Origin: a virus
Strand: one strand, 5' to 3'
Length of the DNA stretch: 64,000 nt
Virus record (IMG/VR): IMGVR_UViG_3300044618_002471
Coordinates: 33,967-97,966 of that record
The notes below the pieces were generated by a model that saw only the letters and a program-made list of their open reading frames with translations, was not told the DNA's origin and ran no database searches. Below are positions 1 to 64,000 of this stretch, one piece after another (the stretch's first letter is position 1; each line of letters starts with the position of its first letter). The position numbers and the translations under genes are program-made.

Positions 1-40
1 CACACCAACAAATACCAATACTAATACAGCCTTGACATAA
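1..40 (+). CDS. C-terminal end of an upstream gene (partial)
   Basis: The first 40 bases read in frame (from base 2) as TPTNTNTNTALT followed by TAA. The threonine, proline and asparagine repeat matches the P/T-rich linkers of the structural genes that follow, so this is probably the tail of another fibre or structural protein. The gene enters from outside the window, so nothing else can be said. Confidence 0.5.
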   Translation, partial: TPTNTNTNTALT

Positions 41-67
41 AATTAATTGATTAGATATTTAAGAGTA

Positions 68-2473
68 ATGGGTTATATAATAAAAAATACTTCAGGTTTA
101 ATTAATTCTAGATTAACTGATGCGGGCAGAAAAAAATTATCACAAGGTAATTTTAATATTTCATATTTTCAAATTGGCGATAGTGAGGTGACTTATAATA
201 CTTTACCAAGTACGTATAATCAATTTGATACTATGATATTGGAACCTGGGTTTAACTCACATAACTCTGCTGGTGTACCCGAGTCTAATAAACAATATGT
301 TAAATACCCTTACTATGTAAGTAACTCACAAGGTAATACTTATGGGATTCCTTTCATGGACTCACAAATTAGTAATATATTTAATACCGCGGCTTTAAGA
401 GGATTCTTTTATGGTGATGTAACACAAGACCCAATTATTTGGAGTGCTTTAACAAGTTCTGATATTGCAATTAATACAAATTATATTGTAGATATGACTA
501 CCTTAACAGGTGGAACTGGAACTACTATAAATGTTATATACGATTCTTGTAATGAATTAATGTGTCGAATACCACAACCTGGTGACATAATAACGATATA
601 TTATAATGGAGTTGGAGCAGGTAATTGCAGTTGTCAAATTGCTCCTCCACCCACCCCAACCCCAACACCTCAACCGGCACCTGAACCTTGTTACACTTGT
701 GACCCATGTGAAACCCCACAACCGACAAGAACACCATCAGGTACACCATGTTTACCGACACCACCTAGAGTTATTTGTACACCGCCAAGACCTCAAGAAT
801 GCGTCATGTCAATGACAAATTGTTACCCTATTTTAACTTATAAAATAATTTCATTTTGTAATAATATAATGGAGTTAGATAGACCTGTACCAAATTTTGA
901 TTATTTCTTGAATGGGTGCTATGGTAGAATAATGGTATATCCATCAGGTATGACTCAATTGTATGATACTACAACACCTAGACCTCATTGGAATGATGAT
1001 GTTATTAATTTTGAATCAGTTTGTGATGTTGACCAAAAAGATGTTAGAATTTGGAATATGAATATTCCGTGGTCTGAAAATCCGGCAGGATTGATATCTA
1101 GTTCATATGTTGATTATTCAGGATTTGGTTCTAAACAATACTTGGGTTCTAAAGAGTATTATGGATACGCATCTGATTCGGGTCAAACAGATAGTAGTTC
1201 AGTTTTCTTTTATAATTCATTTGATGAAAGACAAATTTTACCACCATCAGACCAAAAAGCAATTGCTATCATACACTATACTAATTTTACAATAGATTTC
1301 TTTTATGGTGAAAAGTTTGCAATGCAACCGCATGATGAAACAAACCCTGTTGATACTACAGGCGAGGCTAGAAACTTTAGATTACATATTCCTTGGTTAA
1401 TGTGGCATAAGTCACCGGATTGTTGTAGTGGACAAACTTTTTATGTTGACCCACCTAATTTTGATGATGTTGAATTGTTCAAAGTTCAGTATTTACAATC
1501 TAGTAAGAACAATGATATGAACGTACCGGGATTAAGGTATTTCCATTTGTGGGATACTTATGCTAATTCTGACGGTTATCCAAGCAGAATCGGAAAAGTA
1601 TTTCCGGATGACAAAATTATTATTATAGATGATGAAGAAATTATAGCCGCAATGTCATACAAGTCCAATAGAAATTGGACATTACCGGCACCCCGAGTGA
1701 CATTAATAACGCCAAATACTTGTAATGCTGCGGGAGAATCAGATACTGGATTATTAAGTGCTAACACAGAATATGTTTATGTGACTTATTTGTTTACTAA
1801 CAGTACAACTTTTACAAATTTTTTACACTGTAATTATTACATTAAAGTACAAGGGCCTAATTTAGATTGTTCAAATTCGGGCTCACAAAATATAGCAATT
1901 AGATTCGGTGAAGAATTCAATTGTTTGAACGTACCGGATACCGTTCCATCTGATGTTAATGGTTTCATTGCAAATGGTTTTTATATTTTGGTACAAAAAG
2001 TAACGGGTGACATTAGACCTAATTCTTCAGAGTGGAGAATAATTGACAAAACAGGTGATTTATCACCATATTTAGTGAATAATTTTATTCCATCAAATGG
2101 AATGACAAGTGTTACTTTTACAGTTACCAATGATGAGTATGAATCGGCACCATTTTATGATTTGAATGATTATATTCCGTTAGTACCTGTTAATCCGACT
2201 GGAATAACTCTAAATTTTGGAGACGAATACTATTTTTATGGTTCCTTAGAAAGCGACATTCAAGCGACTATTTATGAAATGAGGTATAAGGTAAACTTAG
2301 GAGCAGCTGATTTCCAAAATACAAGTAATCCTACGTGGACACCTGGTACGTCTTCATATATTACTGACATTGGTCTTTACGATTTAGACAAAAATCTTAT
2401 GATTATATCAAAAATGCAGTCACCTGTTTTAAGAACGGGATTACAACAGTTTTTGATAAAGTTTGATTTTTAA
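68..2473 (+). CDS. Large phage structural protein with Cys/Pro-rich linker (fibre or baseplate type)
   Basis: A protein of about 801 residues with no recognised enzyme motif. The first 40 residues (TSGLINSRLTDAG, then YFQIGDSEV) resemble the N-terminal attachment segment I associate with tail-fibre and baseplate proteins of large phages. A linker at about residues 190-245 is rich in PTPTP repeats and cysteines, and beta-rich, aromatic-rich sequence fills the rest. The ATG at 68 is preferred over an upstream TTG at 47 because it lies just after an ATATTTAA element resembling the late-type motif of this genome. The stop is 3 nt before the RuvC-like gene. Its role as a virion surface component is inferred from composition and from the similar linkers in the fibre genes on the other strand. 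Confidence 0.6.
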   Translation: MGYIIKNTSGLINSRLTDAGRKKLSQGNFNISYFQIGDSEVTYNTLPSTYNQFDTMILEPGFNSHNSAGVPESNKQYVKYPYYVSNSQGNTYGIPFMDSQISNIFNTAALRGFFYGDVTQDPIIWSALTSSDIAINTNYIVDMTTLTGGTGTTINVIYDSCNELMCRIPQPGDIITIYYNGVGAGNCSCQIAPPPTPTPTPQPAPEPCYTCDPCETPQPTRTPSGTPCLPTPPRVICTPPRPQECVMSMTNCYPILTYKIISFCNNIMELDRPVPNFDYFLNGCYGRIMVYPSGMTQLYDTTTPRPHWNDDVINFESVCDVDQKDVRIWNMNIPWSENPAGLISSSYVDYSGFGSKQYLGSKEYYGYASDSGQTDSSSVFFYNSFDERQILPPSDQKAIAIIHYTNFTIDFFYGEKFAMQPHDETNPVDTTGEARNFRLHIPWLMWHKSPDCCSGQTFYVDPPNFDDVELFKVQYLQSSKNNDMNVPGLRYFHLWDTYANSDGYPSRIGKVFPDDKIIIIDDEEIIAAMSYKSNRNWTLPAPRVTLITPNTCNAAGESDTGLLSANTEYVYVTYLFTNSTTFTNFLHCNYYIKVQGPNLDCSNSGSQNIAIRFGEEFNCLNVPDTVPSDVNGFIANGFYILVQKVTGDIRPNSSEWRIIDKTGDLSPYLVNNFIPSNGMTSVTFTVTNDEYESAPFYDLNDYIPLVPVNPTGITLNFGDEYYFYGSLESDIQATIYEMRYKVNLGAADFQNTSNPTWTPGTSSYITDIGLYDLDKNLMIISKMQSPVLRTGLQQFLIKFDF

Positions 2474-2476
2474 TTT

Positions 2477-3076
2477 ATGAAAAAATCTTTAAAGGAAAGT
2501 CCCAAGATTCTTGGGCTTGATGTCTCGACAAGTACAATAGGATGGGCTTTATTTGATATTATGTCTAAAGAGTTATTGGAGCTAACCCATATATCACCTA
2601 GACCAAAACCTAAAACAGATAATAAAATTCATGAGTTACTATCTAAAGCTGAAATTTTTAGAACTAAATTATTACAGTATAAAGATTTAGGTATTACTAA
2701 TGTGGTAATTGAAGAGCCACTACTTAATTCTAATAATGTTTACACTATCAGTACTTTATTAAGATTCAATACTCTTATTACAAAAGAAATCTATGATGTG
2801 TTAGGAATTGTCCCTGAGTTTATTTCAACATATAACTCAAGAAAAAATGCTTTTCCTGAATTAGTTCAAAAAAATGATAAAGGTAAACATGTTTTATTCG
2901 GAGGTTTACCTAAAGATATTGATAAGAAACAAATTATTTGGGATTTGGTTGCAAAACGAGAACCTCAAATTCAATGGCAATATACTAAAAACAATACTCT
3001 TAAAAAAGAAAATTTTGACCAATCTGATGCTTATTGTTGTGTCCTTGGTTATATGAATCAAGAAAAAGTTTGGTAA
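2477..3076 (+). CDS. RuvC-like Holliday junction resolvase / RNase H-fold nuclease
   Basis: A 199-residue protein with the RuvC arrangement of acidic residues. Residues 11-20 (ILGLDVSTST) supply the first catalytic Asp (D15), VVIEE supplies E79/E80, and DQSDAY near the C terminus supplies D181/D184 as the closing acidic pair. RuvC enzymes cut four-way DNA junctions. In a phage this would resolve branched replicating DNA before packaging. T4 uses the unrelated gp49 for this job, so the gene would be a functional replacement. It follows the structural gene by 3 nt and is probably cotranscribed. The next gene converges from the minus strand. Confidence 0.75.
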   Translation: MKKSLKESPKILGLDVSTSTIGWALFDIMSKELLELTHISPRPKPKTDNKIHELLSKAEIFRTKLLQYKDLGITNVVIEEPLLNSNNVYTISTLLRFNTLITKEIYDVLGIVPEFISTYNSRKNAFPELVQKNDKGKHVLFGGLPKDIDKKQIIWDLVAKREPQIQWQYTKNNTLKKENFDQSDAYCCVLGYMNQEKVW

Positions 3077-3108
3077 ATTTTTTTGTAAATCTAAAATTAT
3101 AGGTTTTT

Positions 3109-6100
3109 TTATGCGTTAGTCACATTCCATGATTTTGGGGCGGCGGTTAATTGAGCCTTACACCATAAACCTGTTCCTACTGTATTTGATGGACCTGAAG
3201 GTGAGGAATTAAACCAATATGTAACGTTAGTTTGATTCTCTAATGATAACTTACCTCCTGTTGGTAAACCACCAACCGCACCAACTAAACTATTCAAATT
3301 ACATAAAATAAAATCAACCGATGATTGATTCAAAAGGTTATTCCTCATATCCAATAGTTTTAAACTTGTTGCTGAACTAAAACTTGTAGACCAATTTACA
3401 ATTGGATTTGCATTAATGGTTAATCCTGTCAAAGAAGACGGAAAAGAATTTCCTAAAGGTAATAAATTATATTGATTATTTATTTGGTTATTAGAAATAT
3501 CTAAAGATAATAGAGATATATTTGAATTTAAATTTGTTAAATTAGTTATAAAATTTTGGGCTAAAATCAAAGTTAGATTAGTGGTTGTATTTACATAACT
3601 TAAATCAAATGTGGTCAAATTGTTGCCAATAAAACTAATACTGTCAGTCGAGGATGGAAATTGAGTTGACCAACTAGAAAGAGACACTGAATTAAGTATA
3701 AAACTTGATAAATTAGTACAATTAATTAAAGGAATATTCCAAGTCGGAAACGTATTTGTACCTCCGCCAGAACCACCTATACTTTCTGCGTTAAATTTAA
3801 CTAAACTTGTAGGTAAAGACGTTGGTAATGATGACATACCATTTAAACGATTAGCTTGTAGTGACAAATTTTGAACTGTATTTGGTAATGGAGGTAATGA
3901 TAATAAATCGTTGTAAGCTAAATCTAGTGTTATTAAACTTGTGCAAGATATGATTGTTGGTGTTATTCCGGTGATACGATTGTTACTTAAATTTAAAACT
4001 GTCATCAAAGTATTTGATGATAAATTTATATTAAATCCTGACAATCCAAAAGGATATCCTAAATTCGCATCTTCAATCCTATTATTGGAAAATAAGACTG
4101 ATACTACCCGTGTCGGTAAATCATAAGTCCAACCTGTCAAATTATTGTTATTTACATGGAATTGACTAACGGTGTTGGTACATGAGGTAAAACCGTTAGG
4201 TGCGTTAACATATTTTAATGCACATTTATTATTAGGGCCATGTAATAAAAAAGTAGTTAGGTTTGTAGGAGGTATAATTGTTACATTAACTAGTTGTACA
4301 TTATTTTTAAAACTAAAAGTAAAACTCGTAGCAACATTGGTTGAAAAATCATGGTTTAAGCTGGTTAAATTACATCCCCACATACCAAATGACCTCAATT
4401 TAGTTAAATTATCTAATCCGAATGTATTAAATTCTAATGAGGGATTATTATTTCTCAAAAGAAATAAGTCATTAAAATTAGGAGATATCGAAATACCATT
4501 AAGTCCCGCAATTGTACAATCTTCAAAACGCAATTGAAGTAAATTAGCCCAAGTTGCAAATGTCCATTCATTAGGTATTATTTCAGATATTCTATAAAAT
4601 CTACCAAATCTTAATTGACTTGTGTCAAATATACCAGCGTTTTGAAAATTTGCAAAAGTGGCGGTAAAAGAACCGTTAGGGTAACTATGATTGTTTTGTG
4701 TGTCTGTAGCCGAGGTAGGACCCACCCCTTCAGTATCACCATCGCCCCAATCTATATAGTATTCTTTTGTGGATATGGACCAACTGAACCACGTATAATA
4801 TTGTGATGGGCTAACTGGATTAATACCAGGTATGTTTTTGAATTGGAAATATGGTGTTGAACCGGTAAAACTACGGCCAACACATTGGAATGATTGAGAC
4901 GCTCCTTTAACACCTATAATACCAATATTTTGAGTTGTGCTTGCGGTATAAGGTTGAACATAATTCACATTGTAAACATTACCATCACTTTGGTCTATAA
5001 AATAAAATTGATTATTAACTTGATATGCGGCGTTAGCGTCGGTAATATTTGGGGAAGGTACCGATGGGCAAGACCCGCATCCTATTACAATGTCTGGAAA
5101 ATCTCTAGTGTTTGTAATGTAATCGTATTGACTTATGTAGTAATAAGAGGGAGAACCCGGATTAGATTGTGTGAATATTACCTTTCCATTTGTTGAAACT
5201 AAAATATCACCTGTTACCGTGTTAGGTGTTAACACGCTACCTGGTAGGTCAAACATTGGTGTAAATGTTGATGTATTGTCTGGAGATAAATTTAAAGTAA
5301 TTTTTATCATCCTATCTGGAGTACCTAACGGAGTCCGATTAGTTTCACTACAGATTAAAATATTAGTACTAATTGCAAATAGTCCTTTACCCATAAATCC
5401 GATACCTGATGGAAAAGAAATATCTCTATAAGTACCAAAGGTTAAAGGAGTTAATGATAAAATGTCCCACTCTCTGAAGAATTGGGAACCACTTCCTTGA
5501 CCACCATACATCCAAAATTTACCAGACAAAGTACCTGGATTCCAATAATGAGCAATATCTTCAGAATTAAAAAATCCTGGTATTACTATATTATATAAAG
5601 TATTTGCGCTGTGATTATAAAGAAAAAGTTGAGTTGATGTGTTAACAAATATAAAACAATCATCTAAAATATTTGGTGGGATATATGGAGTTGTTGGTGT
5701 TGGTGTTGGTGTTGAGGTACTTGTTGGAGTTGGAGTTTGTGTTCTAGTTTGAGTTGGTGTTTGGGTAGGAGTTTGTGTGCTCGTTTGGGTAGGAGTTTGT
5801 GTGCTCGTTTGTGTTGGTGTTTGTGTATTTGTTGGCGTTTGTGTTGGAGTTGGAGTCTGTGTACTTGTTTGTGTTGGTGTTTGTGTACTTGTCGGTGTGG
5901 GTGTTGAGGTTGGAGTTGGTGTTGAGGTACATGGTGGGTAAAAAACACAAGATAATGCACAAGGGTCAAATAAATATTCATTTGGGCATGTGTAACCACT
6001 TGACAAATATTGACCAGATAGATTCTGTATTATTGTTGCGGTTGACTCTCCACTAGAAGAGAATATTATATTAAGGTCAGAAACTAATGTTGCTCCTGTT

Positions 6101-7383
6101 AATTCATCAATTGTATTGTTATAAATTTCACACCCAAAAGCGGCGGCGTTACCTCTGTTAAGACCAAAAAGGTCAACTACGTGAGTACCTTGAGTTAAGT
6201 TTATTGGGTATACGTGCCACCATATAAATGACTGAACAACGTTATCGTATGGTCCGTTAAGCGTATTTACTATTGTGACACCATCAATGGATATTCTGAA
6301 ATTATTATCCGCACCTAAACCAACCCAGTAAACTTTAGTTTCAGGAACAGTTACACAAACGCTGAAACCTAGCCATGTATTAATAGGGAATTGAGTTAAT
6401 GACCATACTGCACTTCTATTTAAAGGACCATCTTGAAGAGTAATTCTTTTCCAAACTGGTTGAGTTGTTACTACCGCTAAATATATGTTATTCGGACTAG
6501 TACCGTCAAAATTATATGGGCTATGAAATAATGCCCCTTGATTTGAATACACATCATTTTTTATTGGTACTAAATTTATAAGTGAAGAAGGAGGTGTTGC
6601 TCCTATTATTATTGGTACTCCACAGGGAGGAGTGGAGGTTGGGGTAGGACTCGATGTTGGTGTATTAGTTGAGGTATTAGTATTAGTCGGAGTTGTTGTT
6701 GATGTTGGAGTTTGTGTCTGAGTTTGAGTCGGAGTAGGACTTTTACTTGGAGTTTGGGTTTGGGTTTGACTTGGAGTTTGGGTTTGACTTGGAGTTTGAG
6801 TCGGAGTTTGGGTTTGACTTGATGTCGGTGAGGAAGTAGGTTCAGGACTCGCATTTGGAGTTTTAGTCTGACTAGTCGTTGGGGTATTTGTTGGAGTTTT
6901 ACTAGTTGTCGGAGTTATTGTAGGTGTTTGAGATAAAGTAGAGGTTTGGGTTGGTGTCGAAGTTTGAGTAATACTTGGAGTTTGAGTACTTGTCTGTGTT
7001 GGAGTATTAGTTTGAGTAGATGTAGGTGTTGGAGTACTTGTCTGTGTAGGTGTTTGGGTTGGAGTTTTTGTTGGTGTTTGTGTTTGGGTTGGAGTTTTTG
7101 TTGGTGTTTGTGTTTGGGTTGGAGTTTTTGTTGGTGTTTGTGTTTGGGTTGGAGTCTGTGTGGGAGTTTCAGTCGGAGTTGGTGTCGGAGGGTCAATAGT
7201 TACGTTACAACCTAAACCATAACCATCAAAATAAACTTCATAGGTCCCGTATATATAATCTGCGGTATATTCGTAAGGTAAAAATTGAGGACCTAAATTT
7301 ATTGTGCCGCCAGTGTATGGGTAAAATATGACTTCACCTACTTGACCATTAAAATTATTCGAACTTATTACAACTGTTGGCAC
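3109..7383 (-). CDS. Giant modular fibre/adhesin-like protein: P/T linkers, propeller-like, PKD-like and leucine-rich repeats
   Basis: A 1424-residue protein. Visible modules in order: a short N-terminal beta domain (1-63); a TPTQTPTKTP-type linker (64-250); a beta-sandwich-like domain (255-480); a second P/T linker (484-564); a WD/propeller-like region (570-790); a PKD-like segment with YIDWGDGD near residue 880; then a leucine-rich repeat region (about 940-1380) with repeats such as LNLSNNRITGI. No signal peptide is seen, which fits assembly inside the host cell as a virion fibre. LRR and PKD modules are typical of adhesion, so receptor binding is the likely role. The start codon is GTG with CTATTTATT 13 nt upstream. 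Linker DNA contains exact 30-bp tandem repeats. Confidence 0.7.
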   Translation of the reverse strand: MPTVVISSNNFNGQVGEVIFYPYTGGTINLGPQFLPYEYTADYIYGTYEVYFDGYGLGCNVTIDPPTPTPTETPTQTPTQTQTPTKTPTQTQTPTKTPTQTQTPTKTPTQTPTQTSTPTPTSTQTNTPTQTSTQTPSITQTSTPTQTSTLSQTPTITPTTSKTPTNTPTTSQTKTPNASPEPTSSPTSSQTQTPTQTPSQTQTPSQTQTQTPSKSPTPTQTQTQTPTSTTTPTNTNTSTNTPTSSPTPTSTPPCGVPIIIGATPPSSLINLVPIKNDVYSNQGALFHSPYNFDGTSPNNIYLAVVTTQPVWKRITLQDGPLNRSAVWSLTQFPINTWLGFSVCVTVPETKVYWVGLGADNNFRISIDGVTIVNTLNGPYDNVVQSFIWWHVYPINLTQGTHVVDLFGLNRGNAAAFGCEIYNNTIDELTGATLVSDLNIIFSSSGESTATIIQNLSGQYLSSGYTCPNEYLFDPCALSCVFYPPCTSTPTPTSTPTPTSTQTPTQTSTQTPTPTQTPTNTQTPTQTSTQTPTQTSTQTPTQTPTQTRTQTPTPTSTSTPTPTPTTPYIPPNILDDCFIFVNTSTQLFLYNHSANTLYNIVIPGFFNSEDIAHYWNPGTLSGKFWMYGGQGSGSQFFREWDILSLTPLTFGTYRDISFPSGIGFMGKGLFAISTNILICSETNRTPLGTPDRMIKITLNLSPDNTSTFTPMFDLPGSVLTPNTVTGDILVSTNGKVIFTQSNPGSPSYYYISQYDYITNTRDFPDIVIGCGSCPSVPSPNITDANAAYQVNNQFYFIDQSDGNVYNVNYVQPYTASTTQNIGIIGVKGASQSFQCVGRSFTGSTPYFQFKNIPGINPVSPSQYYTWFSWSISTKEYYIDWGDGDTEGVGPTSATDTQNNHSYPNGSFTATFANFQNAGIFDTSQLRFGRFYRISEIIPNEWTFATWANLLQLRFEDCTIAGLNGISISPNFNDLFLLRNNNPSLEFNTFGLDNLTKLRSFGMWGCNLTSLNHDFSTNVATSFTFSFKNNVQLVNVTIIPPTNLTTFLLHGPNNKCALKYVNAPNGFTSCTNTVSQFHVNNNNLTGWTYDLPTRVVSVLFSNNRIEDANLGYPFGLSGFNINLSSNTLMTVLNLSNNRITGITPTIISCTSLITLDLAYNDLLSLPPLPNTVQNLSLQANRLNGMSSLPTSLPTSLVKFNAESIGGSGGGTNTFPTWNIPLINCTNLSSFILNSVSLSSWSTQFPSSTDSISFIGNNLTTFDLSYVNTTTNLTLILAQNFITNLTNLNSNISLLSLDISNNQINNQYNLLPLGNSFPSSLTGLTINANPIVNWSTSFSSATSLKLLDMRNNLLNQSSVDFILCNLNSLVGAVGGLPTGGKLSLENQTNVTYWFNSSPSGPSNTVGTGLWCKAQLTAAPKSWNVTNA
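7051..7140 (-). repeat. Three exact 30-bp tandem repeats in a fibre linker
   Basis: Bases 7051-7080, 7081-7110 and 7111-7140 are identical, and a fourth partial copy follows. Each unit encodes ten residues of the TPTKTPTQTQ type, so copy-number change would lengthen or shorten the linker without a frameshift. Confidence 0.85.
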
Positions 7384-7396
7384 TTTATTTTTTTTT

Positions 7397-7405
7397 AATA
7401 AATAG
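7397..7405 (-). promoter_or_regulatory. Near-match late-type element before the LRR fibre
   Basis: The coding strand reads CTATTTATT 13 nt before the GTG start at 7383 (one mismatch to the core). Confidence 0.35.
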
Positions 7406-7422
7406 TTTTTAAAATGAAATTA

Positions 7423-10400
7423 TTATGGTATCGGGAATACTTGTGTTATACATGTGTAAACACTTGCTGCGTCAGGTGCTTGATAATTAAGAGGGTTATT
7501 AAAATACGTCTCTAAATTACCTATATATAAAATATTTGTAGGGTCGGAGGCCTGTACTTGTATAACTCTACCAGTATAAGAAATTACATAATAAAAACCA
7601 TTTTGATAGAATAAACCATCCGCAGACTCCATTATCCCACCCGAAATTGGAAAATATGGAGTTATGTCGACCATTACCTCGACATTACCGACGTAATAAT
7701 CATATTGAACTAAATATTTTTTTTGTTCTTCAACAGGTCTCTCAGTACTACAAGCTAAAGTAGCGATAAGTTTTTTAGGTGTTGTATCGGATACAACAAA
7801 ATCAAATGTAAAAGTTCCACGGTTTGGATTACACGGGTTATTGGAAGTTCCAAACGGATTGTTATCGGTTGAAAATGGACCAATGTAACTAAATCTCAAA
7901 ACCGCAGTTGATTGAGCATTACCACCATTAGGTATTGGACCTGGAGTTAGTTCCCATATTTGGTTCGGAAAAAAGTTATTATTACCAACCACAACCAATT
8001 TATCAACACCTCCTTCTTTGAATGCCGCAAAACCTCTTTCCGCACTTATAGTTCCATAGTAAAATATTTTACTAGGTGTTGCCGAGAACGGACATTGGTT
8101 ATAGTTTATTTCACTAATAACTATTTGTGCTGGTAAAACGTTTTGAATTCTTTGAATAACCCAAATCTTGGAGTCCGACATTGCAATATCATAAGATGGT
8201 TGGCCGAATACGTAAGAGTTATTAGGTATTGGTAATTCATAAGCAATAAGAGATGGGGCTTCCACCACGAATAATCTAATAAATAAATCAGAGTTAGATT
8301 GAAATGTTGGGTTCCACTTACCCGTTTTATATATCGACAAACAATTGTTTAAACAAATTTCCTCAGGAATTTGTTGTATACTCAAGTCACAATTTAAATT
8401 TTCACTAGACGTTACTGTAGTTGTCGGAGTCGGAGTTAATGTTGGGTCAGGAGTTTTGGCCGGAGTCGATGTGTTAGTAGGGGTTGGAGTTGGGGAACTT
8501 GAAGATGTCGGCGTTTGAGTATTAGTTTGAGTAACCGTTGGAGTTATAGTTCTTGTTTGTGTTGGAGTTTGAGTCGGCTCAGGTGATACAAATGGTGTTT
8601 TTGTAACAGATGGTGTTGGTGTTTGTGTTGGAGTTTTTGTTTGAGTTTTTGTTGGTGTTTGTGTTTGTGTTTGACTCTTTGTCTGTGTTCTTGTAGGTGT
8701 TGGAGATGCTGTTTCAGTTGTAGTCGAGGTTTGACTCTTTGTCTGTGTTCTTGTAGGTGTTGGAGATTTGGTTTCAGTTCTTGTAGGTGTATTGGTAGGA
8801 GTTTCAGTTGGAGTTTCTCCTGGTGTTTTAGTTGGAGTTTTAGTATTAGTTGGAGTTTTAGTTTCTGTTTTACTTGGAGTGTTGGTTGGAGTATTTGTTG
8901 TAGTTTCACTTGGGGTAGGACTAGGTGATTTAGTTTGAGTTCTAGTGGGAGTCGGGGTTTTAGTTTTAGTTGGTGACGGAGTATTAGTCGGAGTTTCAGT
9001 TGGTGTTTCTCCAGGTGTTTTAGTTGGTGTTTTAGTATTAGTTGGAGTTTTTGTTTCAGTTTTACTCGGAGTATTTGTTGGGGTATTTGTTGGTGTTTCA
9101 CTTTTAGTTTGTGTTGGACTTTTAGTTGGACTTGAGGTTTTAGTCGGGGTTTTAGTTTGAGTTGGAGATGGGGTATTAGTCGGAGTTTCACTTGGTGTCT
9201 GTGAAGGAGTCTTCGACGGAGTTTTAGTCGGAGTTGTAGTTTTAGTAGGGGTAGGACTTTCAATAGGACAGTCTACGGTTAAAGTCCAAGCAGTGCCTTC
9301 TAAAGGGGCAACCACTTGTAAAATAACGATAGTAGGAGTTGATGCGGTTTTATCAAATGTTACAGAGCCTATACCTGTACCTGAAATTGGAGGGTAACCA
9401 TACGCGGCAAGTTGAGCATTAAATGACGGACTTCCCCTAAAACCGGTATCCACTACTAAGTTACCATCCCAAAAAAGTCTAAACCAATCTGGCCTTGAAA
9501 ACGCGTCAAAATTAAGAGTAATAGGACCGATGTCAGTACCACAATCAATTTCATAAAACCATTCTCCTCTTCCTCCGAAATTAACACTTAAACCTTCTCC
9601 ACAGTCTGAATTACCGCTAAATTCTGCAAGTTGTGTTAATGTTGGAGTCAAACTTGGTGTTTGTGAACTAGTTTTGGTTAAAGTTGGACTTGGTGATTTT
9701 GAAGGAGTTACAGATGCCCTTGGGGTTCTACTCGGAGTCCTTGTTGGGGTGTTAGAAGGAGTTTTACTTGGAGTTACGGTTTGACTTTTCGTAGGTGTTT
9801 TTGATGGGGATGCGGTTTTTGTAGTGGTTGGACTCTTACTTGGTGTTCTTGTTACACTTGAAGATGGTGTATTTGTTGGAGTTTCACTTGGACTTACACT
9901 TGGTGTTCTTGTATTTGTTGGAGTTTTTGTTGGAGTTTTACTCGGTGTTTTTGTTGGACATGATGGGTCTGGTGTTGATGGAGGGTCATTACTTGGTGTT
10001 TGAGTTACTGTTGGTGTTTGAGACTTTGTTGGTGTTTTTGTTGGTGTTTTTGTTGGTGTAGGTGTTACTACAGGAGTACTTGATTTAGTTGGAGTTTTAG
10101 TAGGAGTTTTTGTTTTGGTTGGAGTTGCAGTTTTAGTAGGAGTTCTACTAGGTGTCTTAGTAACAGTCGGAGTTTTGGTTGGGGTTGGAGTTTGTGTTGG
10201 CGTTCCGGTTGGAGTTTCAGATACACCAGGAGTATCAGGACAACAGTATTGTGTGGTACTACAAGTATTACCGGGTACCAAGTCATATTGGAATGTAGGG
10301 TAATCTTCAGTACCAAAAAATGGATTTTGTACCAAAGCACAAAACGTATACAAAACATTATTTACCGGGTCTAAACAATCCGATAAACAAATTGTAACTC

Positions 10401-10707
10401 GCCAAAGAGTATTATTCTGAGCATTTGAACCTAAAGTTACATATCGTGTTACTCCTGAACAACAATCATAGACTTCAAATACTTCTAATCCGTCAGCAAG
10501 TCTAAAAGTTTGACAAACATTATCCTCTAATTTTACACCGACTTCAGGATACTTTTCATACTTTGTTGGTAAAGTTATTGTTATAGGAGAGGAAGTTGTA
10601 CCAGTAACGGTGGTAATCAATTCACAACCATCACCTTTCGTATCACATACAAATATGTTAAATGGTGCGGTTACTCCTGATATGTCCGTTATTTTTACTG
10701 TTGCCAT
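7423..10707 (-). CDS. Giant modular fibre-like protein with two long P/T linkers
   Basis: A 1094-residue protein. Residues 1-160 form a cysteine-containing beta domain whose first 75 residues match the separate 71-residue protein at 13354-13569. A P/T/S/K linker spans about 160-362, a beta-sandwich-like domain 362-480, and a second, very long linker 482-767 made of TPTKTPGETPTETP-type repeats. A C-terminal domain (769-1094) looks like the propeller-type region of the neighbouring fibres. The ATG overlaps the stop of the upstream gene by one base (TAATG), so translation is probably coupled. A role as a host-contact fibre or tail-tip decoration is inferred from the modular make-up. No catalytic motif was found. 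Confidence 0.65.
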   Translation of the reverse strand: MATVKITDISGVTAPFNIFVCDTKGDGCELITTVTGTTSSPITITLPTKYEKYPEVGVKLEDNVCQTFRLADGLEVFEVYDCCSGVTRYVTLGSNAQNNTLWRVTICLSDCLDPVNNVLYTFCALVQNPFFGTEDYPTFQYDLVPGNTCSTTQYCCPDTPGVSETPTGTPTQTPTPTKTPTVTKTPSRTPTKTATPTKTKTPTKTPTKSSTPVVTPTPTKTPTKTPTKSQTPTVTQTPSNDPPSTPDPSCPTKTPSKTPTKTPTNTRTPSVSPSETPTNTPSSSVTRTPSKSPTTTKTASPSKTPTKSQTVTPSKTPSNTPTRTPSRTPRASVTPSKSPSPTLTKTSSQTPSLTPTLTQLAEFSGNSDCGEGLSVNFGGRGEWFYEIDCGTDIGPITLNFDAFSRPDWFRLFWDGNLVVDTGFRGSPSFNAQLAAYGYPPISGTGIGSVTFDKTASTPTIVILQVVAPLEGTAWTLTVDCPIESPTPTKTTTPTKTPSKTPSQTPSETPTNTPSPTQTKTPTKTSSPTKSPTQTKSETPTNTPTNTPSKTETKTPTNTKTPTKTPGETPTETPTNTPSPTKTKTPTPTRTQTKSPSPTPSETTTNTPTNTPSKTETKTPTNTKTPTKTPGETPTETPTNTPTRTETKSPTPTRTQTKSQTSTTTETASPTPTRTQTKSQTQTQTPTKTQTKTPTQTPTPSVTKTPFVSPEPTQTPTQTRTITPTVTQTNTQTPTSSSSPTPTPTNTSTPAKTPDPTLTPTPTTTVTSSENLNCDLSIQQIPEEICLNNCLSIYKTGKWNPTFQSNSDLFIRLFVVEAPSLIAYELPIPNNSYVFGQPSYDIAMSDSKIWVIQRIQNVLPAQIVISEINYNQCPFSATPSKIFYYGTISAERGFAAFKEGGVDKLVVVGNNNFFPNQIWELTPGPIPNGGNAQSTAVLRFSYIGPFSTDNNPFGTSNNPCNPNRGTFTFDFVVSDTTPKKLIATLACSTERPVEEQKKYLVQYDYYVGNVEVMVDITPYFPISGGIMESADGLFYQNGFYYVISYTGRVIQVQASDPTNILYIGNLETYFNNPLNYQAPDAASVYTCITQVFPIP
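8671..8766 (-). repeat. 36-bp exact direct repeat in a fibre linker
   Basis: Bases 8671-8706 recur exactly at 8731-8766, in frame (60-bp offset, 20 residues), within the second long linker of the 1094-residue fibre. Confidence 0.8.
8790..9105 (-). repeat. Diverged 192-bp-offset duplication in a fibre linker
   Basis: The stretch near 8790-8910 and that near 8982-9102 encode nearly the same TPTKTPGETPTETP-type series with synonymous differences, an in-frame duplication of about 64 residues. Confidence 0.65.
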
Positions 10708-13352
10708 TAGCTACAAGATATTTGGTCTAAACAATTATTTGTTATGTTCGAAGAACCTGAACTTCCGCCTTGTATTGTTTGACAAGCTTCTAAAATAACA
10801 GGTCCTGTAACCTCAGTACCTGCTTGACGACAAAAACAAGCTGTTGATGTTGAAGGTATACCGGTATTTGCGGGTACAGTAATTTGAGCCGGATTACCAT
10901 CACAATCGGTATAAAAAGCGGTACTTTGGAATCCTGAAATTGTTTTAACTGCGGTACATTGACAATTAGAAGTTGGTGAAGGACCACCTTCTGGGTTTGT
11001 ACCACCTCCTGGATTTGTACCTTCAGTACCTCCACCAGAGCCTCCCGAAGATGAATTAATAATTAAACCATCTTCTCCATAACATTGAACGATTTCGGTA
11101 ATAAAACAATCTGTTACAGTCACAATATATACAAATTCAGGTTCTGATAAAATATTTACATTGCCTGGGGTCACAAAGTATTTACCATTAGTTATATCAC
11201 AATCACAAGGATTGTTAACCACTTGAGAATATATTTGAGAGCCTATTGATAAACTAATTACTCTTCTTGGGGTTGCACCAGCGGTTTGAGGATTTATTAC
11301 CTCATTATATAAATCTGAATAAATATCACAAATTTCTTGGTTTGATAAACTATTGGTTATTATAGGTGGTGTTGTACCAAACGAGTTATAAAAATTTAAT
11401 TGAATTAAATTAGTCGGAAGAGTACATGGAACGTCACCAATACATGCAGTACAATTAGTATAAAGAGTAGTACCGACTTCAGTAAAATAATTTCCTTGAA
11501 ATACTACAATATCGTCAGTAGTATTTTGAGGTATTGAAGTTGATGTACCTTGATATGACCAACAGTTGTTTAACGTAATATTATAGAATGTTTGTTGGAC
11601 CACAGTTGTAAATCCGGGTGATGTTTGGTAAATATAGTTTTGTGGGCCAACTATATCGTTACATAATTTATAAATATAGTAAGTAACTTGTGGTGTATAC
11701 GGGATAAAAGATACATTAATACAACTTTGTATTTGTGAAGTACCTACGTCATTAAATCCGAAGTTGAAATACTCTGTTATAGTATATGGATAAGTATTAT
11801 CAATACTATGAACCAAACCATCTCCATCAATAATATACATTTGACCATTATCAACAAATAAACTTAAATGTAATAGACCTGGATAAACGTAAGAATATTG
11901 AGGTATTTGTATATCCACTTCAGGTGAACCACCCGAAGGGTAATTAAATTGGGAAATAAATACGTCGTTATCAATATCCCTCGTAAAAAGTATTAGTTTA
12001 TTGTTAGTTGTTAATATCAAATCCCCAGCAGGTATCCTATCAATTGGAAGGTCGAATAAAAAATTAACGTTTGATGTGTCTATATTATTATTAGAATTTA
12101 AATTTATTCTCATAATTCTAATAGGTAGGTCGTTTGACCATCCTGAACTGTTGACACTGTAGAGTTCCCAACTAAGTAGTGTAGTATCGTTAATCGCAAA
12201 AAGGCCATCACCAACACGGGCGAATGATGAAGTTATATTTATTTCTCTTACAAAGGTCGAAGAAAACGGACATGATGAAATATTATATTCTCTAATATTG
12301 TTAAAAACACTTGTGAAAACTTTGTTTGTGGTGTGAGCAATATCCCATCTTACACCAACATTAGAAAATGGTAATGGTTGGTAGGAGAATGAACCCAAGT
12401 CTAAAGTATATATTTGCTGAGAGTCAGAAGAAATATATATAACTGAACACAAAGGAAAACAAAGACCACCTGATGGAGTCACAGTGGGTGTTGGGGTTAA
12501 AGTAGGTGTAGGTGTCGGAGTTAGAGTGCCCGCATTAAAACATAAATTACATTGACCTAAGTTTGAATAACCAATTGGACCAACCTGTAATGTTATTTGG
12601 TTTCCGGCTTGATTATTTGAATCTAAACCCAAATAAGTTACACATCTATAAACACCATCAACTAATCCTTCAAATATCATAAATTGACTAAAATCACCAC
12701 CTGATGGGTTAGTCACACTACTTGATGTTCTATAAATAAAACCGGTACTACAATCTTGGAATTGTCTACTTACTGGACAAGATATAACTGAATTGACTGT
12801 TGTAAATGTAACATCACCATTGAAACTACAACTAATTACTGGAGCTCTGTTTCTTTGTGCGACTGTTTTAGGTGTTGGAGTTATTGTAGGTGTTGGGGTT
12901 GGAGAAATATAAGAAACACTTGCGGAAACACCTATAAACGGACAAAAATTTGTAATTGTGACGGATGGTGTTATGGTAGGAGTTCTTGTCATTGTCGGAG
13001 TTACCGACGGCGTGTTTGTAATATTTATGGCAAAAATTGCATCAAAACTTAAATTACCGCAACCTATAGTCTGAGTTGGAGTTGGAGTTGCGCATACCGT
13101 TGCATTAACATATGATGTAGACAAATCAGGACAAAGGCCGCTATATGGGTATTTTCCTTGTAAAAAACATGAACCACCCAACGTGTCTGATAAACACCAA
13201 AGACTACCCGTAAAATATATGTAATATCCATTCGTACCCCCAACAAAATAATCTCTAAGATTATAAGTTCCTGATTGGGTATAGTTGTCATCAAGAGTTG
13301 AAAATCCTGTGTTACTTATACAATAATAATCATTAGCACAATATACCGCCAT
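10707..13352 (-). CDS. Large modular fibre-like protein with propeller-type domain
   Basis: An 881-residue protein. A cysteine-rich N-terminal domain (1-85) leads into short P/T linkers (about 88-150 and 270-290). A region at 295-550 aligns by eye with the propeller-like regions of the two downstream fibres, sharing WDIAHT, VGDGLFAI, FDLP and GDLI-type blocks. Near residues 769-794 is a Gly-rich hinge (GGSGGGTEG). It is the middle gene of a minus-strand operon, 1 nt after the 71-residue gene and overlapping the next gene by 1 nt. There is no transmembrane segment or signal peptide. It is probably a fibre or tail-associated protein, with function inferred from architecture and context. Confidence 0.6.
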   Translation of the reverse strand: MAVYCANDYYCISNTGFSTLDDNYTQSGTYNLRDYFVGGTNGYYIYFTGSLWCLSDTLGGSCFLQGKYPYSGLCPDLSTSYVNATVCATPTPTQTIGCGNLSFDAIFAINITNTPSVTPTMTRTPTITPSVTITNFCPFIGVSASVSYISPTPTPTITPTPKTVAQRNRAPVISCSFNGDVTFTTVNSVISCPVSRQFQDCSTGFIYRTSSSVTNPSGGDFSQFMIFEGLVDGVYRCVTYLGLDSNNQAGNQITLQVGPIGYSNLGQCNLCFNAGTLTPTPTPTLTPTPTVTPSGGLCFPLCSVIYISSDSQQIYTLDLGSFSYQPLPFSNVGVRWDIAHTTNKVFTSVFNNIREYNISSCPFSSTFVREINITSSFARVGDGLFAINDTTLLSWELYSVNSSGWSNDLPIRIMRINLNSNNNIDTSNVNFLFDLPIDRIPAGDLILTTNNKLILFTRDIDNDVFISQFNYPSGGSPEVDIQIPQYSYVYPGLLHLSLFVDNGQMYIIDGDGLVHSIDNTYPYTITEYFNFGFNDVGTSQIQSCINVSFIPYTPQVTYYIYKLCNDIVGPQNYIYQTSPGFTTVVQQTFYNITLNNCWSYQGTSTSIPQNTTDDIVVFQGNYFTEVGTTLYTNCTACIGDVPCTLPTNLIQLNFYNSFGTTPPIITNSLSNQEICDIYSDLYNEVINPQTAGATPRRVISLSIGSQIYSQVVNNPCDCDITNGKYFVTPGNVNILSEPEFVYIVTVTDCFITEIVQCYGEDGLIINSSSGGSGGGTEGTNPGGGTNPEGGPSPTSNCQCTAVKTISGFQSTAFYTDCDGNPAQITVPANTGIPSTSTACFCRQAGTEVTGPVILEACQTIQGGSSGSSNITNNCLDQISCS

Positions 13353-13353
13353 T

Positions 13354-13569
13354 CTACAGAGTTAAATTTGTTGAAGTCTCACATCCGTTATCATCAACAA
13401 TTCTCAAATTAACATCAGGTAATTTCATGAAAATTTTAGGTATTTCAAATTCATATGGTGCGGATGTTATTGTATCAATGTATATACAAGTGGTAATTGG
13501 ATTATCACAAACGTAAACATTGAATGGTGAGGTACCTGAAACGTCATTTATAGTTATGGCAACGGACAT
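13354..13569 (-). CDS. Stand-alone copy of a fibre N-terminal domain
   Basis: A 71-residue protein, homologous by eye to the first 75 residues of the 1094-residue fibre: both have the order D[IV]SG, then PFN[IV][FY]VCD, a C followed by an aliphatic strand, and a late cysteine. It is therefore a single beta domain without linker or tip. It could be an assembly partner, a capping subunit for the fibre base or a remnant of a lost fibre. It is first in the minus-strand fibre operon. A late-type ATATTTATT element lies 16 nt before the ATG, and the primase gene diverges on the other side. Confidence 0.6.
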   Translation of the reverse strand: MSVAITINDVSGTSPFNVYVCDNPITTCIYIDTITSAPYEFEIPKIFMKLPDVNLRIVDDNGCETSTNLTL

Positions 13570-13585
13570 TACTTATTTTTATTTC

Positions 13586-13594
13586 AATAAATAT
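13586..13594 (-). promoter_or_regulatory. Late-type ATATTTATT element before the fibre operon
   Basis: The coding strand reads ATATTTATT 16 nt before the ATG at 13569. It is one of about two dozen copies of the ATATTTAT core found just upstream of starts in this window, so a late-promoter role is inferred. Confidence 0.45.
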
Positions 13595-13653
13595 AATACC
13601 GACCCAAAACTTGTGAAGTTGACATCAACTAATTTGTACCTTATTTTTACCTG

Positions 13654-14556
13654 ATGTCCGATGAAAAAGAAATATTGGTTGAATTACTCCGAGAAATTCT
13701 TGGAGATGAAAAGATGCACTATGAACACAGAGGACAAATATCATTCAACTGTCCCCTCTGCGACGAGGACAGAAACAAGGGTAATTTAGAGGTAAACTAT
13801 CTTCAACACGTATATAAATGTTGGAGTTGTTCTGAAACCAACGGCATGCACGGGCCGCTTGGAAAACTAATCGACAACTACGGAAACAAGAAACATAAAA
13901 AGGTTTATAAACTTTTTCAACCCGAAGATTTAAAACCTAAGGAGAAACCAAAACAAAAGTTAAGGTTACCTGAAAGTTTTGTTTTATTTAAAGATTCAAA
14001 CCCAGTCTATCCGGTATATAAACAAGCATACAACTACCTGAAAAACAGAGGAATAACCGATGAGATTATTGAAAGATATTCAATAGGGTTTTGTGATAAC
14101 GGAAGTCATGCTGGTAGGATTATTGTACCATCATATGATATTGAGGGTGAATTGAATTATTATATTGCAAGGAGTTGGGACCCAAAGTCACGAGCCAAAT
14201 ACAAAAATCCCCAAGCTGAAAAGGATAAGATAATCTTTAACCAACATTTAATTGATTGGAAAAAGGATGTTTATCTTGTTGAGGGGGTGTTTGATGGATT
14301 CTTTTTACCAAATAGTATTCCGATGCTTGGTAAACATATGTCAGAGTTATTGTTTAATACCTTATACGATAAGGTTAATAATAATATAATAATAGCTCTT
14401 GATGGTGACGCATGGGACAATGCTGTTAAATTGTACCGTGAGTTAAATGGGGGTAAATTATACGGAAAAATAAAAATTATTCATCTACCCAAAGATAAGG
14501 ACGTATGTGATTTGAGGGGACAGATAGATGAATATTATGTACAAATAAAGGATTAA
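13654..14556 (+). CDS. DnaG-type DNA primase (zinc finger plus TOPRIM)
   Basis: A 300-residue protein. The N terminus has a CxxC...CxxC zinc-binding motif (C33, C36, C56, C59), which in bacterial-type primases recognises the template. A TOPRIM core follows with the catalytic Glu in YLVEG (E210) and the DGD metal site (D250, D252). It would make RNA primers for lagging-strand synthesis. It is short compared with cellular DnaG and has no fused helicase, as is common for phage primases. It opens the plus-strand replication block. The divergent fibre operon begins 84 bp away, so this gap should hold promoters for both directions. Confidence 0.88.
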   Translation: MSDEKEILVELLREILGDEKMHYEHRGQISFNCPLCDEDRNKGNLEVNYLQHVYKCWSCSETNGMHGPLGKLIDNYGNKKHKKVYKLFQPEDLKPKEKPKQKLRLPESFVLFKDSNPVYPVYKQAYNYLKNRGITDEIIERYSIGFCDNGSHAGRIIVPSYDIEGELNYYIARSWDPKSRAKYKNPQAEKDKIIFNQHLIDWKKDVYLVEGVFDGFFLPNSIPMLGKHMSELLFNTLYDKVNNNIIIALDGDAWDNAVKLYRELNGGKLYGKIKIIHLPKDKDVCDLRGQIDEYYVQIKD

Positions 14557-14557
14557 T

Positions 14558-15412
14558 ATGAATTTAAAACAAACTGCAAAAGAAATTAGAGAAATATTAG
14601 ATAAACGACGTAAAGATATTGAGTTAACTTTTATTGAGGAAGAACACAAATATTTTATGAAAGGATTGGATGGTGAGGTCAGGAGTGATTTTCCTTCGGT
14701 GTCCAAATTGTTAAAAAAGTTCTACGAGGAGTTTCCTGCTGAGGAGATATCATTAAAGAAAGCCAAAGGTGATGTAGTAGAACAACAAAGACTACTTGCG
14801 GAATGGAAAGCGGCTGGCGATTACTCAACTAACATGGGTAGTAGAGTCCACTACTTTTTGGAGAAAAAGATACTTGAAATGTATGAGTATGATAAAGATG
14901 TTAGGGTTCCTGATTTTGATTGTGATTTCACACAAATTTTAAAGGGTGATAGTATGATTAATGCCGGTACTAACTACCTAAAACTTATGAAAGAAAGAGG
15001 TGGTGAACTTTTGGATACTGAGATTGTTTTAGGAGACCCAGGACTTGGATATGTGGGTCAACCCGATAAAGTTTGGTTGATTGAGGGTAAAGATAAAAAG
15101 AGTATAGGATTAATCATAACTGATTGGAAAACTAATAAGCCAAAGAATTTCGAGGAGAACCAATTTACAAAAAGAATGAAGGTTCCCTTCCAAAAACATC
15201 CTGACAATGCGTTAGGTCACTACTTCCTCCAACTACCATTTTATGGAAAATTACTTAAGGAAATGTTAAAAGGGTCAAAGTATGAGGATATTAACTTTTT
15301 TGGTTGTATCATTGTGCTACTAAAAGAAAATTCCGATTTTGAAGAGTTTAGAGTACCTAAAGATGTTATTGATACGGTATTTTCTATGAATATGAAACAA
15401 TATTTATCTTAA
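14558..15412 (+). CDS. PD-(D/E)XK family nuclease (RecB/Cas4-like exonuclease)
   Basis: A 284-residue protein. The motif order fits the PD-(D/E)XK fold as used in RecB- and Cas4-type nucleases: GSRVHYFLE with H98, an acidic DTEIVLGD (E155), GQPDKV with D170, and ITDWKTNK with D189 and K191. No CxxC iron-sulphur cluster signature is visible. It starts 1 nt after the primase stop and precedes gp47/gp46, so a role in processing DNA ends during recombination-dependent replication is likely. The family assignment is good but the precise substrate is unknown. Confidence 0.75.
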   Translation: MNLKQTAKEIREILDKRRKDIELTFIEEEHKYFMKGLDGEVRSDFPSVSKLLKKFYEEFPAEEISLKKAKGDVVEQQRLLAEWKAAGDYSTNMGSRVHYFLEKKILEMYEYDKDVRVPDFDCDFTQILKGDSMINAGTNYLKLMKERGGELLDTEIVLGDPGLGYVGQPDKVWLIEGKDKKSIGLIITDWKTNKPKNFEENQFTKRMKVPFQKHPDNALGHYFLQLPFYGKLLKEMLKGSKYEDINFFGCIIVLLKENSDFEEFRVPKDVIDTVFSMNMKQYLS

Positions 15413-15430
15413 CACTAAAAAATAAACGCT

Positions 15431-15967
15431 ATGAAAAACTTATTAATTTTATTTTCACTTATTTTAACAATTTTTATTTACGCTCAAGTAACTCATAAAA
15501 ATCCGGATTGTAAACCTAAAACAAATGCGGAAAAAATGTATGAATCAATATTAATACATGCGGACTCGTTTGATGTTCCGTTATATATTGCATTTAATGT
15601 GGCTCGGTTGGAGACAGGTTATTTAGGTCCTAACCATAAAAATTATAACCACAAACAAGTATCTAAAGCCGGTGCGGTTGGACCAATGCAAATTATGCCA
15701 CAATACGCTTCGTTTTTTGCAGGGTTTCCGGTCAATAAAAAAGAACTAAAAGATAACATTGATTTGAATGTTTATATATCAATGAAACTTTTGGCTCAAC
15801 ACTTTAAAAAATATGGAAATTGGAAAAAAGTATTGGGTGCCTATAACACAGGTAGACCAATTATAAATGATTACGCCAAAAAAGGTGTTAAACCAGATTA
15901 TTTGAAATACTGGATACCTAATCCTGTCGAAAGAGATACTATTGAGTTTTTAACAATCAAAGGATAG
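15431..15967 (+). CDS. Secreted lytic transglycosylase (SLT fold)
   Basis: A 178-residue protein. An N-terminal hydrophobic segment (residues 1-19, ending FIYAQ) looks like a Bacteroidota signal peptide. The catalytic domain has the SLT family motifs: ARLETGY with catalytic Glu E61, GAVGPMQIMP (81-90) and AYNTG (137-141). It would cleave glycan strands of peptidoglycan in the periplasm, either as an accessory lysin or during entry. An export signal on a phage hydrolase suggests host-Sec-dependent release and not a purely holin-dependent endolysin. It sits unexpectedly inside the replication block. Confidence 0.82.
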   Translation: MKNLLILFSLILTIFIYAQVTHKNPDCKPKTNAEKMYESILIHADSFDVPLYIAFNVARLETGYLGPNHKNYNHKQVSKAGAVGPMQIMPQYASFFAGFPVNKKELKDNIDLNVYISMKLLAQHFKKYGNWKKVLGAYNTGRPIINDYAKKGVKPDYLKYWIPNPVERDTIEFLTIKG

Positions 15968-16013
15968 GTACTTGATTGTTCGGTTTTTGTTTAGTATGTT
16001 TTCATAAAAAAAT

Positions 16014-16238
16014 ATGGAAGATTTATTACCGAAAATTGATTTGAAAACACAACCTACTGAGGTTTGTGAAAGTTGTGGAAGTGAGTATTTTAAGGAAGTC
16101 GTTTTAATTAAAAGGGTGTCTAAGCTCTACACAGGTAGTTCTGAAGACACCCTTGTTCCTTTTCCTACATACATGTGTGAAAAGTGTGGTCACGTTAACA
16201 AAGAATTTGCTTTATTTGATAAAGGAACTCAACTATGA
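16014..16238 (+). CDS. Small zinc-ribbon protein
   Basis: A 74-residue protein with two CxxC pairs (CESCG and CEKCG) about 35 residues apart, the arrangement of a zinc ribbon. Such small proteins often bind nucleic acid or act as adaptors, but no specific family was recognised. Its stop overlaps the start of the gp47-like gene by 4 nt, so it is translationally coupled to the recombination operon. Confidence 0.6.
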   Translation: MEDLLPKIDLKTQPTEVCESCGSEYFKEVVLIKRVSKLYTGSSEDTLVPFPTYMCEKCGHVNKEFALFDKGTQL

Positions 16239-17014
16239 TAAAAAAACTAATACACTTTAGTGACCTACACGTTAGGTTATTTAAGGACCATAACCTATAC
16301 CGAAGTATATTGGAAGAGGCATTTAGTCAGTGGAGGAAAATTAATCCTGATAGAATTGTTTTTACTGGTGATTTAGTTCATAGTAAAAACCAAATGACAC
16401 CTGAACTCGTTGAGTTCATTGCATGGGTGATAACTGAGTGTTCAAAAATTGCAAAAACTATTTTGATACCTGGTAATCACGACTTCTTAGAAAATAATAT
16501 GGAAAGATTGGATGCGTTAACACCCGTTGTTGATTCATTGAAAAATGATATGGTGGTTTACTACAAAAATAGAGGGGTTTATCAAGATGCAAATATTGAT
16601 TGGTGTGTTTATTCACTTATGGACCATAACATTCCACCCGATATTACTAAAAACGATAGAAAGAAAATTGGATTGTTCCATGGACCAGTCCAAGGGTTGA
16701 CAACCGATGTTGGATACAAGTTTGATAGTGGATTTGAATCAGATAAGTTTGATGGTTGTGACCTTGTTCTGTGTGGTGATATCCATAAGAGACAGGTGTT
16801 TAACATACCTGGGGGTAAGAAGGCTTACATGATTGGTTCAACTATTCAACAAAACTTTGGTGAAACAATTGAAAAACACGGATATGGTATATATGATGTG
16901 GAAAATGACAAATACGATTTTGTTAATTTGGTAAATCCAAAACCTTTCATATCATTCAAATTAAATTCTTATGACCAAATAATTGATGGAACAGAAAAAC
17001 TCCTTAACTATTAA
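16235..17014 (+). CDS. gp47: Mre11/SbcD-like recombination nuclease subunit (T4 gp47 type)
   Basis: A 259-residue calcineurin-like metallophosphoesterase. It shows the family motifs in order: FSDLHV, FTGDLVH, PGNHDF, LFHGP and CGDIHKR, which supply the two-metal site. With the Rad50-like partner encoded about 1 kb downstream it would form the complex that resects double-strand ends for recombination-dependent replication. It lacks the long C-terminal domain of cellular SbcD, as expected for the phage form. Overlaps of 4 nt upstream and 29 nt downstream place it in one operon. Confidence 0.87.
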   Translation: MIKKLIHFSDLHVRLFKDHNLYRSILEEAFSQWRKINPDRIVFTGDLVHSKNQMTPELVEFIAWVITECSKIAKTILIPGNHDFLENNMERLDALTPVVDSLKNDMVVYYKNRGVYQDANIDWCVYSLMDHNIPPDITKNDRKKIGLFHGPVQGLTTDVGYKFDSGFESDKFDGCDLVLCGDIHKRQVFNIPGGKKAYMIGSTIQQNFGETIEKHGYGIYDVENDKYDFVNLVNPKPFISFKLNSYDQIIDGTEKLLNY

Positions 17015-17480
17015 TTTAAGTATTCAAGACCATAAGGACTTGATGACTTTTTGTGAGATAAATGAAATAAAGTTAGTTGATGACTTCGCAAGACTTTGTT
17101 TCAGAAAGGGGTATTATATAGAGAAGTATGGTTTATTAAATCAAGGTCAATTACCTGAAGTTATTGACCGTGAATTGGAGAAAGAGGTTATTAAAGAAGT
17201 TATAGTTGAGAAGGAAGTTTTCATTGAAAAACCTGTTATTGACAATACAAAGATTGATGAGTTACAAAACGAAATTTATATTTTGAAAGGTAAACTTGAA
17301 AATCAAAAAGAAGTTGAATGTGGTAAATTACAGGAAACTTTGATGAACTTAAACAGACAACTAGGTGAAAAGAATGATGTGATAAAAGAATTAAGAAATA
17401 AGGTTGAGGACCTTGAAAATCTCACAAAAACTTCTTATGCTTTCTACATGAAAAGTTCAAATTTAAAAGATAGATTATAA
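16986..17480 (+). CDS. Coiled-coil protein of unknown function
   Basis: About 164 residues. The start ATG at 16986 (preceded in frame by a TTG) lies inside the end of the gp47 gene. Residues 1-45 may be a small ordered domain (IQDHKDLMTFCE, LCFRKGYY). The rest is charged and heptad-like (KEVIVEKEVFIEKPV, then a long helix with ENLTKTSYAFY), predicting a coiled coil. No family was recognised. The position between gp47 and gp46 makes a role linked to the recombination complex possible but unproven. Confidence 0.6.
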   Translation: MEQKNSLTINLSIQDHKDLMTFCEINEIKLVDDFARLCFRKGYYIEKYGLLNQGQLPEVIDRELEKEVIKEVIVEKEVFIEKPVIDNTKIDELQNEIYILKGKLENQKEVECGKLQETLMNLNRQLGEKNDVIKELRNKVEDLENLTKTSYAFYMKSSNLKDRL

Positions 17481-17492
17481 AACAAACAAAAA

Positions 17493-17837
17493 ATGATGAC
17501 AACTTTAATTGCATGGTTCGTGTTGGCCTACGGGTTTTCCAACATTATGGTTTATGGTAGTATTTTCGAAGGATTTAGAACTACCATAAGTTTATTGGGA
17601 AATAGATTCTCAATATTTAAATTCTTCTCTGACCTATTGTCCTGTATGATGTGTACTTCTACATGGGTTGGATTTTTCTTGGGACTTGCCCTTATCTCCC
17701 CCTCTCATTACTTATTCTTAACTCCAAAATGGATATCATGGTTTTTCGACGGACTCATGGCTTCAGGGGCGGTATGGGCGATTAACTCAGTTGTTGAGTG
17801 GTTCGAAGAAAACAGACCAAAAACTAATCATTTATAA
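17493..17837 (+). CDS. Small membrane protein, DUF1360-like
   Basis: A 114-residue protein with about three hydrophobic segments. The central motif LLSCMMCTSTWVGFF (C-x-x-C-x-x-x-W-x-G) resembles the DUF1360 family of small membrane proteins seen in phages and bacteria. Its function is unknown. It lies within the recombination operon with a 12 nt gap upstream. Confidence 0.55.
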   Translation: MMTTLIAWFVLAYGFSNIMVYGSIFEGFRTTISLLGNRFSIFKFFSDLLSCMMCTSTWVGFFLGLALISPSHYLFLTPKWISWFFDGLMASGAVWAINSVVEWFEENRPKTNHL

Positions 17838-17847
17838 ATTTAATATT

Positions 17848-18042
17848 ATGCCAAAATCAAGAACTAGAAAAAATCACAAACAAAAGGTTGAAAATCGTAA
17901 CAACCTACTCAAGGGTGTTCGACGTAAGATGGAAAAAGAATATACTGAAATGTTGGAAAAACAACTTCAGCAATATCAAGAACAAATGTCAGCCATGACA
18001 GAAGAGAACAACTCAGAAGTAGTTGACGTTACCCCACTTTAA
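17848..18042 (+). CDS. Small basic/coiled-coil protein
   Basis: The likely start is the ATG at 17848 (MPKSRTRKNHKQ), giving 64 residues. An open frame extends upstream into the membrane-protein gene but has no better start. The N terminus is strongly basic, and the remainder is a helix with many Glu and Gln ending in an acidic tail. It might bind nucleic acid, but no family was recognised. It ends 3 nt before the Rad50-like gene. Confidence 0.55.
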   Translation: MPKSRTRKNHKQKVENRNNLLKGVRRKMEKEYTEMLEKQLQQYQEQMSAMTEENNSEVVDVTPL

Positions 18043-18045
18043 TAT

Positions 18046-20418
18046 ATGGATTTGTTTAATCCACCGCCCAATTTTAATTATAAAAATATGACTCACGATT
18101 TAAAAGTAGAAAATTTAGAAAACCCTTATATACAAGTCGTTTGGGAGGATTATGCGGAGAATTTCACTCAAGAAAAGATTAAAAGTGTTAGACAGTATTT
18201 CCAAAAAAAATACTTCTCAACTAATGTGAATGTTATAACCAAAACAATCATAACTGAAGAGACGACACATACTGTTGACATATCTTTTAATATTCTTGAT
18301 AAGAACTATCAACATGAACTAATAAAGTCATATTTGAAATCCAAATCAAATGAGGAATTATTTGAAGAAGTTTATAAATTGGATTCAGTGGTGGATAACA
18401 AATTGGTGTTAGACCAGTCAGAAGCGTCCCCATTCAAAAGATGGTACATTAAAAACATTGAGTTCTCAAATTTTCTATCTTATGGTGAAAACCAAAAGTT
18501 GGATTTTGAAAAGTGTAATGGTATTAGTGTAGTTGAGTCTAACCCTCCAAATTTTGGTGGTAAGACGGTTCTGACGGTTGATTTACTTTTATTTCTTTTC
18601 TTTAACGAAACTACCAAAACAACAAAGGCTGAGGAAGTCTTTAATAGATTTACCGATAAGAATAAAGTATCGGTTAAAGGTGAAATTGTTATTGATGGGG
18701 ATGAATATATTATTGTTCGTAACATTGAAAGAAAGAAAGCGAAATCGGGGGAATGGAATGTTAAGACTGAATTGGATTTCTTTAAAAAGTTATCCGATGG
18801 TAGTTTACAGAACTTTACGGGAGAGCAAAGAAGAGAGACTGAAACTTTTATCAAAACATCGATTGGGTCTAAGGATGACTTTTTGATGACAATCCTAACA
18901 ACCGCAACCAATTTGGAGGAACTTATTGACTCCAAACCAACGGCTCGTGGTCAGGTATTGTCTCGTTTTATGGGACTGGACTTTTTGAAAAGAAAGGAAG
19001 AAGCCGCTAAGGAAATCTATGGAGAGTTCTCAAAGTCGATGATATCCAATATCTACAATAGTGAACAGTTAAAGACGGATATTGAAACTTATAATGAAAC
19101 CATAGATACTAACAATAAGTCCATAACATTAGAACAAGGTAACTTAATTGACGTTCAAAATCGTATTACCAAAGGACAAGATTATCGTGATGGTTTATTG
19201 AAAAATAAACATACGGATATTGATAAAGAGATTGGTATGTTACAACCTGATAAGGTTAAGACTGAAATATCAGAATTGGAGATTCAAAAAACACAAGTTG
19301 AAAAACAATTATCTGAAATCAAAGTTGTAGAACCAAGTCAGTATTACCACGAAGACGAGCACGATAAGGTTAAGGAAGAATATAATACCGCATATAAGAA
19401 AAAAGTTGAGGTTGACACAAACATAAGTTCAATCGAAAAACTTAAAAGTTCTGTTAGTGGTGGAATAAAGTGTGAACATTGTGGTATAGAACTTATGAAC
19501 GCCGCAATTACACAAACAAGAATATCTGAGCTTGACGGATTTATCCAACATAAAGGTGAAATTGAGGGGTTAATGCGGGATTTATCCGGCAAAGAGGAAG
19601 GTTTTGTTACACTTAAAAAAGAGTTCGATGAGTACGAAAAGAATAAGTTAATCAAAGAAAAATTGGAACTTAACATTGAAAGTATCAATTTTAAAATTGA
19701 AAAACTTAATGACAAGTTAACAAAATACGAACAAGCCCAAGAAAAGATTCAGACCAACAACAAAATTGATGAAATGTTGATAAAGGCGGACATTCGTCTT
19801 AATGAACTTGAAATCGAAAAAGACGGTATTAACAAAAAGATGACAGGATATCAATTTGAAATTGATAGTCTGAATGAAAAGATTGTTAATAACGAAAAGT
19901 TAATTGAAAAAATTAAGGAAGAATCGTCAAAGGAACGGGTTTATAAGGTATATTTGGAAACATTTGGTAAAAATGGCATCTCCAAACTAATTATGAAAAC
20001 AATGATGCCTTTAATTAATTCGGAATTACAAAGGTTGCTTGAAGATAGTAGTCATTTTAGATTGGAAATACGAATCAATGACAAGAATGAAGTTGAGTTC
20101 CTGATGATTGATAACAATACTCAAATTGAAAAATTGATGTCATCAGGTTCGGGTTATGAAAGAACTATAGCTTCTTTAGCTTTAAGAGCCGTATTGAGTA
20201 AGATATGTTCTTTACCAAAACCAAACATTATAGTTTTTGATGAGGTATTTGGGAAGATTTCGAATGAAAATCTTGATATGGTATCAGAGTTCTTCAAGAA
20301 AATAAAAGAATATTTTGAAAAAATATTTGTAATAACACACAACCCTTTGGTTACAAATTGGTCAGATAATGTTGTCAGAATAGAAAAAGTTGATAACATT
20401 AGTTTTGTGAATCAATAA
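18046..20418 (+). CDS. gp46: Rad50/SbcC-like ATPase subunit (T4 gp46 type)
   Basis: A 790-residue SMC-family ATPase. An atypical Walker A (NPPNFGGKT, K173) is followed by long coiled coils split by a zinc hook CEHC (C476, C479). The C-terminal ATPase half has a signature-like SSGSGYER near residue 700 and a Walker B with VFDEVFG near 730. With gp47 it forms the end-resection complex of recombination-dependent replication. The N terminus carries about 140 extra residues before the ATPase domain starts (near FSNFLSYGENQ). This extension is not part of the core family and has no assigned role. Confidence 0.9.
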   Translation: MDLFNPPPNFNYKNMTHDLKVENLENPYIQVVWEDYAENFTQEKIKSVRQYFQKKYFSTNVNVITKTIITEETTHTVDISFNILDKNYQHELIKSYLKSKSNEELFEEVYKLDSVVDNKLVLDQSEASPFKRWYIKNIEFSNFLSYGENQKLDFEKCNGISVVESNPPNFGGKTVLTVDLLLFLFFNETTKTTKAEEVFNRFTDKNKVSVKGEIVIDGDEYIIVRNIERKKAKSGEWNVKTELDFFKKLSDGSLQNFTGEQRRETETFIKTSIGSKDDFLMTILTTATNLEELIDSKPTARGQVLSRFMGLDFLKRKEEAAKEIYGEFSKSMISNIYNSEQLKTDIETYNETIDTNNKSITLEQGNLIDVQNRITKGQDYRDGLLKNKHTDIDKEIGMLQPDKVKTEISELEIQKTQVEKQLSEIKVVEPSQYYHEDEHDKVKEEYNTAYKKKVEVDTNISSIEKLKSSVSGGIKCEHCGIELMNAAITQTRISELDGFIQHKGEIEGLMRDLSGKEEGFVTLKKEFDEYEKNKLIKEKLELNIESINFKIEKLNDKLTKYEQAQEKIQTNNKIDEMLIKADIRLNELEIEKDGINKKMTGYQFEIDSLNEKIVNNEKLIEKIKEESSKERVYKVYLETFGKNGISKLIMKTMMPLINSELQRLLEDSSHFRLEIRINDKNEVEFLMIDNNTQIEKLMSSGSGYERTIASLALRAVLSKICSLPKPNIIVFDEVFGKISNENLDMVSEFFKKIKEYFEKIFVITHNPLVTNWSDNVVRIEKVDNISFVNQ

Positions 20419-20425
20419 TTTTAAT

Positions 20426-20433
20426 TATTTTTG
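20426..20433 (+). promoter_or_regulatory. Host-type -7 box (TATTTTTG)
   Basis: TATTTTTG fits the Bacteroidota -7 consensus TAnnTTTG and lies 14 nt before the ATG at 20448. It could drive the acidic-protein and sigma-factor gene pair. Confidence 0.45.
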
Positions 20434-20447
20434 TAAAAAAAAACTAT

Positions 20448-21002
20448 ATGAAGTACATTATTTTTATGTTCGGTGGAATGGAAAAACAAGATGAATTTGT
20501 TAACTCACTATGTGATAATATTATCTTGAACATTAAAGTTGATTATATAAAATTTTTCTATGGTGATACCTCTTGTGTTTATACTTTTAAGAGTGACTCA
20601 CAATTTGAAGAGGTATCAAAAACTATCACCAAAATATTACAAAATGTAAAAGTGTCTTATTTCTTATTACCTTATAGTGACTTTGAGATTGATGTTAAAA
20701 TTGACGAAGAAACACTTGAACATTTATTTGGTAAAGATTTAGATGAAGAAGTGCCCGATTCCGATGATATGGATTTGGTTGAACCACAAACTTTTTTTTC
20801 AAGATTGGACGAGGCACTAGCGAATATGAAAGAAAATATAGAAGACTATGATGATGAGATTGATATTGACATACTACCAAGATTGAAGAAGAAGAAACAA
20901 ACCAAAACTCTTGATGAAATTTTGGACCAGATTAACGAAAATGGTTTAAATTCGCTCACTGAAGAAGACAAACAACTTTTAGAAAAATACTCAAATATAT
21001 AA
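20448..21002 (+). CDS. Acidic protein with a C-terminal ILDxINExG module
   Basis: A 184-residue protein. The N-terminal half is a mixed alpha/beta domain with no recognised family. The middle is strongly acidic (EEVPDSDDMDLVE), followed by a basic KKKK patch. The last 30 residues (LDEILDQINENG, then LTEEDKQLLEKYSN) resemble the short C-terminal motif I associate with Bacteroidota rhomboid proteins and DUF6576. The same module ends the protein at 48154-48594. The gene is followed after 1 nt by the sigma factor, so the two are probably cotranscribed. Confidence 0.55.
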   Translation: MKYIIFMFGGMEKQDEFVNSLCDNIILNIKVDYIKFFYGDTSCVYTFKSDSQFEEVSKTITKILQNVKVSYFLLPYSDFEIDVKIDEETLEHLFGKDLDEEVPDSDDMDLVEPQTFFSRLDEALANMKENIEDYDDEIDIDILPRLKKKKQTKTLDEILDQINENGLNSLTEEDKQLLEKYSNI

Positions 21003-21003
21003 T

Positions 21004-21804
21004 ATGAAAGAAAAAAACACTGGCATTCCGATTAATCAAGAAGAAATTCAACATTACCTAAAAGATATTCGTAAAATTAAGGTTATGACTCCTGAAAGGG
21101 AAAAAGAATTGGCTAAATTGATTCAATCTGAAAACATAACCAAGAAACAACGAGATGAAATCAACCAAGAAATTTTGGAAGGAAATCTCAGATTCGTTAT
21201 CACGGTTGCAAAACAATACCAAAATCAAGGTTTGGATTTTCCTGACTTGATTGCTGAGGGTAACTTAGGTCTATTGAAAGCCATTCAAAACTTTGATTGG
21301 AGTAAGAACTTACGTTTTATATCATACGCAGTATGGTGGGTTAAACAATCAATCCTTCAATCACTTAATGACAATGCTCGTACAATTCGACTCCCTGTTA
21401 ATGTGGTACAGGACCTACAAAGAGCAAAGAAAGAGGTTGCATCTAAAGGTGGAAAACTTGATGACCGATTTGAAATGTTACCTTCAATCATTGATTTGGA
21501 TATGAACATAAATGAAGAAGGTGATACTTTGGTTGATGTAATTAAGAATGAAGAAGCGGACATGCCTGACGCGGTGTTTAATAACAAAGATGTTCTTAAG
21601 ACAGAACTAGTTGGGTTGTTAAACATTTTGGATGAGAGAGAAAGAATAATTATAATGGATTATTTCGGACTATCGGGTACACCAAGAACACTCGAAGATA
21701 TAGGGTCTGACTTTAATTTGACTAAAGAAAGAGTAAGACAAATTAAAGAAAAAGCACTAAGAAAACTGAGGAACGAAAGTTCGGTTTTGTTCGACTACAT
21801 GTAA
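21004..21804 (+). CDS. Sigma-70 family RNA polymerase sigma factor (primary/RpoD-like)
   Basis: A 266-residue protein with the full set of sigma-70 core regions. Region 1.2 is near the N terminus (IQHYLKDIRKIK). Region 2 has the DLIAEGNLGLLKAI block and the aromatic FISYAVWWVKQSI stretch used for -10 melting. A short region 3 follows, and region 4 has a helix-turn-helix (TLEDIGSDFNLTKERVRQI). It is close to the compact primary sigma factors of Bacteroidota and unlike the tiny T4 gp55. It would redirect host polymerase to phage promoters, and is a candidate reader of the ATATTTAT elements. A strong terminator follows directly. Confidence 0.88.
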   Translation: MKEKNTGIPINQEEIQHYLKDIRKIKVMTPEREKELAKLIQSENITKKQRDEINQEILEGNLRFVITVAKQYQNQGLDFPDLIAEGNLGLLKAIQNFDWSKNLRFISYAVWWVKQSILQSLNDNARTIRLPVNVVQDLQRAKKEVASKGGKLDDRFEMLPSIIDLDMNINEEGDTLVDVIKNEEADMPDAVFNNKDVLKTELVGLLNILDERERIIIMDYFGLSGTPRTLEDIGSDFNLTKERVRQIKEKALRKLRNESSVLFDYM

Positions 21805-21810
21805 AAAACA

Positions 21811-21850
21811 AAAAACCTTCTATTTATTATGATAGAAGGTTTTTTATTTT
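21811..21850 (+). terminator. Rho-independent terminator after the sigma factor gene
   Basis: A perfect stem (ACCTTCTAT paired with ATAGAAGGT, flanked by A and T runs that extend it) with an 8-nt loop is followed by a T-rich tail. It closes the replication operon. Confidence 0.88.
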
Positions 21851-21869
21851 ATTTAAAAACTAATTTGAT

Positions 21870-22163
21870 ATGAAAAATTTTTTAAACATTTTGGATGTAT
21901 GGGGGGTTAGATTAATGACCCTATTGGTTATTATTATTTTTATGAAAACTTGTTCTACAAACTCTCGAGTAGATAAAGTTAAAACACAAGTACAATTAAA
22001 TAACGCAAAAATAGATTCTTTAGCCATTGAGTTGAGAAAAGAAATCAGAATCGAAGGTCTTGAAACCGAAAGAAGAATGATTCAATCAACCGATAGAGAT
22101 ATCATGGATGTGAATAGACAGGGTAAAATTGGAGAGATAATCGACAGTTTAAGAGTCCAGTAA
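21870..22163 (+). CDS. Single-pass membrane protein with coiled-coil tail
   Basis: A 97-residue protein. A hydrophobic segment near residues 10-26 (LMTLLVIIIFMK) is followed by a charged heptad-like helix. The topology is like that of small phage inner-membrane proteins such as spanin or lysis accessory proteins, but no family was recognised. The stop overlaps the next start by 1 nt. Confidence 0.55.
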   Translation: MKNFLNILDVWGVRLMTLLVIIIFMKTCSTNSRVDKVKTQVQLNNAKIDSLAIELRKEIRIEGLETERRMIQSTDRDIMDVNRQGKIGEIIDSLRVQ

Positions 22164-22903
22164 TGATAAAGAAGTCTTTACAGTGGATTAAGGATAATCC
22201 AAACAGAACAATGTTCCTGGTTCCAATTATATTGGTGGCCGGAATATCAATCTCTCACGTAGTTGCATGGTACGATATTGCTAACCCGATTAATTGGGCA
22301 ATTTACCTTTCAATCGCAATTGAGGTAGGAGCAATGACTGCTCTTGTTGCCGCAACAAATAAAATTAAGGGTGGAGTTTGGTTTATGTTTGGGTTGGTAA
22401 CCTTAATACAAATGATAGGTAACATTTTTTATTCGTATAAAGAAATCGATGCTAATAGTGAATTGTTCAAAGCATGGATGGAGTTAACTTCACCACTTTG
22501 GGAGGCTTTAGGGTCCGATACGAATGATGTTATCTCATTAAAAAGATGGTTGGCGTTTTTAGAGGGGGGATTACTTCCGATAATTTCATTAACGTCATTA
22601 CACTTCTTTACAAAATATGATAGTGGTAAAAAGTCTGAAGTGGTTGTTGAAGAAAAGATTGTTGAGGTGGAAAAAATTGTTGAAGTTGAAAAGATTGTAG
22701 AAGTACCGGTTGAAATAGAAAAAATTGTAGAAAAATTAATCGAAGTACCGGTTGAGGTAGAAAAAATTGTAGAGGTTCCTGTCGAAGTTGAAAAAATAGT
22801 TGAGAGAATAGTGGAAGTTCCGGTTGAAAATAAGATAGATGAAGTGATTGAAGAACCAACAGAAACTGATTCGCAGGTAAAAAGACTAACCTACAGAAAA
22901 TAA
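22163..22903 (+). CDS. Membrane protein with VEKIVEVPVE repeat tail
   Basis: A 246-residue protein. The first 150 residues contain about four hydrophobic segments. The C-terminal third consists of repeats of the type EKIVEVPVE, in which charged and aliphatic residues alternate. This predicts an extended beta or coiled-coil stalk, and the DNA shows the corresponding low-complexity repeats. No family was recognised. The gene sits directly before the amidase, so a role in lysis or envelope anchoring is possible. Confidence 0.55.
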   Translation: MIKKSLQWIKDNPNRTMFLVPIILVAGISISHVVAWYDIANPINWAIYLSIAIEVGAMTALVAATNKIKGGVWFMFGLVTLIQMIGNIFYSYKEIDANSELFKAWMELTSPLWEALGSDTNDVISLKRWLAFLEGGLLPIISLTSLHFFTKYDSGKKSEVVVEEKIVEVEKIVEVEKIVEVPVEIEKIVEKLIEVPVEVEKIVEVPVEVEKIVERIVEVPVENKIDEVIEEPTETDSQVKRLTYRK

Positions 22904-22923
22904 ATCACAAATTGTGATGCATT

Positions 22924-23529
22924 ATGATAGATGTTATCAAATACGGTGATTTCAAACCGACAGGAAAACAAAAGAAAAAACAACAGATTATTATCCAACA
23001 CACTTCAAGAAACATTGAAGAGTATCTATTAGGTCTTAAATATAGATTTAATGGTAGGTATAAAAAAATACCTAATTATGTTGTAAGTCGAGATGGTAAG
23101 GTTTTACAACTTTTAAATAATGAATCTTACGGTAAAACATTTTCTGAGGAAAATATTAATAGAAATTCCATAGTTATTTCTTTAGAGAATTTGGGATGGT
23201 TGGAAAAAGAACCACTAAATAATCAATACGTTAACTGGATTGGAGATATTTATAAGGGTGATGTGTATGAAAAAAAATGGAGAGACTATTTTTTCTGGCA
23301 ACCTTATACTGAAACCCAAATAGAATACACGGCAAAGTTGTGTAAGAAAATTTCAGAAGAAACAGGAATTCCGGTTGAAGTTGTAGAACATAACACACGT
23401 ATAAATGGGGTTGAAAAATTTAGGGGGATAACATCAAAAAGTAATTTCGATAGTGTTTTTACTGAATTGAGTCCGGCTTTTAATTTTGAAACATTTTTAA
23501 AATATTTGAATGATGAACAATTCACATGA
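22924..23529 (+). CDS. N-acetylmuramoyl-L-alanine amidase (amidase_2 fold), probable endolysin
   Basis: A 201-residue protein. The pattern fits type-2 amidases: an early zinc-ligand His in IIIQHTS; the strand pair PNYVVSRDGKVLQL; NRNSIVISLEN; the helix YTETQIEYTAKLC; and a second His in VVEHNTR. A late FDSVFTELSPAFN block stands where the third ligand region (usually DPGPAF) is expected, so metal binding is not fully conserved. It would cut the amide bond between glycan and peptide in peptidoglycan. There is no signal peptide. It overlaps the next gene by 20 nt. Confidence 0.7.
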   Translation: MIDVIKYGDFKPTGKQKKKQQIIIQHTSRNIEEYLLGLKYRFNGRYKKIPNYVVSRDGKVLQLLNNESYGKTFSEENINRNSIVISLENLGWLEKEPLNNQYVNWIGDIYKGDVYEKKWRDYFFWQPYTETQIEYTAKLCKKISEETGIPVEVVEHNTRINGVEKFRGITSKSNFDSVFTELSPAFNFETFLKYLNDEQFT

Positions 23530-24118
23530 TGAAATTAAGAACTTATTGAAAGCTTCAAGAAACATGCTTTCTAATAATAGAATTAATGAACAGATAAGTG
23601 ATATCAAAAGTAAATATGGTATCATAACAGAACAAGGGTCTGATTTGGCTTCTGATAATATCAGTAAACCAATGAATATAGCTAAGTCAGTTGAGGATAA
23701 AATAGAAGATGACGCTGAACCTGATAGAGATAAAAGTCAAGGATATAGAATTTCTGGAGGTATCTTAGTTCTCCACGGGAAAGATTCGTCTGACCTAGAA
23801 TTGACAACCGATGACAAAATCGCTTTCCAAGAAACTATGGATGAGTTTGTTAATGAGGTTTCAGATTTGGTTGACTTTAATAAGTTAAATGTTTATCCAA
23901 ATAACGTAGAATGGTCAGGTAAAATCATAGACTTTGACATTGAATTTTTCTTTTCAATTGGAGAAGATGGAGGAATGTACATCAATGGTGATATGATTAA
24001 AGCGGATGAAAATTTTTTAGAGATGATTAATAAGTTGAAAACTTACTATGATAAATTTAAGTCAAAATGGGCAAAAGTTTTGGCATCACGTAAGAAAACA
24101 AACAAAACAGAACAATGA
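23510..24118 (+). CDS. Probable virion-associated protein with N-terminal [LI]-x-E sites
   Basis: A 202-residue protein starting MMNNSHDEIKNLLKAS. The first 45 residues are helical and contain RINEQ and GIITEQ, both matching [LI]-x-E, the cut site of T4-type prohead proteases. The remainder is a conserved-looking alpha/beta domain (SGGILVLHGKD, FQETMDEFVNEVSDLVDF). I recall similar sequences in other large phages without an assigned function. It overlaps the amidase by 20 nt and the next gene by 4 nt. Confidence 0.55.
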   Translation: MMNNSHDEIKNLLKASRNMLSNNRINEQISDIKSKYGIITEQGSDLASDNISKPMNIAKSVEDKIEDDAEPDRDKSQGYRISGGILVLHGKDSSDLELTTDDKIAFQETMDEFVNEVSDLVDFNKLNVYPNNVEWSGKIIDFDIEFFFSIGEDGGMYINGDMIKADENFLEMINKLKTYYDKFKSKWAKVLASRKKTNKTEQ

Positions 24119-24462
24119 ACGAAACTTTAAAAACAATATTGTTATTTTTGATAGTTGGTTTAGTAGGTTATTCTATTTTTATAACCAATGGTATAAAAAC
24201 CGATGTTCAATCACACTATGATAAGATTGATAGTTTACAGATATCAATAGATTCAGCAACTGCAGTGAATTCTATGATAGATGAAAAATTATTAAAATTG
24301 GATGTTGACATAAACAATGTCACAAACGAAATTTTGGCTGTAGACCAAACAATAAATGATATTAAAATTCAAACAAATGGTAAGGTTATTAATGTTGATA
24401 AGTATACTCATACTGAGCTTAAAAAGTTTTTCTCAAAAAGATACAACTCAACTGGAAATTAG
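24115..24462 (+). CDS. Small membrane-anchored coiled-coil protein (possible inner spanin)
   Basis: A 115-residue protein with one N-terminal transmembrane segment (residues 7-25) and a periplasmic coiled coil, the topology of an inner-membrane spanin (Rz-like). The following gene begins inside this one in another frame, as in many Rz/Rz1 pairs. No sequence-level family match was recognised, so the spanin idea rests on topology and position after the amidase. Confidence 0.5.
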   Translation: MNETLKTILLFLIVGLVGYSIFITNGIKTDVQSHYDKIDSLQISIDSATAVNSMIDEKLLKLDVDINNVTNEILAVDQTINDIKIQTNGKVINVDKYTHTELKKFFSKRYNSTGN

Positions 24463-24781
24463 TACTCAGACGGCAAGACTGATTATTAAAGATTTAATTA
24501 AATATGATGGTTGTAAAGATGAACTAACTCAAGCCTATATTAAAATAGGAAAGTTAGAAGAAAGGGAATCTTTGAAAGATACCATGATAACTTATTTGGA
24601 GAAAAAAGATTCAACTTATCAGTTCATAATCAAAGAAAAAGATGGACAATTAACTGAATTTGCTAAAGCAAATACTAAACTTGAAAATGATTTAAATTCG
24701 AAAAATAAACAATTTAAATGGTATAAACGAGGCACCATCGCTGGAGGTGTACTCCTTGTAATACTACTATTAGTGATTTAA
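24377..24781 (+). CDS. Exported protein with C-terminal membrane anchor (possible spanin partner)
   Basis: About 134 residues from the ATG at 24377 (an in-frame ATG at 24356 is also possible). A signal-peptide-like segment ends SFSQ, then a long charged helix, and a transmembrane segment lies at the very C terminus (GGVLLVILLLVI). A signal plus a C-terminal anchor with a coiled coil between them resembles a one-protein spanin, but no lipobox cysteine is present. It starts within the preceding gene, overlapping by about 86 nt in a different frame. Confidence 0.5.
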   Translation: MVRLLMLISILILSLKSFSQKDTTQLEISTQTARLIIKDLIKYDGCKDELTQAYIKIGKLEERESLKDTMITYLEKKDSTYQFIIKEKDGQLTEFAKANTKLENDLNSKNKQFKWYKRGTIAGGVLLVILLLVI

Positions 24782-24782
24782 A

Positions 24783-25028
24783 ATGGCACTTTCAGATTCA
24801 GATAAGAAACAAATAGAAGTTATGATTCGAAAGGAAATTAAGGATTTCATCGGAAGTAACACTATGAGACAATATGAGGATAAGATTTTAGAATTAGTGT
24901 CTAAAGAAATCCGTAGAGGTAAACTTGAAAGTGACACTAAAGAAATCGTAATAAAAGTCTTCAGAGAGTTCTATAATTTTATGTGGACTCAAAGAGGGTA
25001 TTGGGAACCAAGATTAAAAAATGCGTAA
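24783..25028 (+). CDS. Small conserved-looking phage protein of unknown function
   Basis: An 81-residue, charged and helical protein ending WTQRGYWEPRL. No signal peptide, membrane segment or catalytic motif is seen. It lies 1 nt after the previous gene and overlaps the next by 8 nt, which supports a real gene in a tight operon. No function could be assigned. Confidence 0.5.
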   Translation: MALSDSDKKQIEVMIRKEIKDFIGSNTMRQYEDKILELVSKEIRRGKLESDTKEIVIKVFREFYNFMWTQRGYWEPRLKNA

Positions 25029-25956
25029 AATTAAATTAACTGAGAATATTCTCAAGCAACTTTCTTCAAAAATCTCAGACAATATTTTGTCTAATCCTAA
25101 CATTATGTCAACAAATCCTATCGAAGGAATGAAAGACATTAGTGTTTTACAAAAAAAGATAGAGAGTAACGAAGAAATTGAAGAAAAATGGTCTGAAAAA
25201 TACAAAAAAAGTATAGATTGTAATAATCCAAAAGGGTTCAGTCAAAGAGCTCATTGCCAAGGTAAAAAAAATAAAGTAAAGGAAGAGATTGAAGAATCGG
25301 AAGTTAGAGATATAAAATTGTATGATTTGGCAAAACAACATGCAAAAAGTGATTCTACTGAAAAGATTTCCAAAATATATAATATTCTCAAGAGACAACT
25401 TAAAAAAGGAATGAAAGTTGAAATGGAACATGAGATGGGACTTAAAAAGGCTAAGAAAATTGCAATGGACCACCTTAAAGAAGACCCAAAGTATTATGAC
25501 AAACTAGAAAAAATAGAAAATAAAGAGGCGACTGGTGCGGGAGGAGCGGGGGGTTTTGTGGGTCCCGTAGGATTCAATCCTGAAAGTGATTTTGTTAAGA
25601 AAAGTTTTAAAGAAACTCCTAAAAAAATTGAATCAAATGAAGCAACAGGGGCATCCTCCGCCGGAGCATATGACGCACCTGGTTTTGAGGATGTTAAAAT
25701 GAAAGGTAATCATGAACGTGGTTCGGGTAAGTCATACAAAAATCCTCAAATACCTGGCGGTAAATTTGTTCAGGTTAAAAAGAAATGTAAAAAGTTTCCT
25801 TACTGTAATCAAGGTGATATTAAAGCTTTGAATATTTTTGAAAATGAAACTTTAAGTAATGTAATAAAAGAGGTGAGTAAGAAATATAATATTAGTGAAC
25901 AAGTTGTCAAAAACATTATAGAGTACGAATATAATTTGATAAAAGATAAACTATAA
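25021..25956 (+). CDS. Probable virion protein with PKGFSQRAHC motif and GATGA-type linkers
   Basis: A 311-residue protein beginning MRKIKLTEN, with L-T-E as a possible tag site. It contains CNNPKGFSQRAHCQGK near residue 65, a motif I have seen repeatedly in proteins of large myoviruses, Gly/Ala-rich linkers (ATGAGGAGGF, ATGASSAGAY), and CKKFPYCNQGD near residue 265. The end is a short helix-turn-helix-like segment (KYNISEQVVKNII). Paired cysteines may bind metal. Its function is unknown, and virion association is inferred from motif memory and neighbours. Confidence 0.5.
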   Translation: MRKIKLTENILKQLSSKISDNILSNPNIMSTNPIEGMKDISVLQKKIESNEEIEEKWSEKYKKSIDCNNPKGFSQRAHCQGKKNKVKEEIEESEVRDIKLYDLAKQHAKSDSTEKISKIYNILKRQLKKGMKVEMEHEMGLKKAKKIAMDHLKEDPKYYDKLEKIENKEATGAGGAGGFVGPVGFNPESDFVKKSFKETPKKIESNEATGASSAGAYDAPGFEDVKMKGNHERGSGKSYKNPQIPGGKFVQVKKKCKKFPYCNQGDIKALNIFENETLSNVIKEVSKKYNISEQVVKNIIEYEYNLIKDKL

Positions 25957-25968
25957 CGTAAAAATTAG

Positions 25969-25977
25969 ATATTTATA
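25969..25977 (+). promoter_or_regulatory. Late-type ATATTTATA element
   Basis: ATATTTATA lies 14 nt before the ATG at 25992, in the intergenic gap that separates this gene from the upstream operon. Confidence 0.5.
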
Positions 25978-25991
25978 AATAAAAAAATCAC

Positions 25992-27218
25992 ATGAAAAAG
26001 TCTTTAAATAACTATATTAATTCGTTAGTAGACAAAATTATTAACGAAACTATTGAAGAAAGAGCTGAGGAGTTGGTTACAAAATTAACCGAAGGTGATA
26101 AAATGGTTTGTGAACAATGTGGAAATATGATGACTGAAGGAATTTGTGAACAGTGTTCAGGGAGTGACATGAAAGAAGGTGAAGAATTTGACTATGTGGC
26201 TGAAGAGGAAGAATTTGGTTCAGACCCATTAGGTTTGGTTGATAGATTTTGTAAAACGGATAGTGAAGATTACAATGAAGCCACTTGTAATTACCACAAA
26301 GAAAATTTCATGGGAGGAGAAGTCAGTGAAAAACTACACGGAAGACAATCAAGAATTGATGTTGCCGAACCTAAAGGTAAAATCACTGGAGCCGACTTTA
26401 AAAAACTCAAAAGTATGAAAAAAGAAACTGATGAGGAAATGGAAGAAGGTAATGCTTTTACGGGTGCTTTATCTAAAGCTAAAAAAGAGGGTGATAAATC
26501 TTTTGAGGTTGGTGGCAAAAAGTTTGATGTTAGAGAATCTAAGAAATCAATTCAAATGACCGAAAGCGAAATGATTAATTTTATTGAGAAAATTGTTTTA
26601 CAAGAAGAAGAGAAATTAAAATCAATGGGTAAAACTAAAGGTCTTAATGTGTATCAGAAAGCCCATACCGCATCAGGTAAAGAAAACAAAGAGTATTTAA
26701 AATCTCTTGTTAAAAAGATGAAAGATTATCTTAAAGATGGTTCTAAAGGAGAATACGACATGAATCCTGAAATATTTCCAAAAGGTAACGGTGAATTAGC
26801 CAAGATGGACAAAAAAGCTTACGAACCTTCAGACGCTGTTAAGGATTATACCGATAATCTTACCGCCGCAGGACAGGAAAATCTTGATTATGATGAAATC
26901 CATCCTAATGAAGATTGGGTAACTGATAATGTGGAAGGTTCATCAAGAACAGGTAATAATCCTGAGTGGGCGAATACTGGTAAATCAGATATTAATAAGA
27001 AACGCAACAAAGTTAGACAAGATAATATGTTAGCCAAAATTAAGAGAAAGGCGTATAATAAATCTCCACAACCAATCATCCAAGATAAAACAGATGGGGA
27101 TTCAGGGTCCAAACTTATGATGAAATTAGAATCAATTGATGAAAAAACCACAAAGCAAATTAATGAAGAATTCGAAAGAATGAAAAATTTAATGGGGTAT
27201 AATCAAAAGACTCAATAA
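25992..27218 (+). CDS. Probable virion protein with small zinc-ribbon-like segment
   Basis: A 408-residue, highly charged protein. The N-terminal 35 residues form an amphipathic helix containing KIINE and KLTE, matching [LI]-x-E. A double CxxC segment (CEQCG, CEQCSG) at about residues 38-55 may bind zinc. The remainder is lysine/glutamate-rich with no recognised domain. It ends in a helix with EEFERMKNLMGYN, a C-terminal motif seen in several proteins of large Bacteroidota phages as far as I recall. A late-type element precedes it. The palindrome at 27247-27272 follows and may end its transcript. Confidence 0.5.
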   Translation: MKKSLNNYINSLVDKIINETIEERAEELVTKLTEGDKMVCEQCGNMMTEGICEQCSGSDMKEGEEFDYVAEEEEFGSDPLGLVDRFCKTDSEDYNEATCNYHKENFMGGEVSEKLHGRQSRIDVAEPKGKITGADFKKLKSMKKETDEEMEEGNAFTGALSKAKKEGDKSFEVGGKKFDVRESKKSIQMTESEMINFIEKIVLQEEEKLKSMGKTKGLNVYQKAHTASGKENKEYLKSLVKKMKDYLKDGSKGEYDMNPEIFPKGNGELAKMDKKAYEPSDAVKDYTDNLTAAGQENLDYDEIHPNEDWVTDNVEGSSRTGNNPEWANTGKSDINKKRNKVRQDNMLAKIKRKAYNKSPQPIIQDKTDGDSGSKLMMKLESIDEKTTKQINEEFERMKNLMGYNQKTQ

Positions 27219-27246
27219 TATACATTAAAAATATCTTAACTATATT

Positions 27247-27280
27247 TTATCCATAAGAATTCTTATGGATAATTTTTTTA
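27247..27280 (+). terminator. Perfect 26-bp palindrome plus T-run overlapping the next start codon
   Basis: Two 13-nt arms (TTATCCATAAGAA and its exact reverse complement) meet without a spacer at 27247-27272 and are followed by TTTTTTT. This is a terminator-like hairpin for the upstream gene. Its right arm contains the ATG of the gene at 27265, so the structure could also hide that start. Confidence 0.6.
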
Positions 27281-27732
27281 ATTACGTTACAAAACAGGTT
27301 AATCCTGAAGAAGTTGATTTATGGTTCAAGAGTAACAATATAATTCCTGAAAAATTGGAATTGTTCTCAGATTTTTGTAGGTCATTGAATAACTTAATAG
27401 TAGAAACTTATTTAGGAGAATCCGATTCACCAAATGAGACTAAAGTCAATATGTCCGAAGAGGACAAAATAAATCACTTTGTTTGGTGTTGGAATAAAGT
27501 AGTCGACAATTTTTCAAAAGAAAAAATAAAGTTTAATAAAAAAGGTGAACACTTTGACTATTTTGTTTCATTTTTTGAAGAAATATTCTACAAACAAGAA
27601 AATAAAAAAGTAAGAGATTCGGTTACTGAGTTTTTTGAGGACCTTTTCGATTTAAAAACACCGTTCACTAAATCTGATTTAGATATGATAAGTACGGTTT
27701 ATAAAGGTTTAGATAAAAACATGAATAAATAA
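27265..27732 (+). CDS. Protein of unknown function, start codon inside a palindrome
   Basis: A 155-residue, helical, acidic protein (MDNFFNYVTKQVN). No family, signal or membrane segment was recognised. Its ATG is in the right arm of a 26-bp palindrome, so translation may depend on that structure being open, or on transcription starting downstream of the left arm. A 75-nt gap with a host-type promoter box separates it from the next gene. Confidence 0.55.
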   Translation: MDNFFNYVTKQVNPEEVDLWFKSNNIIPEKLELFSDFCRSLNNLIVETYLGESDSPNETKVNMSEEDKINHFVWCWNKVVDNFSKEKIKFNKKGEHFDYFVSFFEEIFYKQENKKVRDSVTEFFEDLFDLKTPFTKSDLDMISTVYKGLDKNMNK

Positions 27733-27785
27733 AAAAATTGTTTTTCTCTTTACTACTATAAAGGAAAAATTAATATTATTTATAA

Positions 27786-27793
27786 TAAATTTG
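27786..27793 (+). promoter_or_regulatory. Host-type -7 box (TAAATTTG)
   Basis: TAAATTTG fits TAnnTTTG and lies 14 nt before the ATG of the Hc1-like gene at 27808. Confidence 0.55.
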
Positions 27794-27807
27794 TAAAAAT
27801 AATTACG

Positions 27808-27990
27808 ATGGAAACTTTAGAAAAAATCAAGTCACTGACAGAAGAACTGTCAATGGACGCGACCAAATTCTTCAAAGGTAATAAAAGCGCTGGAACAAGA
27901 GCTAGAAAATCTGCTCAAGAACTTAAGGCTTTGTTACAAACCTTGAGAGGTGAAATTTTGGAAGAAAGAAAAAAAACTGATAATGTTTAA
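27808..27990 (+). CDS. Histone H1-like protein (Hc1 family)
   Basis: A 60-residue protein. The central KGNKSAGTRARKSAQELK closely follows the core of Bacteroidota Hc1-type histone-like proteins (KGNKAAGTRARK in host copies), with a short acidic helix before it and a basic helix after. Such proteins are abundant and bind DNA non-specifically. A phage copy could compact phage DNA or compete with the host protein. It has its own host-type promoter, which suggests early or strong expression. It overlaps the next gene by 8 nt. Confidence 0.75.
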   Translation: METLEKIKSLTEELSMDATKFFKGNKSAGTRARKSAQELKALLQTLRGEILEERKKTDNV

Positions 27991-28168
27991 TATAGATAAT
28001 TTATTTTTTTTTATTTTCATTTTTTCAGTTTTAGTTGTTTTGAGAACAACTATTAGGTTAATAGGCGCCCTATCACAAAATTCGGATGTAAGAGTCTTGA
28101 AAAGTGATAGGGAGCTTGTTATCTTAGGGTTAACAATATCATACATCATAACTTATTTATTTCGATAA
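27983..28168 (+). CDS. Small membrane protein
   Basis: The ATG at 27983 gives 61 residues. There are two hydrophobic segments, one at the N terminus (NLFFFIFIFSVLVVL) and one at the C terminus (LVILGLTISYIITYLF). The in-frame upstream start at 27950 would add a charged leader inside the Hc1 gene and is less likely. Its function is unknown. Confidence 0.5.
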   Translation: MFNIDNLFFFIFIFSVLVVLRTTIRLIGALSQNSDVRVLKSDRELVILGLTISYIITYLFR

Positions 28169-28172
28169 TCAT

Positions 28173-28604
28173 ATGAGTCTATATAAAGAATTTTCAAGTT
28201 TATTTCCTTATTTACAATCTGTAAGGAAATTAAAAAATTATCTTAGTTTTGATGTTAGTTTTCCGGAATCATGGAAGTTACCAAAAAAATATGTTGAGGA
28301 GGATAAGATTTTACAACAAGAATCACAAACACCTAATGAAAAATTATTTTCATTTGTTTCAGAATTTAATGAAGAAGAAGTTGAAAAAATTGCGGGTAAT
28401 GTAAAAAGTATTATAAATTACAATTTGGAGAGAGAAGAGAAAGAACGTCTTTTCCAATCTAAAGTTGATGAGTTAAAAAATGTTTTTGAAAAACAAAGTT
28501 TGAATAACCTTAAAAATCTAAAATTTGATATCAAATCAATACAAAATTTGGAGCTAGAAGATAATGAAGACGAAATCAAGCCAACTGCAATGGCTACAAA
28601 ATGA
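28173..28604 (+). CDS. Protein of unknown function
   Basis: A 143-residue protein rich in Lys and Glu with a predicted helical second half (NYNLEREEKERLFQSKVDEL). No family was recognised. It starts 4 nt after the membrane protein and overlaps the next small gene by 41 nt, indicating one operon. Confidence 0.5.
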   Translation: MSLYKEFSSLFPYLQSVRKLKNYLSFDVSFPESWKLPKKYVEEDKILQQESQTPNEKLFSFVSEFNEEEVEKIAGNVKSIINYNLEREEKERLFQSKVDELKNVFEKQSLNNLKNLKFDIKSIQNLELEDNEDEIKPTAMATK

Positions 28605-28740
28605 AATTGAGAAAGACAAACGAGATGCCGAGTTTGAAAAACTTAAGTTTATTGAACAAATTAAAAAATTAAAAAAAGAGGAAATTTTTCCTAAAAAATT
28701 AAGTTTATGGAAAAGAATACTGAGGTTATTTATGGGTTAA
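28564..28740 (+). CDS. Small coiled-coil protein (58 residues)
   Basis: Open frame from ATG 28564 to TAA 28738-28740, overlapping its neighbours by 41 and 34 nt in other frames. It begins MKTKSSQLQWLQNEIEKD, is mostly one charged helix, and ends with an amphipathic LWKRILRLFMG. The way it bridges two genes in a packed operon supports it being real. Its function is unknown. Confidence 0.45.
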   Translation: MKTKSSQLQWLQNEIEKDKRDAEFEKLKFIEQIKKLKKEEIFPKKLSLWKRILRLFMG

Positions 28741-28973
28741 TTGAAAGAATGGCTTTGGTGTCTGATGCAATAGACAGTTTATTTGTTAATGGGAAAAAGG
28801 TTATTGTTATAGAATTAAACAAGTTTGATTTTGAACAAACCAAAATACAGTTTAAAAATGTTGACCCAAAATTAAACCAATTCAAAATAGATATTTCAGG
28901 TATTGAGTTTATTTTTATTTTGGATGAGTTGTTGAATGTCTTTGAAGATAAGACCGAGGAAAACCTTGGTTAA
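28707..28973 (+). CDS. Protein of unknown function
   Basis: An 88-residue alpha/beta protein (VIYGLIERMALVSDAIDS). It overlaps the upstream 58-residue gene by 34 nt and converges on the minus-strand gene at 28915, with which it shares 59 nt. No motif was recognised. Confidence 0.45.
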   Translation: MEKNTEVIYGLIERMALVSDAIDSLFVNGKKVIVIELNKFDFEQTKIQFKNVDPKLNQFKIDISGIEFIFILDELLNVFEDKTEENLG

Positions 28974-29556
28974 CCAAAATATCATATAGGTATTTTCTAT
29001 GTATTGTCGAATAGTCTTTGACTAATATACAATCGTTTTTGTTTATTTTTCTTAAGTATTGACCTAACTCATCTAAAAATCTATTTGAGTCGGAATCGTT
29101 CTTAAATGTAAAAAGTTTATAATTTTCATCTATCTGTACTATAACTTTATTATTGAGTTTGGAAATCATTTTGATTCCTGTAACCTTTAGATATTTCTGT
29201 ATAAACTCTTTAGAATTAATTTTTTTCTTAGTTTGGTAGTCTAAGAATTCCTCTTCAATTTCATATGAAATTATTTTACTGATTGTAAACTCCTCGTCAT
29301 CTAAATCAACTTTGATTTGCCTACCAAGTTCATCTTTAATAAAAAGTTTTTCCTCGTTTGATTTCTTTTTCTCCAATATGGCAAGTTCATAAAATGAATG
29401 ACTACCGTTCTCGTACTTAACAGGAAAAACAACTTCATTGGATTCTTCAATAAGAATTTTAAACTTAGCATTTGTTTTTTTATAAGTTTTAAACTTATTG
29501 ATTATTTTCTTTTTTATTTTATTTTTGAATAAAACAATTTGGAAATTATAGTCCAT
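28915..29556 (-). CDS. Protein of unknown function
   Basis: A 213-residue, basic, lysine-rich protein (KNKIKKKIINKFKTYKK near the N terminus) with alternating beta-like segments and a C-terminal basic tail (YLQRHSTTHPK). No family was recognised. It is a lone minus-strand gene between plus-strand operons, diverging from the DnaJ gene, and its 3' end overlaps the upstream plus-strand gene by 59 nt. Confidence 0.5.
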   Translation of the reverse strand: MDYNFQIVLFKNKIKKKIINKFKTYKKTNAKFKILIEESNEVVFPVKYENGSHSFYELAILEKKKSNEEKLFIKDELGRQIKVDLDDEEFTISKIISYEIEEEFLDYQTKKKINSKEFIQKYLKVTGIKMISKLNNKVIVQIDENYKLFTFKNDSDSNRFLDELGQYLRKINKNDCILVKDYSTIHRKYLYDILVNQGFPRSYLQRHSTTHPK

Positions 29557-29597
29557 ACTAAATAATAAGAATCATTAAATAATTTTAAATATTGATT

Positions 29598-30524
29598 ATG
29601 AGTGCTGAAAGTTATTACAACATTTTAGGTGTTTCAGAAACCGCAACACAAGATGAAATTAAAAAAGCTTATAGAAAGAAGGCTGTAGAACATCACCCTG
29701 ATAAAGGTGGTGATGAACAAGTATTTAAAAAAATATCAGAGGCGTATGATACGGTAGGTGATGAGAATAAACGCAGACAGTATGATGCTCAGAAAAATAA
29801 TCCATTTGGAGGAGGGTTTAATCCGTTTGAGGATTTCTTCTCTCAATTTGGAGGAAGACAACAACGTCAACAAAGACCTCAAGTACCTGATAAGGTTGTA
29901 AATCTTGATGTTACAGTTATTGAATCTTATTTGGGTGTCGATAAAACAATTAATTATAGTCGTAAACACGCTTGTAATACATGTAGTGGAAGCGGAGGAG
30001 ATAGAAACACTTGTAGTAAGTGTAATGGACAAGGTTTCGTTACAGTTAGAATGGGTAACGGAATGTTCATTCAAATGATGCAACAGATGTGTGATTTATG
30101 TGGGGGACAAGGTTCTGTATTGACAAGGAGATGCGTTACTTGTAACGGACAAGGTACAAGGTCTGAAATGGAAAGTGTTACATTCAAATTACCGCACGGC
30201 TCAGACAACGGTCAATTCTATAGAATGAATGACTTAGGTGATTATCATGGTGGTTTTTACGGAAACTTAGTTATTAAAGTTAACTTGGTTAATTCAGATA
30301 ACTTTGAAAAAACAGGTAATGACTTAATTTATAACTCTTACCTCAATTTAGATGATTTAAACAAAAATTCTGTTGGTGTTCCTCATCCTGATGGTGAAAT
30401 GAGAGTTAACTTTCCTTTAGAGTTTGATACCTCAAAACCCCTTAGAGTAAAATCTAAAGGGTTCAAAAATGGGGGTCAAGGGGACCTTTATGTAAAATTG
30501 TTCGTTAAGTTTAAAAGAGGTTGA
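29598..30524 (+). CDS. dnaJ: DnaJ-type co-chaperone
   Basis: About 308 residues from ATG 29598 (a TTG 6 nt upstream is in frame). A J domain with the HPDKGG motif is followed by a GGGFNPFEDFF Gly/Phe segment and four CxxCxGxG zinc repeats (CNTCSGSG, CSKCNGQG, CDLCGGQG, CVTCNGQG). A substrate-binding C-terminal domain follows. This is a full Hsp40 of the type that stimulates host DnaK. A phage copy probably helps fold structural proteins or remodel replication complexes. It is a little shorter than cellular DnaJ. Confidence 0.9.
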   Translation: MSAESYYNILGVSETATQDEIKKAYRKKAVEHHPDKGGDEQVFKKISEAYDTVGDENKRRQYDAQKNNPFGGGFNPFEDFFSQFGGRQQRQQRPQVPDKVVNLDVTVIESYLGVDKTINYSRKHACNTCSGSGGDRNTCSKCNGQGFVTVRMGNGMFIQMMQQMCDLCGGQGSVLTRRCVTCNGQGTRSEMESVTFKLPHGSDNGQFYRMNDLGDYHGGFYGNLVIKVNLVNSDNFEKTGNDLIYNSYLNLDDLNKNSVGVPHPDGEMRVNFPLEFDTSKPLRVKSKGFKNGGQGDLYVKLFVKFKRG

Positions 30525-30684
30525 TTATATTCTCGATAATTTTAACGGTCCCATAAACTGCGGATATCAAAAAGTAAATCGAGAAAATTATCAAAGGGGT
30601 AGGTAACGCGGATAATGGTTTCTTAGCGTTACATGTTTTACATGATTTTTTTTCAGGGGTGATGTCTATTATATTGTTCTCCAT
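30511..30684 (-). CDS. Small membrane protein with CxxC motif (57 residues)
   Basis: Open frame on the minus strand from ATG at 30684 to TAA at 30511-30513, overlapping the end of the DnaJ gene by 14 nt. Residues 15-18 are CKTC. A single transmembrane segment follows (LIIFSIYFLISAVYG). No family was recognised. A reverse-oriented ATATTTATA core at 30726-30734, 41 nt upstream, could be its promoter. Confidence 0.5.
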   Translation of the reverse strand: MENNIIDITPEKKSCKTCNAKKPLSALPTPLIIFSIYFLISAVYGTVKIIENIINLF

Positions 30685-30787
30685 ATTATTAATTTTGAAT
30701 AAAATATAAGGGTTATTTTCAAATCTATAAATATTTTATTTGCTTTTTTGGTATTTCTTTACTATATTTTGAATAAATCAGATAAAC

Positions 30788-32269
30788 ATGCAAAAACTTT
30801 CGAGTAACACACTTTCCATATTTGAATCCGCCACAAATGAAAAGGACATTGAAAATGGATATAGATATTATTTCAAAACTATAATTGGTGATATAAATTT
30901 TACATCACCTTATGGTTGTGATGGATTTGGAGTTTCTGAAAGTTTGGGGATGAGGGTTCTATGTGAATTTAAAGATGACCTTAGTTTAAGTTCAAGAAAC
31001 GAATTGGTTAAAGTTCTTTGTCAATCAATCTATTATATAAAGAAATTTGAATTATCAGGCCAGAAACTACCCAAAACTATTTTCATTGGGGATAGAAACG
31101 AATGTTTGGTTTTGCACGTTAATGACGTTTTCCATTATCTATCAATTAACTTTGATTGGAATATCGCACCATCAAACGCTCACAAAAATTTGGACCTATA
31201 TCAGAAATTATTTAATGATGATAATATTAATCCATTCATATTTTCTGTTGAGGATTTACCAACCGCTATCGATAAGTGTAAAGATTTGAATCAAAATGTT
31301 AAACGATTGATTCCGGTAACACCTCATAATATAACTGAAGTATATAACTATTTTGAAAAGAATGTTGTTGGGTCTCATAAACTATCAACCAATGAATTGT
31401 CAAATTTATTCATTCAGATATTAATATCACCCGGTGAAAACTATCTCCATCCAATCAAAGGAAAGAAAGTTGTTGTAACAAAAAACTTTGGTGAAGTTAC
31501 TGTCAAAAGTAAGGAAGCGTTCGAATCTTTTTTCTCTCATTTTTCAAGGGAATATACTCCAAGAGAAAAAGAAGCTCTAACTTCAATTGTTGACAGGCTT
31601 GTTGAAGATACAACTCGTCGTAAACAAGGTGAGTTTTTTACTCCAACAATTTGGGTTGATAAAGCTCATGAATATATTTCATCTGTATTTGGTGAGGATT
31701 GGAAGGAACAGTATGTGGTGTGGGACCCGGCTTGGGGGACAGGGAATTTAACCCGTGATTATAAGTTCAAGGAACTTTATGTTTCAACGTTGAACCAATC
31801 TGATATTGATACTGCGAATCAAATGGGATATAATCCTGAGGCGGTTAAGTTTCAGTTTGATTTTTTGAACGACCCCGATGAAAAACTTCCCCAAGGGTTA
31901 AAAAATGCTATTGATGAAGGTCGTGAGATTATTGTGTTTATGAATCCACCTTATGGGACTTCTTCCACATCGGAAAATAAACACAAAGAAGGGACTTCAC
32001 TTACTAAAATTTCTGATATTATGAAATTAGAAAAATTAGGAAAATCTTGTGAACAACTTTATGCTCAATTTTTATTTAAAATAAAATCATTAAAAATTAA
32101 CCACATCTGTATATTTGCCAAACCTAATTTTTTTTCAAGTTCAGGTTTTACTGAGTTTAGAACAAAAGTATGGTATGAATATCACTTTAAAAATGGATTT
32201 GTAATGGATTCTTCAGAATTCGCAGATGTAAAAAAATGGCCTTTAACTTTTACAATATGGAACAAATAA
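30788..32269 (+). CDS. N6-adenine DNA methyltransferase, N-terminal/catalytic part (possibly split gene)
   Basis: A 493-residue protein. The catalytic core has RRKQGEFFTP, a SAM-binding motif I (WDPAWGTGNLT) and the catalytic motif IV NPPYG (VFMNPPYGTSS), which together mark an N6-adenine methylase of the type I/IIG class. The reading frame ends at KKWPLTFTIWNK. The next frame continues with sequence that looks like the rest of such an enzyme, and the join reads smoothly if the frame shifts by -1. It is either a natural two-subunit enzyme or a frameshifted gene. The role would be self-protection of phage DNA. No nuclease domain was recognised. Confidence 0.75.
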   Translation: MQKLSSNTLSIFESATNEKDIENGYRYYFKTIIGDINFTSPYGCDGFGVSESLGMRVLCEFKDDLSLSSRNELVKVLCQSIYYIKKFELSGQKLPKTIFIGDRNECLVLHVNDVFHYLSINFDWNIAPSNAHKNLDLYQKLFNDDNINPFIFSVEDLPTAIDKCKDLNQNVKRLIPVTPHNITEVYNYFEKNVVGSHKLSTNELSNLFIQILISPGENYLHPIKGKKVVVTKNFGEVTVKSKEAFESFFSHFSREYTPREKEALTSIVDRLVEDTTRRKQGEFFTPTIWVDKAHEYISSVFGEDWKEQYVVWDPAWGTGNLTRDYKFKELYVSTLNQSDIDTANQMGYNPEAVKFQFDFLNDPDEKLPQGLKNAIDEGREIIVFMNPPYGTSSTSENKHKEGTSLTKISDIMKLEKLGKSCEQLYAQFLFKIKSLKINHICIFAKPNFFSSSGFTEFRTKVWYEYHFKNGFVMDSSEFADVKKWPLTFTIWNK

Positions 32270-33069
32270 AATTAGATGTTTTACAATCAAAAGATTTTTT
32301 AATCACAAAGATAGGTGAGAAAAAATTTTATAACATTGACAAAGAAGTTTCTTTGAATAAATGGATGGACAAAAAATTTGGAGATAATATTTTTGGTTTT
32401 TTAATTTCTGATGCTAATAATTTAGAAAAAAGTGTTCGTTCAGTTTATTTCCAAAACGCACCTGTTAATAATAACAATAAGAAATATAAAATTGGTAATC
32501 ATAATTTTATTAAGGCAGTTACACTGTTTTCGGCCAGAAGATTACCAAATGTTACATGGTTGAATGAAAAAGATGAATTTTTAGCTCCTACTGAGAATAT
32601 AAATAATTTTTCATATGACTCAATTGTTATTTCACTTTTTAATAACGCTTCATATCAGAAATCCAATAATGAACTAAAAAACGAATTTTTTTGGTTATCT
32701 AAAAACGAAATGCTTGAACTTTCAAATCAAAATAATTATTCTGACCTTTATAATGACGCAAGAACTGATTCAGATAGATACGTTCATAAATTACTATTTG
32801 GTGAAGAAAGAATTTATGATAAACTATCACCTGACGCAAAATTAGTTCTTGATAAAGCAACTGAATTAGTTAGGAAGTCAATGCAAATGAGAGAGATATT
32901 TGCAAACGATGAAAATCATCTTAAATCATGGGACGCAGGTTACGCTCAACTCAAACTTATTTGGAAAGAATATTATGCTGATGAATTCAAAGAATTCAGA
33001 CAATTATATAAAAATTTGGAAGACAGAATGAGACCATTAGTCTATGAACTAGGATTCCTTTTAAAATAA
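32257..33069 (+). CDS. Second part of the methyltransferase system (C-terminal half or partner subunit)
   Basis: About 271 residues from ATG 32257 (another ATG at 32236), overlapping the methylase gene by 13 nt in the -1 frame. The sequence (FFWLSKNEMLEL, LSPDAKLVLDKATELV, LKSWDAGYAQLKLIW) resembles what follows the catalytic part in single-chain phage adenine methylases as I remember them. It has no SAM motif of its own. It may provide target recognition. It ends 6 nt before another methyltransferase gene. Confidence 0.55.
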   Translation: MEQIKLDVLQSKDFLITKIGEKKFYNIDKEVSLNKWMDKKFGDNIFGFLISDANNLEKSVRSVYFQNAPVNNNNKKYKIGNHNFIKAVTLFSARRLPNVTWLNEKDEFLAPTENINNFSYDSIVISLFNNASYQKSNNELKNEFFWLSKNEMLELSNQNNYSDLYNDARTDSDRYVHKLLFGEERIYDKLSPDAKLVLDKATELVRKSMQMREIFANDENHLKSWDAGYAQLKLIWKEYYADEFKEFRQLYKNLEDRMRPLVYELGFLLK

Positions 33070-33075
33070 AAAATC

Positions 33076-33918
33076 ATGTTATCATACATCGGAGGAAAAT
33101 CAAAAATAGGTAAATGGATAGTTCCATATTACCCAACTGATATGGAAACATACGTGGAAACATTTGGAGGAATGTTCTGGTGTTTCTTTAATATGGATTT
33201 GAAACAATATCCAAATCTAAAACGGGTTGTTTATAATGACTTCAATCCACTAAACTATAACTTGTTTATGTGTCTTCAGAACCCTGAAGTATTACTTTCA
33301 GCGGTTAATAGAATACCATGTCAACAACAAGGAGTTGAGGAAACACCAGTAGTATATAAAGAACAGTTTAACGAGTTTCAAAAAGAAATATTCGGGGATG
33401 GTTTCACAATAAACTATCCTGATTATGATGTTGCCGCAAAATACGCTTATGTTTTGACACAAGTGTTTAGTGGTTCTAAACCTGAAACAAGTTCATTTAT
33501 TGACCTAAAGGGTAAATACAAATCAAAGTATCTTACGTTCAGAGACAAATTATCTAAACCTGATTGGGTAGAACATTTTAACAGGATAAGTCATTTTAGA
33601 TTGGGTGACTTTGAAAATGTTATAAAAGAATTTGATAGTCCGACAACTTATTTCTATCTTGACCCCCCGTATTGGAAGACCGAGAATTATTATTCAAATC
33701 ACGACTTTGACCGAGATGACCACGAGAGACTGGCAAATGTGTTGAAAACTATTGAAGGAAAATTTTCGTTATCTTATTATGATTTCGTACTTTTGTCGGA
33801 GTGGTTTCCCCAAGACCAATATAGATGGGAAAAGAAAGAATTTGCTAAGGCTGCCGCGGCAAAGAAAGGACAATCCCAAAATATGGGAGAGGAACTACTT
33901 ATTATGAATTATTTTTAA
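33076..33918 (+). CDS. Dam-like (D12 class) N6-adenine DNA methyltransferase
   Basis: A 280-residue protein. The N-terminal YIGGKSKIGKWI is the motif I/FGG-type SAM site of the D12 family, followed by YVETFGGMFW. The catalytic motif is DPPYW (YLDPPYWKTENY). It would methylate adenine in phage DNA to evade restriction or mark replicated DNA. It lies directly downstream of the first methyltransferase pair in one operon. Confidence 0.87.
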   Translation: MLSYIGGKSKIGKWIVPYYPTDMETYVETFGGMFWCFFNMDLKQYPNLKRVVYNDFNPLNYNLFMCLQNPEVLLSAVNRIPCQQQGVEETPVVYKEQFNEFQKEIFGDGFTINYPDYDVAAKYAYVLTQVFSGSKPETSSFIDLKGKYKSKYLTFRDKLSKPDWVEHFNRISHFRLGDFENVIKEFDSPTTYFYLDPPYWKTENYYSNHDFDRDDHERLANVLKTIEGKFSLSYYDFVLLSEWFPQDQYRWEKKEFAKAAAAKKGQSQNMGEELLIMNYF

Positions 33919-33926
33919 TTTATTCG

Positions 33927-33935
33927 ATATTTATT
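33927..33935 (+). promoter_or_regulatory. Late-type ATATTTATT element
   Basis: ATATTTATT lies 16 nt before the ATG at 33952, a gene whose protein also carries a tag-like N terminus. Confidence 0.5.
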
Positions 33936-33951
33936 AAGTAAAAACATTCAA

Positions 33952-35316
33952 ATGAGATTTACACAACTTCTAACAAATTTGATTTTGGAAAATTCAAGAT
34001 TCCAAGTTCTGTATGACAAAATGGTTAAACCATCCAAAGGACAAGAAGGTGAAGGTAGAAAACCTAAAGGTTTAATGGACTTTGAAACGCTCAAGGCGAT
34101 TATTCTTGCGGACCCAACAACTAGAGTTCCTCAAGGTCAAGATATTGATGAACTTAGTGTTGAGGACATGGAGAATGTTAAAGTTGGTAAGTATACTCAA
34201 TGGATGTTGAAAAATTTTGTACTTCCAACATTTCAAGATGAAAGAGCTAATATGGAAAAAGGTACCGCCGAATACAAGCGTGTGATGAGTGAATACCAAA
34301 GATTGTTCTTGGAAGACTTACACAAAATGACCGAAGACCTTAAAAAGTACGAGAGATTTAAGAATCAGTTACCTCAAGATAAGAGAGATATTAATAAGAT
34401 ATCTTCAGACCAACTTTTTGATTTGGTTAAAGATTTTAAATTAGAAAAGACCAAAGCATCAAAGCAAGAGAAAGAAGAAGCTAAAACATCATATCAATAC
34501 CCTGGTAGTGAAATTGTGTTTAGAGGTCCAAAATGGACTTTGATAAAGATTGAAGACCAAGGTGCTTTAGGTAAAGCGGCGGCGGTTTTCTTCGGAGGAT
34601 ATCAAGATGGAGATAGTGGTGAATCTAGATGGTGTACATCGGCACCTGGGTTGAGTTATTTCAACGGGTATATTAAAGATGGTCCGTTGTTTGTGGTATT
34701 ACCAAATGATGACAAAGGTCAGGTAGGTAAAAGAACTGGACTTCCCGTAGAGAGATTCCAATTTCACTTCCCATCTAACCAATACATGGATAGACATGAC
34801 AGACAAATCAATTTGGTAGAATACTTGAACGGACCAATGGAAGAATTAAAAGATTTCTTCAAACCTGAGTTCGCTAAGGGTCTTGTAAGTAAAGGTGGAA
34901 ATAAAGTTGAAGTTAATTATCCTGATAGTTCGGCGGGTAAATTTATCGCTCTTTACGGATTTGATGAATTGTTTGACAGTTTGCCTGACACAATTGAACA
35001 TCTTATTGTTACAAACAAATCAAAAGAAAATATTGCTTTGGACGTTCCAGAAAGTATCACAAGATTTAAGAACCTTGATGCTTTACTAATGTCAAATATT
35101 GTAAGAACATTACCTGAAAATTTGGGTGATTTGAAAAATTTGAAGTTTTTAAATTTGGCAAATAACAAAGATTTAGTATCTTTGCCTGAGTCAATCAAGG
35201 ATATTCCTAATTTGGCACTACTGAATTTGAAAAAAGCTAACCCTAATGTTGTAATACCACCAGCTTTAAAAGAGGTATTATCTGATGAAGGAGAAGGATT
35301 TTTCTATCTCACTTAA
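33952..35316 (+). CDS. Tagged protein with WCTS domain and leucine-rich repeats
   Basis: A 454-residue protein. The N terminus MRFTQLLTNLILENSRF contains L-I-L-E, matching the [LI]-x-E tag. A helical, charged region (40-180) is followed by a domain with WTLIKIED, RWCTSAPGLSYFNGYI and GPLFVVLPND, which I recall as a recurring but uncharacterised module in large phages. The last 100 residues are leucine-rich repeats (LPENLGDLKNLKFLNL, LPESIKDIPNLALLNL). The LRR suggests binding of a protein partner. A late-type element upstream suggests expression with virion genes. Function is otherwise unknown. Confidence 0.6.
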   Translation: MRFTQLLTNLILENSRFQVLYDKMVKPSKGQEGEGRKPKGLMDFETLKAIILADPTTRVPQGQDIDELSVEDMENVKVGKYTQWMLKNFVLPTFQDERANMEKGTAEYKRVMSEYQRLFLEDLHKMTEDLKKYERFKNQLPQDKRDINKISSDQLFDLVKDFKLEKTKASKQEKEEAKTSYQYPGSEIVFRGPKWTLIKIEDQGALGKAAAVFFGGYQDGDSGESRWCTSAPGLSYFNGYIKDGPLFVVLPNDDKGQVGKRTGLPVERFQFHFPSNQYMDRHDRQINLVEYLNGPMEELKDFFKPEFAKGLVSKGGNKVEVNYPDSSAGKFIALYGFDELFDSLPDTIEHLIVTNKSKENIALDVPESITRFKNLDALLMSNIVRTLPENLGDLKNLKFLNLANNKDLVSLPESIKDIPNLALLNLKKANPNVVIPPALKEVLSDEGEGFFYLT

Positions 35317-35327
35317 AAAATACTCGT

Positions 35328-35618
35328 ATGAAAAACATTGATGTTGAAATCTACCTTAACCAACTCATCACATTTTTTGAGAAAAACCCAAACGACCTGA
35401 CCGAACTCATTGGAACTTCAATGAAAGATACTTTTTTTGATAAAGTAAGAGAGGCTTGTACGGAAAATGTTGAAAATGGTGATGAGGTGACCTTAACAAA
35501 TCAACAATTAATTGATATTGTTCTTGATATTAAAGGTGTTAAGGGTTCAAAAGAAGAATTAGAAGTTATTAACAAAATATTTGTTAAAAACAAGTTTGGA
35601 ACTTTTTGTTTAAATTAA
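35328..35618 (+). CDS. Protein of unknown function
   Basis: A 96-residue helical protein (IDVEIYLNQLITFFEKN). No motif was recognised. It follows the LRR protein by 11 nt and may share its transcript. The downstream gap holds a host-type promoter for the next gene. Confidence 0.5.
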   Translation: MKNIDVEIYLNQLITFFEKNPNDLTELIGTSMKDTFFDKVREACTENVENGDEVTLTNQQLIDIVLDIKGVKGSKEELEVINKIFVKNKFGTFCLN

Positions 35619-35642
35619 TTTGGTGGGACAGAGTTTCCGCCA

Positions 35643-35650
35643 TATATTTG
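35643..35650 (+). promoter_or_regulatory. Host-type -7 box (TATATTTG)
   Basis: TATATTTG fits TAnnTTTG and lies 24 nt before the ATG at 35675, leaving room for a short leader. Confidence 0.6.
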
Positions 35651-35674
35651 TACCACAATTAAAAACAATAACCC

Positions 35675-36424
35675 ATGATGACAATTCAAGACCTCAAATT
35701 CAAAGCTCCTTCAGTATTCACCACTGAAAAATCGCCAAAAGTATCTGACCGTTATATGATGGTTCCCACTATCGATGTCGTAAATAAGTTTATGGATGCA
35801 GGTTGGGAAATATCAAAAGCGAATCAAGTTGGTTCAGGGCCATTTAACCGTCACTCAGTTCGTATGAGAAACTCAGTTCTCCCCAAGGTTGGTGACTCTT
35901 TGGTTGAAGCTATCATTACCAACTCACACAATGGTACATCTAAACTTGAAATCGGAGCAGGACTATTCCGACTCGTATGTTCCAACGGACTTGTTATCTC
36001 ACAACAAGAATTGATTTCACTCAATCAACGTCACATGAAAATCTCAATGGACGAGGTTGAGATGATTACTGAGACATTCATCAAGTCAACACCGGTGATT
36101 GAACGTTCAGTTAACCGTATGTCTGAGATTAAGATGGATACAGACAAACAGGTTGATTTCGCAACCAAGGCCATGGGTATCCGATGGAAAAACACTGAGG
36201 ATATTTCCACAATGACAATTGATAGTATCCTTAATCCAATCCGTCGGGATGACATGGACCCGACACTTTGGAACACATTCAATGTGGTCCAAGAGAAACT
36301 AATTCGTGGTGGTTTTGTTAAACAACAGAGTAACAAAACACGTCAGGTGAAACCAATCACATCCCTGACTATGGACACCATGATTAATCAAAAATTGTGG
36401 GAACTCGCTGAGTCCTATATCTAA
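35675..36424 (+). CDS. DUF932-family protein
   Basis: A 249-residue protein. The order of conserved-looking blocks (PKVSDRYMMVPT, SVRMRN near residue 65, then LEIGAGLFRLVCSNGLV) matches the DUF932 family often found in phages and plasmids. Its function is unknown, though it is frequently near DNA-modification genes. Codon use appears more C-rich than that of its neighbours, which could mean high expression or recent transfer. It has its own host-type promoter and terminator, so it is a single-gene transcription unit. Confidence 0.72.
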   Translation: MMTIQDLKFKAPSVFTTEKSPKVSDRYMMVPTIDVVNKFMDAGWEISKANQVGSGPFNRHSVRMRNSVLPKVGDSLVEAIITNSHNGTSKLEIGAGLFRLVCSNGLVISQQELISLNQRHMKISMDEVEMITETFIKSTPVIERSVNRMSEIKMDTDKQVDFATKAMGIRWKNTEDISTMTIDSILNPIRRDDMDPTLWNTFNVVQEKLIRGGFVKQQSNKTRQVKPITSLTMDTMINQKLWELAESYI

Positions 36425-36430
36425 TCAAAA

Positions 36431-36458
36431 TGGGGGAGGAAACTCCCCCACTTTTAAC
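36431..36458 (+). terminator. Rho-independent terminator after the DUF932 gene
   Basis: A strong stem (TGGGGGAG paired with CTCCCCCA, GAAA loop) is followed by a T-rich tail. Confidence 0.88.
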
Positions 36459-36466
36459 TTATTTTT

Positions 36467-38200
36467 ATGCAAGAAGTATATACCCAAAAATTTGAGACAT
36501 TTCAAACAATTGATTTCTTTGACTTTAATGTTTTGGAACATAGAGAACAAGAAGAACAGGTTGGTATTTTTTTTGATATTTTTGGAAACACTAGGTTTAA
36601 AACATCTTGGGCTGAAAAATCTACAAATCTAACCAAAGAATATTTTGAATTGAACAAAAAGAATACCTTATGTACATTAATTCACAAAAGGTTGAGTATT
36701 TTTGTAGTTAAGAATGAGGATAAAGTTACCCTCAAATACTTCTTATATACACGTATTAAAAAAGTTGGTGAAGTTTTTTATCGTGTTAGTACCACTTGTC
36801 ATTATGTTTCTTACAATATTAAACGAAATTGTTTATATGTTGGTAAATTAATTAATTTTCATAAGAAACGAAAGACTATAAAACATGTAAAGATTCATAC
36901 TTTTGACAGAGATATTGTCACGGACGCAATTATAACAATTAATTTGTGGTACAATCATGTTTTTGAGGACCGCCCCGAAAGAAAAATAAACAATATTTTT
37001 GGTCACAATGCGGTCAAAGAATTTTTGGCAAATATTCCTGGTGTGCAATACCATAAGAATAAGATATCAAGTCAAACAATTTATAAAACCATACTGACAA
37101 AAAAAGGAGTTAAACTTTGTGACAACTGGGCTGTGTTTACTTGTATGTATCCACAACCAAAAACTAAAGACTATAAAAAGAATGGGCCAAAGTATTTGGA
37201 TTCTATTATGATGTTGAATGAATTGAACGGTGATAAAATAAAAAGAGTATTACATAAGCTTAAAAACTTTAATCCTAATCTATTTAAGACCGCAGTAAAT
37301 TTTTTTGGAAAAGATTATATTTTAGGTCAAAGTGACGAGACTCTTATTGACATATTTGAATCTACTTGTGATAATGAATTTTATGTGGATTTCTCCATGA
37401 TAACTTCAAAAAAAGAAAGAAATAATATATTTGAAATATTCAAACTTGTTGCCAAGGGTGAAGTCGATGTCCACACTTATATTGACCATTTTAGGTTTAT
37501 TAGAAACATTAGAAGATTTGAACATGTAAAATGGAACTCAGCCACTTATGATGATTTCAGAGAGGAACATCTCAATCTAACCGAGTTGAATCAGTACTAT
37601 ACAAAAGGTACGTTTACTAGAATATACGGAGACAGGTTTATTGATTATATATCAAATGGGATTAAATATGAGAATGACACATACTACCCTGAAATTTTAA
37701 AAACATCTAAAGACTATAATTTGGAATCGTTTGTTCAGTCAAATTGTGTTAAAGGGTATGTTCAAAGAGCCTCCGCGTTGATTGTTTCCCTTAGAAAGGG
37801 TGATAAAGAATCTAAAGAACGATTGACAGTTGAGTACCGAATAAGTAAGGGACATTCTATGCAAATAGATAGAGTTCAAACAAGAGGTAGGTTTAACCAA
37901 GACCCTGGACTTGACTGGAGTTTTGCTCTTGAAGTTTTGGATGAGAGAATGAACAGTTCTTTGGTGTATAATCTATTTGAGTTACCTAAAATTGTGTGTA
38001 AAGTTGGTAATAAAGAATTTGTATCCAACTCGATATTCGAAGAGCCTATAGGAAATACAATTAGACCTGTTAGACCTACAAATCTTTTTAATTTATTGAA
38101 GTCATCTCAGGATTTAATTTGGGAGGATAAAAATATCACTAATATTGATTATGCGGGTAATGATATAGTTACTATTTTGGATGATGATTTAAATTTCTAA
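36467..38200 (+). CDS. PcfJ-like protein
   Basis: A 577-residue protein. The C-terminal part (about residues 400-490) has the order FVQSNCVKGYVQRAS, RLTVEYRI, and VQTRGRFNQDP, matching my memory of the PcfJ-like domain (a conserved H/N-C-V block, then an R-x-T strand, then Q-x-R-G-x-x-N). The N-terminal half is basic and unassigned. PcfJ-like proteins occur on plasmids and phages with unknown activity. The gene follows directly after the DUF932 terminator and precedes a 105-residue gene by 1 nt. Confidence 0.5.
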   Translation: MQEVYTQKFETFQTIDFFDFNVLEHREQEEQVGIFFDIFGNTRFKTSWAEKSTNLTKEYFELNKKNTLCTLIHKRLSIFVVKNEDKVTLKYFLYTRIKKVGEVFYRVSTTCHYVSYNIKRNCLYVGKLINFHKKRKTIKHVKIHTFDRDIVTDAIITINLWYNHVFEDRPERKINNIFGHNAVKEFLANIPGVQYHKNKISSQTIYKTILTKKGVKLCDNWAVFTCMYPQPKTKDYKKNGPKYLDSIMMLNELNGDKIKRVLHKLKNFNPNLFKTAVNFFGKDYILGQSDETLIDIFESTCDNEFYVDFSMITSKKERNNIFEIFKLVAKGEVDVHTYIDHFRFIRNIRRFEHVKWNSATYDDFREEHLNLTELNQYYTKGTFTRIYGDRFIDYISNGIKYENDTYYPEILKTSKDYNLESFVQSNCVKGYVQRASALIVSLRKGDKESKERLTVEYRISKGHSMQIDRVQTRGRFNQDPGLDWSFALEVLDERMNSSLVYNLFELPKIVCKVGNKEFVSNSIFEEPIGNTIRPVRPTNLFNLLKSSQDLIWEDKNITNIDYAGNDIVTILDDDLNF

Positions 38201-38201
38201 T

Positions 38202-38519
38202 ATGATTGAAGTACCTAAATTTTGTGTTGACAAATTTAAAACCACATTTGGTTATGAACCGTCATTTATTCAAATAAAGATGGATAACGATGAACGTATT
38301 GAAAAACTAACTTCTAAATCAAGAACAATATGGTTTTCATCCGTTTTTAGACATAACGGTGTGTTTATAAAAGAGAAATTAGTTGAATATGATGCGATGG
38401 GTATCTATATTTATATTTTAAGAGATGACGAATCTCCTATAACCGATGTGACATTCATGACCACTATTGATAGACAAAGTGTTTCAGAATTCACAATACA
38501 CAATCTAAATAAAAAATAA
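38202..38519 (+). CDS. Protein of unknown function
   Basis: A 105-residue alpha/beta protein (VDKFKTTFGYEPSFIQIKMD). No motif was recognised. It lies 1 nt after the PcfJ-like gene and 1 nt before thioredoxin, so it belongs to the same operon. Confidence 0.5.
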   Translation: MIEVPKFCVDKFKTTFGYEPSFIQIKMDNDERIEKLTSKSRTIWFSSVFRHNGVFIKEKLVEYDAMGIYIYILRDDESPITDVTFMTTIDRQSVSEFTIHNLNKK

Positions 38520-38520
38520 A

Positions 38521-38844
38521 ATGGAATTAACTTCAGAACAGTTTGAACAAAAAATGAAGAGCGGCGAAAAGATGGTCGTTGAATTTTGGGCCCCATGGTG
38601 TGGACCTTGTAAAATGATGAAACCAACATTTGAAAAGGTTTCTCAAAATCTTAAAAATGAAAACTTTGGTGTTACATTGTACACCATGAACGTGGACTCA
38701 AATAGAGACACCGCTATGAAATATGGTATACGTAGTATCCCTACAACTAAAGCTTTTTCAAACGGTAAAGAATCTTCAACTAAAGTTGGAGTTTTGGGTG
38801 AATCACAAATTAAAGAATTTGCAAATAGTATATTAAATGGATAA
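38521..38844 (+). CDS. Thioredoxin
   Basis: A 107-residue protein with the classical fold and active site WAPWCGPCK, plus the cis-proline loop RSIPTTKAF. It would reduce protein disulphides in the host cytoplasm, or supply electrons to ribonucleotide reductase. No reductase subunit is in this window. It overlaps the next, glutaredoxin-like gene by 8 nt, giving a two-gene redox pair. Confidence 0.92.
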   Translation: MELTSEQFEQKMKSGEKMVVEFWAPWCGPCKMMKPTFEKVSQNLKNENFGVTLYTMNVDSNRDTAMKYGIRSIPTTKAFSNGKESSTKVGVLGESQIKEFANSILNG

Positions 38845-39118
38845 GATTGTAGTTGTGTTCACAATGAAAACATGTGGATTCTGTGAACAGTTCAAAAATA
38901 AATTGAACGAAAATAACATTAATTTCGTGAATAGAGATATTCATGAAAATAAAGAAGAGTATGATATGTTTGTTAAAAAAACAGGTAATGATTTTGTACC
39001 TTCTTTTATGATTATTGAATCACCAAATGAAAATCCTGTGTCTCATTTGTATGCACCAGGAAGAGATTACGAGGATTTGGACAAGGCGGTTAGTATTATT
39101 AAGGAACACGTAGGTTAA
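38837..39118 (+). CDS. Glutaredoxin-like protein
   Basis: A 93-residue protein with the N-terminal strand VVVFTMKTCGFCEQF, giving a CxxC active site (CGFC), and a cis-proline region FVPSFMII. CGFC in place of the usual CPYC is a common phage variant. It probably works with the preceding thioredoxin in redox supply for nucleotide synthesis. Confidence 0.82.
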   Translation: MDKIVVVFTMKTCGFCEQFKNKLNENNINFVNRDIHENKEEYDMFVKKTGNDFVPSFMIIESPNENPVSHLYAPGRDYEDLDKAVSIIKEHVG

Positions 39119-39643
39119 ATGAATCTTAACTTCAATAAACATGGAAAACTCCATACCCCAATTACTTATTGGGAATTGGAGGATGGTAATACTGTGGTAA
39201 TATATCAGGGTTCGAGAGGTGCGAACCCTGATTTAGATTTTATTGTTAAGTACAAAGCTCCTAACAAACGACTTAGAGCTCCATCTCATACCCATTGGAT
39301 TGTTGATTTAATTATTAAGTCAAAGTTCGCACCCGAAGATTTATGTTCTTTTGTTAAAGAATGGATTGAGATATATGACACGATTGAACCATTTAAAAAC
39401 GTAGAAGAAAGAGAGAGTTATCAATTAATTTATAAAGACTATTTTAGTCAAAAATATTTTACGATAGATAATTTAGGTGAATTCTCAGTTGAATTTGTTT
39501 CAACTTTAATTGAATTATTTATCAGGTGTGAAAAACAAACACCCGATGCTTTTATGTTTAAGAATCTCTTAATTTTAATTAGTGATTATTGTCAGGATAA
39601 AAAAGATTTTTATCAAGTTGTCTCTTATTCTAAGAGAGTTTAG
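39119..39643 (+). CDS. Protein of unknown function with an internal perfect hairpin
   Basis: A 174-residue protein starting directly after the glutaredoxin stop. The N-terminal half has beta-like sequence (TYWELEDGNTVVIYQGSRG), the rest is helical. No family was recognised. Bases 39204-39232 form an 11-bp perfect inverted repeat in the coding sequence. It converges on the next, minus-strand gene with a 4-nt overlap. Confidence 0.5.
   Translation: MNLNFNKHGKLHTPITYWELEDGNTVVIYQGSRGANPDLDFIVKYKAPNKRLRAPSHTHWIVDLIIKSKFAPEDLCSFVKEWIEIYDTIEPFKNVEERESYQLIYKDYFSQKYFTIDNLGEFSVEFVSTLIELFIRCEKQTPDAFMFKNLLILISDYCQDKKDFYQVVSYSKRV
39204..39232 (+). repeat. 11-bp perfect inverted repeat inside a coding region
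   Basis: ATCAGGGTTCG at 39204-39214 is exactly complementary to 39222-39232, with a 7-nt loop. It is not followed by a T-run, so it is not a typical terminator. It could be a regulatory RNA structure or protein-binding site, or chance. Confidence 0.6.
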
Positions 39644-40464
39644 ATAATAAATAATTCACTTATACGGTCTTTTTTTAACCATGGTTTTATTTCTAATTGA
39701 GAATCAATTTCTTTAGATAAATCGTAATTCTTAAGTGTTGTATTAGAAAATCTTGGTATATTAAAATCAAAAACGTCTAAAACCATAGATTTAACTTTTT
39801 CAGATAGGTAAGGTGAGCCTGATATAATTTGAATATCTAAATCTCCATTTTCATCTTTAACATCTGAAATTTTAAAAGTTATTTTGTCAGTTTTGATTGA
39901 TGAGAATAATTGGTTACAAATGTATTCTGAATAGTAGTAATGTGCTCTACCGTTATCTAAACTATAACCGTATGGAAACTCAGATGTGACACAAACATAA
40001 TTTCTACTAAACATTGAATTGGGTTCGGTTAAATGAGTATATTCTAAATCAAATAATAATTCTTTTCTAAAGTCTAAACTGTTATAGTAAACATCCATAT
40101 GGTTGTAAACGTAACTCAATACCTTTTCATGAAATGAAGGACACATGGTATTATGAAACTCAAAGTAAGATTCAAATATTTCATCGAATCCTAAATTATC
40201 ATATTCAATTAGGTCAATTACGTTAATTCTTTCATATTCTAAATCAACCATTGTTTGTTTATTTTCTTCGTAGAATCTTTCTTTTATTTCAGATAAATCC
40301 AAAATAGTTTTAGATTCGGTTTTTCCCGCAACAACCAAAAAGTTTTTGAAGTCTGAAACCTCGATTATTGTTTTATATTTTTTTTCTTTTTGAATTTCGC
40401 AAAGAATAAAATCCGCAAACTTATTCACAATGCCTCTTCTCGATTTTGGATTAATATACCTCAT
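39640..40464 (-). CDS. Protein of unknown function
   Basis: A 274-residue protein, basic at the N terminus (YINPKSRRGIVNKFADF), otherwise mixed alpha/beta. No catalytic motif, signal peptide or membrane segment was recognised. It is a lone minus-strand gene separated from the upstream small gene by a bidirectional terminator. Confidence 0.5.
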   Translation of the reverse strand: MRYINPKSRRGIVNKFADFILCEIQKEKKYKTIIEVSDFKNFLVVAGKTESKTILDLSEIKERFYEENKQTMVDLEYERINVIDLIEYDNLGFDEIFESYFEFHNTMCPSFHEKVLSYVYNHMDVYYNSLDFRKELLFDLEYTHLTEPNSMFSRNYVCVTSEFPYGYSLDNGRAHYYYSEYICNQLFSSIKTDKITFKISDVKDENGDLDIQIISGSPYLSEKVKSMVLDVFDFNIPRFSNTTLKNYDLSKEIDSQLEIKPWLKKDRISELFII

Positions 40465-40522
40465 ATAAAATGTTTTTGAAATAGATAAACAAAAAAATTC
40501 AAATCCTAAATACTTTAAATAA

Positions 40523-40550
40523 AAAAGGGGATAAAAATCCCCTTTTAATT
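40523..40550. terminator. Bidirectional terminator
   Basis: The stem AAAAGGGGA / TCCCCTTTT with a TAAAA-type loop has A and T tracts on both sides. It can end the minus-strand transcript of the small gene at 40563 and any plus-strand read-through. Confidence 0.75.
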
Positions 40551-40562
40551 TTTCATGAAAAA

Positions 40563-40730
40563 TTACTTTTTGTAATATTTCTCCACTGTTTTCCTAATAG
40601 ACTCCTGAATATTTTGATTGTTACTCGGTGGTGGAGCCTGTTGAGGTTGAGGTTGTGGAGGAACCTGCTGACCCAACGGCTGAGGTTGAGGTTGAGCCTG
40701 ATTACCTTTGTTTTTACATCCGCATCCCAT
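40563..40730 (-). CDS. Small Gln/Pro-rich protein with MGCGCKNK start (55 residues)
   Basis: Open frame on the minus strand from ATG 40730 to TAA. The N terminus MGCGCKNKGN is a short cysteine motif. The middle is a low-complexity PQPQ-type linker, and the C terminus is a basic amphipathic helix (IQESIRKTVEKYYKK). I recall similar MGCGCK starts in small proteins of Bacteroidota phages. Function is unknown. It has a late-type ATATTTATG core 28 nt upstream and a terminator downstream, so it is a stand-alone unit. Confidence 0.6.
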   Translation of the reverse strand: MGCGCKNKGNQAQPQPQPLGQQVPPQPQPQQAPPPSNNQNIQESIRKTVEKYYKK

Positions 40731-40758
40731 AACTTTTTATTTTTAAACGTTTATATAT

Positions 40759-40767
40759 CATAAATAT
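40759..40767 (-). promoter_or_regulatory. Late-type ATATTTATG element
   Basis: The coding strand reads ATATTTATG 28 nt before the ATG at 40730. This is a longer spacing than for most copies. Confidence 0.35.
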
Positions 40768-40810
40768 CTAAATTTGGTGTATATTGTAAATATTTTATTT
40801 GAATTTACAA

Positions 40811-40819
40811 ATATTTATG
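40811..40819 (+). promoter_or_regulatory. Late-type ATATTTATG element
   Basis: ATATTTATG lies only 3 nt before the ATG at 40823, so a transcript started here would have almost no leader. Confidence 0.45.
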
Positions 40820-40822
40820 ATT

Positions 40823-42217
40823 ATGACAAAAAGTCTTAGTTTCAAAAATACCATAAAAAATATGTTAGTAGAACAGAGTGAAGATGAGTTCTACAAAATA
40901 TCACCTGAGGAGTTTACAGAACTAATGAAGTTTGGTAGTTATCATGGTAAAGGTGTAAGTAAATTAAAAATGTTTGGAGGTAAACCGATATGGATTACCG
41001 GTAATTTAGATTTGTCAAATACTCCTACAGACTCATTAGGTAATGTTAAATATGTTGATGGTAGATTAGATATCAGTAGAACAAATATTAGTGATTTGTC
41101 TGGTGTTAAGGTTAAAGGATATATTTGGGATGGAGGTACACCTATTGAAAAAAAGAGACTTGCCGCCATTTTAAAAGAAAAGATGGAAGAGGCTGAAGAA
41201 AGACGACAAAGAGATGAATGGAGTGTAGAGGAAGGAGACGAAATAGGTTTAAGAGCCCAAGCACTATTTAAAAATTTGATAAATGATGAAAAAATTTTCG
41301 CCATAACAGGAGAAGATATTGGAAGATTAGAAGGTTTGAGGGCTGATTTGGAGGAGTTAAATAATAGATATAGTGAAACCGAAGGAGAAGATGATGATTT
41401 GTTAAGACAAATAAATGATATTGAGGAAAAGATTCGAGAAATACAACAAAATTCCGCAGACGTATATAACATAGTACCAATGAAATATAACTATTATGGT
41501 TTACCTCAGTTTGAAGTTATTGGTGTTGATGATTTAGTAGGGGAAGAATATGCGGTTGGTGATGAAAGTGAAATGGATGACGCGGCACTTCAATATGCTA
41601 AAAACTACCTTGATGAGGCTGGTATTGAAGGCTTAAGAGACCATTTTATTGAGGACCATTTAGATACTGATGCGATTGAATATTTCTTCAAAGATTTTTA
41701 TGATGATGATGTTAGGAATAATCTTGATGTTTATTTTGATGAAAGTGAACTACCTAACACAGAAGAACAAGAAAAAAGGAAACAGGAATTAGAGGAATAC
41801 ATTACCAAAGCGGAAGGAGTCGTTAAAAAATTTGAACAAAAACAAGAGAACCTTAATAACAAAACTGATGACCCTGATGAGTATACTAAACAGTATAACG
41901 AGATTCAATCAAAAATAGATATCATTCAAAATCATATTGACAACTCACAAGAGGAAATTGATAATATGGAATCCACAGGACAGGTAACTGAGGAGATGAT
42001 TGAAGAAAAAATTGAAGATATGGTATCAGATAAAATGAGTGACCCAAGGGGTTCTTTATCTGAATTTGGTATGGATATTAGTGAATATGTTGATATGGAT
42101 TCACTGGCAGAAGCACTTGCTAAAAGTGATGGGTATGAAATTTTAGCATCTTATGATGGAAGTTATGATACTGAAATGATAGACAACAAGTATTACTATA
42201 TAATGAGAGTTAACTAA
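40823..42217 (+). CDS. Tagged, acidic coiled-coil protein
   Basis: About 464 residues from ATG 40823. The N terminus (MTKSLSFKNTIKNMLVEQSEDEF) contains L-V-E, matching the [LI]-x-E tag. A short LRR-like stretch (GNLDLSNTPTDSLGNVKYVDGRLDI is the region near residues 60-85) precedes long acidic coiled coils and a C-terminal globular part (GYEILASYDGSYD). The middle domain with YAKNYLDEAGIEGL recalls proteins of other large phages without known function. The ATG is chosen because it directly follows the late-type element. Confidence 0.55.
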   Translation: MTKSLSFKNTIKNMLVEQSEDEFYKISPEEFTELMKFGSYHGKGVSKLKMFGGKPIWITGNLDLSNTPTDSLGNVKYVDGRLDISRTNISDLSGVKVKGYIWDGGTPIEKKRLAAILKEKMEEAEERRQRDEWSVEEGDEIGLRAQALFKNLINDEKIFAITGEDIGRLEGLRADLEELNNRYSETEGEDDDLLRQINDIEEKIREIQQNSADVYNIVPMKYNYYGLPQFEVIGVDDLVGEEYAVGDESEMDDAALQYAKNYLDEAGIEGLRDHFIEDHLDTDAIEYFFKDFYDDDVRNNLDVYFDESELPNTEEQEKRKQELEEYITKAEGVVKKFEQKQENLNNKTDDPDEYTKQYNEIQSKIDIIQNHIDNSQEEIDNMESTGQVTEEMIEEKIEDMVSDKMSDPRGSLSEFGMDISEYVDMDSLAEALAKSDGYEILASYDGSYDTEMIDNKYYYIMRVN

Positions 42218-42243
42218 ATCTTTTTTTTATCACTGATATCAAC

Positions 42244-42251
42244 TATATTTG
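42244..42251 (+). promoter_or_regulatory. Host-type -7 box (TATATTTG)
   Basis: TATATTTG lies 7 nt before the ATG at 42259. Confidence 0.55.
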
Positions 42252-42258
42252 TGATAAC

Positions 42259-43050
42259 ATGTCTAAAAAAACCAAAAATAATAATTCTTTTGTAATGAAC
42301 ACCGATTGGCTCTTCAATGGGACAATCGACGCCGAACAAAAAGAATATGTACTTTTAGGTTACTTCCAAAAAATGAATAAAAATTTGGAAGAGATGAGAA
42401 TTTACCCTATGTTTACCGAACTTTCAATACATTTGGGTAATATTCAAACATTGTTAACTCAAAACAAAATACTATATACCGACAAAAAATTAACCACAGA
42501 TAACGATGAAATCTTTATTAAAGATTTGAAGGTTAAGGACATACCTGATTTAACCGACGAGCAATTTGCCGAGTATCAAAAAATAATCAGAGTGAGTCAA
42601 CCAATGTTATTTGATTATTTTAACATAGCCAAATCATTGTGGTCGTTAGCTTACGATTCGGTAACCGTAAATGTTAAGAGGAATAAAAATAATTTAACAA
42701 GTAAGACGGGATTTTATTACACAATATATAAAGATAATCTTTATGTTTGGAGATATACTATGAAAAAAATTAGAGGGTTTAATAACCAAGTTAGAACCGA
42801 TGCTAAATTGATATTTAGTGGAAGTCCTGACTCAACAGTTATTAAGGTCATATCACAAACATCACCAACTTATAGAAAAAACAACGAAAGTAAGTTACCT
42901 ATAATGGAAGTTGTTTGTCATGAAATGTTTCCACTGAATGAAACATTGGTACCACTAATGAAAAGAAAAGTTGTATCTTTGATACATCAAAGTATTAAAG
43001 TTGAAAAGTTATTAGAAGAAAGTAAAACAGTTGAAAATGGGGTTCAATAA
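42259..43050 (+). CDS. Protein of unknown function
   Basis: A 263-residue protein (TDWLFNGTIDAEQKEYVLLGYFQ). It appears globular, with alternating helices and strands and no catalytic motif recognised. Its host-type promoter and position at the head of a run of small genes ending in a cytosine/adenine methyltransferase suggest early expression. It overlaps the next small gene by 14 nt. Confidence 0.55.
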   Translation: MSKKTKNNNSFVMNTDWLFNGTIDAEQKEYVLLGYFQKMNKNLEEMRIYPMFTELSIHLGNIQTLLTQNKILYTDKKLTTDNDEIFIKDLKVKDIPDLTDEQFAEYQKIIRVSQPMLFDYFNIAKSLWSLAYDSVTVNVKRNKNNLTSKTGFYYTIYKDNLYVWRYTMKKIRGFNNQVRTDAKLIFSGSPDSTVIKVISQTSPTYRKNNESKLPIMEVVCHEMFPLNETLVPLMKRKVVSLIHQSIKVEKLLEESKTVENGVQ

Positions 43051-43210
43051 ATTAATAGTCGGAAAAAACAAAATAAAGGAAATTGAGTCGGATTTAAATT
43101 TGATTGAAATTTATAAAAAGTACGACGCCATGATATTTGAATCTAATGAAATAAGAGATAAATTTAAATTTTTTGAAAATGAATACAATCAAAAAAAAGT
43201 TATTGGATAA
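43037..43210 (+). CDS. Small charged protein (57 residues)
   Basis: Open frame from ATG 43037 to TAA 43208-43210 (begins MGFNKLIVGKNKIKEIESD), filling what would otherwise be a gap. It overlaps its neighbours by 14 and 32 nt. One predicted helix with many Lys and Glu. The bridging position in a tight operon is the main support. Function unknown. Confidence 0.45.
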   Translation: MGFNKLIVGKNKIKEIESDLNLIEIYKKYDAMIFESNEIRDKFKFFENEYNQKKVIG

Positions 43211-43364
43211 GTTAAGAAGACCTGTTCATATCACATTTATTTCTAACCATATTTTAAAACTTTCTATGGAAGAAACTGAAAAATTTATCAATGAAATGGT
43301 TGAAGAAGGTTTGATTGAAGAAAGTAAGTATGGTAAAGGTTATTATGTTGTAAAAAGTATATAA
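43179..43364 (+). CDS. Small winged-helix-like protein
   Basis: A 61-residue protein from ATG 43179. The pattern (helix KKKLLDKL, strand HITFISNHI, helix MEETEKFINEMVEEGLIEE, then the turn and strand KYGKGYYVVK) resembles a winged helix-turn-helix domain, so a small DNA-binding regulator is plausible. Not confirmed by a specific family. Confidence 0.45.
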   Translation: MNTIKKKLLDKLRRPVHITFISNHILKLSMEETEKFINEMVEEGLIEESKYGKGYYVVKSI

Positions 43365-43368
43365 AACT

Positions 43369-43593
43369 ATGAAAGAAATGGTAAATCATCCTGACCATTA
43401 TGGTGGTGAGGAAAACACATATGAAGTTGTAAAGGTATGCGAGGCTTGGAATCTTGATATGGATGCTTATTTGTTTAATGTTGTAAAATATGTGGCAAGA
43501 GCCGGCAAAAAAGATTCTGATAAAGAACTGCAAGACCTTAAAAAGGCTCTTTGGTATCTTGATAGAAAAATTAAAAATTTAGAGAAGAAATGA
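43369..43593 (+). CDS. DUF3310 protein (nucleotide kinase-like, phage type)
   Basis: A 74-residue protein. VNHPDHYGG at the start, then AWNLDMDAYLFNVVKYVARAG and LQDLKKALWYLDRKI, are the hallmarks of DUF3310, a domain found in many phages and fused to T7 gp1.7-type nucleotide kinases. A role in nucleotide metabolism is inferred from that link. It overlaps the methyltransferase gene by 4 nt. Confidence 0.82.
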   Translation: MKEMVNHPDHYGGEENTYEVVKVCEAWNLDMDAYLFNVVKYVARAGKKDSDKELQDLKKALWYLDRKIKNLEKK

Positions 43594-44447
43594 TTGAAAA
43601 CTATATAAATAAAGTAATCAATGGTGATTGTATTGAGGTAATGAAAGAAATGCCCGAGTCATTCGTCGATTTGATTGTGACATCGCCTCCATATGGAGTT
43701 GGAATTAATTACGATACTCATGACGATGATGTTGAGTTCCAAGATTATCTTGTTTTTACAAGACAATGGTTAACCGAAGCCTACAAAGTAATTAAGGACG
43801 ATGGAAGAGTCGCAATTAATATTCCTTATGAGATTAATAGACAAGGTAAAGGGGGGCGAATATTCTTTGTATCTGAAGTTTATCAAATAATGAAAGAAGT
43901 AGGGTTTAAATTCTTTGGAATTGTTGATTTAGAAGAAGATAGTCCACATCGCAGTAAAACAACCGCATGGGGTAGTTGGATGAGTCCATCAAGTCCTTAT
44001 ATCTATAACCCAAAAGAATGTGTAATACTTGCATATAAGAAACAACACATCAAGAAAGTTAAAGGTGAACCACAATGGAAAGGAGAACCTATCACAACCG
44101 AGGAAGGTAAGACAAAGATGTTATATACCGAACAGGATAAGAAAGAATTTATGGAACTGGTGTTCGGACAATGGAAATATTTGAATGACTCAAGACCAAT
44201 GACAAAGGCGACTTTCTCAATGGATATTCCTACCAAAGCTATTAAGATTCTTACGTATAAGAATGACATTGTATTAGACCCCTTCAATGGAAGTGGTACA
44301 AGTTGTGTGGCTGCGGAAATTTTAGATAGAAGGTGGATTGGTATTGAACTTTCTGAGAATTATACTAAGATTGCTACAGAAAGGATACAATCCTTTGTTG
44401 ACCAAAAAAGGCAACAAGTTTTAGAGTTTGAAAATGGGGGTGAATAA
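43590..44447 (+). CDS. DNA methyltransferase, beta class (N4-cytosine or N6-adenine)
   Basis: A 285-residue protein. Catalytic motif IV TSPPYG near the N terminus (VTSPPYGVGINY) comes before SAM motif I near the C terminus (DPFNGSGTSCVAA), the beta-class order. TSPPY is most often seen in N4-cytosine enzymes, but N6-adenine cannot be excluded. It is the third methyltransferase of the window. Its stop codon lies in the loop of a terminator hairpin. Confidence 0.87.
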   Translation: MIENYINKVINGDCIEVMKEMPESFVDLIVTSPPYGVGINYDTHDDDVEFQDYLVFTRQWLTEAYKVIKDDGRVAINIPYEINRQGKGGRIFFVSEVYQIMKEVGFKFFGIVDLEEDSPHRSKTTAWGSWMSPSSPYIYNPKECVILAYKKQHIKKVKGEPQWKGEPITTEEGKTKMLYTEQDKKEFMELVFGQWKYLNDSRPMTKATFSMDIPTKAIKILTYKNDIVLDPFNGSGTSCVAAEILDRRWIGIELSENYTKIATERIQSFVDQKRQQVLEFENGGE

Positions 44448-44459
44448 CCTCCATTTTTG
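44431..44459 (+). terminator. Terminator overlapping the methyltransferase stop codon
   Basis: AAAATGGGGG at 44431-44440 pairs with CCTCCATTTT (44448-44457, one G-U), and the TAA stop lies in the 7-nt loop. A T-run follows. Confidence 0.7.
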
Positions 44460-44468
44460 TTTTATCTA

Positions 44469-44477
44469 ATATTTATA
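44469..44477 (+). promoter_or_regulatory. Late-type ATATTTATA element
   Basis: ATATTTATA lies 12 nt before the ATG at 44490 and just after the terminator of the previous operon. Confidence 0.55.
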
Positions 44478-44489
44478 TAAAAAAAATCT

Positions 44490-44675
44490 ATGAATAACAA
44501 AATTATTTCAGAGGAACAATTTAAAGATAAATTAATCCAAATTTATAATGAGGAGAAACATTCCTTGATTAAAGAAAAAATTCAAATGTATGTTGAGAAA
44601 AGAAAGTCTTCAGTTAACGAGGAAGTTCAAGATTCATTAACAACATTAAAGAATATTTTTGGAGGTAAAAAATAA
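44490..44675 (+). CDS. Small tagged protein
   Basis: A 61-residue protein beginning MNNKIISEEQFKDKL, a clear example of the I-I-S-E tag followed by E-Q-F. The rest is a charged helix ending KNIFGGKK. No family was recognised. It overlaps the DHH gene by 1 nt, so the two are cotranscribed from the late-type element. Confidence 0.55.
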   Translation: MNNKIISEEQFKDKLIQIYNEEKHSLIKEKIQMYVEKRKSSVNEEVQDSLTTLKNIFGGKK

Positions 44676-46075
44676 TGAAAAAACTAATTTCTGAAAGTGG
44701 TATAAGAGATATTAATGCTTTAGCTCAAAGATACCCAAAGGCCGAAATATACTTTCACCAGGACCTTGATGGTGTTACTACCGCGTTAGCCATGAAATCA
44801 TATTTGGAACAACATGGAATTAAAGTTGTAGACGCTCACGTAATTCAATACGGAGATAAAGAGTTCTCAATAAAAAAGAACGATGCAACAGGTGACGTAA
44901 TGCCTGTTCTTGTTGATTTTGCTCACGGTAAACCAATGTTTGTTATTCACACTGACCACCACGATAGACAAGCTGGAGCTGAAGATACGAAGTCTACGTC
45001 ATTTAGACAATCTCGTTCAAATGTGGAGACTATATCACAAATTGTATCACCAAAAGAAATATTCCCTGATAAAGATGTTTTATTAATCTCAACAGTAGAT
45101 TCGGCCAACTTTGCAAAATATGATATCACACCAGAACAAGTCATGAATTATTTGTTCAAGTTTGATAAAGATTCATCATTGCTGAAGAATAAAATGGCTA
45201 TGGGTATGGTTGCTAATAAATTATTATTAGCCTTTAAAAACAAACCTGGGTTTTTGGAAAAATTAGTGATGGATTCAACACCGTCTTTAATTAATATTCT
45301 TGTCAACATAAGACAAATTATGAAGGAAAAAGGATATGCGGACATTCCTGACCTTGAAAAAAATAAGGAAGACTATGTTCAAAAAATGAAAAATTATCCT
45401 GAGGTATCTAATAATATAATTGTTCAGTATGGTGGTGGTAGTATGATGAAGCCGGGTTCGTATGATAGATATACCCCATTTAGAAACAACCCTGATGCCG
45501 ACTTTTTAGTTATTGCATGGCCAATGGGGTTATTACAGGCTTCGTGTAATCCGTTCAAAAAAGATAGAGAATTAAAAGGTGTTAACTTAGGTGATATAGC
45601 TCAAGAGGTGTTATCTAAATGGGAAAGTCAATTAAAAGAAAGAGAAATACCACTATCTACTATCAAATGGATTTCTGAGGATGTTAAAGGTTTTGGTCCT
45701 GAATCAGTTGGTTTTACATTTAAAGATTTTGTTGCTTTATATGGTAAGAACTATAAATCAAAACAAAATGGTAAAGAGGAGTTGATTAACATCGGTAACT
45801 TAATGGAAAAACCATTTGAACAATTAACTGAGGAAGAAAGACAAATATTAGATGAGGTTACGGTTAATGCTTGGGATGTCATCCAGTCTAATTCAGGAGG
45901 TCACAAATGTATAACAAACATTTCAGGTTTAATGTATATGGGAAGGTCAAATAGACCACCACAGGGAAAGTATAAGTATGACCCTGAAAGAGAGGATTCG
46001 CCATACATTAAATTTCTTAAGATGTTACAAAGAGAATTTGTTAGAGTATTACAGGAAAAGATAGGTCAGTCTTAA
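44675..46075 (+). CDS. DHH-family phosphoesterase with N-terminal tag
   Basis: A 466-residue protein. It begins MKKLISESGIRD, a perfect L-I-S-E tag. The DHH domain follows: IYFHQDLDGVTTALAMK (metal-binding Asp residues) and the signature HTDHHDRQAG. The C-terminal half has SGGHKC, as in the DHHA1 substrate domain. Relatives include RecJ exonuclease and nano-RNases, so single-strand DNA or oligonucleotide hydrolysis is likely. The tag on a recognisable enzyme is notable, because it suggests the enzyme travels in the virion. It converges with the DUF192 gene, overlapping by 4 nt. Confidence 0.75.
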   Translation: MKKLISESGIRDINALAQRYPKAEIYFHQDLDGVTTALAMKSYLEQHGIKVVDAHVIQYGDKEFSIKKNDATGDVMPVLVDFAHGKPMFVIHTDHHDRQAGAEDTKSTSFRQSRSNVETISQIVSPKEIFPDKDVLLISTVDSANFAKYDITPEQVMNYLFKFDKDSSLLKNKMAMGMVANKLLLAFKNKPGFLEKLVMDSTPSLINILVNIRQIMKEKGYADIPDLEKNKEDYVQKMKNYPEVSNNIIVQYGGGSMMKPGSYDRYTPFRNNPDADFLVIAWPMGLLQASCNPFKKDRELKGVNLGDIAQEVLSKWESQLKEREIPLSTIKWISEDVKGFGPESVGFTFKDFVALYGKNYKSKQNGKEELINIGNLMEKPFEQLTEEERQILDEVTVNAWDVIQSNSGGHKCITNISGLMYMGRSNRPPQGKYKYDPEREDSPYIKFLKMLQREFVRVLQEKIGQS

Positions 46076-46413
46076 TAGACTAATTCATCGCCCTCTGATA
46101 TGCCTTTTTGTTTACAGGTCCCACCTTTGACTTCTAAAACTATATCACCCTCACCACAATAATTTCTACATTCATCATCCTTACATGGGGGACAATTGTG
46201 ATGTATTTTTGTTATGATGTCATCTTTAATAAAAATGATGTCCAAATTTATAATACAGTTATTCATCCAAAAACAATGTTCATCACCACCCATCATGAAT
46301 AACATACCATTAAAGTCTTTGTTGAATTTTTTACCCATCATACCTTTTTGGGTTTCTTTTTCTGATACTAAAACTTTAACTTTGAATTTAGAGTTATTTA
46401 TACTTAACAACAT
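46072..46413 (-). CDS. DUF192-family protein
   Basis: A 113-residue protein with the DUF192 pattern: ETQKGMMGKKF, GMLFMM, FWMNNCIINLDIIFI, VLEVKGG and a closing GDELVY. A cluster of extra cysteines (CPPCKDDECRNYC) replaces the usual loop and could bind metal. The family is widespread with no firm function. There is no signal peptide, unlike many bacterial members. It is a lone minus-strand gene. Confidence 0.8.
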   Translation of the reverse strand: MLLSINNSKFKVKVLVSEKETQKGMMGKKFNKDFNGMLFMMGGDEHCFWMNNCIINLDIIFIKDDIITKIHHNCPPCKDDECRNYCGEGDIVLEVKGGTCKQKGISEGDELVY

Positions 46414-46503
46414 AATGATAAATACTTTATGATATGAAAATGATTTATTTTATAAAATAATTAAGTTTTTTTGTTAAAAATTTAACTTTTTAATAATTCG
46501 CAC
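46414..46503. other. A+T-rich intergenic region
   Basis: Upstream of the DUF192 gene (minus strand) and of the putative small RNA. It is very A+T-rich with no open frame of note. It probably contains the DUF192 promoter, but no clear box was chosen. Confidence 0.4.
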
Positions 46504-46512
46504 ATATTTATA
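46504..46512 (+). promoter_or_regulatory. Orphan late-type ATATTTATA element
   Basis: ATATTTATA with no start codon nearby. A stem-loop and terminator follow within 90 nt, so it may drive a small RNA. Confidence 0.45.
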
Positions 46513-46600
46513 CGAAAATAAGCCCAACGCCCCTTTCTAAATAGTTGGTTATAACTAAACCCTAAAATTCCCCCAAAGATTTTTAGGGTTTTTGTTTTTT
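46513..46600 (+). ncRNA. Candidate small RNA between a late-type element and a terminator
   Basis: The stretch has a CCAAC / GTTGG stem (46524-46548 region), then a terminator hairpin, and no open frame. It lies directly upstream of smpB. It could be a small RNA, a leader, or just an insulating terminator. It does not resemble tmRNA: no tag-coding frame or tRNA-like T arm is visible. Confidence 0.35.
46557..46600 (+). terminator. Terminator upstream of smpB
   Basis: AAACCCTAAAA (46557-46567) pairs with TTTTAGGGTTT (46581-46591), followed by a long T-run. It isolates smpB from upstream transcription. Confidence 0.85.
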
Positions 46601-46603
46601 TCG

Positions 46604-46611
46604 TATATTTG
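46604..46611 (+). promoter_or_regulatory. Host-type -7 box (TATATTTG) of smpB
   Basis: TATATTTG lies 8 nt before the smpB ATG and directly after the terminator T-run. Confidence 0.6.
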
Positions 46612-46619
46612 TACCCATT

Positions 46620-47057
46620 ATGAAAAATAAACTATCCATAGTTAATAAAAAAGCTCGTTATGAATATGAGTTTATTTCTACGTTTACCGCTGGTATCCAA
46701 CTCATTGGAAGTGAGGTAAAGACCATAAAAAAGGGTAAACTATCAATAAATGACGCTTTCTGTATTTTTAAAGAAAACGAACTTTTTATTAAAAATATGG
46801 TTTTGACTGAGAAAGTTAATGAGTTTTCACCTGATGTTAAACGAGATAAGAAATTGTTGTTAAAAAAGTCCGAACTAAATGGATTGAAAAGAGATATGAT
46901 TAAGGGACTGACAATAATTGTTAATAAAGTGTTTGAAAATGATAAAGGTTTGATAAAAGTTGAAATTTCTCTTGCAAAAGGTAAAAAACTGTACGATAAA
47001 CGTAATACTATTAAAGAAAGAGAACTAAATAGGGATAAAAAATTTGTAGGATTGTAA
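46620..47057 (+). CDS. smpB: SsrA-binding protein SmpB
   Basis: A 145-residue protein with the SmpB order of conserved blocks: NKKARYEYEF, GIQLIGSEVKTI, the beta-barrel strand AFCIFKENELFI, KKLLLKKSEL, AKGKKLYDKR and the C-terminal KERELNRDKKF. Length is as for bacterial SmpB, but the basic C-terminal tail is short. SmpB delivers tmRNA to stalled ribosomes and marks unfinished proteins for decay. It is not usually phage-encoded. No ssrA gene was found in the window, so it would act with host tmRNA or interfere with it. It has its own host-type promoter. Confidence 0.88.
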   Translation: MKNKLSIVNKKARYEYEFISTFTAGIQLIGSEVKTIKKGKLSINDAFCIFKENELFIKNMVLTEKVNEFSPDVKRDKKLLLKKSELNGLKRDMIKGLTIIVNKVFENDKGLIKVEISLAKGKKLYDKRNTIKERELNRDKKFVGL

Positions 47058-47065
47058 ATTATTCG

Positions 47066-47073
47066 TATATTTG
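47066..47073 (+). promoter_or_regulatory. Host-type -7 box (TATATTTG)
   Basis: TATATTTG lies 15 nt before the ATG at 47089, immediately after the smpB stop. Confidence 0.55.
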
Positions 47074-47088
47074 TAAAAATTATAACTC

Positions 47089-47364
47089 ATGACCACAATT
47101 ACCCACACAATCAAAATAGAAAACGAAAAGTTTGGAGTTATCCTTAATGAAACTTTTATTGACCCTATCCAATTTAAGTTGTTTCTTAAAATGATACAAG
47201 CTTGTATTGAACTTAAGAATGACCTATCATTCTTCAACGGGGTTGAATTTTTAGTTCACGTACCGCATCGTTTTCTATCTGATTCTATTATTACCACATC
47301 TCTTAATTCAATCGAGATGTCAGAAATTGTAAAAAGTAAAATCGAAGCACTAGTAACAAAATGA
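47089..47364 (+). CDS. Protein of unknown function
   Basis: A 91-residue protein (MTTITHTIKIENEKFGVIL), a small alpha/beta fold with no recognised motif. Its own promoter box is visible. It overlaps the following membrane protein by 4 nt. Confidence 0.5.
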   Translation: MTTITHTIKIENEKFGVILNETFIDPIQFKLFLKMIQACIELKNDLSFFNGVEFLVHVPHRFLSDSIITTSLNSIEMSEIVKSKIEALVTK

Positions 47365-47717
47365 TTATAGACTCAAATACATTCGGTTGGTTATTGTCAG
47401 CGGCAATTGCCGTATTGATTTTAGTAAGGTTTTGGAAGAGAGCTATAAAATTTATTTTGATAGCGGTGGCCGCCTTGTTTGTATTACTCGTAGTTCAAAT
47501 TAAATCATGTTATGATGTTGTAATTCTTCCTAATAAGGTAAATAAAACTGAAAAGGTTGATATTAAAATTGGGGATAATGACAAAGTTAAGACCTCAAAA
47601 AAAGATACTGTAAAAACAAAATCATCGGAAAAACAATCAAAGGTTATGGTTCATGCTAAGTATGATACCTTAACCAAAGAGATTGAAATTGAGGACGTTG
47701 AGATTTTGAATGAGTGA
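47361..47717 (+). CDS. Membrane-anchored protein with charged tail
   Basis: A 118-residue protein. Two hydrophobic stretches near the N terminus (LLSAAIAVLILVRF and ILIAVAALFVLLVV) are followed by a lysine/aspartate-rich soluble tail with repeats of DKVKTSKKDTVKTK. Topology suggests an inner-membrane anchor with a periplasmic or cytoplasmic arm. Function unknown. Confidence 0.5.
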   Translation: MIIDSNTFGWLLSAAIAVLILVRFWKRAIKFILIAVAALFVLLVVQIKSCYDVVILPNKVNKTEKVDIKIGDNDKVKTSKKDTVKTKSSEKQSKVMVHAKYDTLTKEIEIEDVEILNE

Positions 47718-47764
47718 TTTTCTTGGTATATTAAAACCAAGTGGTGGACCGGTAACACGGGCTC

Positions 47765-47793
47765 AAAAAAGGAGAGAAATCTCCTTTTTTTTG
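47765..47793 (+). terminator. Rho-independent terminator
   Basis: AAAAAAGGAGA / TCTCCTTTTTT stem with a GAAA loop and continuing T-run, 48 nt after the stop of the membrane protein. Confidence 0.88.
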
Positions 47794-47800
47794 TTTTTTG

Positions 47801-47809
47801 ATATTTATA
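47801..47809 (+). promoter_or_regulatory. Late-type ATATTTATA element
   Basis: ATATTTATA lies 12 nt before the ATG at 47822, directly after a terminator. Confidence 0.55.
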
Positions 47810-47821
47810 GTAAAAGAGTAT

Positions 47822-48136
47822 ATGAAAAACGTTATTATATCAGAGAAACAACTTTCCGATTTAATTGGTCAGGTTAAAAATAATGTTAACGAATCTCACG
47901 AACAAGGTTCTTACATGGCAAAACAACAACTTTTTATGTTGGCAACCATGGCTTATACCATGTGGGAAAAAATGGAGGATGGAGAACAACTCGAGGATTG
48001 GATGGAGACAAAAATCGCCCAATCTGAACAAAGTATCTTGTCTGTTGTTAAAGCTTTTATGTATGATGAGTTTGTTGACGATGAAAACGCAGGGATGGGG
48101 AAGTTAAATTTCAATGATTTGGTAATAGGTAAATAA
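47822..48136 (+). CDS. Tagged protein of unknown function
   Basis: About 104 residues from ATG 47822. The start MKNVIISEKQLSDLI is a clear I-I-S-E-K-Q-L tag. The remainder is mainly helical (AKQQLFMLATMAYTMWEKM). No family was recognised. The upstream in-frame TTG/ATT region is rejected because it would place the late-type element inside the gene. Confidence 0.55.
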   Translation: MKNVIISEKQLSDLIGQVKNNVNESHEQGSYMAKQQLFMLATMAYTMWEKMEDGEQLEDWMETKIAQSEQSILSVVKAFMYDEFVDDENAGMGKLNFNDLVIGK

Positions 48137-48153
48137 CCTAAAAACACATTTTT

Positions 48154-48594
48154 ATGAATCTGTCTGAAATAAAACTAATGAAGTTTCAATACTTACTTAA
48201 CCCAGATGAGGTTGATGATTTCCTTGCCAATAATATGACAAAGAAACAACGTGAATGGGCTCAAAGAGTATCTGAAACAGTGCCAAGTGATAGTTCAAGT
48301 GAGGATTCAGGTAAAGCTTGGGATGTATTTTTGGCTGACGATGATATGATTGAACAAATTGAAAAATTTATCAAGGAAATCGGATTATCTTTTCATAAAA
48401 TAGATTTATCTAACGAATATTGTAAAAATGAAGGTATTGCCGACACGGTTCTTCAAAACAAAATTAGACGTTTTTTGGAAACTAATTATTCTATAGATTA
48501 TATATTAGATAGAATTAACGAAGTTGGAATGAAAAACTTAAATGTTTTTGAAAAGTTTTATTTGGAAAAATATGGTAGTAAACAAGAGGAATAA
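48154..48594 (+). CDS. Protein with C-terminal ILDxINExG module
   Basis: A 146-residue protein (MNLSEIKLMKFQYLLNPDE). The last 30 residues (YILDRINEVGMKNLN, then FEKFYLEKYGS) match the C-terminal module of the acidic protein at 20448-21002 and the DUF6576-like tail of host proteins as I recall it. The rest is unassigned, with an SSSEDS-rich linker. It lies 17 nt after the previous tagged gene. Confidence 0.5.
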   Translation: MNLSEIKLMKFQYLLNPDEVDDFLANNMTKKQREWAQRVSETVPSDSSSEDSGKAWDVFLADDDMIEQIEKFIKEIGLSFHKIDLSNEYCKNEGIADTVLQNKIRRFLETNYSIDYILDRINEVGMKNLNVFEKFYLEKYGSKQEE

Positions 48595-48605
48595 ATAAAA
48601 AATCA

Positions 48606-48614
48606 ATATTTATA
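48606..48614 (+). promoter_or_regulatory. Late-type ATATTTATA element
   Basis: ATATTTATA lies 10 nt before the ATG at 48625. Confidence 0.55.
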
Positions 48615-48624
48615 AATAAAAAAA

Positions 48625-49068
48625 ATGAACGATAAATTTAAAAACAAACTCTTTGAAGAGGTTAAAAAAAGAGGATTGTTATCAGAACAAGAAGAAAAAA
48701 CTGCTGGTGGTTTAAAAGAAATAGTTTCAAGTCTCCTTCACTCGAGAAATCAAATACATGTTTTCCATCTACAAACTGAATCATATGCTCAACACAAAGC
48801 TTTGGGTGATTTTTATGATGGAATCGGTGATTTAATAGATGGTATTGTAGAAAGTTATCAGGGTAAACACGGAATCATAAAAGGATATAGTAGTGATAAG
48901 ATTGAGGATTATAAAAGTTCAGAACAAGTTATATCTTATCTTGAAAAAATTGATTTAGTATTAGAAAAAAATAGAAAATTAGTTAAAGAATCGTATACAC
49001 AAAATCAGATTGATGAAGTACAAACTTTACTTTACTCAACAATCTACAAAATGAAATTTTTAAAATAA
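48625..49068 (+). CDS. Tagged protein of unknown function (DUF5856-like)
   Basis: A 147-residue protein. The N terminus (MNDKFKNKLFEEVKKRG, then LLSEQEEK) contains L-F-E and L-S-E. The remainder (SLLHSRNQIHVFHLQT, SYAQHKALGDFYDGIGDLID) resembles a ferritin/Dps-like four-helix protein found in several phages (I think of DUF5856), with conserved His and Glu residues that could bind metal. Function is unproven. A terminator follows. Confidence 0.5.
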   Translation: MNDKFKNKLFEEVKKRGLLSEQEEKTAGGLKEIVSSLLHSRNQIHVFHLQTESYAQHKALGDFYDGIGDLIDGIVESYQGKHGIIKGYSSDKIEDYKSSEQVISYLEKIDLVLEKNRKLVKESYTQNQIDEVQTLLYSTIYKMKFLK

Positions 49069-49090
49069 ATAAAATTATCTTATCTTTGAA

Positions 49091-49116
49091 CCCTCACCAT
49101 ATGGTGGGGGTTTTTA
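49091..49116 (+). terminator. Rho-independent terminator
   Basis: CCCTCACCAT pairs with ATGGTGGGGG (one mismatch), then TTTTT. It ends the transcript of the gene at 48625. Confidence 0.82.
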
Positions 49117-49125
49117 ATTTTAAAG

Positions 49126-49134
49126 ATATTTATA
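49126..49134 (+). promoter_or_regulatory. Late-type ATATTTATA element
   Basis: ATATTTATA lies 4 nt before the ATG at 49139, again directly after a terminator. Confidence 0.5.
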
Positions 49135-49138
49135 CAAT

Positions 49139-49714
49139 ATGACAAAGTTCGATAAAACATTAATATCTTATATCAGTACAACTACTGATTTTGCAGATAT
49201 TGATATAAGCGTGGAAGAACATCACGGTCGTAAGTATTTGATAGCTCGTGTTGACGTAGAAAAGATTGATGAAAATAGTCCAAGGTATGACCAATCCTAT
49301 GCGGAAAAATTGGTCAGAAAAAGAAAAATAAATCAACCAACTTTCATCACTCCAATGAACTCTTTGGAAAAAAGATTAGGGGATGCGTCAAAATTTTTTG
49401 GAGAATTAGAATATAAGACGGCTTTTTTACCAAAAAATTATGAATCTTTGGATGGTATTGAGAAAAAAGTCCAAGACACAGTTAAAGAAATAAATCCTGA
49501 GTTTGACGCTGAATTTTCATGGGACTCCGATTACCCAAAACCTGTATTATCAATATATCTTGGTGGTTCTAAAAACTACGATGAATGGTATAAACCAAAA
49601 TATGGTCATTCTGCAAGTAAATTTATTGGGGATATAGAAAAAAAGATTGGTGATAATATCTCACTTAATCAGTATAAATGGAGAATTCTAAATGGGAAGA
49701 AAAAGGCGGATTAG
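49139..49714 (+). CDS. Protein of unknown function
   Basis: A 191-residue protein (MTKFDKTLISYISTTTDF) with beta-rich segments (DIDISVEEHHGRKYLIARVD) and a C-terminal basic end. It lacks the [LI]-x-E tag although it has a late-type element. No family was recognised. Confidence 0.5.
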   Translation: MTKFDKTLISYISTTTDFADIDISVEEHHGRKYLIARVDVEKIDENSPRYDQSYAEKLVRKRKINQPTFITPMNSLEKRLGDASKFFGELEYKTAFLPKNYESLDGIEKKVQDTVKEINPEFDAEFSWDSDYPKPVLSIYLGGSKNYDEWYKPKYGHSASKFIGDIEKKIGDNISLNQYKWRILNGKKKAD

Positions 49715-49759
49715 AATGTTGTAAAGGATGAGTCATACCCAAAAATACTAATTTTGATA

Positions 49760-49768
49760 ATATTTATC
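49760..49768 (+). promoter_or_regulatory. Late-type ATATTTATC element
   Basis: ATATTTATC lies 3 nt before the ATG at 49772. Confidence 0.45.
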
Positions 49769-49771
49769 AAT

Positions 49772-50323
49772 ATGAAGTTTATTATCTCTGAACAACAACA
49801 AGAAAGATTGAGTGTTTACGATAAAGCTCAAAAAATGTTTTTTAAATTTTGGGACAAAAACGGGCCAAAGGCTGATGACTTGTTTTTCAAACTTTTTGGA
49901 TTTACTAATATTGGTTTAGAGTTCGTAGGATATATGATAAGTAGAAACGACGTTTATAGAATGTTAAGAAAGTGGTATGGTGGTGATAACGCAAAATCTA
50001 AAGCAATTGAGTTATTGAAACAAAAAAACTATACTGTTAATTCTTGTGGAGGATATAATTTTGATTTTGAAGTTGTTCATTATTATATTAATAATGATAT
50101 TGGTGAAATATATGTTATAGTGAAGCCTGATGTAAAAAATGGAACAGTTACTTTATTAATGATTGGAGGTGAGGAACAAAATTTGGGTGACGCGATAAAC
50201 AATCCAGATTACGGGTATGAAATAGAAGGAGAAATAGCCGATTGCATCTATGAATTATTGATTCAAAAAATCACAGAAACAACCGGCTTTTTAATTAGTA
50301 TTGATAGATTAATTTTAGATTAA
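49772..50323 (+). CDS. Tagged protein of unknown function
   Basis: About 183 residues from ATG 49772. It begins MKFIISEQQQERLSVYDKA, a clear I-I-S-E-Q-Q tag. The middle is a mixed domain (FGFTNIGLEFVGYMISRN) with the strand-rich second half GEIYVIVKPDVKNG. No family was recognised. It converges with the L,D-transpeptidase-like gene with a 4-nt overlap. Confidence 0.55.
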   Translation: MKFIISEQQQERLSVYDKAQKMFFKFWDKNGPKADDLFFKLFGFTNIGLEFVGYMISRNDVYRMLRKWYGGDNAKSKAIELLKQKNYTVNSCGGYNFDFEVVHYYINNDIGEIYVIVKPDVKNGTVTLLMIGGEEQNLGDAINNPDYGYEIEGEIADCIYELLIQKITETTGFLISIDRLILD

Positions 50324-50928
50324 GTAATATCTGTTGATTCAATCAAAGTGTAAGAAAATTTGTTTCCGTGAATTTTAGCGGCTTTCTTACAGATTGACAT
50401 AAACACGTCAAAATCTTTTACTCTCTTAAATACCTGACATCCCTCTGACCAATTCTCAACCCATTGAGAGTCCTGTCCTGCTTTGTGAATGTTTATACCA
50501 AAGATACCAGTATCTGTAACTTTTTCTTCAAATATTAAATCTTTGTTGGCGTCTCTCCAAACTGTAACATTACCTAATCTCTGACACAAAGCATCGTATT
50601 TACCTTGATGTTTGTCAATTTTCCAAACACCTCTGTATTGATTTGGTACCAATCGTGCAACACCCTTTTTATTGTGAAATTCCATAACTCCTTTTTTACC
50701 CGGGTCAGTTGTTGCACTCCAGCAATGGAATTTCCAATTTCCTGTTTCATCCTTATAAGTGATTGTAAGACAATCATCAAAAAGATTTGTAACTTTGTCC
50801 GCAATTGACGGGTGATTGTTTCTCACACCAACAATGTTAACATCGTAAGTTTTATTACTTGCATCCTCAAACCAAGTGTAACCTTTTGATTTGACTGTTT
50901 TTTCAATTTGTTCTCTTGTGTAGCACAT
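50320..50928 (-). CDS. L,D-transpeptidase-like (YkuD-type) protein
   Basis: A 202-residue protein. The motif GINIHKAG...WSEGCQVF places a His, 12 residues and then S-x-G-C, close to the YkuD catalytic pattern (H, 14-17 residues, S/T-H-G-C). The sequence before it (NQYRGVWKIDKHQGKYDAL) is beta-rich. YkuD enzymes form or cut peptidoglycan cross-links. No signal peptide is present, so a phage version might act as a lysis or entry factor. Alternatively the fold may be reused. Moderately sure of the family. Confidence 0.5.
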   Translation of the reverse strand: MCYTREQIEKTVKSKGYTWFEDASNKTYDVNIVGVRNNHPSIADKVTNLFDDCLTITYKDETGNWKFHCWSATTDPGKKGVMEFHNKKGVARLVPNQYRGVWKIDKHQGKYDALCQRLGNVTVWRDANKDLIFEEKVTDTGIFGINIHKAGQDSQWVENWSEGCQVFKRVKDFDVFMSICKKAAKIHGNKFSYTLIESTDIT

Positions 50929-50959
50929 AACTTATTTTTTTTGTTTTATTTAATCATAA

Positions 50960-50968
50960 ATATTTATT
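50960..50968 (+). promoter_or_regulatory. Late-type ATATTTATT element, palindromic and possibly two-way
   Basis: ATATTTATT lies 15 nt before the ATG at 50984. The core ATAAATATTTAT (50956-50967) is a perfect palindrome and also faces the minus-strand gene starting at 50928. Confidence 0.45.
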
Positions 50969-50983
50969 ATCATATAAAATGTT

Positions 50984-51391
50984 ATGTCTAAAATTAAAGA
51001 AACATTAAGAGATAGGATTAGTAAAATTTTGGTTGAGACTGCAACCGAAAAATACTTGGAGATTATCAAACACACATTAAAGGGAGATAAAGAATATAAA
51101 GGTAAGTATCTTATGCCTTATACTGATAAGGATGACTATGTTGATTTTGTGATTAGTTACCATGTTACCAGAGCCAGTCTTTGGAAATCAAATGGAAAAC
51201 ATTGTATGTACGAAGGTACTGTTTATGTTAAAATAGATAAAATAATGGTTGGGTTTGAAGGTACGGATGATTGGGAAAATGTTAGAAAAATACAGAACTT
51301 ACCTTCGTGGGTTGAGGATGATTTTAAAGATTTAATTCAAAACGAATTAAATATGTTTGATAACATCTGTATGGATGTTGATTACGATTAA
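50984..51391 (+). CDS. Tagged protein of unknown function
   Basis: A 135-residue protein. The N terminus (MSKIKETLRDRISKILVETATE) contains L-V-E in an amphipathic helix, like other tag regions here. The remainder is alpha/beta with KHCMYEGTVYVKIDKIMVG. No family was recognised. Confidence 0.5.
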   Translation: MSKIKETLRDRISKILVETATEKYLEIIKHTLKGDKEYKGKYLMPYTDKDDYVDFVISYHVTRASLWKSNGKHCMYEGTVYVKIDKIMVGFEGTDDWENVRKIQNLPSWVEDDFKDLIQNELNMFDNICMDVDYD

Positions 51392-51403
51392 TCTAATTTT
51401 TGA

Positions 51404-51796
51404 TTATCTAACCGTTTTAACTTTATAGGGGAATTTACTTTCAAACCAAGTTTTTATACCACTGTGCCATATCTTTTCCCCGAACATCTCATCCAATAAA
51501 TTTTCTATTGGTAATTCTACCGATAACATTGGGGAACTTGACCTCCTTATATCTCCTGTTGGATTATTGCCAGTCCAATAACCTACTCCATACCAATAAA
51601 ATAAAACGTCATCCTCATCGTACTTACCCGTATAGAATGCAACTTTATTTGGGTCTAACCCTTCAAAATGATTACCTTCTTCATCTACAAAATAGTCATA
51701 GGGGTGAAAATAATTTATTTCTTCGTTTTTAAAGTAGTTCTCTAAGAACTTTACAACTACCTCATCTAATCTATTTTGATTAATTTCATATTCCAT
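51404..51796 (-). CDS. Diverged member of the tandem MKYLITES family
   Basis: A 130-residue protein. It begins MEYEINQNRLDEVVVKFLE, a diverged tag with Q in place of E, and continues with a tyrosine-rich core (VLFYWYGVGYWTGNN) that matches the proteins at 58813 and 59177 (YFYYGPGVSDD). It is therefore an outlying copy of the family clustered at 58.8-62.6 kb. A near-match CTATTTATT element lies 3 nt upstream (51800-51808). Confidence 0.5.
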   Translation of the reverse strand: MEYEINQNRLDEVVVKFLENYFKNEEINYFHPYDYFVDEEGNHFEGLDPNKVAFYTGKYDEDDVLFYWYGVGYWTGNNPTGDIRRSSSPMLSVELPIENLLDEMFGEKIWHSGIKTWFESKFPYKVKTVR

Positions 51797-51819
51797 AACA
51801 ATAAATAGTTTTAAAATAA

Positions 51820-51848
51820 AAAAACCCCTCTTTATGGGAGGGGTTTAA
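51820..51848 (-). terminator. Rho-independent terminator for the DoxX-like gene
   Basis: Read on the minus strand, ACCCCTC pairs with GAGGGGT around an ATAAA-type loop and is followed by a T-run. It lies between the DoxX-like gene and the gene starting at 51796. Confidence 0.82.
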
Positions 51849-51864
51849 CGTACAGTCTATCAGT

Positions 51865-52224
51865 TTAAGACTTAACCGTGTAAGTTCTTAGACAGTGAGC
51901 TGACCATGCCAAACCACCAAGTAGGATTGGCATAAAGATACCAACTCCACCTAATATTGCAAAGTGAACTGCAACTGCTCCTGACATAGCGGATGATACT
52001 CCGAGAGCTCCAAAAATTGAAGTTCTTGGATAAATCAACAGTGCTAATGAAGCGAGTTCAAAAACACCAATCCATGTCATTTGAGGAAGCATTCCAAAGA
52101 ATGTAAAATTCTGAGTCATTTCCTCTGAATGGGTAACTTTTGAGATTGCTCCCATTCCTAGCATAAACACCACAACTGCGGTGATAAGCCATCCTAAATT
52201 TTTAAGTGTAAGATATTTTTTCAT
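51865..52224 (-). CDS. DoxX-like four-helix membrane protein
   Basis: A 119-residue protein with four transmembrane segments. The pattern (GMGAISKVTHSEEM, WIGVFELASLALLIYPRTS, GAVAVHFAILGG) matches DoxX/DoxX-like membrane proteins, whose bacterial relatives are linked to quinone and redox stress. A phage copy is unusual. It could be a transferred host gene or a membrane-modifying protein. It stands alone with a terminator. Confidence 0.6.
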   Translation of the reverse strand: MKKYLTLKNLGWLITAVVVFMLGMGAISKVTHSEEMTQNFTFFGMLPQMTWIGVFELASLALLIYPRTSIFGALGVSSAMSGAVAVHFAILGGVGIFMPILLGGLAWSAHCLRTYTVKS

Positions 52225-52258
52225 AAATGAATTATAGACAATAATTTAAATATTGTCA

Positions 52259-52267
52259 ATATTTATG
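52259..52267 (+). promoter_or_regulatory. Late-type ATATTTATG element
   Basis: ATATTTATG lies 3 nt before the ATG at 52271. Confidence 0.45.
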
Positions 52268-52270
52268 TAT

Positions 52271-53683
52271 ATGAGTTTGAAAATGGATGATACCATATAT
52301 ATTAAAGGTTTTATAAATGAAAAACCTGAATTTTTTTGTCGGATACATTTTAAAGATTTAATAGGATTTCCAACAAGAGTGTTTTTAATTATAAATGATA
52401 CAATATACGTGACACATCCAACTTTTGATGTTGTACCGCTTTCAGAAAACTGTGTTGATTATGAGGTTTTAGAAGATGTTGATGTAGGATATCATAAACA
52501 GTTAAAAGATAAACTACAAACGATTAGACAATTTGGGGTTAAATCGGTACCAATTGAAATGGTCAAAAAGATATTTAAACCAAAACTTAAAGAACAAGAG
52601 GAACCAAAAAAATCATCAAGGGATGAGACTATATTGGATTTAGTTGATAAATTTAATAACAACGAAATAGATTTAGAGTTTTTGGAATCATTTGTTGGAG
52701 GTTTGGATAATTTTATCAATATCGTATCCAAAAAAGGTTGGTTACATTTAATTAATCCATTTGCTGACGGGGCAAAAGATTTACAAAATTCTTTATTTTA
52801 TTCATTCTATAAAAATGACAAGAACTTTGTTTGGAAAATCGTTGATAATTTTCTATCAGATGTTATCAAAATTGGTGACGATTATTATTATGATACAAAT
52901 TCAGAGGAATTAAGTGAATATTTTAATGAAGGTAGAAATGATGTGAGTCAAACTACCATAGAATCAATTTTGAATTTTGATTATCATGTTGATTGGTATG
53001 GTAATTTGACCGATGACGAATATGGTGATGTATATTCTGATTTGACCTATGAAAATAAAGAACTTGTTGACCAAGAAATCATTAAAGAATTAAAAAGTAT
53101 GACTCAAATCAATAACGGGTATAAGTCATCCAAATTAATTGATACTTTGGCTAATGAACAAGGTCACGAAGAATACGTTGAGCTCGATGATGAGATTATT
53201 ACAAAATTAATTCAGGACGAAAATTCTTTAAAGTATCTTATTAACCAAGAACTAGATGATGTTAGGGGTAATCTTTATAACATATACAGTATGTGTTATA
53301 ACGATACTTTGACTGATACATGGCATGATGAGATTATGAATGAACTTGTTGGATTTGTTATTGATGACCCAAAAACTGAAGAATATGAATATCAAAAATC
53401 AGGTTGGGATAGAAATGGTCAAAGAACAACCAAAACAATGTATGGTAAAAGATATAAAGCAACCAAAGCAATTTATGATAAGGTGGTTATATGGTTAGAA
53501 AATAATCATAAGTATAATGGTAGTTACGACGACACGATTGAAAGTTTGGGTTCGTTTTATTATTTAATGAAAGATTTAATTAATGACGGAGACGTTGAAC
53601 AATTAAGAATCAGTTTGCGTGATTATCCTGATTATAGAAAAATGGGTAACTGCATAAATGACAATACATCAGGTTATTTTTAA
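52271..53683 (+). CDS. Large acidic protein of unknown function
   Basis: About 470 residues from ATG 52271 (MSLKMDDTIYIKGFINEKPEF; I-N-E is a weak tag match). The first 80 residues form a beta-rich domain. The rest is acidic and tyrosine-rich (DDEYGDVYSDLTYEN), similar in style to the tagged protein at 40823. It ends with a possible nucleic-acid-independent helical domain. No family was recognised. It converges with the next gene by 4 nt. Confidence 0.5.
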   Translation: MSLKMDDTIYIKGFINEKPEFFCRIHFKDLIGFPTRVFLIINDTIYVTHPTFDVVPLSENCVDYEVLEDVDVGYHKQLKDKLQTIRQFGVKSVPIEMVKKIFKPKLKEQEEPKKSSRDETILDLVDKFNNNEIDLEFLESFVGGLDNFINIVSKKGWLHLINPFADGAKDLQNSLFYSFYKNDKNFVWKIVDNFLSDVIKIGDDYYYDTNSEELSEYFNEGRNDVSQTTIESILNFDYHVDWYGNLTDDEYGDVYSDLTYENKELVDQEIIKELKSMTQINNGYKSSKLIDTLANEQGHEEYVELDDEIITKLIQDENSLKYLINQELDDVRGNLYNIYSMCYNDTLTDTWHDEIMNELVGFVIDDPKTEEYEYQKSGWDRNGQRTTKTMYGKRYKATKAIYDKVVIWLENNHKYNGSYDDTIESLGSFYYLMKDLINDGDVEQLRISLRDYPDYRKMGNCINDNTSGYF

Positions 53684-54063
53684 TTTTCTAATTCATACAT
53701 CCAAGATTCATTTTTTGAATTTACGGTCAAATATTTTCTGTCAAAGTCATCCTCAGTAAATAAATAAACCTTGAACTTTTCATTTTTACCATTGTGTACG
53801 TCAAGAACCATGGCTTCTCCCGACTTCAAGTTATCATTAATTTTATCAACGTAGTAAACTTGCTTAGTTAAAGAATTAATTATAATACTATCAGATGATA
53901 TATGTACTGATATAGGTTCAATTCTTACCCATTCATTCCACTCAAATTTACCCGTATTGATATTCTTTGTACCAAACTTAAATTGTTCGGTTCTCCATTT
54001 AAATTGTGAAAATAGAAATGTTGTGTTAAGTAAAAAGATTACTGAGATAATTAAGGTTTTCAT
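53680..54063 (-). CDS. Small secreted protein
   Basis: About 127 residues from ATG 54063, where a signal peptide (MKTLIISVIFLLNTTFLFSQ) follows directly. The mature part is beta-rich (FKWRTEQFKFGTKN). Export to the periplasm or cell surface is inferred. No family was recognised. The upstream ATG at 54093 would put a charged leader before the signal and is rejected. Confidence 0.55.
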   Translation of the reverse strand: MKTLIISVIFLLNTTFLFSQFKWRTEQFKFGTKNINTGKFEWNEWVRIEPISVHISSDSIIINSLTKQVYYVDKINDNLKSGEAMVLDVHNGKNEKFKVYLFTEDDFDRKYLTVNSKNESWMYELEN

Positions 54064-54079
54064 AAAATATTTTTTACAA

Positions 54080-54757
54080 TTATACGACATCAATGTAAGT
54101 CGACCAAATCATCCAATCGGGGTCATAAAATGATTCCAATGTTGATAGGTTGTTTCTTGAGCAACGCCAAATTGGGTCTTCAAATCTTTCATTATAATCC
54201 CATTTAACATAGTTAATTATATTCTCCATTTCATTATTTGGAATACTTTTTATAACATTGTACGTATCTTCACCCACAACGTCAATTTTAATTGGCTTAA
54301 AGGCCACCCACCATACAAGACCATCACCGTCAGTTTCAAACCAATGATTACCAGTGAATTGACCCTCAACCCTATAATTCGCCTTTGTTGTATAAATAAC
54401 TTTATTAAAATTTACTGATTTCAAACACGATGAAACTTCTTTTCTAATTCTTTCGGGTACGTAGATATTCAATACAGAGTTATCAAATTGAATTAGATTT
54501 TTTACACCTATAAAGTCAGCGGAAACAAATTGGCTAAATTTAGTTATTTCATTTAATAAAAATTCTAAAAGGGCTTCTTTTGTATAAGGTAAATCCTGTG
54601 GGTTGTATACAGTAAAGACAGGTATATTGAATCTTTCACCTGTAACACGATAAACAGTTTCTAAATACTCATCCTCATGAGCTCTAACAATAATCCCGTT
54701 TACATCTATATCTTTAACAAAATCGGGTAATAGTTTGAAAAATTTACTTATTTCCAT
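54080..54757 (-). CDS. Protein of unknown function
   Basis: About 225 residues from ATG 54757 (MEISKFFKLLPDF). The start is chosen because the ATATTTATT element lies 4 nt upstream. The protein is mixed alpha/beta with many aromatic residues (HWFETDGDGLVWWVAF). No family was recognised. It is followed by the secreted protein in the same orientation. Confidence 0.5.
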   Translation of the reverse strand: MEISKFFKLLPDFVKDIDVNGIIVRAHEDEYLETVYRVTGERFNIPVFTVYNPQDLPYTKEALLEFLLNEITKFSQFVSADFIGVKNLIQFDNSVLNIYVPERIRKEVSSCLKSVNFNKVIYTTKANYRVEGQFTGNHWFETDGDGLVWWVAFKPIKIDVVGEDTYNVIKSIPNNEMENIINYVKWDYNERFEDPIWRCSRNNLSTLESFYDPDWMIWSTYIDVV

Positions 54758-54761
54758 TAAT

Positions 54762-54770
54762 AATAAATAT
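54762..54770 (-). promoter_or_regulatory. Late-type ATATTTATT element
   Basis: The coding strand reads ATATTTATT 4 nt before the ATG at 54757. Confidence 0.5.
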
Positions 54771-54779
54771 AAAAAGTTA

Positions 54780-54787
54780 TATATTTG
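54780..54787 (+). promoter_or_regulatory. Host-type -7 box (TATATTTG)
   Basis: TATATTTG lies 4 nt before the ATG at 54792. The two promoter classes face away from each other here within 26 bp. Confidence 0.5.
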
Positions 54788-54791
54788 TCCA

Positions 54792-55154
54792 ATGAATAGT
54801 TTGGAAAGATTCAAAAAATTTGTTGTTGGGAAAGAGTTTAATTTTCAAACAATGATATTCAGGGGTAAATTTACGTTGGTTAGAGTAAAAGAACGTAAAT
54901 TATTTTATGAAATTCATACCGCTTACGGTAGTTATGATACTGAATATGATTTAACCGTTAATTTAAACAAATGTCAGTGGTGGACACTATCGGGTTATTG
55001 GTTTGAACCTGATAAAGGATTCAGGAGAGGTAAAAAAACCGCTAATGCGGGATTAAGAGTTATTATAGATGAAGAAATAAGAAGTATGATGAAATTGATT
55101 GGTGATGATAACGGAATTGGTAAAATAACCATTAAGTGGTTGCAAGAGGATTAG
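54792..55154 (+). CDS. Protein of unknown function
   Basis: About 120 residues from ATG 54792 (MNSLERFKKFVVGKEF). The upstream TTG at 54735 is in frame but would include the promoter box. The protein is beta-rich with KCQWWTLSGYWFEPD. No family was recognised. Its end overlaps the convergent minus-strand gene by 23 nt. Confidence 0.5.
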   Translation: MNSLERFKKFVVGKEFNFQTMIFRGKFTLVRVKERKLFYEIHTAYGSYDTEYDLTVNLNKCQWWTLSGYWFEPDKGFRRGKKTANAGLRVIIDEEIRSMMKLIGDDNGIGKITIKWLQED

Positions 55155-55590
55155 TTCTTTGAATGTAGTCCTCAGCCACAAGAGATGGTTTAAAAGTACT
55201 CGAACTAACATTATTAAATATACTCATTTCATCAGGAATAAATTCATAGGATTGTTTTAATGTCCTTCTAATTTTTTGACCTAATGATGATGAGGCTTCT
55301 GACATATCTTGCCATTGTTTAGATTCATATTCACCCCATTCAAAAGGTGCTAATATTACAGCGGTTTTAAACTCCCCATAAATTTTAAATTTATAAAAAA
55401 AATAACTTTTAACTTCCATATCCATAGTTTTACCAAGTTCAACAAAATCAACTATTAGATTAATATAAATTACTGTGGAATATTTTTCCCAATTAGGAGT
55501 AAACTCCCATCCTTTGATAAACGGAAACGCTTTTTTAGTTGCCCTAACCGCCAAGTCAATTCCTTTAATTTGTTTTTCTGAGATAGCCAT
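55132..55590 (-). CDS. Tagged protein of unknown function
   Basis: A 152-residue protein beginning MAISEKQIKGIDLAVRA: I-S-E-K-Q-I, the tag with only one residue between M and the motif. The remainder is alpha/beta (FIKGWEFTPNWEKYS). No family was recognised. A late-type element lies 7 nt upstream. Confidence 0.55.
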   Translation of the reverse strand: MAISEKQIKGIDLAVRATKKAFPFIKGWEFTPNWEKYSTVIYINLIVDFVELGKTMDMEVKSYFFYKFKIYGEFKTAVILAPFEWGEYESKQWQDMSEASSSLGQKIRRTLKQSYEFIPDEMSIFNNVSSSTFKPSLVAEDYIQRTNPLATT

Positions 55591-55597
55591 TGTATAA

Positions 55598-55606
55598 AAT
55601 AAATAT
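55598..55606 (-). promoter_or_regulatory. Late-type ATATTTATT element
   Basis: The coding strand reads ATATTTATT 7 nt before the ATG at 55590. Confidence 0.5.
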
Positions 55607-55614
55607 ATGATAAA

Positions 55615-55640
55615 CTAAAAAGGAGTCATCTGACTCCCTT
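55615..55640 (-). terminator. Terminator overlapping the stop of the CYTH gene
   Basis: GGAGTC pairs with GACTCC (55622-55637) with A/T tracts on both sides. The TGA stop of the minus-strand CYTH gene (55626-55628) lies inside the hairpin. Confidence 0.8.
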
Positions 55641-56087
55641 TTTCAATTTTCCACCTACAACCCTATTCTTTTTTGCTATATTTAAGTTAGACCACTCCTT
55701 ATTACCGGTTATTTCTTCACCACAATAGTCAGGGATATTGACAATCCCAATTTCATACTCTATTTCGGCAGATGTTCTTCCATCGGGATAAACATCAATA
55801 TCAACCTTATTACCTTCAAATGTGGTTTTATATCTTGTTTTTTCAAGTTTTATATCGGTAGATTGATACAAGTGGTGGGCATCCTGTACCGGAATTTCAT
55901 ATTCATACTCAGACTTTGTTGTTTTATCAATCTTAACTTTGTAAGCAACGTACGCCTCTTTATCATCAATGATTCTAACCCTGAATTGTTTTTTCTTATC
56001 AAACATGAGGTATGCTTGTTTGATATGAATTGGGGTTAGACCTTCAGGTAGATATTTGAGTCTGAATTTACGTTCTCTTTCAATCAT
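55626..56087 (-). CDS. CYTH-domain protein (triphosphate tunnel metalloenzyme fold)
   Basis: A 153-residue protein starting MIERERKFRLK, the ExExK signature strand of CYTH enzymes. Further barrel strands follow in the expected order: QFRVRIID, YVAYKVKID, YEYEIPV, VDIDVYPDGRTSAEIEYE. These enzymes hydrolyse triphosphate groups on nucleotides or inorganic triphosphate. A phage role in nucleotide or RNA 5'-end metabolism is possible. It overlaps the upstream gene by 4 nt. Confidence 0.78.
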   Translation of the reverse strand: MIERERKFRLKYLPEGLTPIHIKQAYLMFDKKKQFRVRIIDDKEAYVAYKVKIDKTTKSEYEYEIPVQDAHHLYQSTDIKLEKTRYKTTFEGNKVDIDVYPDGRTSAEIEYEIGIVNIPDYCGEEITGNKEWSNLNIAKKNRVVGGKLKKGVR

Positions 56088-56353
56088 CGGTATTTGTTAT
56101 AAAGGGTTTCAATAGTTTCAAGGTCTTCAATTGACATCTGATGATATTTGTCAGATAACAATAACATTTTGTCACCAAATTCAATTTCATTTGAAGTCAT
56201 CTTTGAATCATCCTTTACTTTGTTACGACCCAAATGACCCATCTCTGCAAGATAACTAATCAGTAATTGAATTTCTCTATTGGAGCAAGACTCAACAAAT
56301 TCATCAAATTCAATGTCAACATCAACATCGACATTAGTGTAAACGGTTGCCAT
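56084..56353 (-). CDS. Protein of unknown function
   Basis: An 89-residue acidic protein (YTNVDVDVDIEFDEFVESC). No family was recognised. It overlaps the CYTH gene by 4 nt, so the two probably form an operon with the small membrane peptide upstream. Confidence 0.5.
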   Translation of the reverse strand: MATVYTNVDVDVDIEFDEFVESCSNREIQLLISYLAEMGHLGRNKVKDDSKMTSNEIEFGDKMLLLSDKYHQMSIEDLETIETLYNKYR

Positions 56354-56355
56354 AA

Positions 56356-56460
56356 TTATTTATTTTTTTCGGTTTTAATGATGATAACACAAACTAAGAA
56401 CAAATATACGTAAAAAGATATAATTGCCAAAGCGAGATATAAATTTTCATTTGATGTCAT
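56356..56460 (-). CDS. Very small membrane peptide (34 residues)
   Basis: Open frame from ATG 56460 to TAA 56356-56358, ending 2 nt before the next gene. It starts MTSNENLYLALAIISF, has one long hydrophobic stretch, then KTEKNK. It fills a gap between two minus-strand genes. Its small size limits confidence. Confidence 0.4.
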   Translation of the reverse strand: MTSNENLYLALAIISFYVYLFLVCVIIIKTEKNK

Positions 56461-56496
56461 CAAACAAAGTTAAATGAAAAAAACCAAATGGTCAAA

Positions 56497-56829
56497 TTAC
56501 TGGGGAATAATGTCTGAACAAATATCTAACAAATTGTCAAGACTAATTTTGATATCCTCAGACTCCAACTTGTTAAGTATTCTTTTTAAACCTAAACCGA
56601 TTACAAAGTGGTCTAATCCCCCAAGTGCAATGGTTCCGATGAAACCAAACGCCCAAAAGGCTAATGGCCAAGATTGACCCATAAGTGCGATTGAAAATAC
56701 CGCAATGAATGATATCAAAAATGATGATTTCAGAATTTTTTTATTTCTATTCATCCATCTGTATATTCCCAAATCGAAATAGTTATCGTGGAATACTTTT
56801 TTAATTCTGTTAATTTCTAATTGTGTCAT
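56497..56829 (-). CDS. Small membrane protein
   Basis: About 110 residues from ATG 56829 (MTQLEINRIKKVF); an ATG at 56841 is also possible and would overlap the upstream stop by 8 nt. Two transmembrane segments lie in the middle (FLISFIAVFSIALMG and LAFWAFGFIGTIALGG). The ends are charged. Function unknown. Confidence 0.5.
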   Translation of the reverse strand: MTQLEINRIKKVFHDNYFDLGIYRWMNRNKKILKSSFLISFIAVFSIALMGQSWPLAFWAFGFIGTIALGGLDHFVIGLGLKRILNKLESEDIKISLDNLLDICSDIIPQ

Positions 56830-56833
56830 AGTA

Positions 56834-57346
56834 TTAATCATTTATATAGTTATCTGGTATAACCTCTAAAACTTCTCTATCACTTACTCCACCTCCTAAT
56901 AATTGAAATATCTGACCATTTATTTGGTCTACGTGAATCCAAATTTGTTTCATATTTAATTTACTGTCATTAAAACTTCCAACCTCAGACCCCATATCAG
57001 TAAGATAATCAAATAACCAAGACAATAAAATTTGTTTTTCTCTACTCTCTGTTAATTCAGGTATTATAACATTAACAGTTGCATCATAATGGTCTGGCAT
57101 TTCTTCATCAAGTACTTGAAGTTCAGTTATAATAAATGGTAATTCAAACGGAATCATAATTTCATCCTCATCTGCCGCTGAACAATAAAGATAACCACCA
57201 AGTTTGGACTGTACCATTGCTTGTAGGTAAGGATATTTTTTGGTAATATCTAATAATTCATCTATACCACCAAAATATTTTGCAATGTCAAAAATATCTT
57301 GGCCTTTATCCATCATTGATATTATGGTTTCAGAAACTCTACTCAT
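56834..57346 (-). CDS. Protein of unknown function
   Basis: A 170-residue protein (VSETIISMMDKGQDIFDIAKYFGG) with a helical start and a beta-rich second half. No family was recognised. A late-type element lies 4 nt upstream, back to back with the one for the plus-strand gene at 57395. Confidence 0.5.
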   Translation of the reverse strand: MSRVSETIISMMDKGQDIFDIAKYFGGIDELLDITKKYPYLQAMVQSKLGGYLYCSAADEDEIMIPFELPFIITELQVLDEEMPDHYDATVNVIIPELTESREKQILLSWLFDYLTDMGSEVGSFNDSKLNMKQIWIHVDQINGQIFQLLGGGVSDREVLEVIPDNYIND

Positions 57347-57350
57347 AATT

Positions 57351-57359
57351 TATAAATAT
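57351..57359 (-). promoter_or_regulatory. Late-type ATATTTATA element
   Basis: The coding strand reads ATATTTATA 4 nt before the ATG at 57346. Confidence 0.5.
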
Positions 57360-57371
57360 AAATAGTATGAG

Positions 57372-57380
57372 ATATTTATA
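57372..57380 (+). promoter_or_regulatory. Late-type ATATTTATA element
   Basis: ATATTTATA lies 14 nt before the ATG at 57395. Divergent pair with 57351-57359. Confidence 0.5.
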
Positions 57381-57394
57381 ATAAAATTAAAGTC

Positions 57395-57670
57395 ATGGAT
57401 TGGATATTATTTTTAACAGTCATTTGGAAGACATGGAAATATCATATGGGTATGTGTCTATTGATATTCATCGGTTATTTAATGAACGAGTTTGGTTTTT
57501 GGGAGGATGAGTATAGTTTATTCTATACATACGGGTTTGTTAGTTTGATTATTCCTGCCATTGTTGTTGTACCAATGATACTAATGGTTATGGATTCATA
57601 TAAACATTACTTAGGGGTTAAAAAATATTATCCAAACGGATACATCAATAGAGATAAAACCAAGAAATAA
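57395..57670 (+). CDS. Small membrane protein
   Basis: A 91-residue protein with about two transmembrane segments (MCLLIFIGYLMNEFGF and YGFVSLIIPAIVVVPMILMV) and a basic C terminus. No family was recognised. The stop overlaps the next start by 1 nt. Confidence 0.5.
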   Translation: MDWILFLTVIWKTWKYHMGMCLLIFIGYLMNEFGFWEDEYSLFYTYGFVSLIIPAIVVVPMILMVMDSYKHYLGVKKYYPNGYINRDKTKK

Positions 57671-58071
57671 TGTTACTTAACGCTTTTATTTTTTTAGTTT
57701 TTGCAGGTATAACCAAAGGTTTTTTGGATTATTATGCCGACTCAGGTATTAAAGAAAATGAGTGGAGAAACAAATATAAAATATCCGAACACGGTGATTT
57801 AATTAAGACTGAGGATATAAAACATTGGTGGTATTTAGGTTTATATAAACCAAGATTCGCAGAAAGATTCCCATTCAGTACAACAATATTGGTCGCTTTC
57901 ACAGATAGATGGCACTTGGCCCAATTAATTATGTTAAGATTCTTTTATTTGGCCGTAGCAATAGGAGTAAGTAATAGTATATGGTGGGAATTATTATTAT
58001 CATTCGTTGTATTCCCAATGGTGATAGGGGTGTTCTTTGATTTTACCTATTGTAAACTTAAAAAGAAATGA
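57670..58071 (+). CDS. Membrane protein
   Basis: A 133-residue protein with hydrophobic segments at the N terminus (LLNAFIFLVFAGIT) and in the second half (FFYLAVAIGVSNSIWWELLLSFVVF). It is paired with the preceding membrane protein. Function unknown. It overlaps the following tagged gene by 4 nt. Confidence 0.5.
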   Translation: MLLNAFIFLVFAGITKGFLDYYADSGIKENEWRNKYKISEHGDLIKTEDIKHWWYLGLYKPRFAERFPFSTTILVAFTDRWHLAQLIMLRFFYLAVAIGVSNSIWWELLLSFVVFPMVIGVFFDFTYCKLKKK

Positions 58072-58490
58072 AATTTATAATAAAAGAAAGTAAGTTTAAA
58101 GAAACTATTATTGATAATATAGACAAAAATGGTCTATTAGATACACTTACTGTTACAAATATGAGTTTTACCAAATTGTTCTCAATGATTGGTATGGATT
58201 TTCTAACCAACAAAGTAATGATTAATTTTATTAGAGATTTTATAAAAGATTATGGAGTTTTTTCAGTTCACGATATAGGTGAAGACCCAATTCCATATAA
58301 TAAAACGGGTGATGAATATAGAGAAATATCATATTTTTCAAAACAATATGTATATGTTGATGTTTATAGTGGAAATAACAATTTGGGTAATTTCAAAGTA
58401 CATTATGAAAATTTATCTGATGATATACTGACGGAAGTCTTTGATTTAGTTATGGAAGCATATGAGAATGGAAAATTTAACAACATATGA
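58068..58490 (+). CDS. Tagged protein of unknown function
   Basis: A 140-residue protein beginning MKFIIKESKFKETII, an I-I-K-E-S-K tag. The body (LLDTLTVTNMSFTKLFSMIG, then beta-rich VYVDVYSGNNNLGNFKVHYE) has no recognised family. It is in an operon and has no late-type element of its own. Confidence 0.55.
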   Translation: MKFIIKESKFKETIIDNIDKNGLLDTLTVTNMSFTKLFSMIGMDFLTNKVMINFIRDFIKDYGVFSVHDIGEDPIPYNKTGDEYREISYFSKQYVYVDVYSGNNNLGNFKVHYENLSDDILTEVFDLVMEAYENGKFNNI

Positions 58491-58816
58491 TTCTCAACAA
58501 TAAAATATTAAATAAACTTATAAACTCGGATTATATCAAAAAGATATATCCGATGATTGACCGTATTGATACAAGAATGTTTTGGGATGGTGATGAAGAA
58601 CTTCCATTTTACGACATTGAATTGGAAGTACATTTAAATGACCCTGACATAACAACTTTCAATATGTATGAAAAAGGGTTTGACCCACATAATTTAATTA
58701 ATGAACATATGATGTTCATACTTAAAATGGCGGGAATTGATAAGAATACGTCAATAATAGAACAAGTTTATATTAAGGTATTAGGCCCTGACGGAGAAAA
58801 AATATTCACGTATTAA
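58487..58816 (+). CDS. Protein of unknown function
   Basis: A 109-residue protein (MILNNKILNKLINSDYIKKIYPMI), alpha/beta, acidic. No family was recognised. It overlaps the tagged gene by 4 nt and converges with the tandem array, overlapping its first member by 4 nt. Confidence 0.5.
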   Translation: MILNNKILNKLINSDYIKKIYPMIDRIDTRMFWDGDEELPFYDIELEVHLNDPDITTFNMYEKGFDPHNLINEHMMFILKMAGIDKNTSIIEQVYIKVLGPDGEKIFTY

Positions 58817-59175
58817 TATACTGGTGTGTTTCTTCTTTTAGGGTATACTGATATCTCATCGATATCAACCTCAAACTTCTCACTAAACCAATCGGCAACA
58901 ATATCAACAACCTTTGATTCTCTGATATTAATTAATTGTCTTAAAGTATCGACAATATCGGGATGGATATGTAACATACCAACACCATAATGAGGACTAT
59001 CGTCATCAGATACACCAGGTCCGTAATAAAAATACTTAATATTATTAAGTTCTAATCTGTAAGCGTCGGGATTATGCGGGTTAACTTCCTTTTTAGGTGT
59101 TATATCCTCAAACATACTATCCAAATATTTGTAGACAATATTATGAAGTTGAGTTTGTGTTATTATATATCTCAT
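58813..59175 (-). CDS. Tandem family, diverged member 1
   Basis: A 120-residue protein beginning MRYIITQTQLHNIVYKYLDS, clearly related to the array consensus at the start (I-T-Q replaces I-T-E). The middle is tyrosine-rich (NIKYFYYGPGVSDDDSPHYG), like the outlying copy at 51404. The C-terminal part (LRQLINIRESKVVDIVADW) matches the family's FFS...W segment loosely. It has no late-type element and starts 1 nt after the stop of the upstream member. Confidence 0.6.
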   Translation of the reverse strand: MRYIITQTQLHNIVYKYLDSMFEDITPKKEVNPHNPDAYRLELNNIKYFYYGPGVSDDDSPHYGVGMLHIHPDIVDTLRQLINIRESKVVDIVADWFSEKFEVDIDEISVYPKRRNTPVY

Positions 59176-59176
59176 A

Positions 59177-59482
59177 TTATGTCAACGAGTTTATTATTAA
59201 ATGATATTCTTCTTTTAAGTAACGAGCCATCATGTCTGAAAATAAGCCTATCCCAATGTCAAATATTTCCCACTCATTACCAAAATATTCTCCATTGAAA
59301 TAGTAATTATTGTCATCTTCATAATTAGCAGTACCGACTAATAACTCACCATCACTACCAAATAATCCTTTCCATTCTTCACCCCCATAATCTCGTATAC
59401 CCAATTTTGAATTCTTGAATCTTGAATCAAAAAACGGTTTCATTAGTCTGTAAAGTTGTTCTTGGTTTAAAAGGTATTCCAT
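59177..59482 (-). CDS. Tandem family, diverged member 2
   Basis: A 101-residue protein beginning MEYLLNQEQLYRLMKPFFDSRF. The tag has L-N-Q before E-Q-L. The core (NYYFNGEYFGNEWEIFDIGIGLF) is aromatic and acidic. It is one of the most diverged members, placed by its start, size and position. Its own late-type element lies 4 nt upstream. Confidence 0.5.
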   Translation of the reverse strand: MEYLLNQEQLYRLMKPFFDSRFKNSKLGIRDYGGEEWKGLFGSDGELLVGTANYEDDNNYYFNGEYFGNEWEIFDIGIGLFSDMMARYLKEEYHLIINSLT

Positions 59483-59486
59483 ATCG

Positions 59487-59495
59487 TATAAATAT
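59487..59495 (-). promoter_or_regulatory. Late-type ATATTTATA element
   Basis: The coding strand reads ATATTTATA 4 nt before the ATG at 59482. Confidence 0.5.
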
Positions 59496-59812
59496 TAACC
59501 AGCACCGTAATCTGAGGAGGGGTACTTAATTTCAATACCTATTTTATTTCCAACCCAATCGGAAATTATATTCAAAGATGTATACAAATCTAGAGAAAAG
59601 AATTCCGCAACTTCGGTTAGAATATCTGAACTTATAAAACAATCTTCACTCATGAAAAAATACGCAATTTTTGCATATTGATTGTCTTTATAACTACGTT
59701 CAGATTCAAAGAAATAATGACCTCCACCATCTTCACGATGATAAAAGTCCTGAGCATCAAGATAGTCAAATATGATATTGTCAAGCTGTGATTCGGTGAT
59801 TAGATATTTCAT
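59495..59812 (-). CDS. Tandem family member (MKYLITESQLDN)
   Basis: A 105-residue protein with the full tag MKYLITESQLDNIIFDYLDAQDF. It continues with the family core: an aromatic strand (GHYFFESERS), YAKIAYFF, a strand plus LTEVAEFFSLDL and SDWVGNKIG. Relatives 60202-62581 share the same order. It starts 1 nt after the stop of the next upstream gene. Confidence 0.7.
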   Translation of the reverse strand: MKYLITESQLDNIIFDYLDAQDFYHREDGGGHYFFESERSYKDNQYAKIAYFFMSEDCFISSDILTEVAEFFSLDLYTSLNIISDWVGNKIGIEIKYPSSDYGAG

Positions 59813-59813
59813 A

Positions 59814-60197
59814 TTAAGAGATATTAGCGTTTCTCACATCAAATACTTTATATTCGGGGAACACAACATTAAAGGCGTCTGACATTAAATATTTACCGTG
59901 AACGTACCAAAAAGGATGGGGAAGTATCTTTTCAAAAAAGTCACCAAATTCTCTACTATAATATAATTCACCTGTCATACCATCCTCATATATAACAAAA
60001 ACACATATTGTTCCACCATTAGAATTGGATATGAAAATTCTATTATTTTCATTATCATATGAATCAAATTGGTCAACAATGTAAGGAATAATTTTATCCT
60101 TTATCTTATTATATTGTTCCTCATATTCAAAATCTCTCCAATCCCTTTCAAGTTCGGAGATAAGTTTTAGTTGTGATTCTTTGATTATATATTTCAT
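59814..60197 (-). CDS. Tagged protein inside the tandem array, different body
   Basis: About 127 residues from ATG 60197, beginning MKYIIKESQLKLISELERD. Only the tag and next few residues match the array. The body (IVDQFDSYDNENNRIFIS, LMSDAFNVVFPEYKVF) is unrelated to the family core. This is good evidence that the tag can sit on different proteins. The upstream in-frame ATG at 60218 is rejected because the tag would be internal. Confidence 0.6.
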   Translation of the reverse strand: MKYIIKESQLKLISELERDWRDFEYEEQYNKIKDKIIPYIVDQFDSYDNENNRIFISNSNGGTICVFVIYEDGMTGELYYSREFGDFFEKILPHPFWYVHGKYLMSDAFNVVFPEYKVFDVRNANIS

Positions 60198-60201
60198 GTT
60201 C

Positions 60202-60513
60202 TTAAAAATAATATACAACTATATCTGATTGGACATCAACCGCTCCGTAATGTGTTCCAGTTTTACTCTCAACCCACTTAGAAATTGCGGAAATGGAGTC
60301 AATATTACTTAAAGAAAAGAAAGAGGCAATTTCGTCCATTAATTTTCTATCAATCGTACACCAATAACTATTGAATTTAATCTGAGCATATTCATCTTTC
60401 TCTGAATTAAGGAAATAACCGTTTATTCCATACTCCATATAAACAAAATCCTGATTATCCAAGTACTTAAAGATTACTTTATCAATCTGAGATTCGGTTA
60501 TTAGGTATTTCAT
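60202..60513 (-). CDS. Tandem family member (MKYLITESQIDK)
   Basis: A 103-residue member: tag MKYLITESQIDKVIFKYLD, then NQDFVYMEYG, an NSEKDEYAQIKF strand, LMDEIASFFSLSN and ISKWVESKTG. The family core is conserved throughout. A late-type element lies 5 nt upstream. Confidence 0.7.
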   Translation of the reverse strand: MKYLITESQIDKVIFKYLDNQDFVYMEYGINGYFLNSEKDEYAQIKFNSYWCTIDRKLMDEIASFFSLSNIDSISAISKWVESKTGTHYGAVDVQSDIVVYYF

Positions 60514-60518
60514 ATGAT

Positions 60519-60527
60519 TATAAATAT
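60519..60527 (-). promoter_or_regulatory. Late-type ATATTTATA element
   Basis: ATATTTATA on the coding strand, 5 nt before the ATG at 60513, between two array members. Confidence 0.5.
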
Positions 60528-60537
60528 TAATTACTAT

Positions 60538-60843
60538 CTATCTAATTATAATTTCTTTAACTCTTCTACCCAAAGTATTTTCAACCCATCTGGCGATAAC
60601 ATATTTAGAACTATCAAATTCCATAGAGAAGAATTCAGCAATCTCATCAATTAACTCAAAACTCATAACACACTCACCACCACTTCTATAGTGTTGGATT
60701 AATCCGCCCGAAAATTCATCATTTTCTGAATTAACGAAGTAAGTTATATTATCACCAGCCATTCTCTTAATAATAAAGTCCTGATTATCCAAATACTTAA
60801 AGATAACCTTGTCAATTTGTGATTCGGTGATTAGATATTTCAT
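60538..60843 (-). CDS. Tandem family member (MKYLITESQIDK)
   Basis: A 101-residue member. The first 23 residues are nearly identical to those of the neighbour at 60202. The core has YFVNSENDEF, CVMSFELIDEIAEFFSMEF and IARWVENTLGRRV. It differs from neighbours mainly in the strand after the tag. Confidence 0.7.
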   Translation of the reverse strand: MKYLITESQIDKVIFKYLDNQDFIIKRMAGDNITYFVNSENDEFSGGLIQHYRSGGECVMSFELIDEIAEFFSMEFDSSKYVIARWVENTLGRRVKEIIIR

Positions 60844-60848
60844 ATGAT

Positions 60849-60857
60849 TATAAATAT
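60849..60857 (-). promoter_or_regulatory. Late-type ATATTTATA element
   Basis: ATATTTATA on the coding strand, 5 nt before the ATG at 60843. Confidence 0.5.
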
Positions 60858-60866
60858 AAGGTATTA

Positions 60867-61184
60867 CTATCTAACGTGTACTTCCTTAACTCTTTCATCC
60901 AAAGTATGTTCAACCCATCTACCAATAACATATTTTGAATCATTAAAGTCCATAGAGAAGAATTTGGCGACCTCATCAATCAATTCAAAATTTATAAAAC
61001 ACTCTCCATCTCTATAGAAATTAATTATTGAGTCGGTTCGTAAGTCACTTTCAGAATTAAGAAAGTGAATTATATTGCTAACCCCAAAAGAAGTTTTAAC
61101 TGATTTTCTTATAATAAAGTCCTGATTATCAAGGTACTTAAAAACAACATTATCAAGTTTAGATTCGGTGATAAGATATTTCAT
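60867..61184 (-). CDS. Tandem family member (MKYLITESKLDN)
   Basis: A 105-residue member with tag MKYLITESKLDNVVFKYLD. Its closest relative is the neighbour at 60538: both have INFELIDEVAKFFSMDF-type and WVE.TL..RVKE endings. A recent local duplication is likely. Confidence 0.7.
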   Translation of the reverse strand: MKYLITESKLDNVVFKYLDNQDFIIRKSVKTSFGVSNIIHFLNSESDLRTDSIINFYRDGECFINFELIDEVAKFFSMDFNDSKYVIGRWVEHTLDERVKEVHVR

Positions 61185-61188
61185 ATGA

Positions 61189-61197
61189 TATAAATAT
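61189..61197 (-). promoter_or_regulatory. Late-type ATATTTATA element
   Basis: ATATTTATA on the coding strand, 4 nt before the ATG at 61184, touching the stop of the upstream member. Confidence 0.5.
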
Positions 61198-61526
61198 TAG
61201 TTAGGAGTTCTTAAAGAAGAAACCATATCTTCAGTGACAAAGAATATGTTGGTAACCTTCATTTTTAAAGTATTTTCAACCCACTTACCAATAACTTTTT
61301 TAGAATTAGATTCTCTCAGAGAAAAGAAGGAAGAAATTTCGTTAACTAATTTATAAGATATAAAACACCACTCATCATTTTCATCATATCTAATCTGAGC
61401 ATATTCATCACTTTCGGAATTAACAAAAAATAAACTAATACTATCGCCGACCACGACAAAGTCCTGATTATCCAAATACTTAAATATTACATTATCAATC
61501 TGTGATTCGGTGATAAGATATTTCAT
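61197..61526 (-). CDS. Tandem family member (MKYLITESQIDN)
   Basis: A 109-residue member: FFVNSESDEYAQIRYDEND, CFISYKLVNEISSFFSL, IGKWVENTLKMKVTN. It shares with the copies at 61539 and 62249 a strand with YAQI[RK]YD and a C-terminal [LM][KQE]MKVTN-type end, forming a second subgroup. Confidence 0.7.
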   Translation of the reverse strand: MKYLITESQIDNVIFKYLDNQDFVVVGDSISLFFVNSESDEYAQIRYDENDEWCFISYKLVNEISSFFSLRESNSKKVIGKWVENTLKMKVTNIFFVTEDMVSSLRTPN

Positions 61527-61530
61527 ATGA

Positions 61531-61539
61531 TATAAATAT
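61531..61539 (-). promoter_or_regulatory. Late-type ATATTTATA element
   Basis: ATATTTATA on the coding strand, 4 nt before the ATG at 61526. Its first base belongs to the stop codon of the upstream member. Confidence 0.5.
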
Positions 61540-61874
61540 TAATTATAATAGGGTATTCTCAACGCAAACCACTTCGTGTTGTTGCGCCATTCGGTGTTTG
61601 TGACCTTCATTTGTAGTCTATTTTCAACCCATCTACCTATAACTGGTTCAGAATCATAATGTGACATAGAAAAGAAGGTGGAAATTTCTTCAATTAATTT
61701 ATAATGTACATAACACCAATTATCATTTTTATCATATTTAATTTGAGCGTATACATCATTCACTGAGTTCACGAAGTATATTTTTTCATCAAAGTTAATC
61801 TGAATAAAATCTTGGTTATCCAAATACTTAAAAACAACATTATCAAGTTTAGATTCGGTGATAAGATATTTCAT
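61539..61874 (-). CDS. Tandem family member (MKYLITESKLDN)
   Basis: A 111-residue member: IYFVNSVNDVYAQIKYDKND, YVHYKLIEEISTFFSM, IGRWVENRLQMKVTN, then an FALRIPYYN tail shared with the copy at 62249. It overlaps the upstream member by 4 nt, and the upstream element is degenerate (TATAACTAT on the plus strand, 61880-61888). It may be translated from the upstream transcript. Confidence 0.7.
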   Translation of the reverse strand: MKYLITESKLDNVVFKYLDNQDFIQINFDEKIYFVNSVNDVYAQIKYDKNDNWCYVHYKLIEEISTFFSMSHYDSEPVIGRWVENRLQMKVTNTEWRNNTKWFALRIPYYN

Positions 61875-62236
61875 TCGGTTATAACTATTAATCTGTGATA
61901 GTTGTTAGCATCTCCGGCGTTTTCAATTCTACCAACTTTAATACTCAAAGTATTACTAACCCACACTCTGATTATGTCCAAAGAATCTAATTTATCAATG
62001 GAGAAGAAGTCACATAACTCCTCAATCAAATCATAATTTACATACACCCAATTCTTAACTTCACCAATGGCGTCGTTTACATAAACACTAATCTGTGACA
62101 TCCCATCCGACTCACTATTTAAGAAATATATATAATTGTTTTTTTTCTTCTTGTTGTTATATATCACAAAGTCCTGATTATCCAAGTACTGAAGGATAAC
62201 ACTGTCCAATTTAGATTCGGTGATTAAGTATTTCAT
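61871..62236 (-). CDS. Tandem family member (MKYLITESKLDS)
   Basis: A 121-residue member, the longest of the core set, with a KKKK insertion after the tag region and YFLNSESDGMSQI, VNYDLIEELCDFFSIDKLDS and RVWVSNTLSIKVG. It is conserved at the same core positions as the rest. Confidence 0.7.
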   Translation of the reverse strand: MKYLITESKLDSVILQYLDNQDFVIYNNKKKKNNYIYFLNSESDGMSQISVYVNDAIGEVKNWVYVNYDLIEELCDFFSIDKLDSLDIIRVWVSNTLSIKVGRIENAGDANNYHRLIVITE

Positions 62237-62240
62237 ATGA

Positions 62241-62249
62241 TATAAATAT
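62241..62249 (-). promoter_or_regulatory. Late-type ATATTTATA element
   Basis: ATATTTATA on the coding strand, 4 nt before the ATG at 62236. Confidence 0.5.
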
Positions 62250-62581
62250 TAATTATACCATGGCATTCTCAAAGCCATAAAATTGTCCAAAACAAAACCA
62301 AATCTTTTGACCTCCATGTTTATTGAATTCTCAATCCATTTAACAATAATTTTCTCAGATTCAGAATTTTGTAATGAAAAGAAGGCAGAAATTTCAGTTA
62401 ATAAATCGTAAGATATATAACACTTTCCATCATTTTTATCATATCTAATTTGAGCATATTCATCATCCTTTGAGTTCATGAAGTATATGTTTTTAGGAGC
62501 GTTAATCTGAATAAAATCTTGGTTATCCAAATACATGGTTGCAAGCTTATCGATTTGTGATTCTGTTATTAGATATTTCAT
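62249..62581 (-). CDS. Tandem family member (MKYLITESQIDK), first of the array
   Basis: About 110 residues from ATG 62581. It has the full tag, IYFMNSKDDEYAQIRYDKND, ISYDLLTEISAFFSL, IVKWIENSINMEVK and an ALRMPWYN tail. An open frame extends 41 codons upstream, but that stretch is low-complexity, lies upstream of the late-type element and lacks family similarity, so it is not included. Confidence 0.7.
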   Translation of the reverse strand: MKYLITESQIDKLATMYLDNQDFIQINAPKNIYFMNSKDDEYAQIRYDKNDGKCYISYDLLTEISAFFSLQNSESEKIIVKWIENSINMEVKRFGFVLDNFMALRMPWYN

Positions 62582-62585
62582 ATGA

Positions 62586-62594
62586 TATAAATAT
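62586..62594 (-). promoter_or_regulatory. Late-type ATATTTATA element heading the array
   Basis: ATATTTATA on the coding strand, 4 nt before the ATG at 62581. Confidence 0.5.
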
Positions 62595-62666
62595 AATAAT
62601 GCAACAAAATATCCACCTTTACTTAACGGGGGGAATTTATTATAATTAAAATAAAAATATATACAA

Positions 62667-63296
62667 ATGAATATAATCGAATCGTTGCAGTGGAGATACG
62701 CCACAAAGAAAATGAATGGGGAGAAAATCCCACAGGATAAATTAGATAGAATATTAGAGGCAACAAGACTGGCCCCGAGTTCATACGGACTAACACCATA
62801 TAATGTAATCGTGGTGGAGAACCAAGAACTAAAGGAACAACTTGTTTCAGCATGTTATGGTCAGACACAACTGGCAGATTCATCAGCGGTATTAGTATTT
62901 GCAACATGGGACACAATCAATGAAGAATCGGTGGATAAGTATATGAATGAAATTACCACCCAAAGAAACATCGGTATGGATATGTTAGCCGACTTCAATG
63001 GTATGGTTAAAGGAACACTCTCATATATGAATGAAGAACAGAAAACCACATGGGCTCAGAAACAAACATATATAGGTTTAGGTTTCGCATTAGTAACGGC
63101 AGCACTCGAAGAAGTAGACTCAACTCCAATGGAGGGATTCGTTCCAGCACAAGTAGATGAAATATTAGGTCTTAAAGAGTTAGGTCTAAAGTCATCCGTA
63201 CTTCTTACATTAGGATATAGAGATTCAGACAATGATTACCTATCGTCAATGAAGAAAGTAAGATGGGATAATGAGATGTTCTTTATTAGAAAATAA
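62667..63296 (+). CDS. Nitroreductase-family NAD(P)H:FMN oxidoreductase
   Basis: A 209-residue protein. It matches the nitroreductase/NfsB type: SLQWRYATKKMNGEKIP at the start, the FMN-binding RLAPSSYGLTPYNVIVV, WAQKQTYIGLGFALVTAAL and the C-terminal GYRDSDNDYLSSMKKVRW. It reduces flavins or nitro/quinone compounds with NAD(P)H. Phages rarely carry it, so it may be an acquired host metabolic gene. Codon use (more GGA, CTC and ATC) appears different from the adjacent array. A terminator follows closely. Confidence 0.88.
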   Translation: MNIIESLQWRYATKKMNGEKIPQDKLDRILEATRLAPSSYGLTPYNVIVVENQELKEQLVSACYGQTQLADSSAVLVFATWDTINEESVDKYMNEITTQRNIGMDMLADFNGMVKGTLSYMNEEQKTTWAQKQTYIGLGFALVTAALEEVDSTPMEGFVPAQVDEILGLKELGLKSSVLLTLGYRDSDNDYLSSMKKVRWDNEMFFIRK

Positions 63297-63320
63297 TATA
63301 ATATACTCACTCACTACAAT

Positions 63321-63346
63321 GGGGACTCCTAAAGGGTCCCCTTTTT
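63321..63346 (+). terminator. Rho-independent terminator after the nitroreductase gene
   Basis: GGGGAC pairs with GTCCCC around a CC-TAAA-GG apical stem, followed by TTTTT. Confidence 0.85.
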
Positions 63347-63381
63347 CGTTCATTCGTACATTATATTATTTCCCCCCATTT

Positions 63382-63406
63382 ATGTAAGGTCCCCCACTAA
63401 CGAAGG
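63382..63406 (+). repeat. ATGTAAGGT...ACGAAGG element, copy 1
   Basis: ATGTAAGGT, 9 nt, then ACGAAGG. The second copy is at 63628-63650 with 7 nt between the same blocks. Confidence 0.6.
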
Positions 63407-63627
63407 ACACAATGTATAGGACATTTTTATACCCGTTAAGGTATAATATGTGAGATGTATAAGAATATATACCCTATCGGGTATTGTTTTATACTATATG
63501 GTATTATACTAATGAGTATAATTTTGGTGTGTGATTATGGGGGAGACAACAGGTCATCTATGACCACGACTTCTCCCACATTTTCTTAACCTAAAGGTTA
63601 AGTTTTACCACACATACTATTGTCCAT

Positions 63628-63650
63628 ATGTAAGGTGTCTATTACGAAGG
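63628..63650 (+). repeat. ATGTAAGGT...ACGAAGG element, copy 2
   Basis: ATGTAAGGT, 7 nt, then ACGAAGG, 246 bp downstream of copy 1. The variable segments of the two copies are partly complementary to each other (TCCCC with GGGGA, GACAC with GTGTC). Confidence 0.6.
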
Positions 63651-63802
63651 GGAATATAATACCCCACTAAAGTGGTCTCGTTGAAGGTCTATTTAGTCAG
63701 TCTCCTAACACACTACGTGTTCAACCGCTGTATGGGGATTAATAGACATTTTTTGCTGGGTTTTATCCATAGTAAAAAAAATAGTGTTCCTGACTACTAC
63801 AG

Positions 63803-63821
63803 AGGGGAAAAATCCCCTTTC
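63803..63821 (+). terminator. Terminator-like hairpin
   Basis: AGGGGA pairs with TCCCCT around AAAA, followed by TTTCTT. It could end a transcript from the upstream hairpin region. Confidence 0.6.
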
Positions 63822-63841
63822 TTATACCCTACATGACCATT

Positions 63842-63900
63842 AGTGGTGGTAAATTGTGGTAAGACATGGTGGTAAAAGGTGGGAGAAAAGTGGTGAAGGG
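63842..63900 (+). repeat. G-rich GTGGT repeats
   Basis: Five to six GTGGT/GGTGG blocks separated by A-rich spacers, roughly one per 10-13 nt, all on the plus strand. The pattern could be iterons or a two-layer G-quadruplex former. Confidence 0.55.
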
Positions 63901-63979
63901 GATTATCCCCATCTTAACGTTCACCTGACATTTTGACAAAATCAAGTTTTTTAACACATTTAACAATAAAAAAATGGAC

Positions 63980-63994
63980 CTGACACACTGTCAG
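63980..63994 (+). repeat. Perfect 6-bp hairpin at the window end
   Basis: CTGACA and TGTCAG separated by CAC. Confidence 0.6.
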
Positions 63995-64000
63995 TCCCCA

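Follow-up and report, generated by a model that had tools for sequence, protein, structure and literature searches.

The 64,000-nucleotide stretch analyzed here (the window; bases 33967-97966 of a 97,966-bp IMG/VR record) very probably carries, on its + strand, a member of a new family of large structured RNAs found in huge phages. The element is conserved among relatives, shows compensatory changes with a + strand sense, is present as a single copy per genome and has a near-constant linkage to one downstream gene, ORFd. The RNA occupies ~530 nt (63398-63925), is ~82-84% conserved in four related loci (L004-L007) and is kept in ~50 elements; its 5' boundary is approximate, having been set by inspection of alignments at the point where conservation starts, and its length in relatives is roughly 500-700 nt. 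A first-pass annotation of this DNA had proposed a candidate structured RNA at 63347-63760. That observation was correct but understated: the region is real but was drawn too small, as conservation extends from ~63398 through a motif at 63926-63946.

Genomic setting of the element

The window ends where the contig ends, which places the hairpin-rich stretch at a contig terminus. On its 5' side lies a nitroreductase gene (62667-63296) that is closed, as judged by inspection, by a terminator-like hairpin and T-run (63319-63345). The contig stops before the next gene, which in nearly all relatives is ORFd. The same contig codes for a DnaB-like helicase, a UvsX-like recombinase, ribonucleotide reductase and baseplate proteins, while no tRNA was found in the window and the Bacteroidetes TAnnTTTG promoter showed no enrichment upstream. 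Further 5', the minus strand of the window holds a tandem array of small genes (58813-62704; ~100-150 aa each) with similar N-termini, an expanded gene family whose start-site DNA is repeated (TTCATATGATATAAATATTA on the + strand) and whose kin (cluster 0) are often upstream of the element in relatives. In one related locus (L003, 11370-13964), the phage structural region encodes a large protein with a SprB repeat, which typifies the gliding adhesins of Bacteroidetes.

The element is conserved in huge phages

We reached 18 related loci via the neighboring nitroreductase; the stretch was conserved beside this gene, or a few kilobases off, in 12 of them, and the motif was located elsewhere on the contig in 2 more. 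In the close relatives L004 (6777-7325) and L005-L007, a GIY-YIG-endonuclease-like gene with a helix-turn-helix (recognized by eye) separates the nitroreductase from the RNA; given its absence from the window, the site looks like an insertion point for mobile genes. A wider search probed with the most conserved piece, GACATTTTGWCAAAAWCAAG, returned 40 and then 71 viral contigs, corresponding to ~50 distinct IMG/VR elements once duplicates and two or three off-pattern matches were dropped. Among the latter, L071 looks coding and L057 is without ORFd. The sole motif match in a bacterial genome (L092) was attributed to chance, since the stretch looks coding and is without the RNA. No convincing RNA or ORFd was detected in 50,697 GenBank phages searched by both DNA and protein.

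Element-bearing contigs reach 326 kb. With up to 2 mismatches allowed, each of 9 records searched has the motif once, except for one weak second match in G003, and genomes searched whole carry one copy of the RNA each. Large element-bearing records are 270-330 kb in size with a G+C content near 31-34%, and 7 of 9 sampled records encode bS21. These three characteristics match the sampled records to the lake huge phages described by Chen et al. 2022 (PMC9723584), which infect Bacteroidetes and encode bS21, and, as judged from them, the majority of the sampled carriers belong to this group. According to a text search, neither non-coding nor intergenic sequence is mentioned in that publication.

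Architecture of the RNA

All RNA features described below are on the + strand. The nested junction recognized in the first-pass annotation spans 63528-63614: TGTGTG (63528-63533) pairs with CACACA (63609-63614) and encloses both the pairing of GGGAGA (63541-63546) with TCTCCC (63572-63577) and the hairpins at 63552-63565 and 63585-63602. Equally present is the 9-bp pairing between TGTCTATTA (63636-63644) and TAATAGACA (63740-63748), in place of which L016 has a different complementary pair (TGTAAG/CTTACA). This helix encloses hairpin 1 (CCAC-TAAA-GTGG, 63664-63675), which lies just 5' of CGTTGAAG (63679-63686), and hairpin 2 (AACAC-ACTAC-GTGTT, 63707-63721), and is followed by helix P3 (63749-63758 with 63770-63779), whose loop contains a conserved CTGG. 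A long-range helix within 63571-63887 consists of two halves, TTCTCCCAC (63571-63579) with GTGGGAGAA (63879-63887) and TTTTACCAC (63603-63611) with GTGGTAAAA (63869-63877), and is a consensus helix in a divergent group. The RNA core ends 3' with GGGGATTATCCCC (63898-63910), in place of which another clade has GATTGTGTGGTG along with matching upstream changes (by eye).

As had been claimed, no open frame explains this region; the sole overlapping frame is a 54-aa GTG ORF (63672-63836), and frame-breaking indels occur between relatives. Folding of 63300-64000 is well beyond that of dinucleotide shuffles (z -4.0; 0 of 20 as good), with the inner stretch of 281 bases (63480-63760) being less extreme (z -2.1; 6 of 200 dinucleotide shuffles as good). 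The reverse strand of 63300-64000 also folds well (z -4.35, dinucleotide shuffles), so that folding energy alone cannot tell the strand, while G-U pairs can.

Helices are maintained by compensatory changes

The covariation that the first-pass annotation called for was found in hairpins 1 and 2 and in P3. Hairpin 1, before CGTTGAAG, is formed by more than 10 different complementary stems among homologues. For hairpin 2, about six stems (AACAC/GUGUU, GUCC/GGAC, GACA/UGUC, ACC/GGU, ACAC/GUGU and ACA/UGU) occur at a constant distance from the motif (-213 to -217), the loop is kept as UAAA, UAAC or ACUAC, and double changes were counted in alignments. In P3, 86.8% of cells are paired and 20 are double-changed, a score that was matched by none of 500 shuffles and that lies above every slid version of the helix; two helices including P3, taken together, reach 90.6% in one clade. 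U-A/A-U, C-G/A-U and C-G/G-C swaps are all observed among relatives, and distances are nearly fixed, with the CTGG loop located ~173 nt 5' of the motif in most elements. Importantly, P3 cells contain 48 G-U pairs vs 5 C-A pairs, indicating that it is the + strand that pairs and favoring RNA over double-stranded DNA.

Sequences of that same clade alone, with the window's clade left out, were used to build a covariance model (R1), which matches the window's contig, searched whole, at a single place, 63704-63794 (44.3 bits, E 7.7e-7 in 1.13 Mb). In 12 of 14 records R1 has a single match per genome, and it also picks up divergent members in which the motif is absent or altered, such as L163. RNAalifold applied to one global sequence alignment found little, a weakness that is due to helices shifting between clades; what worked was to align clade by clade, to parse hairpins one at a time and to use one covariance model. 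Clade signal swamped the raw mutual information, and intermolecular duplex folding was too permissive. Of the options put forward initially, that of a large phage RNA is supported by the compensatory changes, by a covariance model that recovers the window and by the + strand G-U pairs.

Hairpins with UAAA or UAAC tetraloops are also found throughout these genomes at 30-40 sites per genome, including the nitroreductase terminator, and within the elements they lie at -213 to -272 from the motif, as if the lineage favored this loop as a stable tetraloop.

ORFd is the near-constant downstream neighbor

Across shuffled neighborhoods the RNA is found on the same strand as, and directly 5' of, ORFd, while its upstream neighbors come from more than 20 families; the exception is L069, where the RNA core is present and no ORFd adjoins it. 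A search starting from the ORFd protein alone, using an alignment of a subset because the alignment of all ORFd sequences was too diverse, showed that nearly all loci whose upstream sequence is long enough have the RNA and/or the motif ahead of ORFd, the exceptions being L162 and L177. Three contigs of one group, and L153 as well, have an HNH endonuclease gene between the RNA and ORFd; the order RNA, inserted HNH-endonuclease gene and then ORFd is that of L153 and L169, which suggests homing into a conserved locus. The stop and start codons overlap at these HNH-endonuclease-like genes (584-1204 in both L169 and L153). By inspection, no strong terminator hairpin with a T-run was seen between the RNA and ORFd.

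ORFd is a protein of ~100 aa that is mostly acidic (median pI 5.5) and, judged by that composition, is not a typical RNA-binding protein. It has no significant match in Pfam or PHROG. Its predicted structure is a compact bbbb-aa fold (four strands and two helices; pLDDT 87.6), for which Foldseek returned PC4/Sub1, PURA and ssRNA-phage coat proteins only at E near 1 and a comparison with BFVD gave nothing below 1e-3. PDB sequence matches to viral haemagglutinin (E about 0.05-0.8) were judged to be chance.

Candidate DNA sites lie between the RNA and ORFd

The gap between the RNA and ORFd is 56-190 nt and contains the motif, an A+T-rich tail and dyads. In the window the near-invariant motif TGACATTTTGWCAAAAWCAAG (63926-63946, + strand), of which the TGACATTYTGWCA part is the most conserved, is followed in the A+T-rich tail by a DnaA-box-like site, TTTTTAACA (63948-63956, + strand), and by a second dyad, TGACA-CAC-TGTCA (63981-63993, no strand assigned); a further dyad of the form TGACA-n3-TGTCA is often present in relatives. 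Sites matching TTWTNNACA lie just 3' of the motif in one orientation, and 57 of 59 elements have one within +20 to +90 of it, where about 0.04 would be expected for each. A search of four contigs gave 3-9 pairs of the form TGWCA-n3-TGWCA in each, 2-4 of which are located at the element, and TGWCA density has its genome maximum at the element in two of three large genomes and a tied maximum in the third. By sequence, the motif, boxes and dyads look like DNA sites. The RNA and the motif are separable, given that L163 (G012:C1:126848-126940) has lost the TGACATTTTGWCA motif and kept the RNA core and ORFd.

Two mutually exclusive pairings

The pyrimidine strand at 63571-63611 has either a local partner, in the junction, or a distant one (63869-63887). 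Since the junction and the long-range helix share pyrimidine strands, they are mutually exclusive. The local pairing, of the CCC strand with an upstream GGG strand, is present in 20 of the 34 elements considered (3.3 expected), and the distal partner has its two halves in the right order in 19 of them (0.2 expected); the 34 are the elements with a recognizable pyrimidine strand (~15 of 49 are without one), and, coming from related phages, they are not independent samples. These mutually exclusive folds suggest a possible switch, an idea based on complementarity only.

Possible functions of the RNA

In the explanation that we prefer, the RNA would be transcribed as the 5' portion of the ORFd transcript and would act in cis. 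Its pyrimidine strand (UCCCAC..UUUACCAC) would pair either locally upstream or with a purine strand (GUGGUAAA..GUGGGA) ~260-300 nt downstream, the two folds would determine whether RNA polymerase, or translation, proceeds into ORFd, and a protein bound to the conserved dyad TGACATTYTGWCA between the RNA and the gene would couple the RNA to control of the locus. Taken as a whole, we consider this explanation to fall just short of an even prospect. Its central part, a cis-acting leader or switch of ORFd that is possibly two-state, is a tentative assignment that we would not yet call probable. Arguing for it are the strict linkage to ORFd on one strand, the alternative pairings, the acidity of ORFd and the fact that no evident terminator precedes this gene. 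On the other hand, usual leaders are far smaller than this RNA, a simple leader has no need of DNA-like features such as the dyads and TTWTNNACA boxes, and L069 has the RNA core without a neighboring ORFd.

A rival explanation is an RNA-primed replication origin, in which a G-rich structured transcript would invade the A+T-rich tail with the help of proteins bound to the TGWCA dyads and DnaA-box-like sites. Such an origin was among the options initially raised, and the DnaA-box-like sites and TGWCA dyads do adjoin the RNA; the TTWTNNACA boxes in one orientation (57/59 elements), the TGWCA density, highest or tied for highest here in three large genomes, the single copy per genome and the A+T-rich tail all fit it. 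Yet in three large contigs the GC skew has no switch at the element and follows gene direction (a weak test, as skew tracks the coding strand), one Bacteroidales genome checked for the host DnaA site had no TTATYAACA cluster above control, and L163 dispensed with the motif and retained both RNA and ORFd. We regard an origin as rather unlikely. Also unlikely is a free-standing RNA that functions in an RNA-protein particle, similar to OLE RNA and OapA, with ORFd as a possible partner. The size and number of helices resemble those of large ornate RNAs, the RNA is constantly paired with one protein family, and ORFd is predicted to be compact; against this, the protein is mostly acidic, and no RNA-binding protein resembles it structurally at a significant level.

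Two further alternatives carry far less weight. A packaging (pac) site, or another DNA-level structure for virion assembly, was also proposed in the first-pass annotation and would be consistent with a hairpin-rich, single-copy element neighbored by dyads that resemble protein-binding sites. It is very unlikely, considering that the element is ~72-109 kb from the bS21 gene, which Chen et al. place beside terL (PMC9723584), that no terminase genes flank it, and that G-U rather than C-A pairs indicate RNA. The possibility that hairpins and terminators have clustered by chance, with no joint function, is close to negligible: single hairpins are unremarkable, UAAA-loop hairpins being common elsewhere (30-40 copies in each genome), but the covariation already contradicts this reading, and features that keep their order and spacing (in most elements CTGG is ~173 nt 5' of the motif) and one model match per genome also speak against it. 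Finally, the RNA could belong to a new class of large phage RNAs and, jointly with protein-binding dyads and initiator-like boxes, constitute a control center for RNA-dependent replication or takeover in bS21-encoding huge phages, a broader proposal that we consider unlikely.

Comparison with known structured RNAs

Few large structured RNAs of unknown function have been described, and this element adds one that is single copy in genomes searched whole, is tied to one novel protein and occurs across a widely distributed group of uncultured huge phages. If the RNA does control replication or form an RNA-protein particle, it would represent a new use of RNA by very large phages. Direct testing is feasible, since the locus is short enough for cloning and metatranscriptomes of these phages are published (Chen et al. 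2022, PMC9723584).

No Rfam family reached its gathering score in the window, and none matched four representatives (L001, L008, L013 and L016) at E<=1; judged by covariance-model match, the element does not belong to GOLLD, ROOL, OLE or another family in Rfam 15. No earlier description of this RNA family was found in the open literature, though an unpublished or closed-access one is possible.

GOLLD is a large ornate RNA whose discovery drew partly on lake DNA and on phages, and ROOL is a phage-associated large structured RNA. The element resembles the former in being a large RNA from a lake and phage setting, and the latter in being phage-linked and of similar length; it differs from both in having no Rfam match, and from GOLLD also in that the window is without a tRNA. 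The GOLLD name is expanded, and ROOL is covered, in PMC12286853. OLE is ~600 nt, highly structured and beside one conserved small protein gene, an arrangement much like that seen here. OapA is a membrane protein, whereas ORFd is soluble-looking and mostly acidic, and there is no sequence match. A further likeness is that bS21, reported in the OLE particle (PMC12054373), is also encoded by the element's phages.

ColE1 RNA II and the T4 origin transcripts prime replication and, like the putative transcript of the element, are structured or G-rich and next to an A+T-rich region, but GC skew at the element gives no support to this parallel. Riboswitch-type leaders share the same-strand position just upstream of one gene and the alternative pairings, but the element is several times larger and has dyads and DnaA-box-like sites before the gene. 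We class the element as a new family among the large ornate RNAs, with an unusual set of neighbors.
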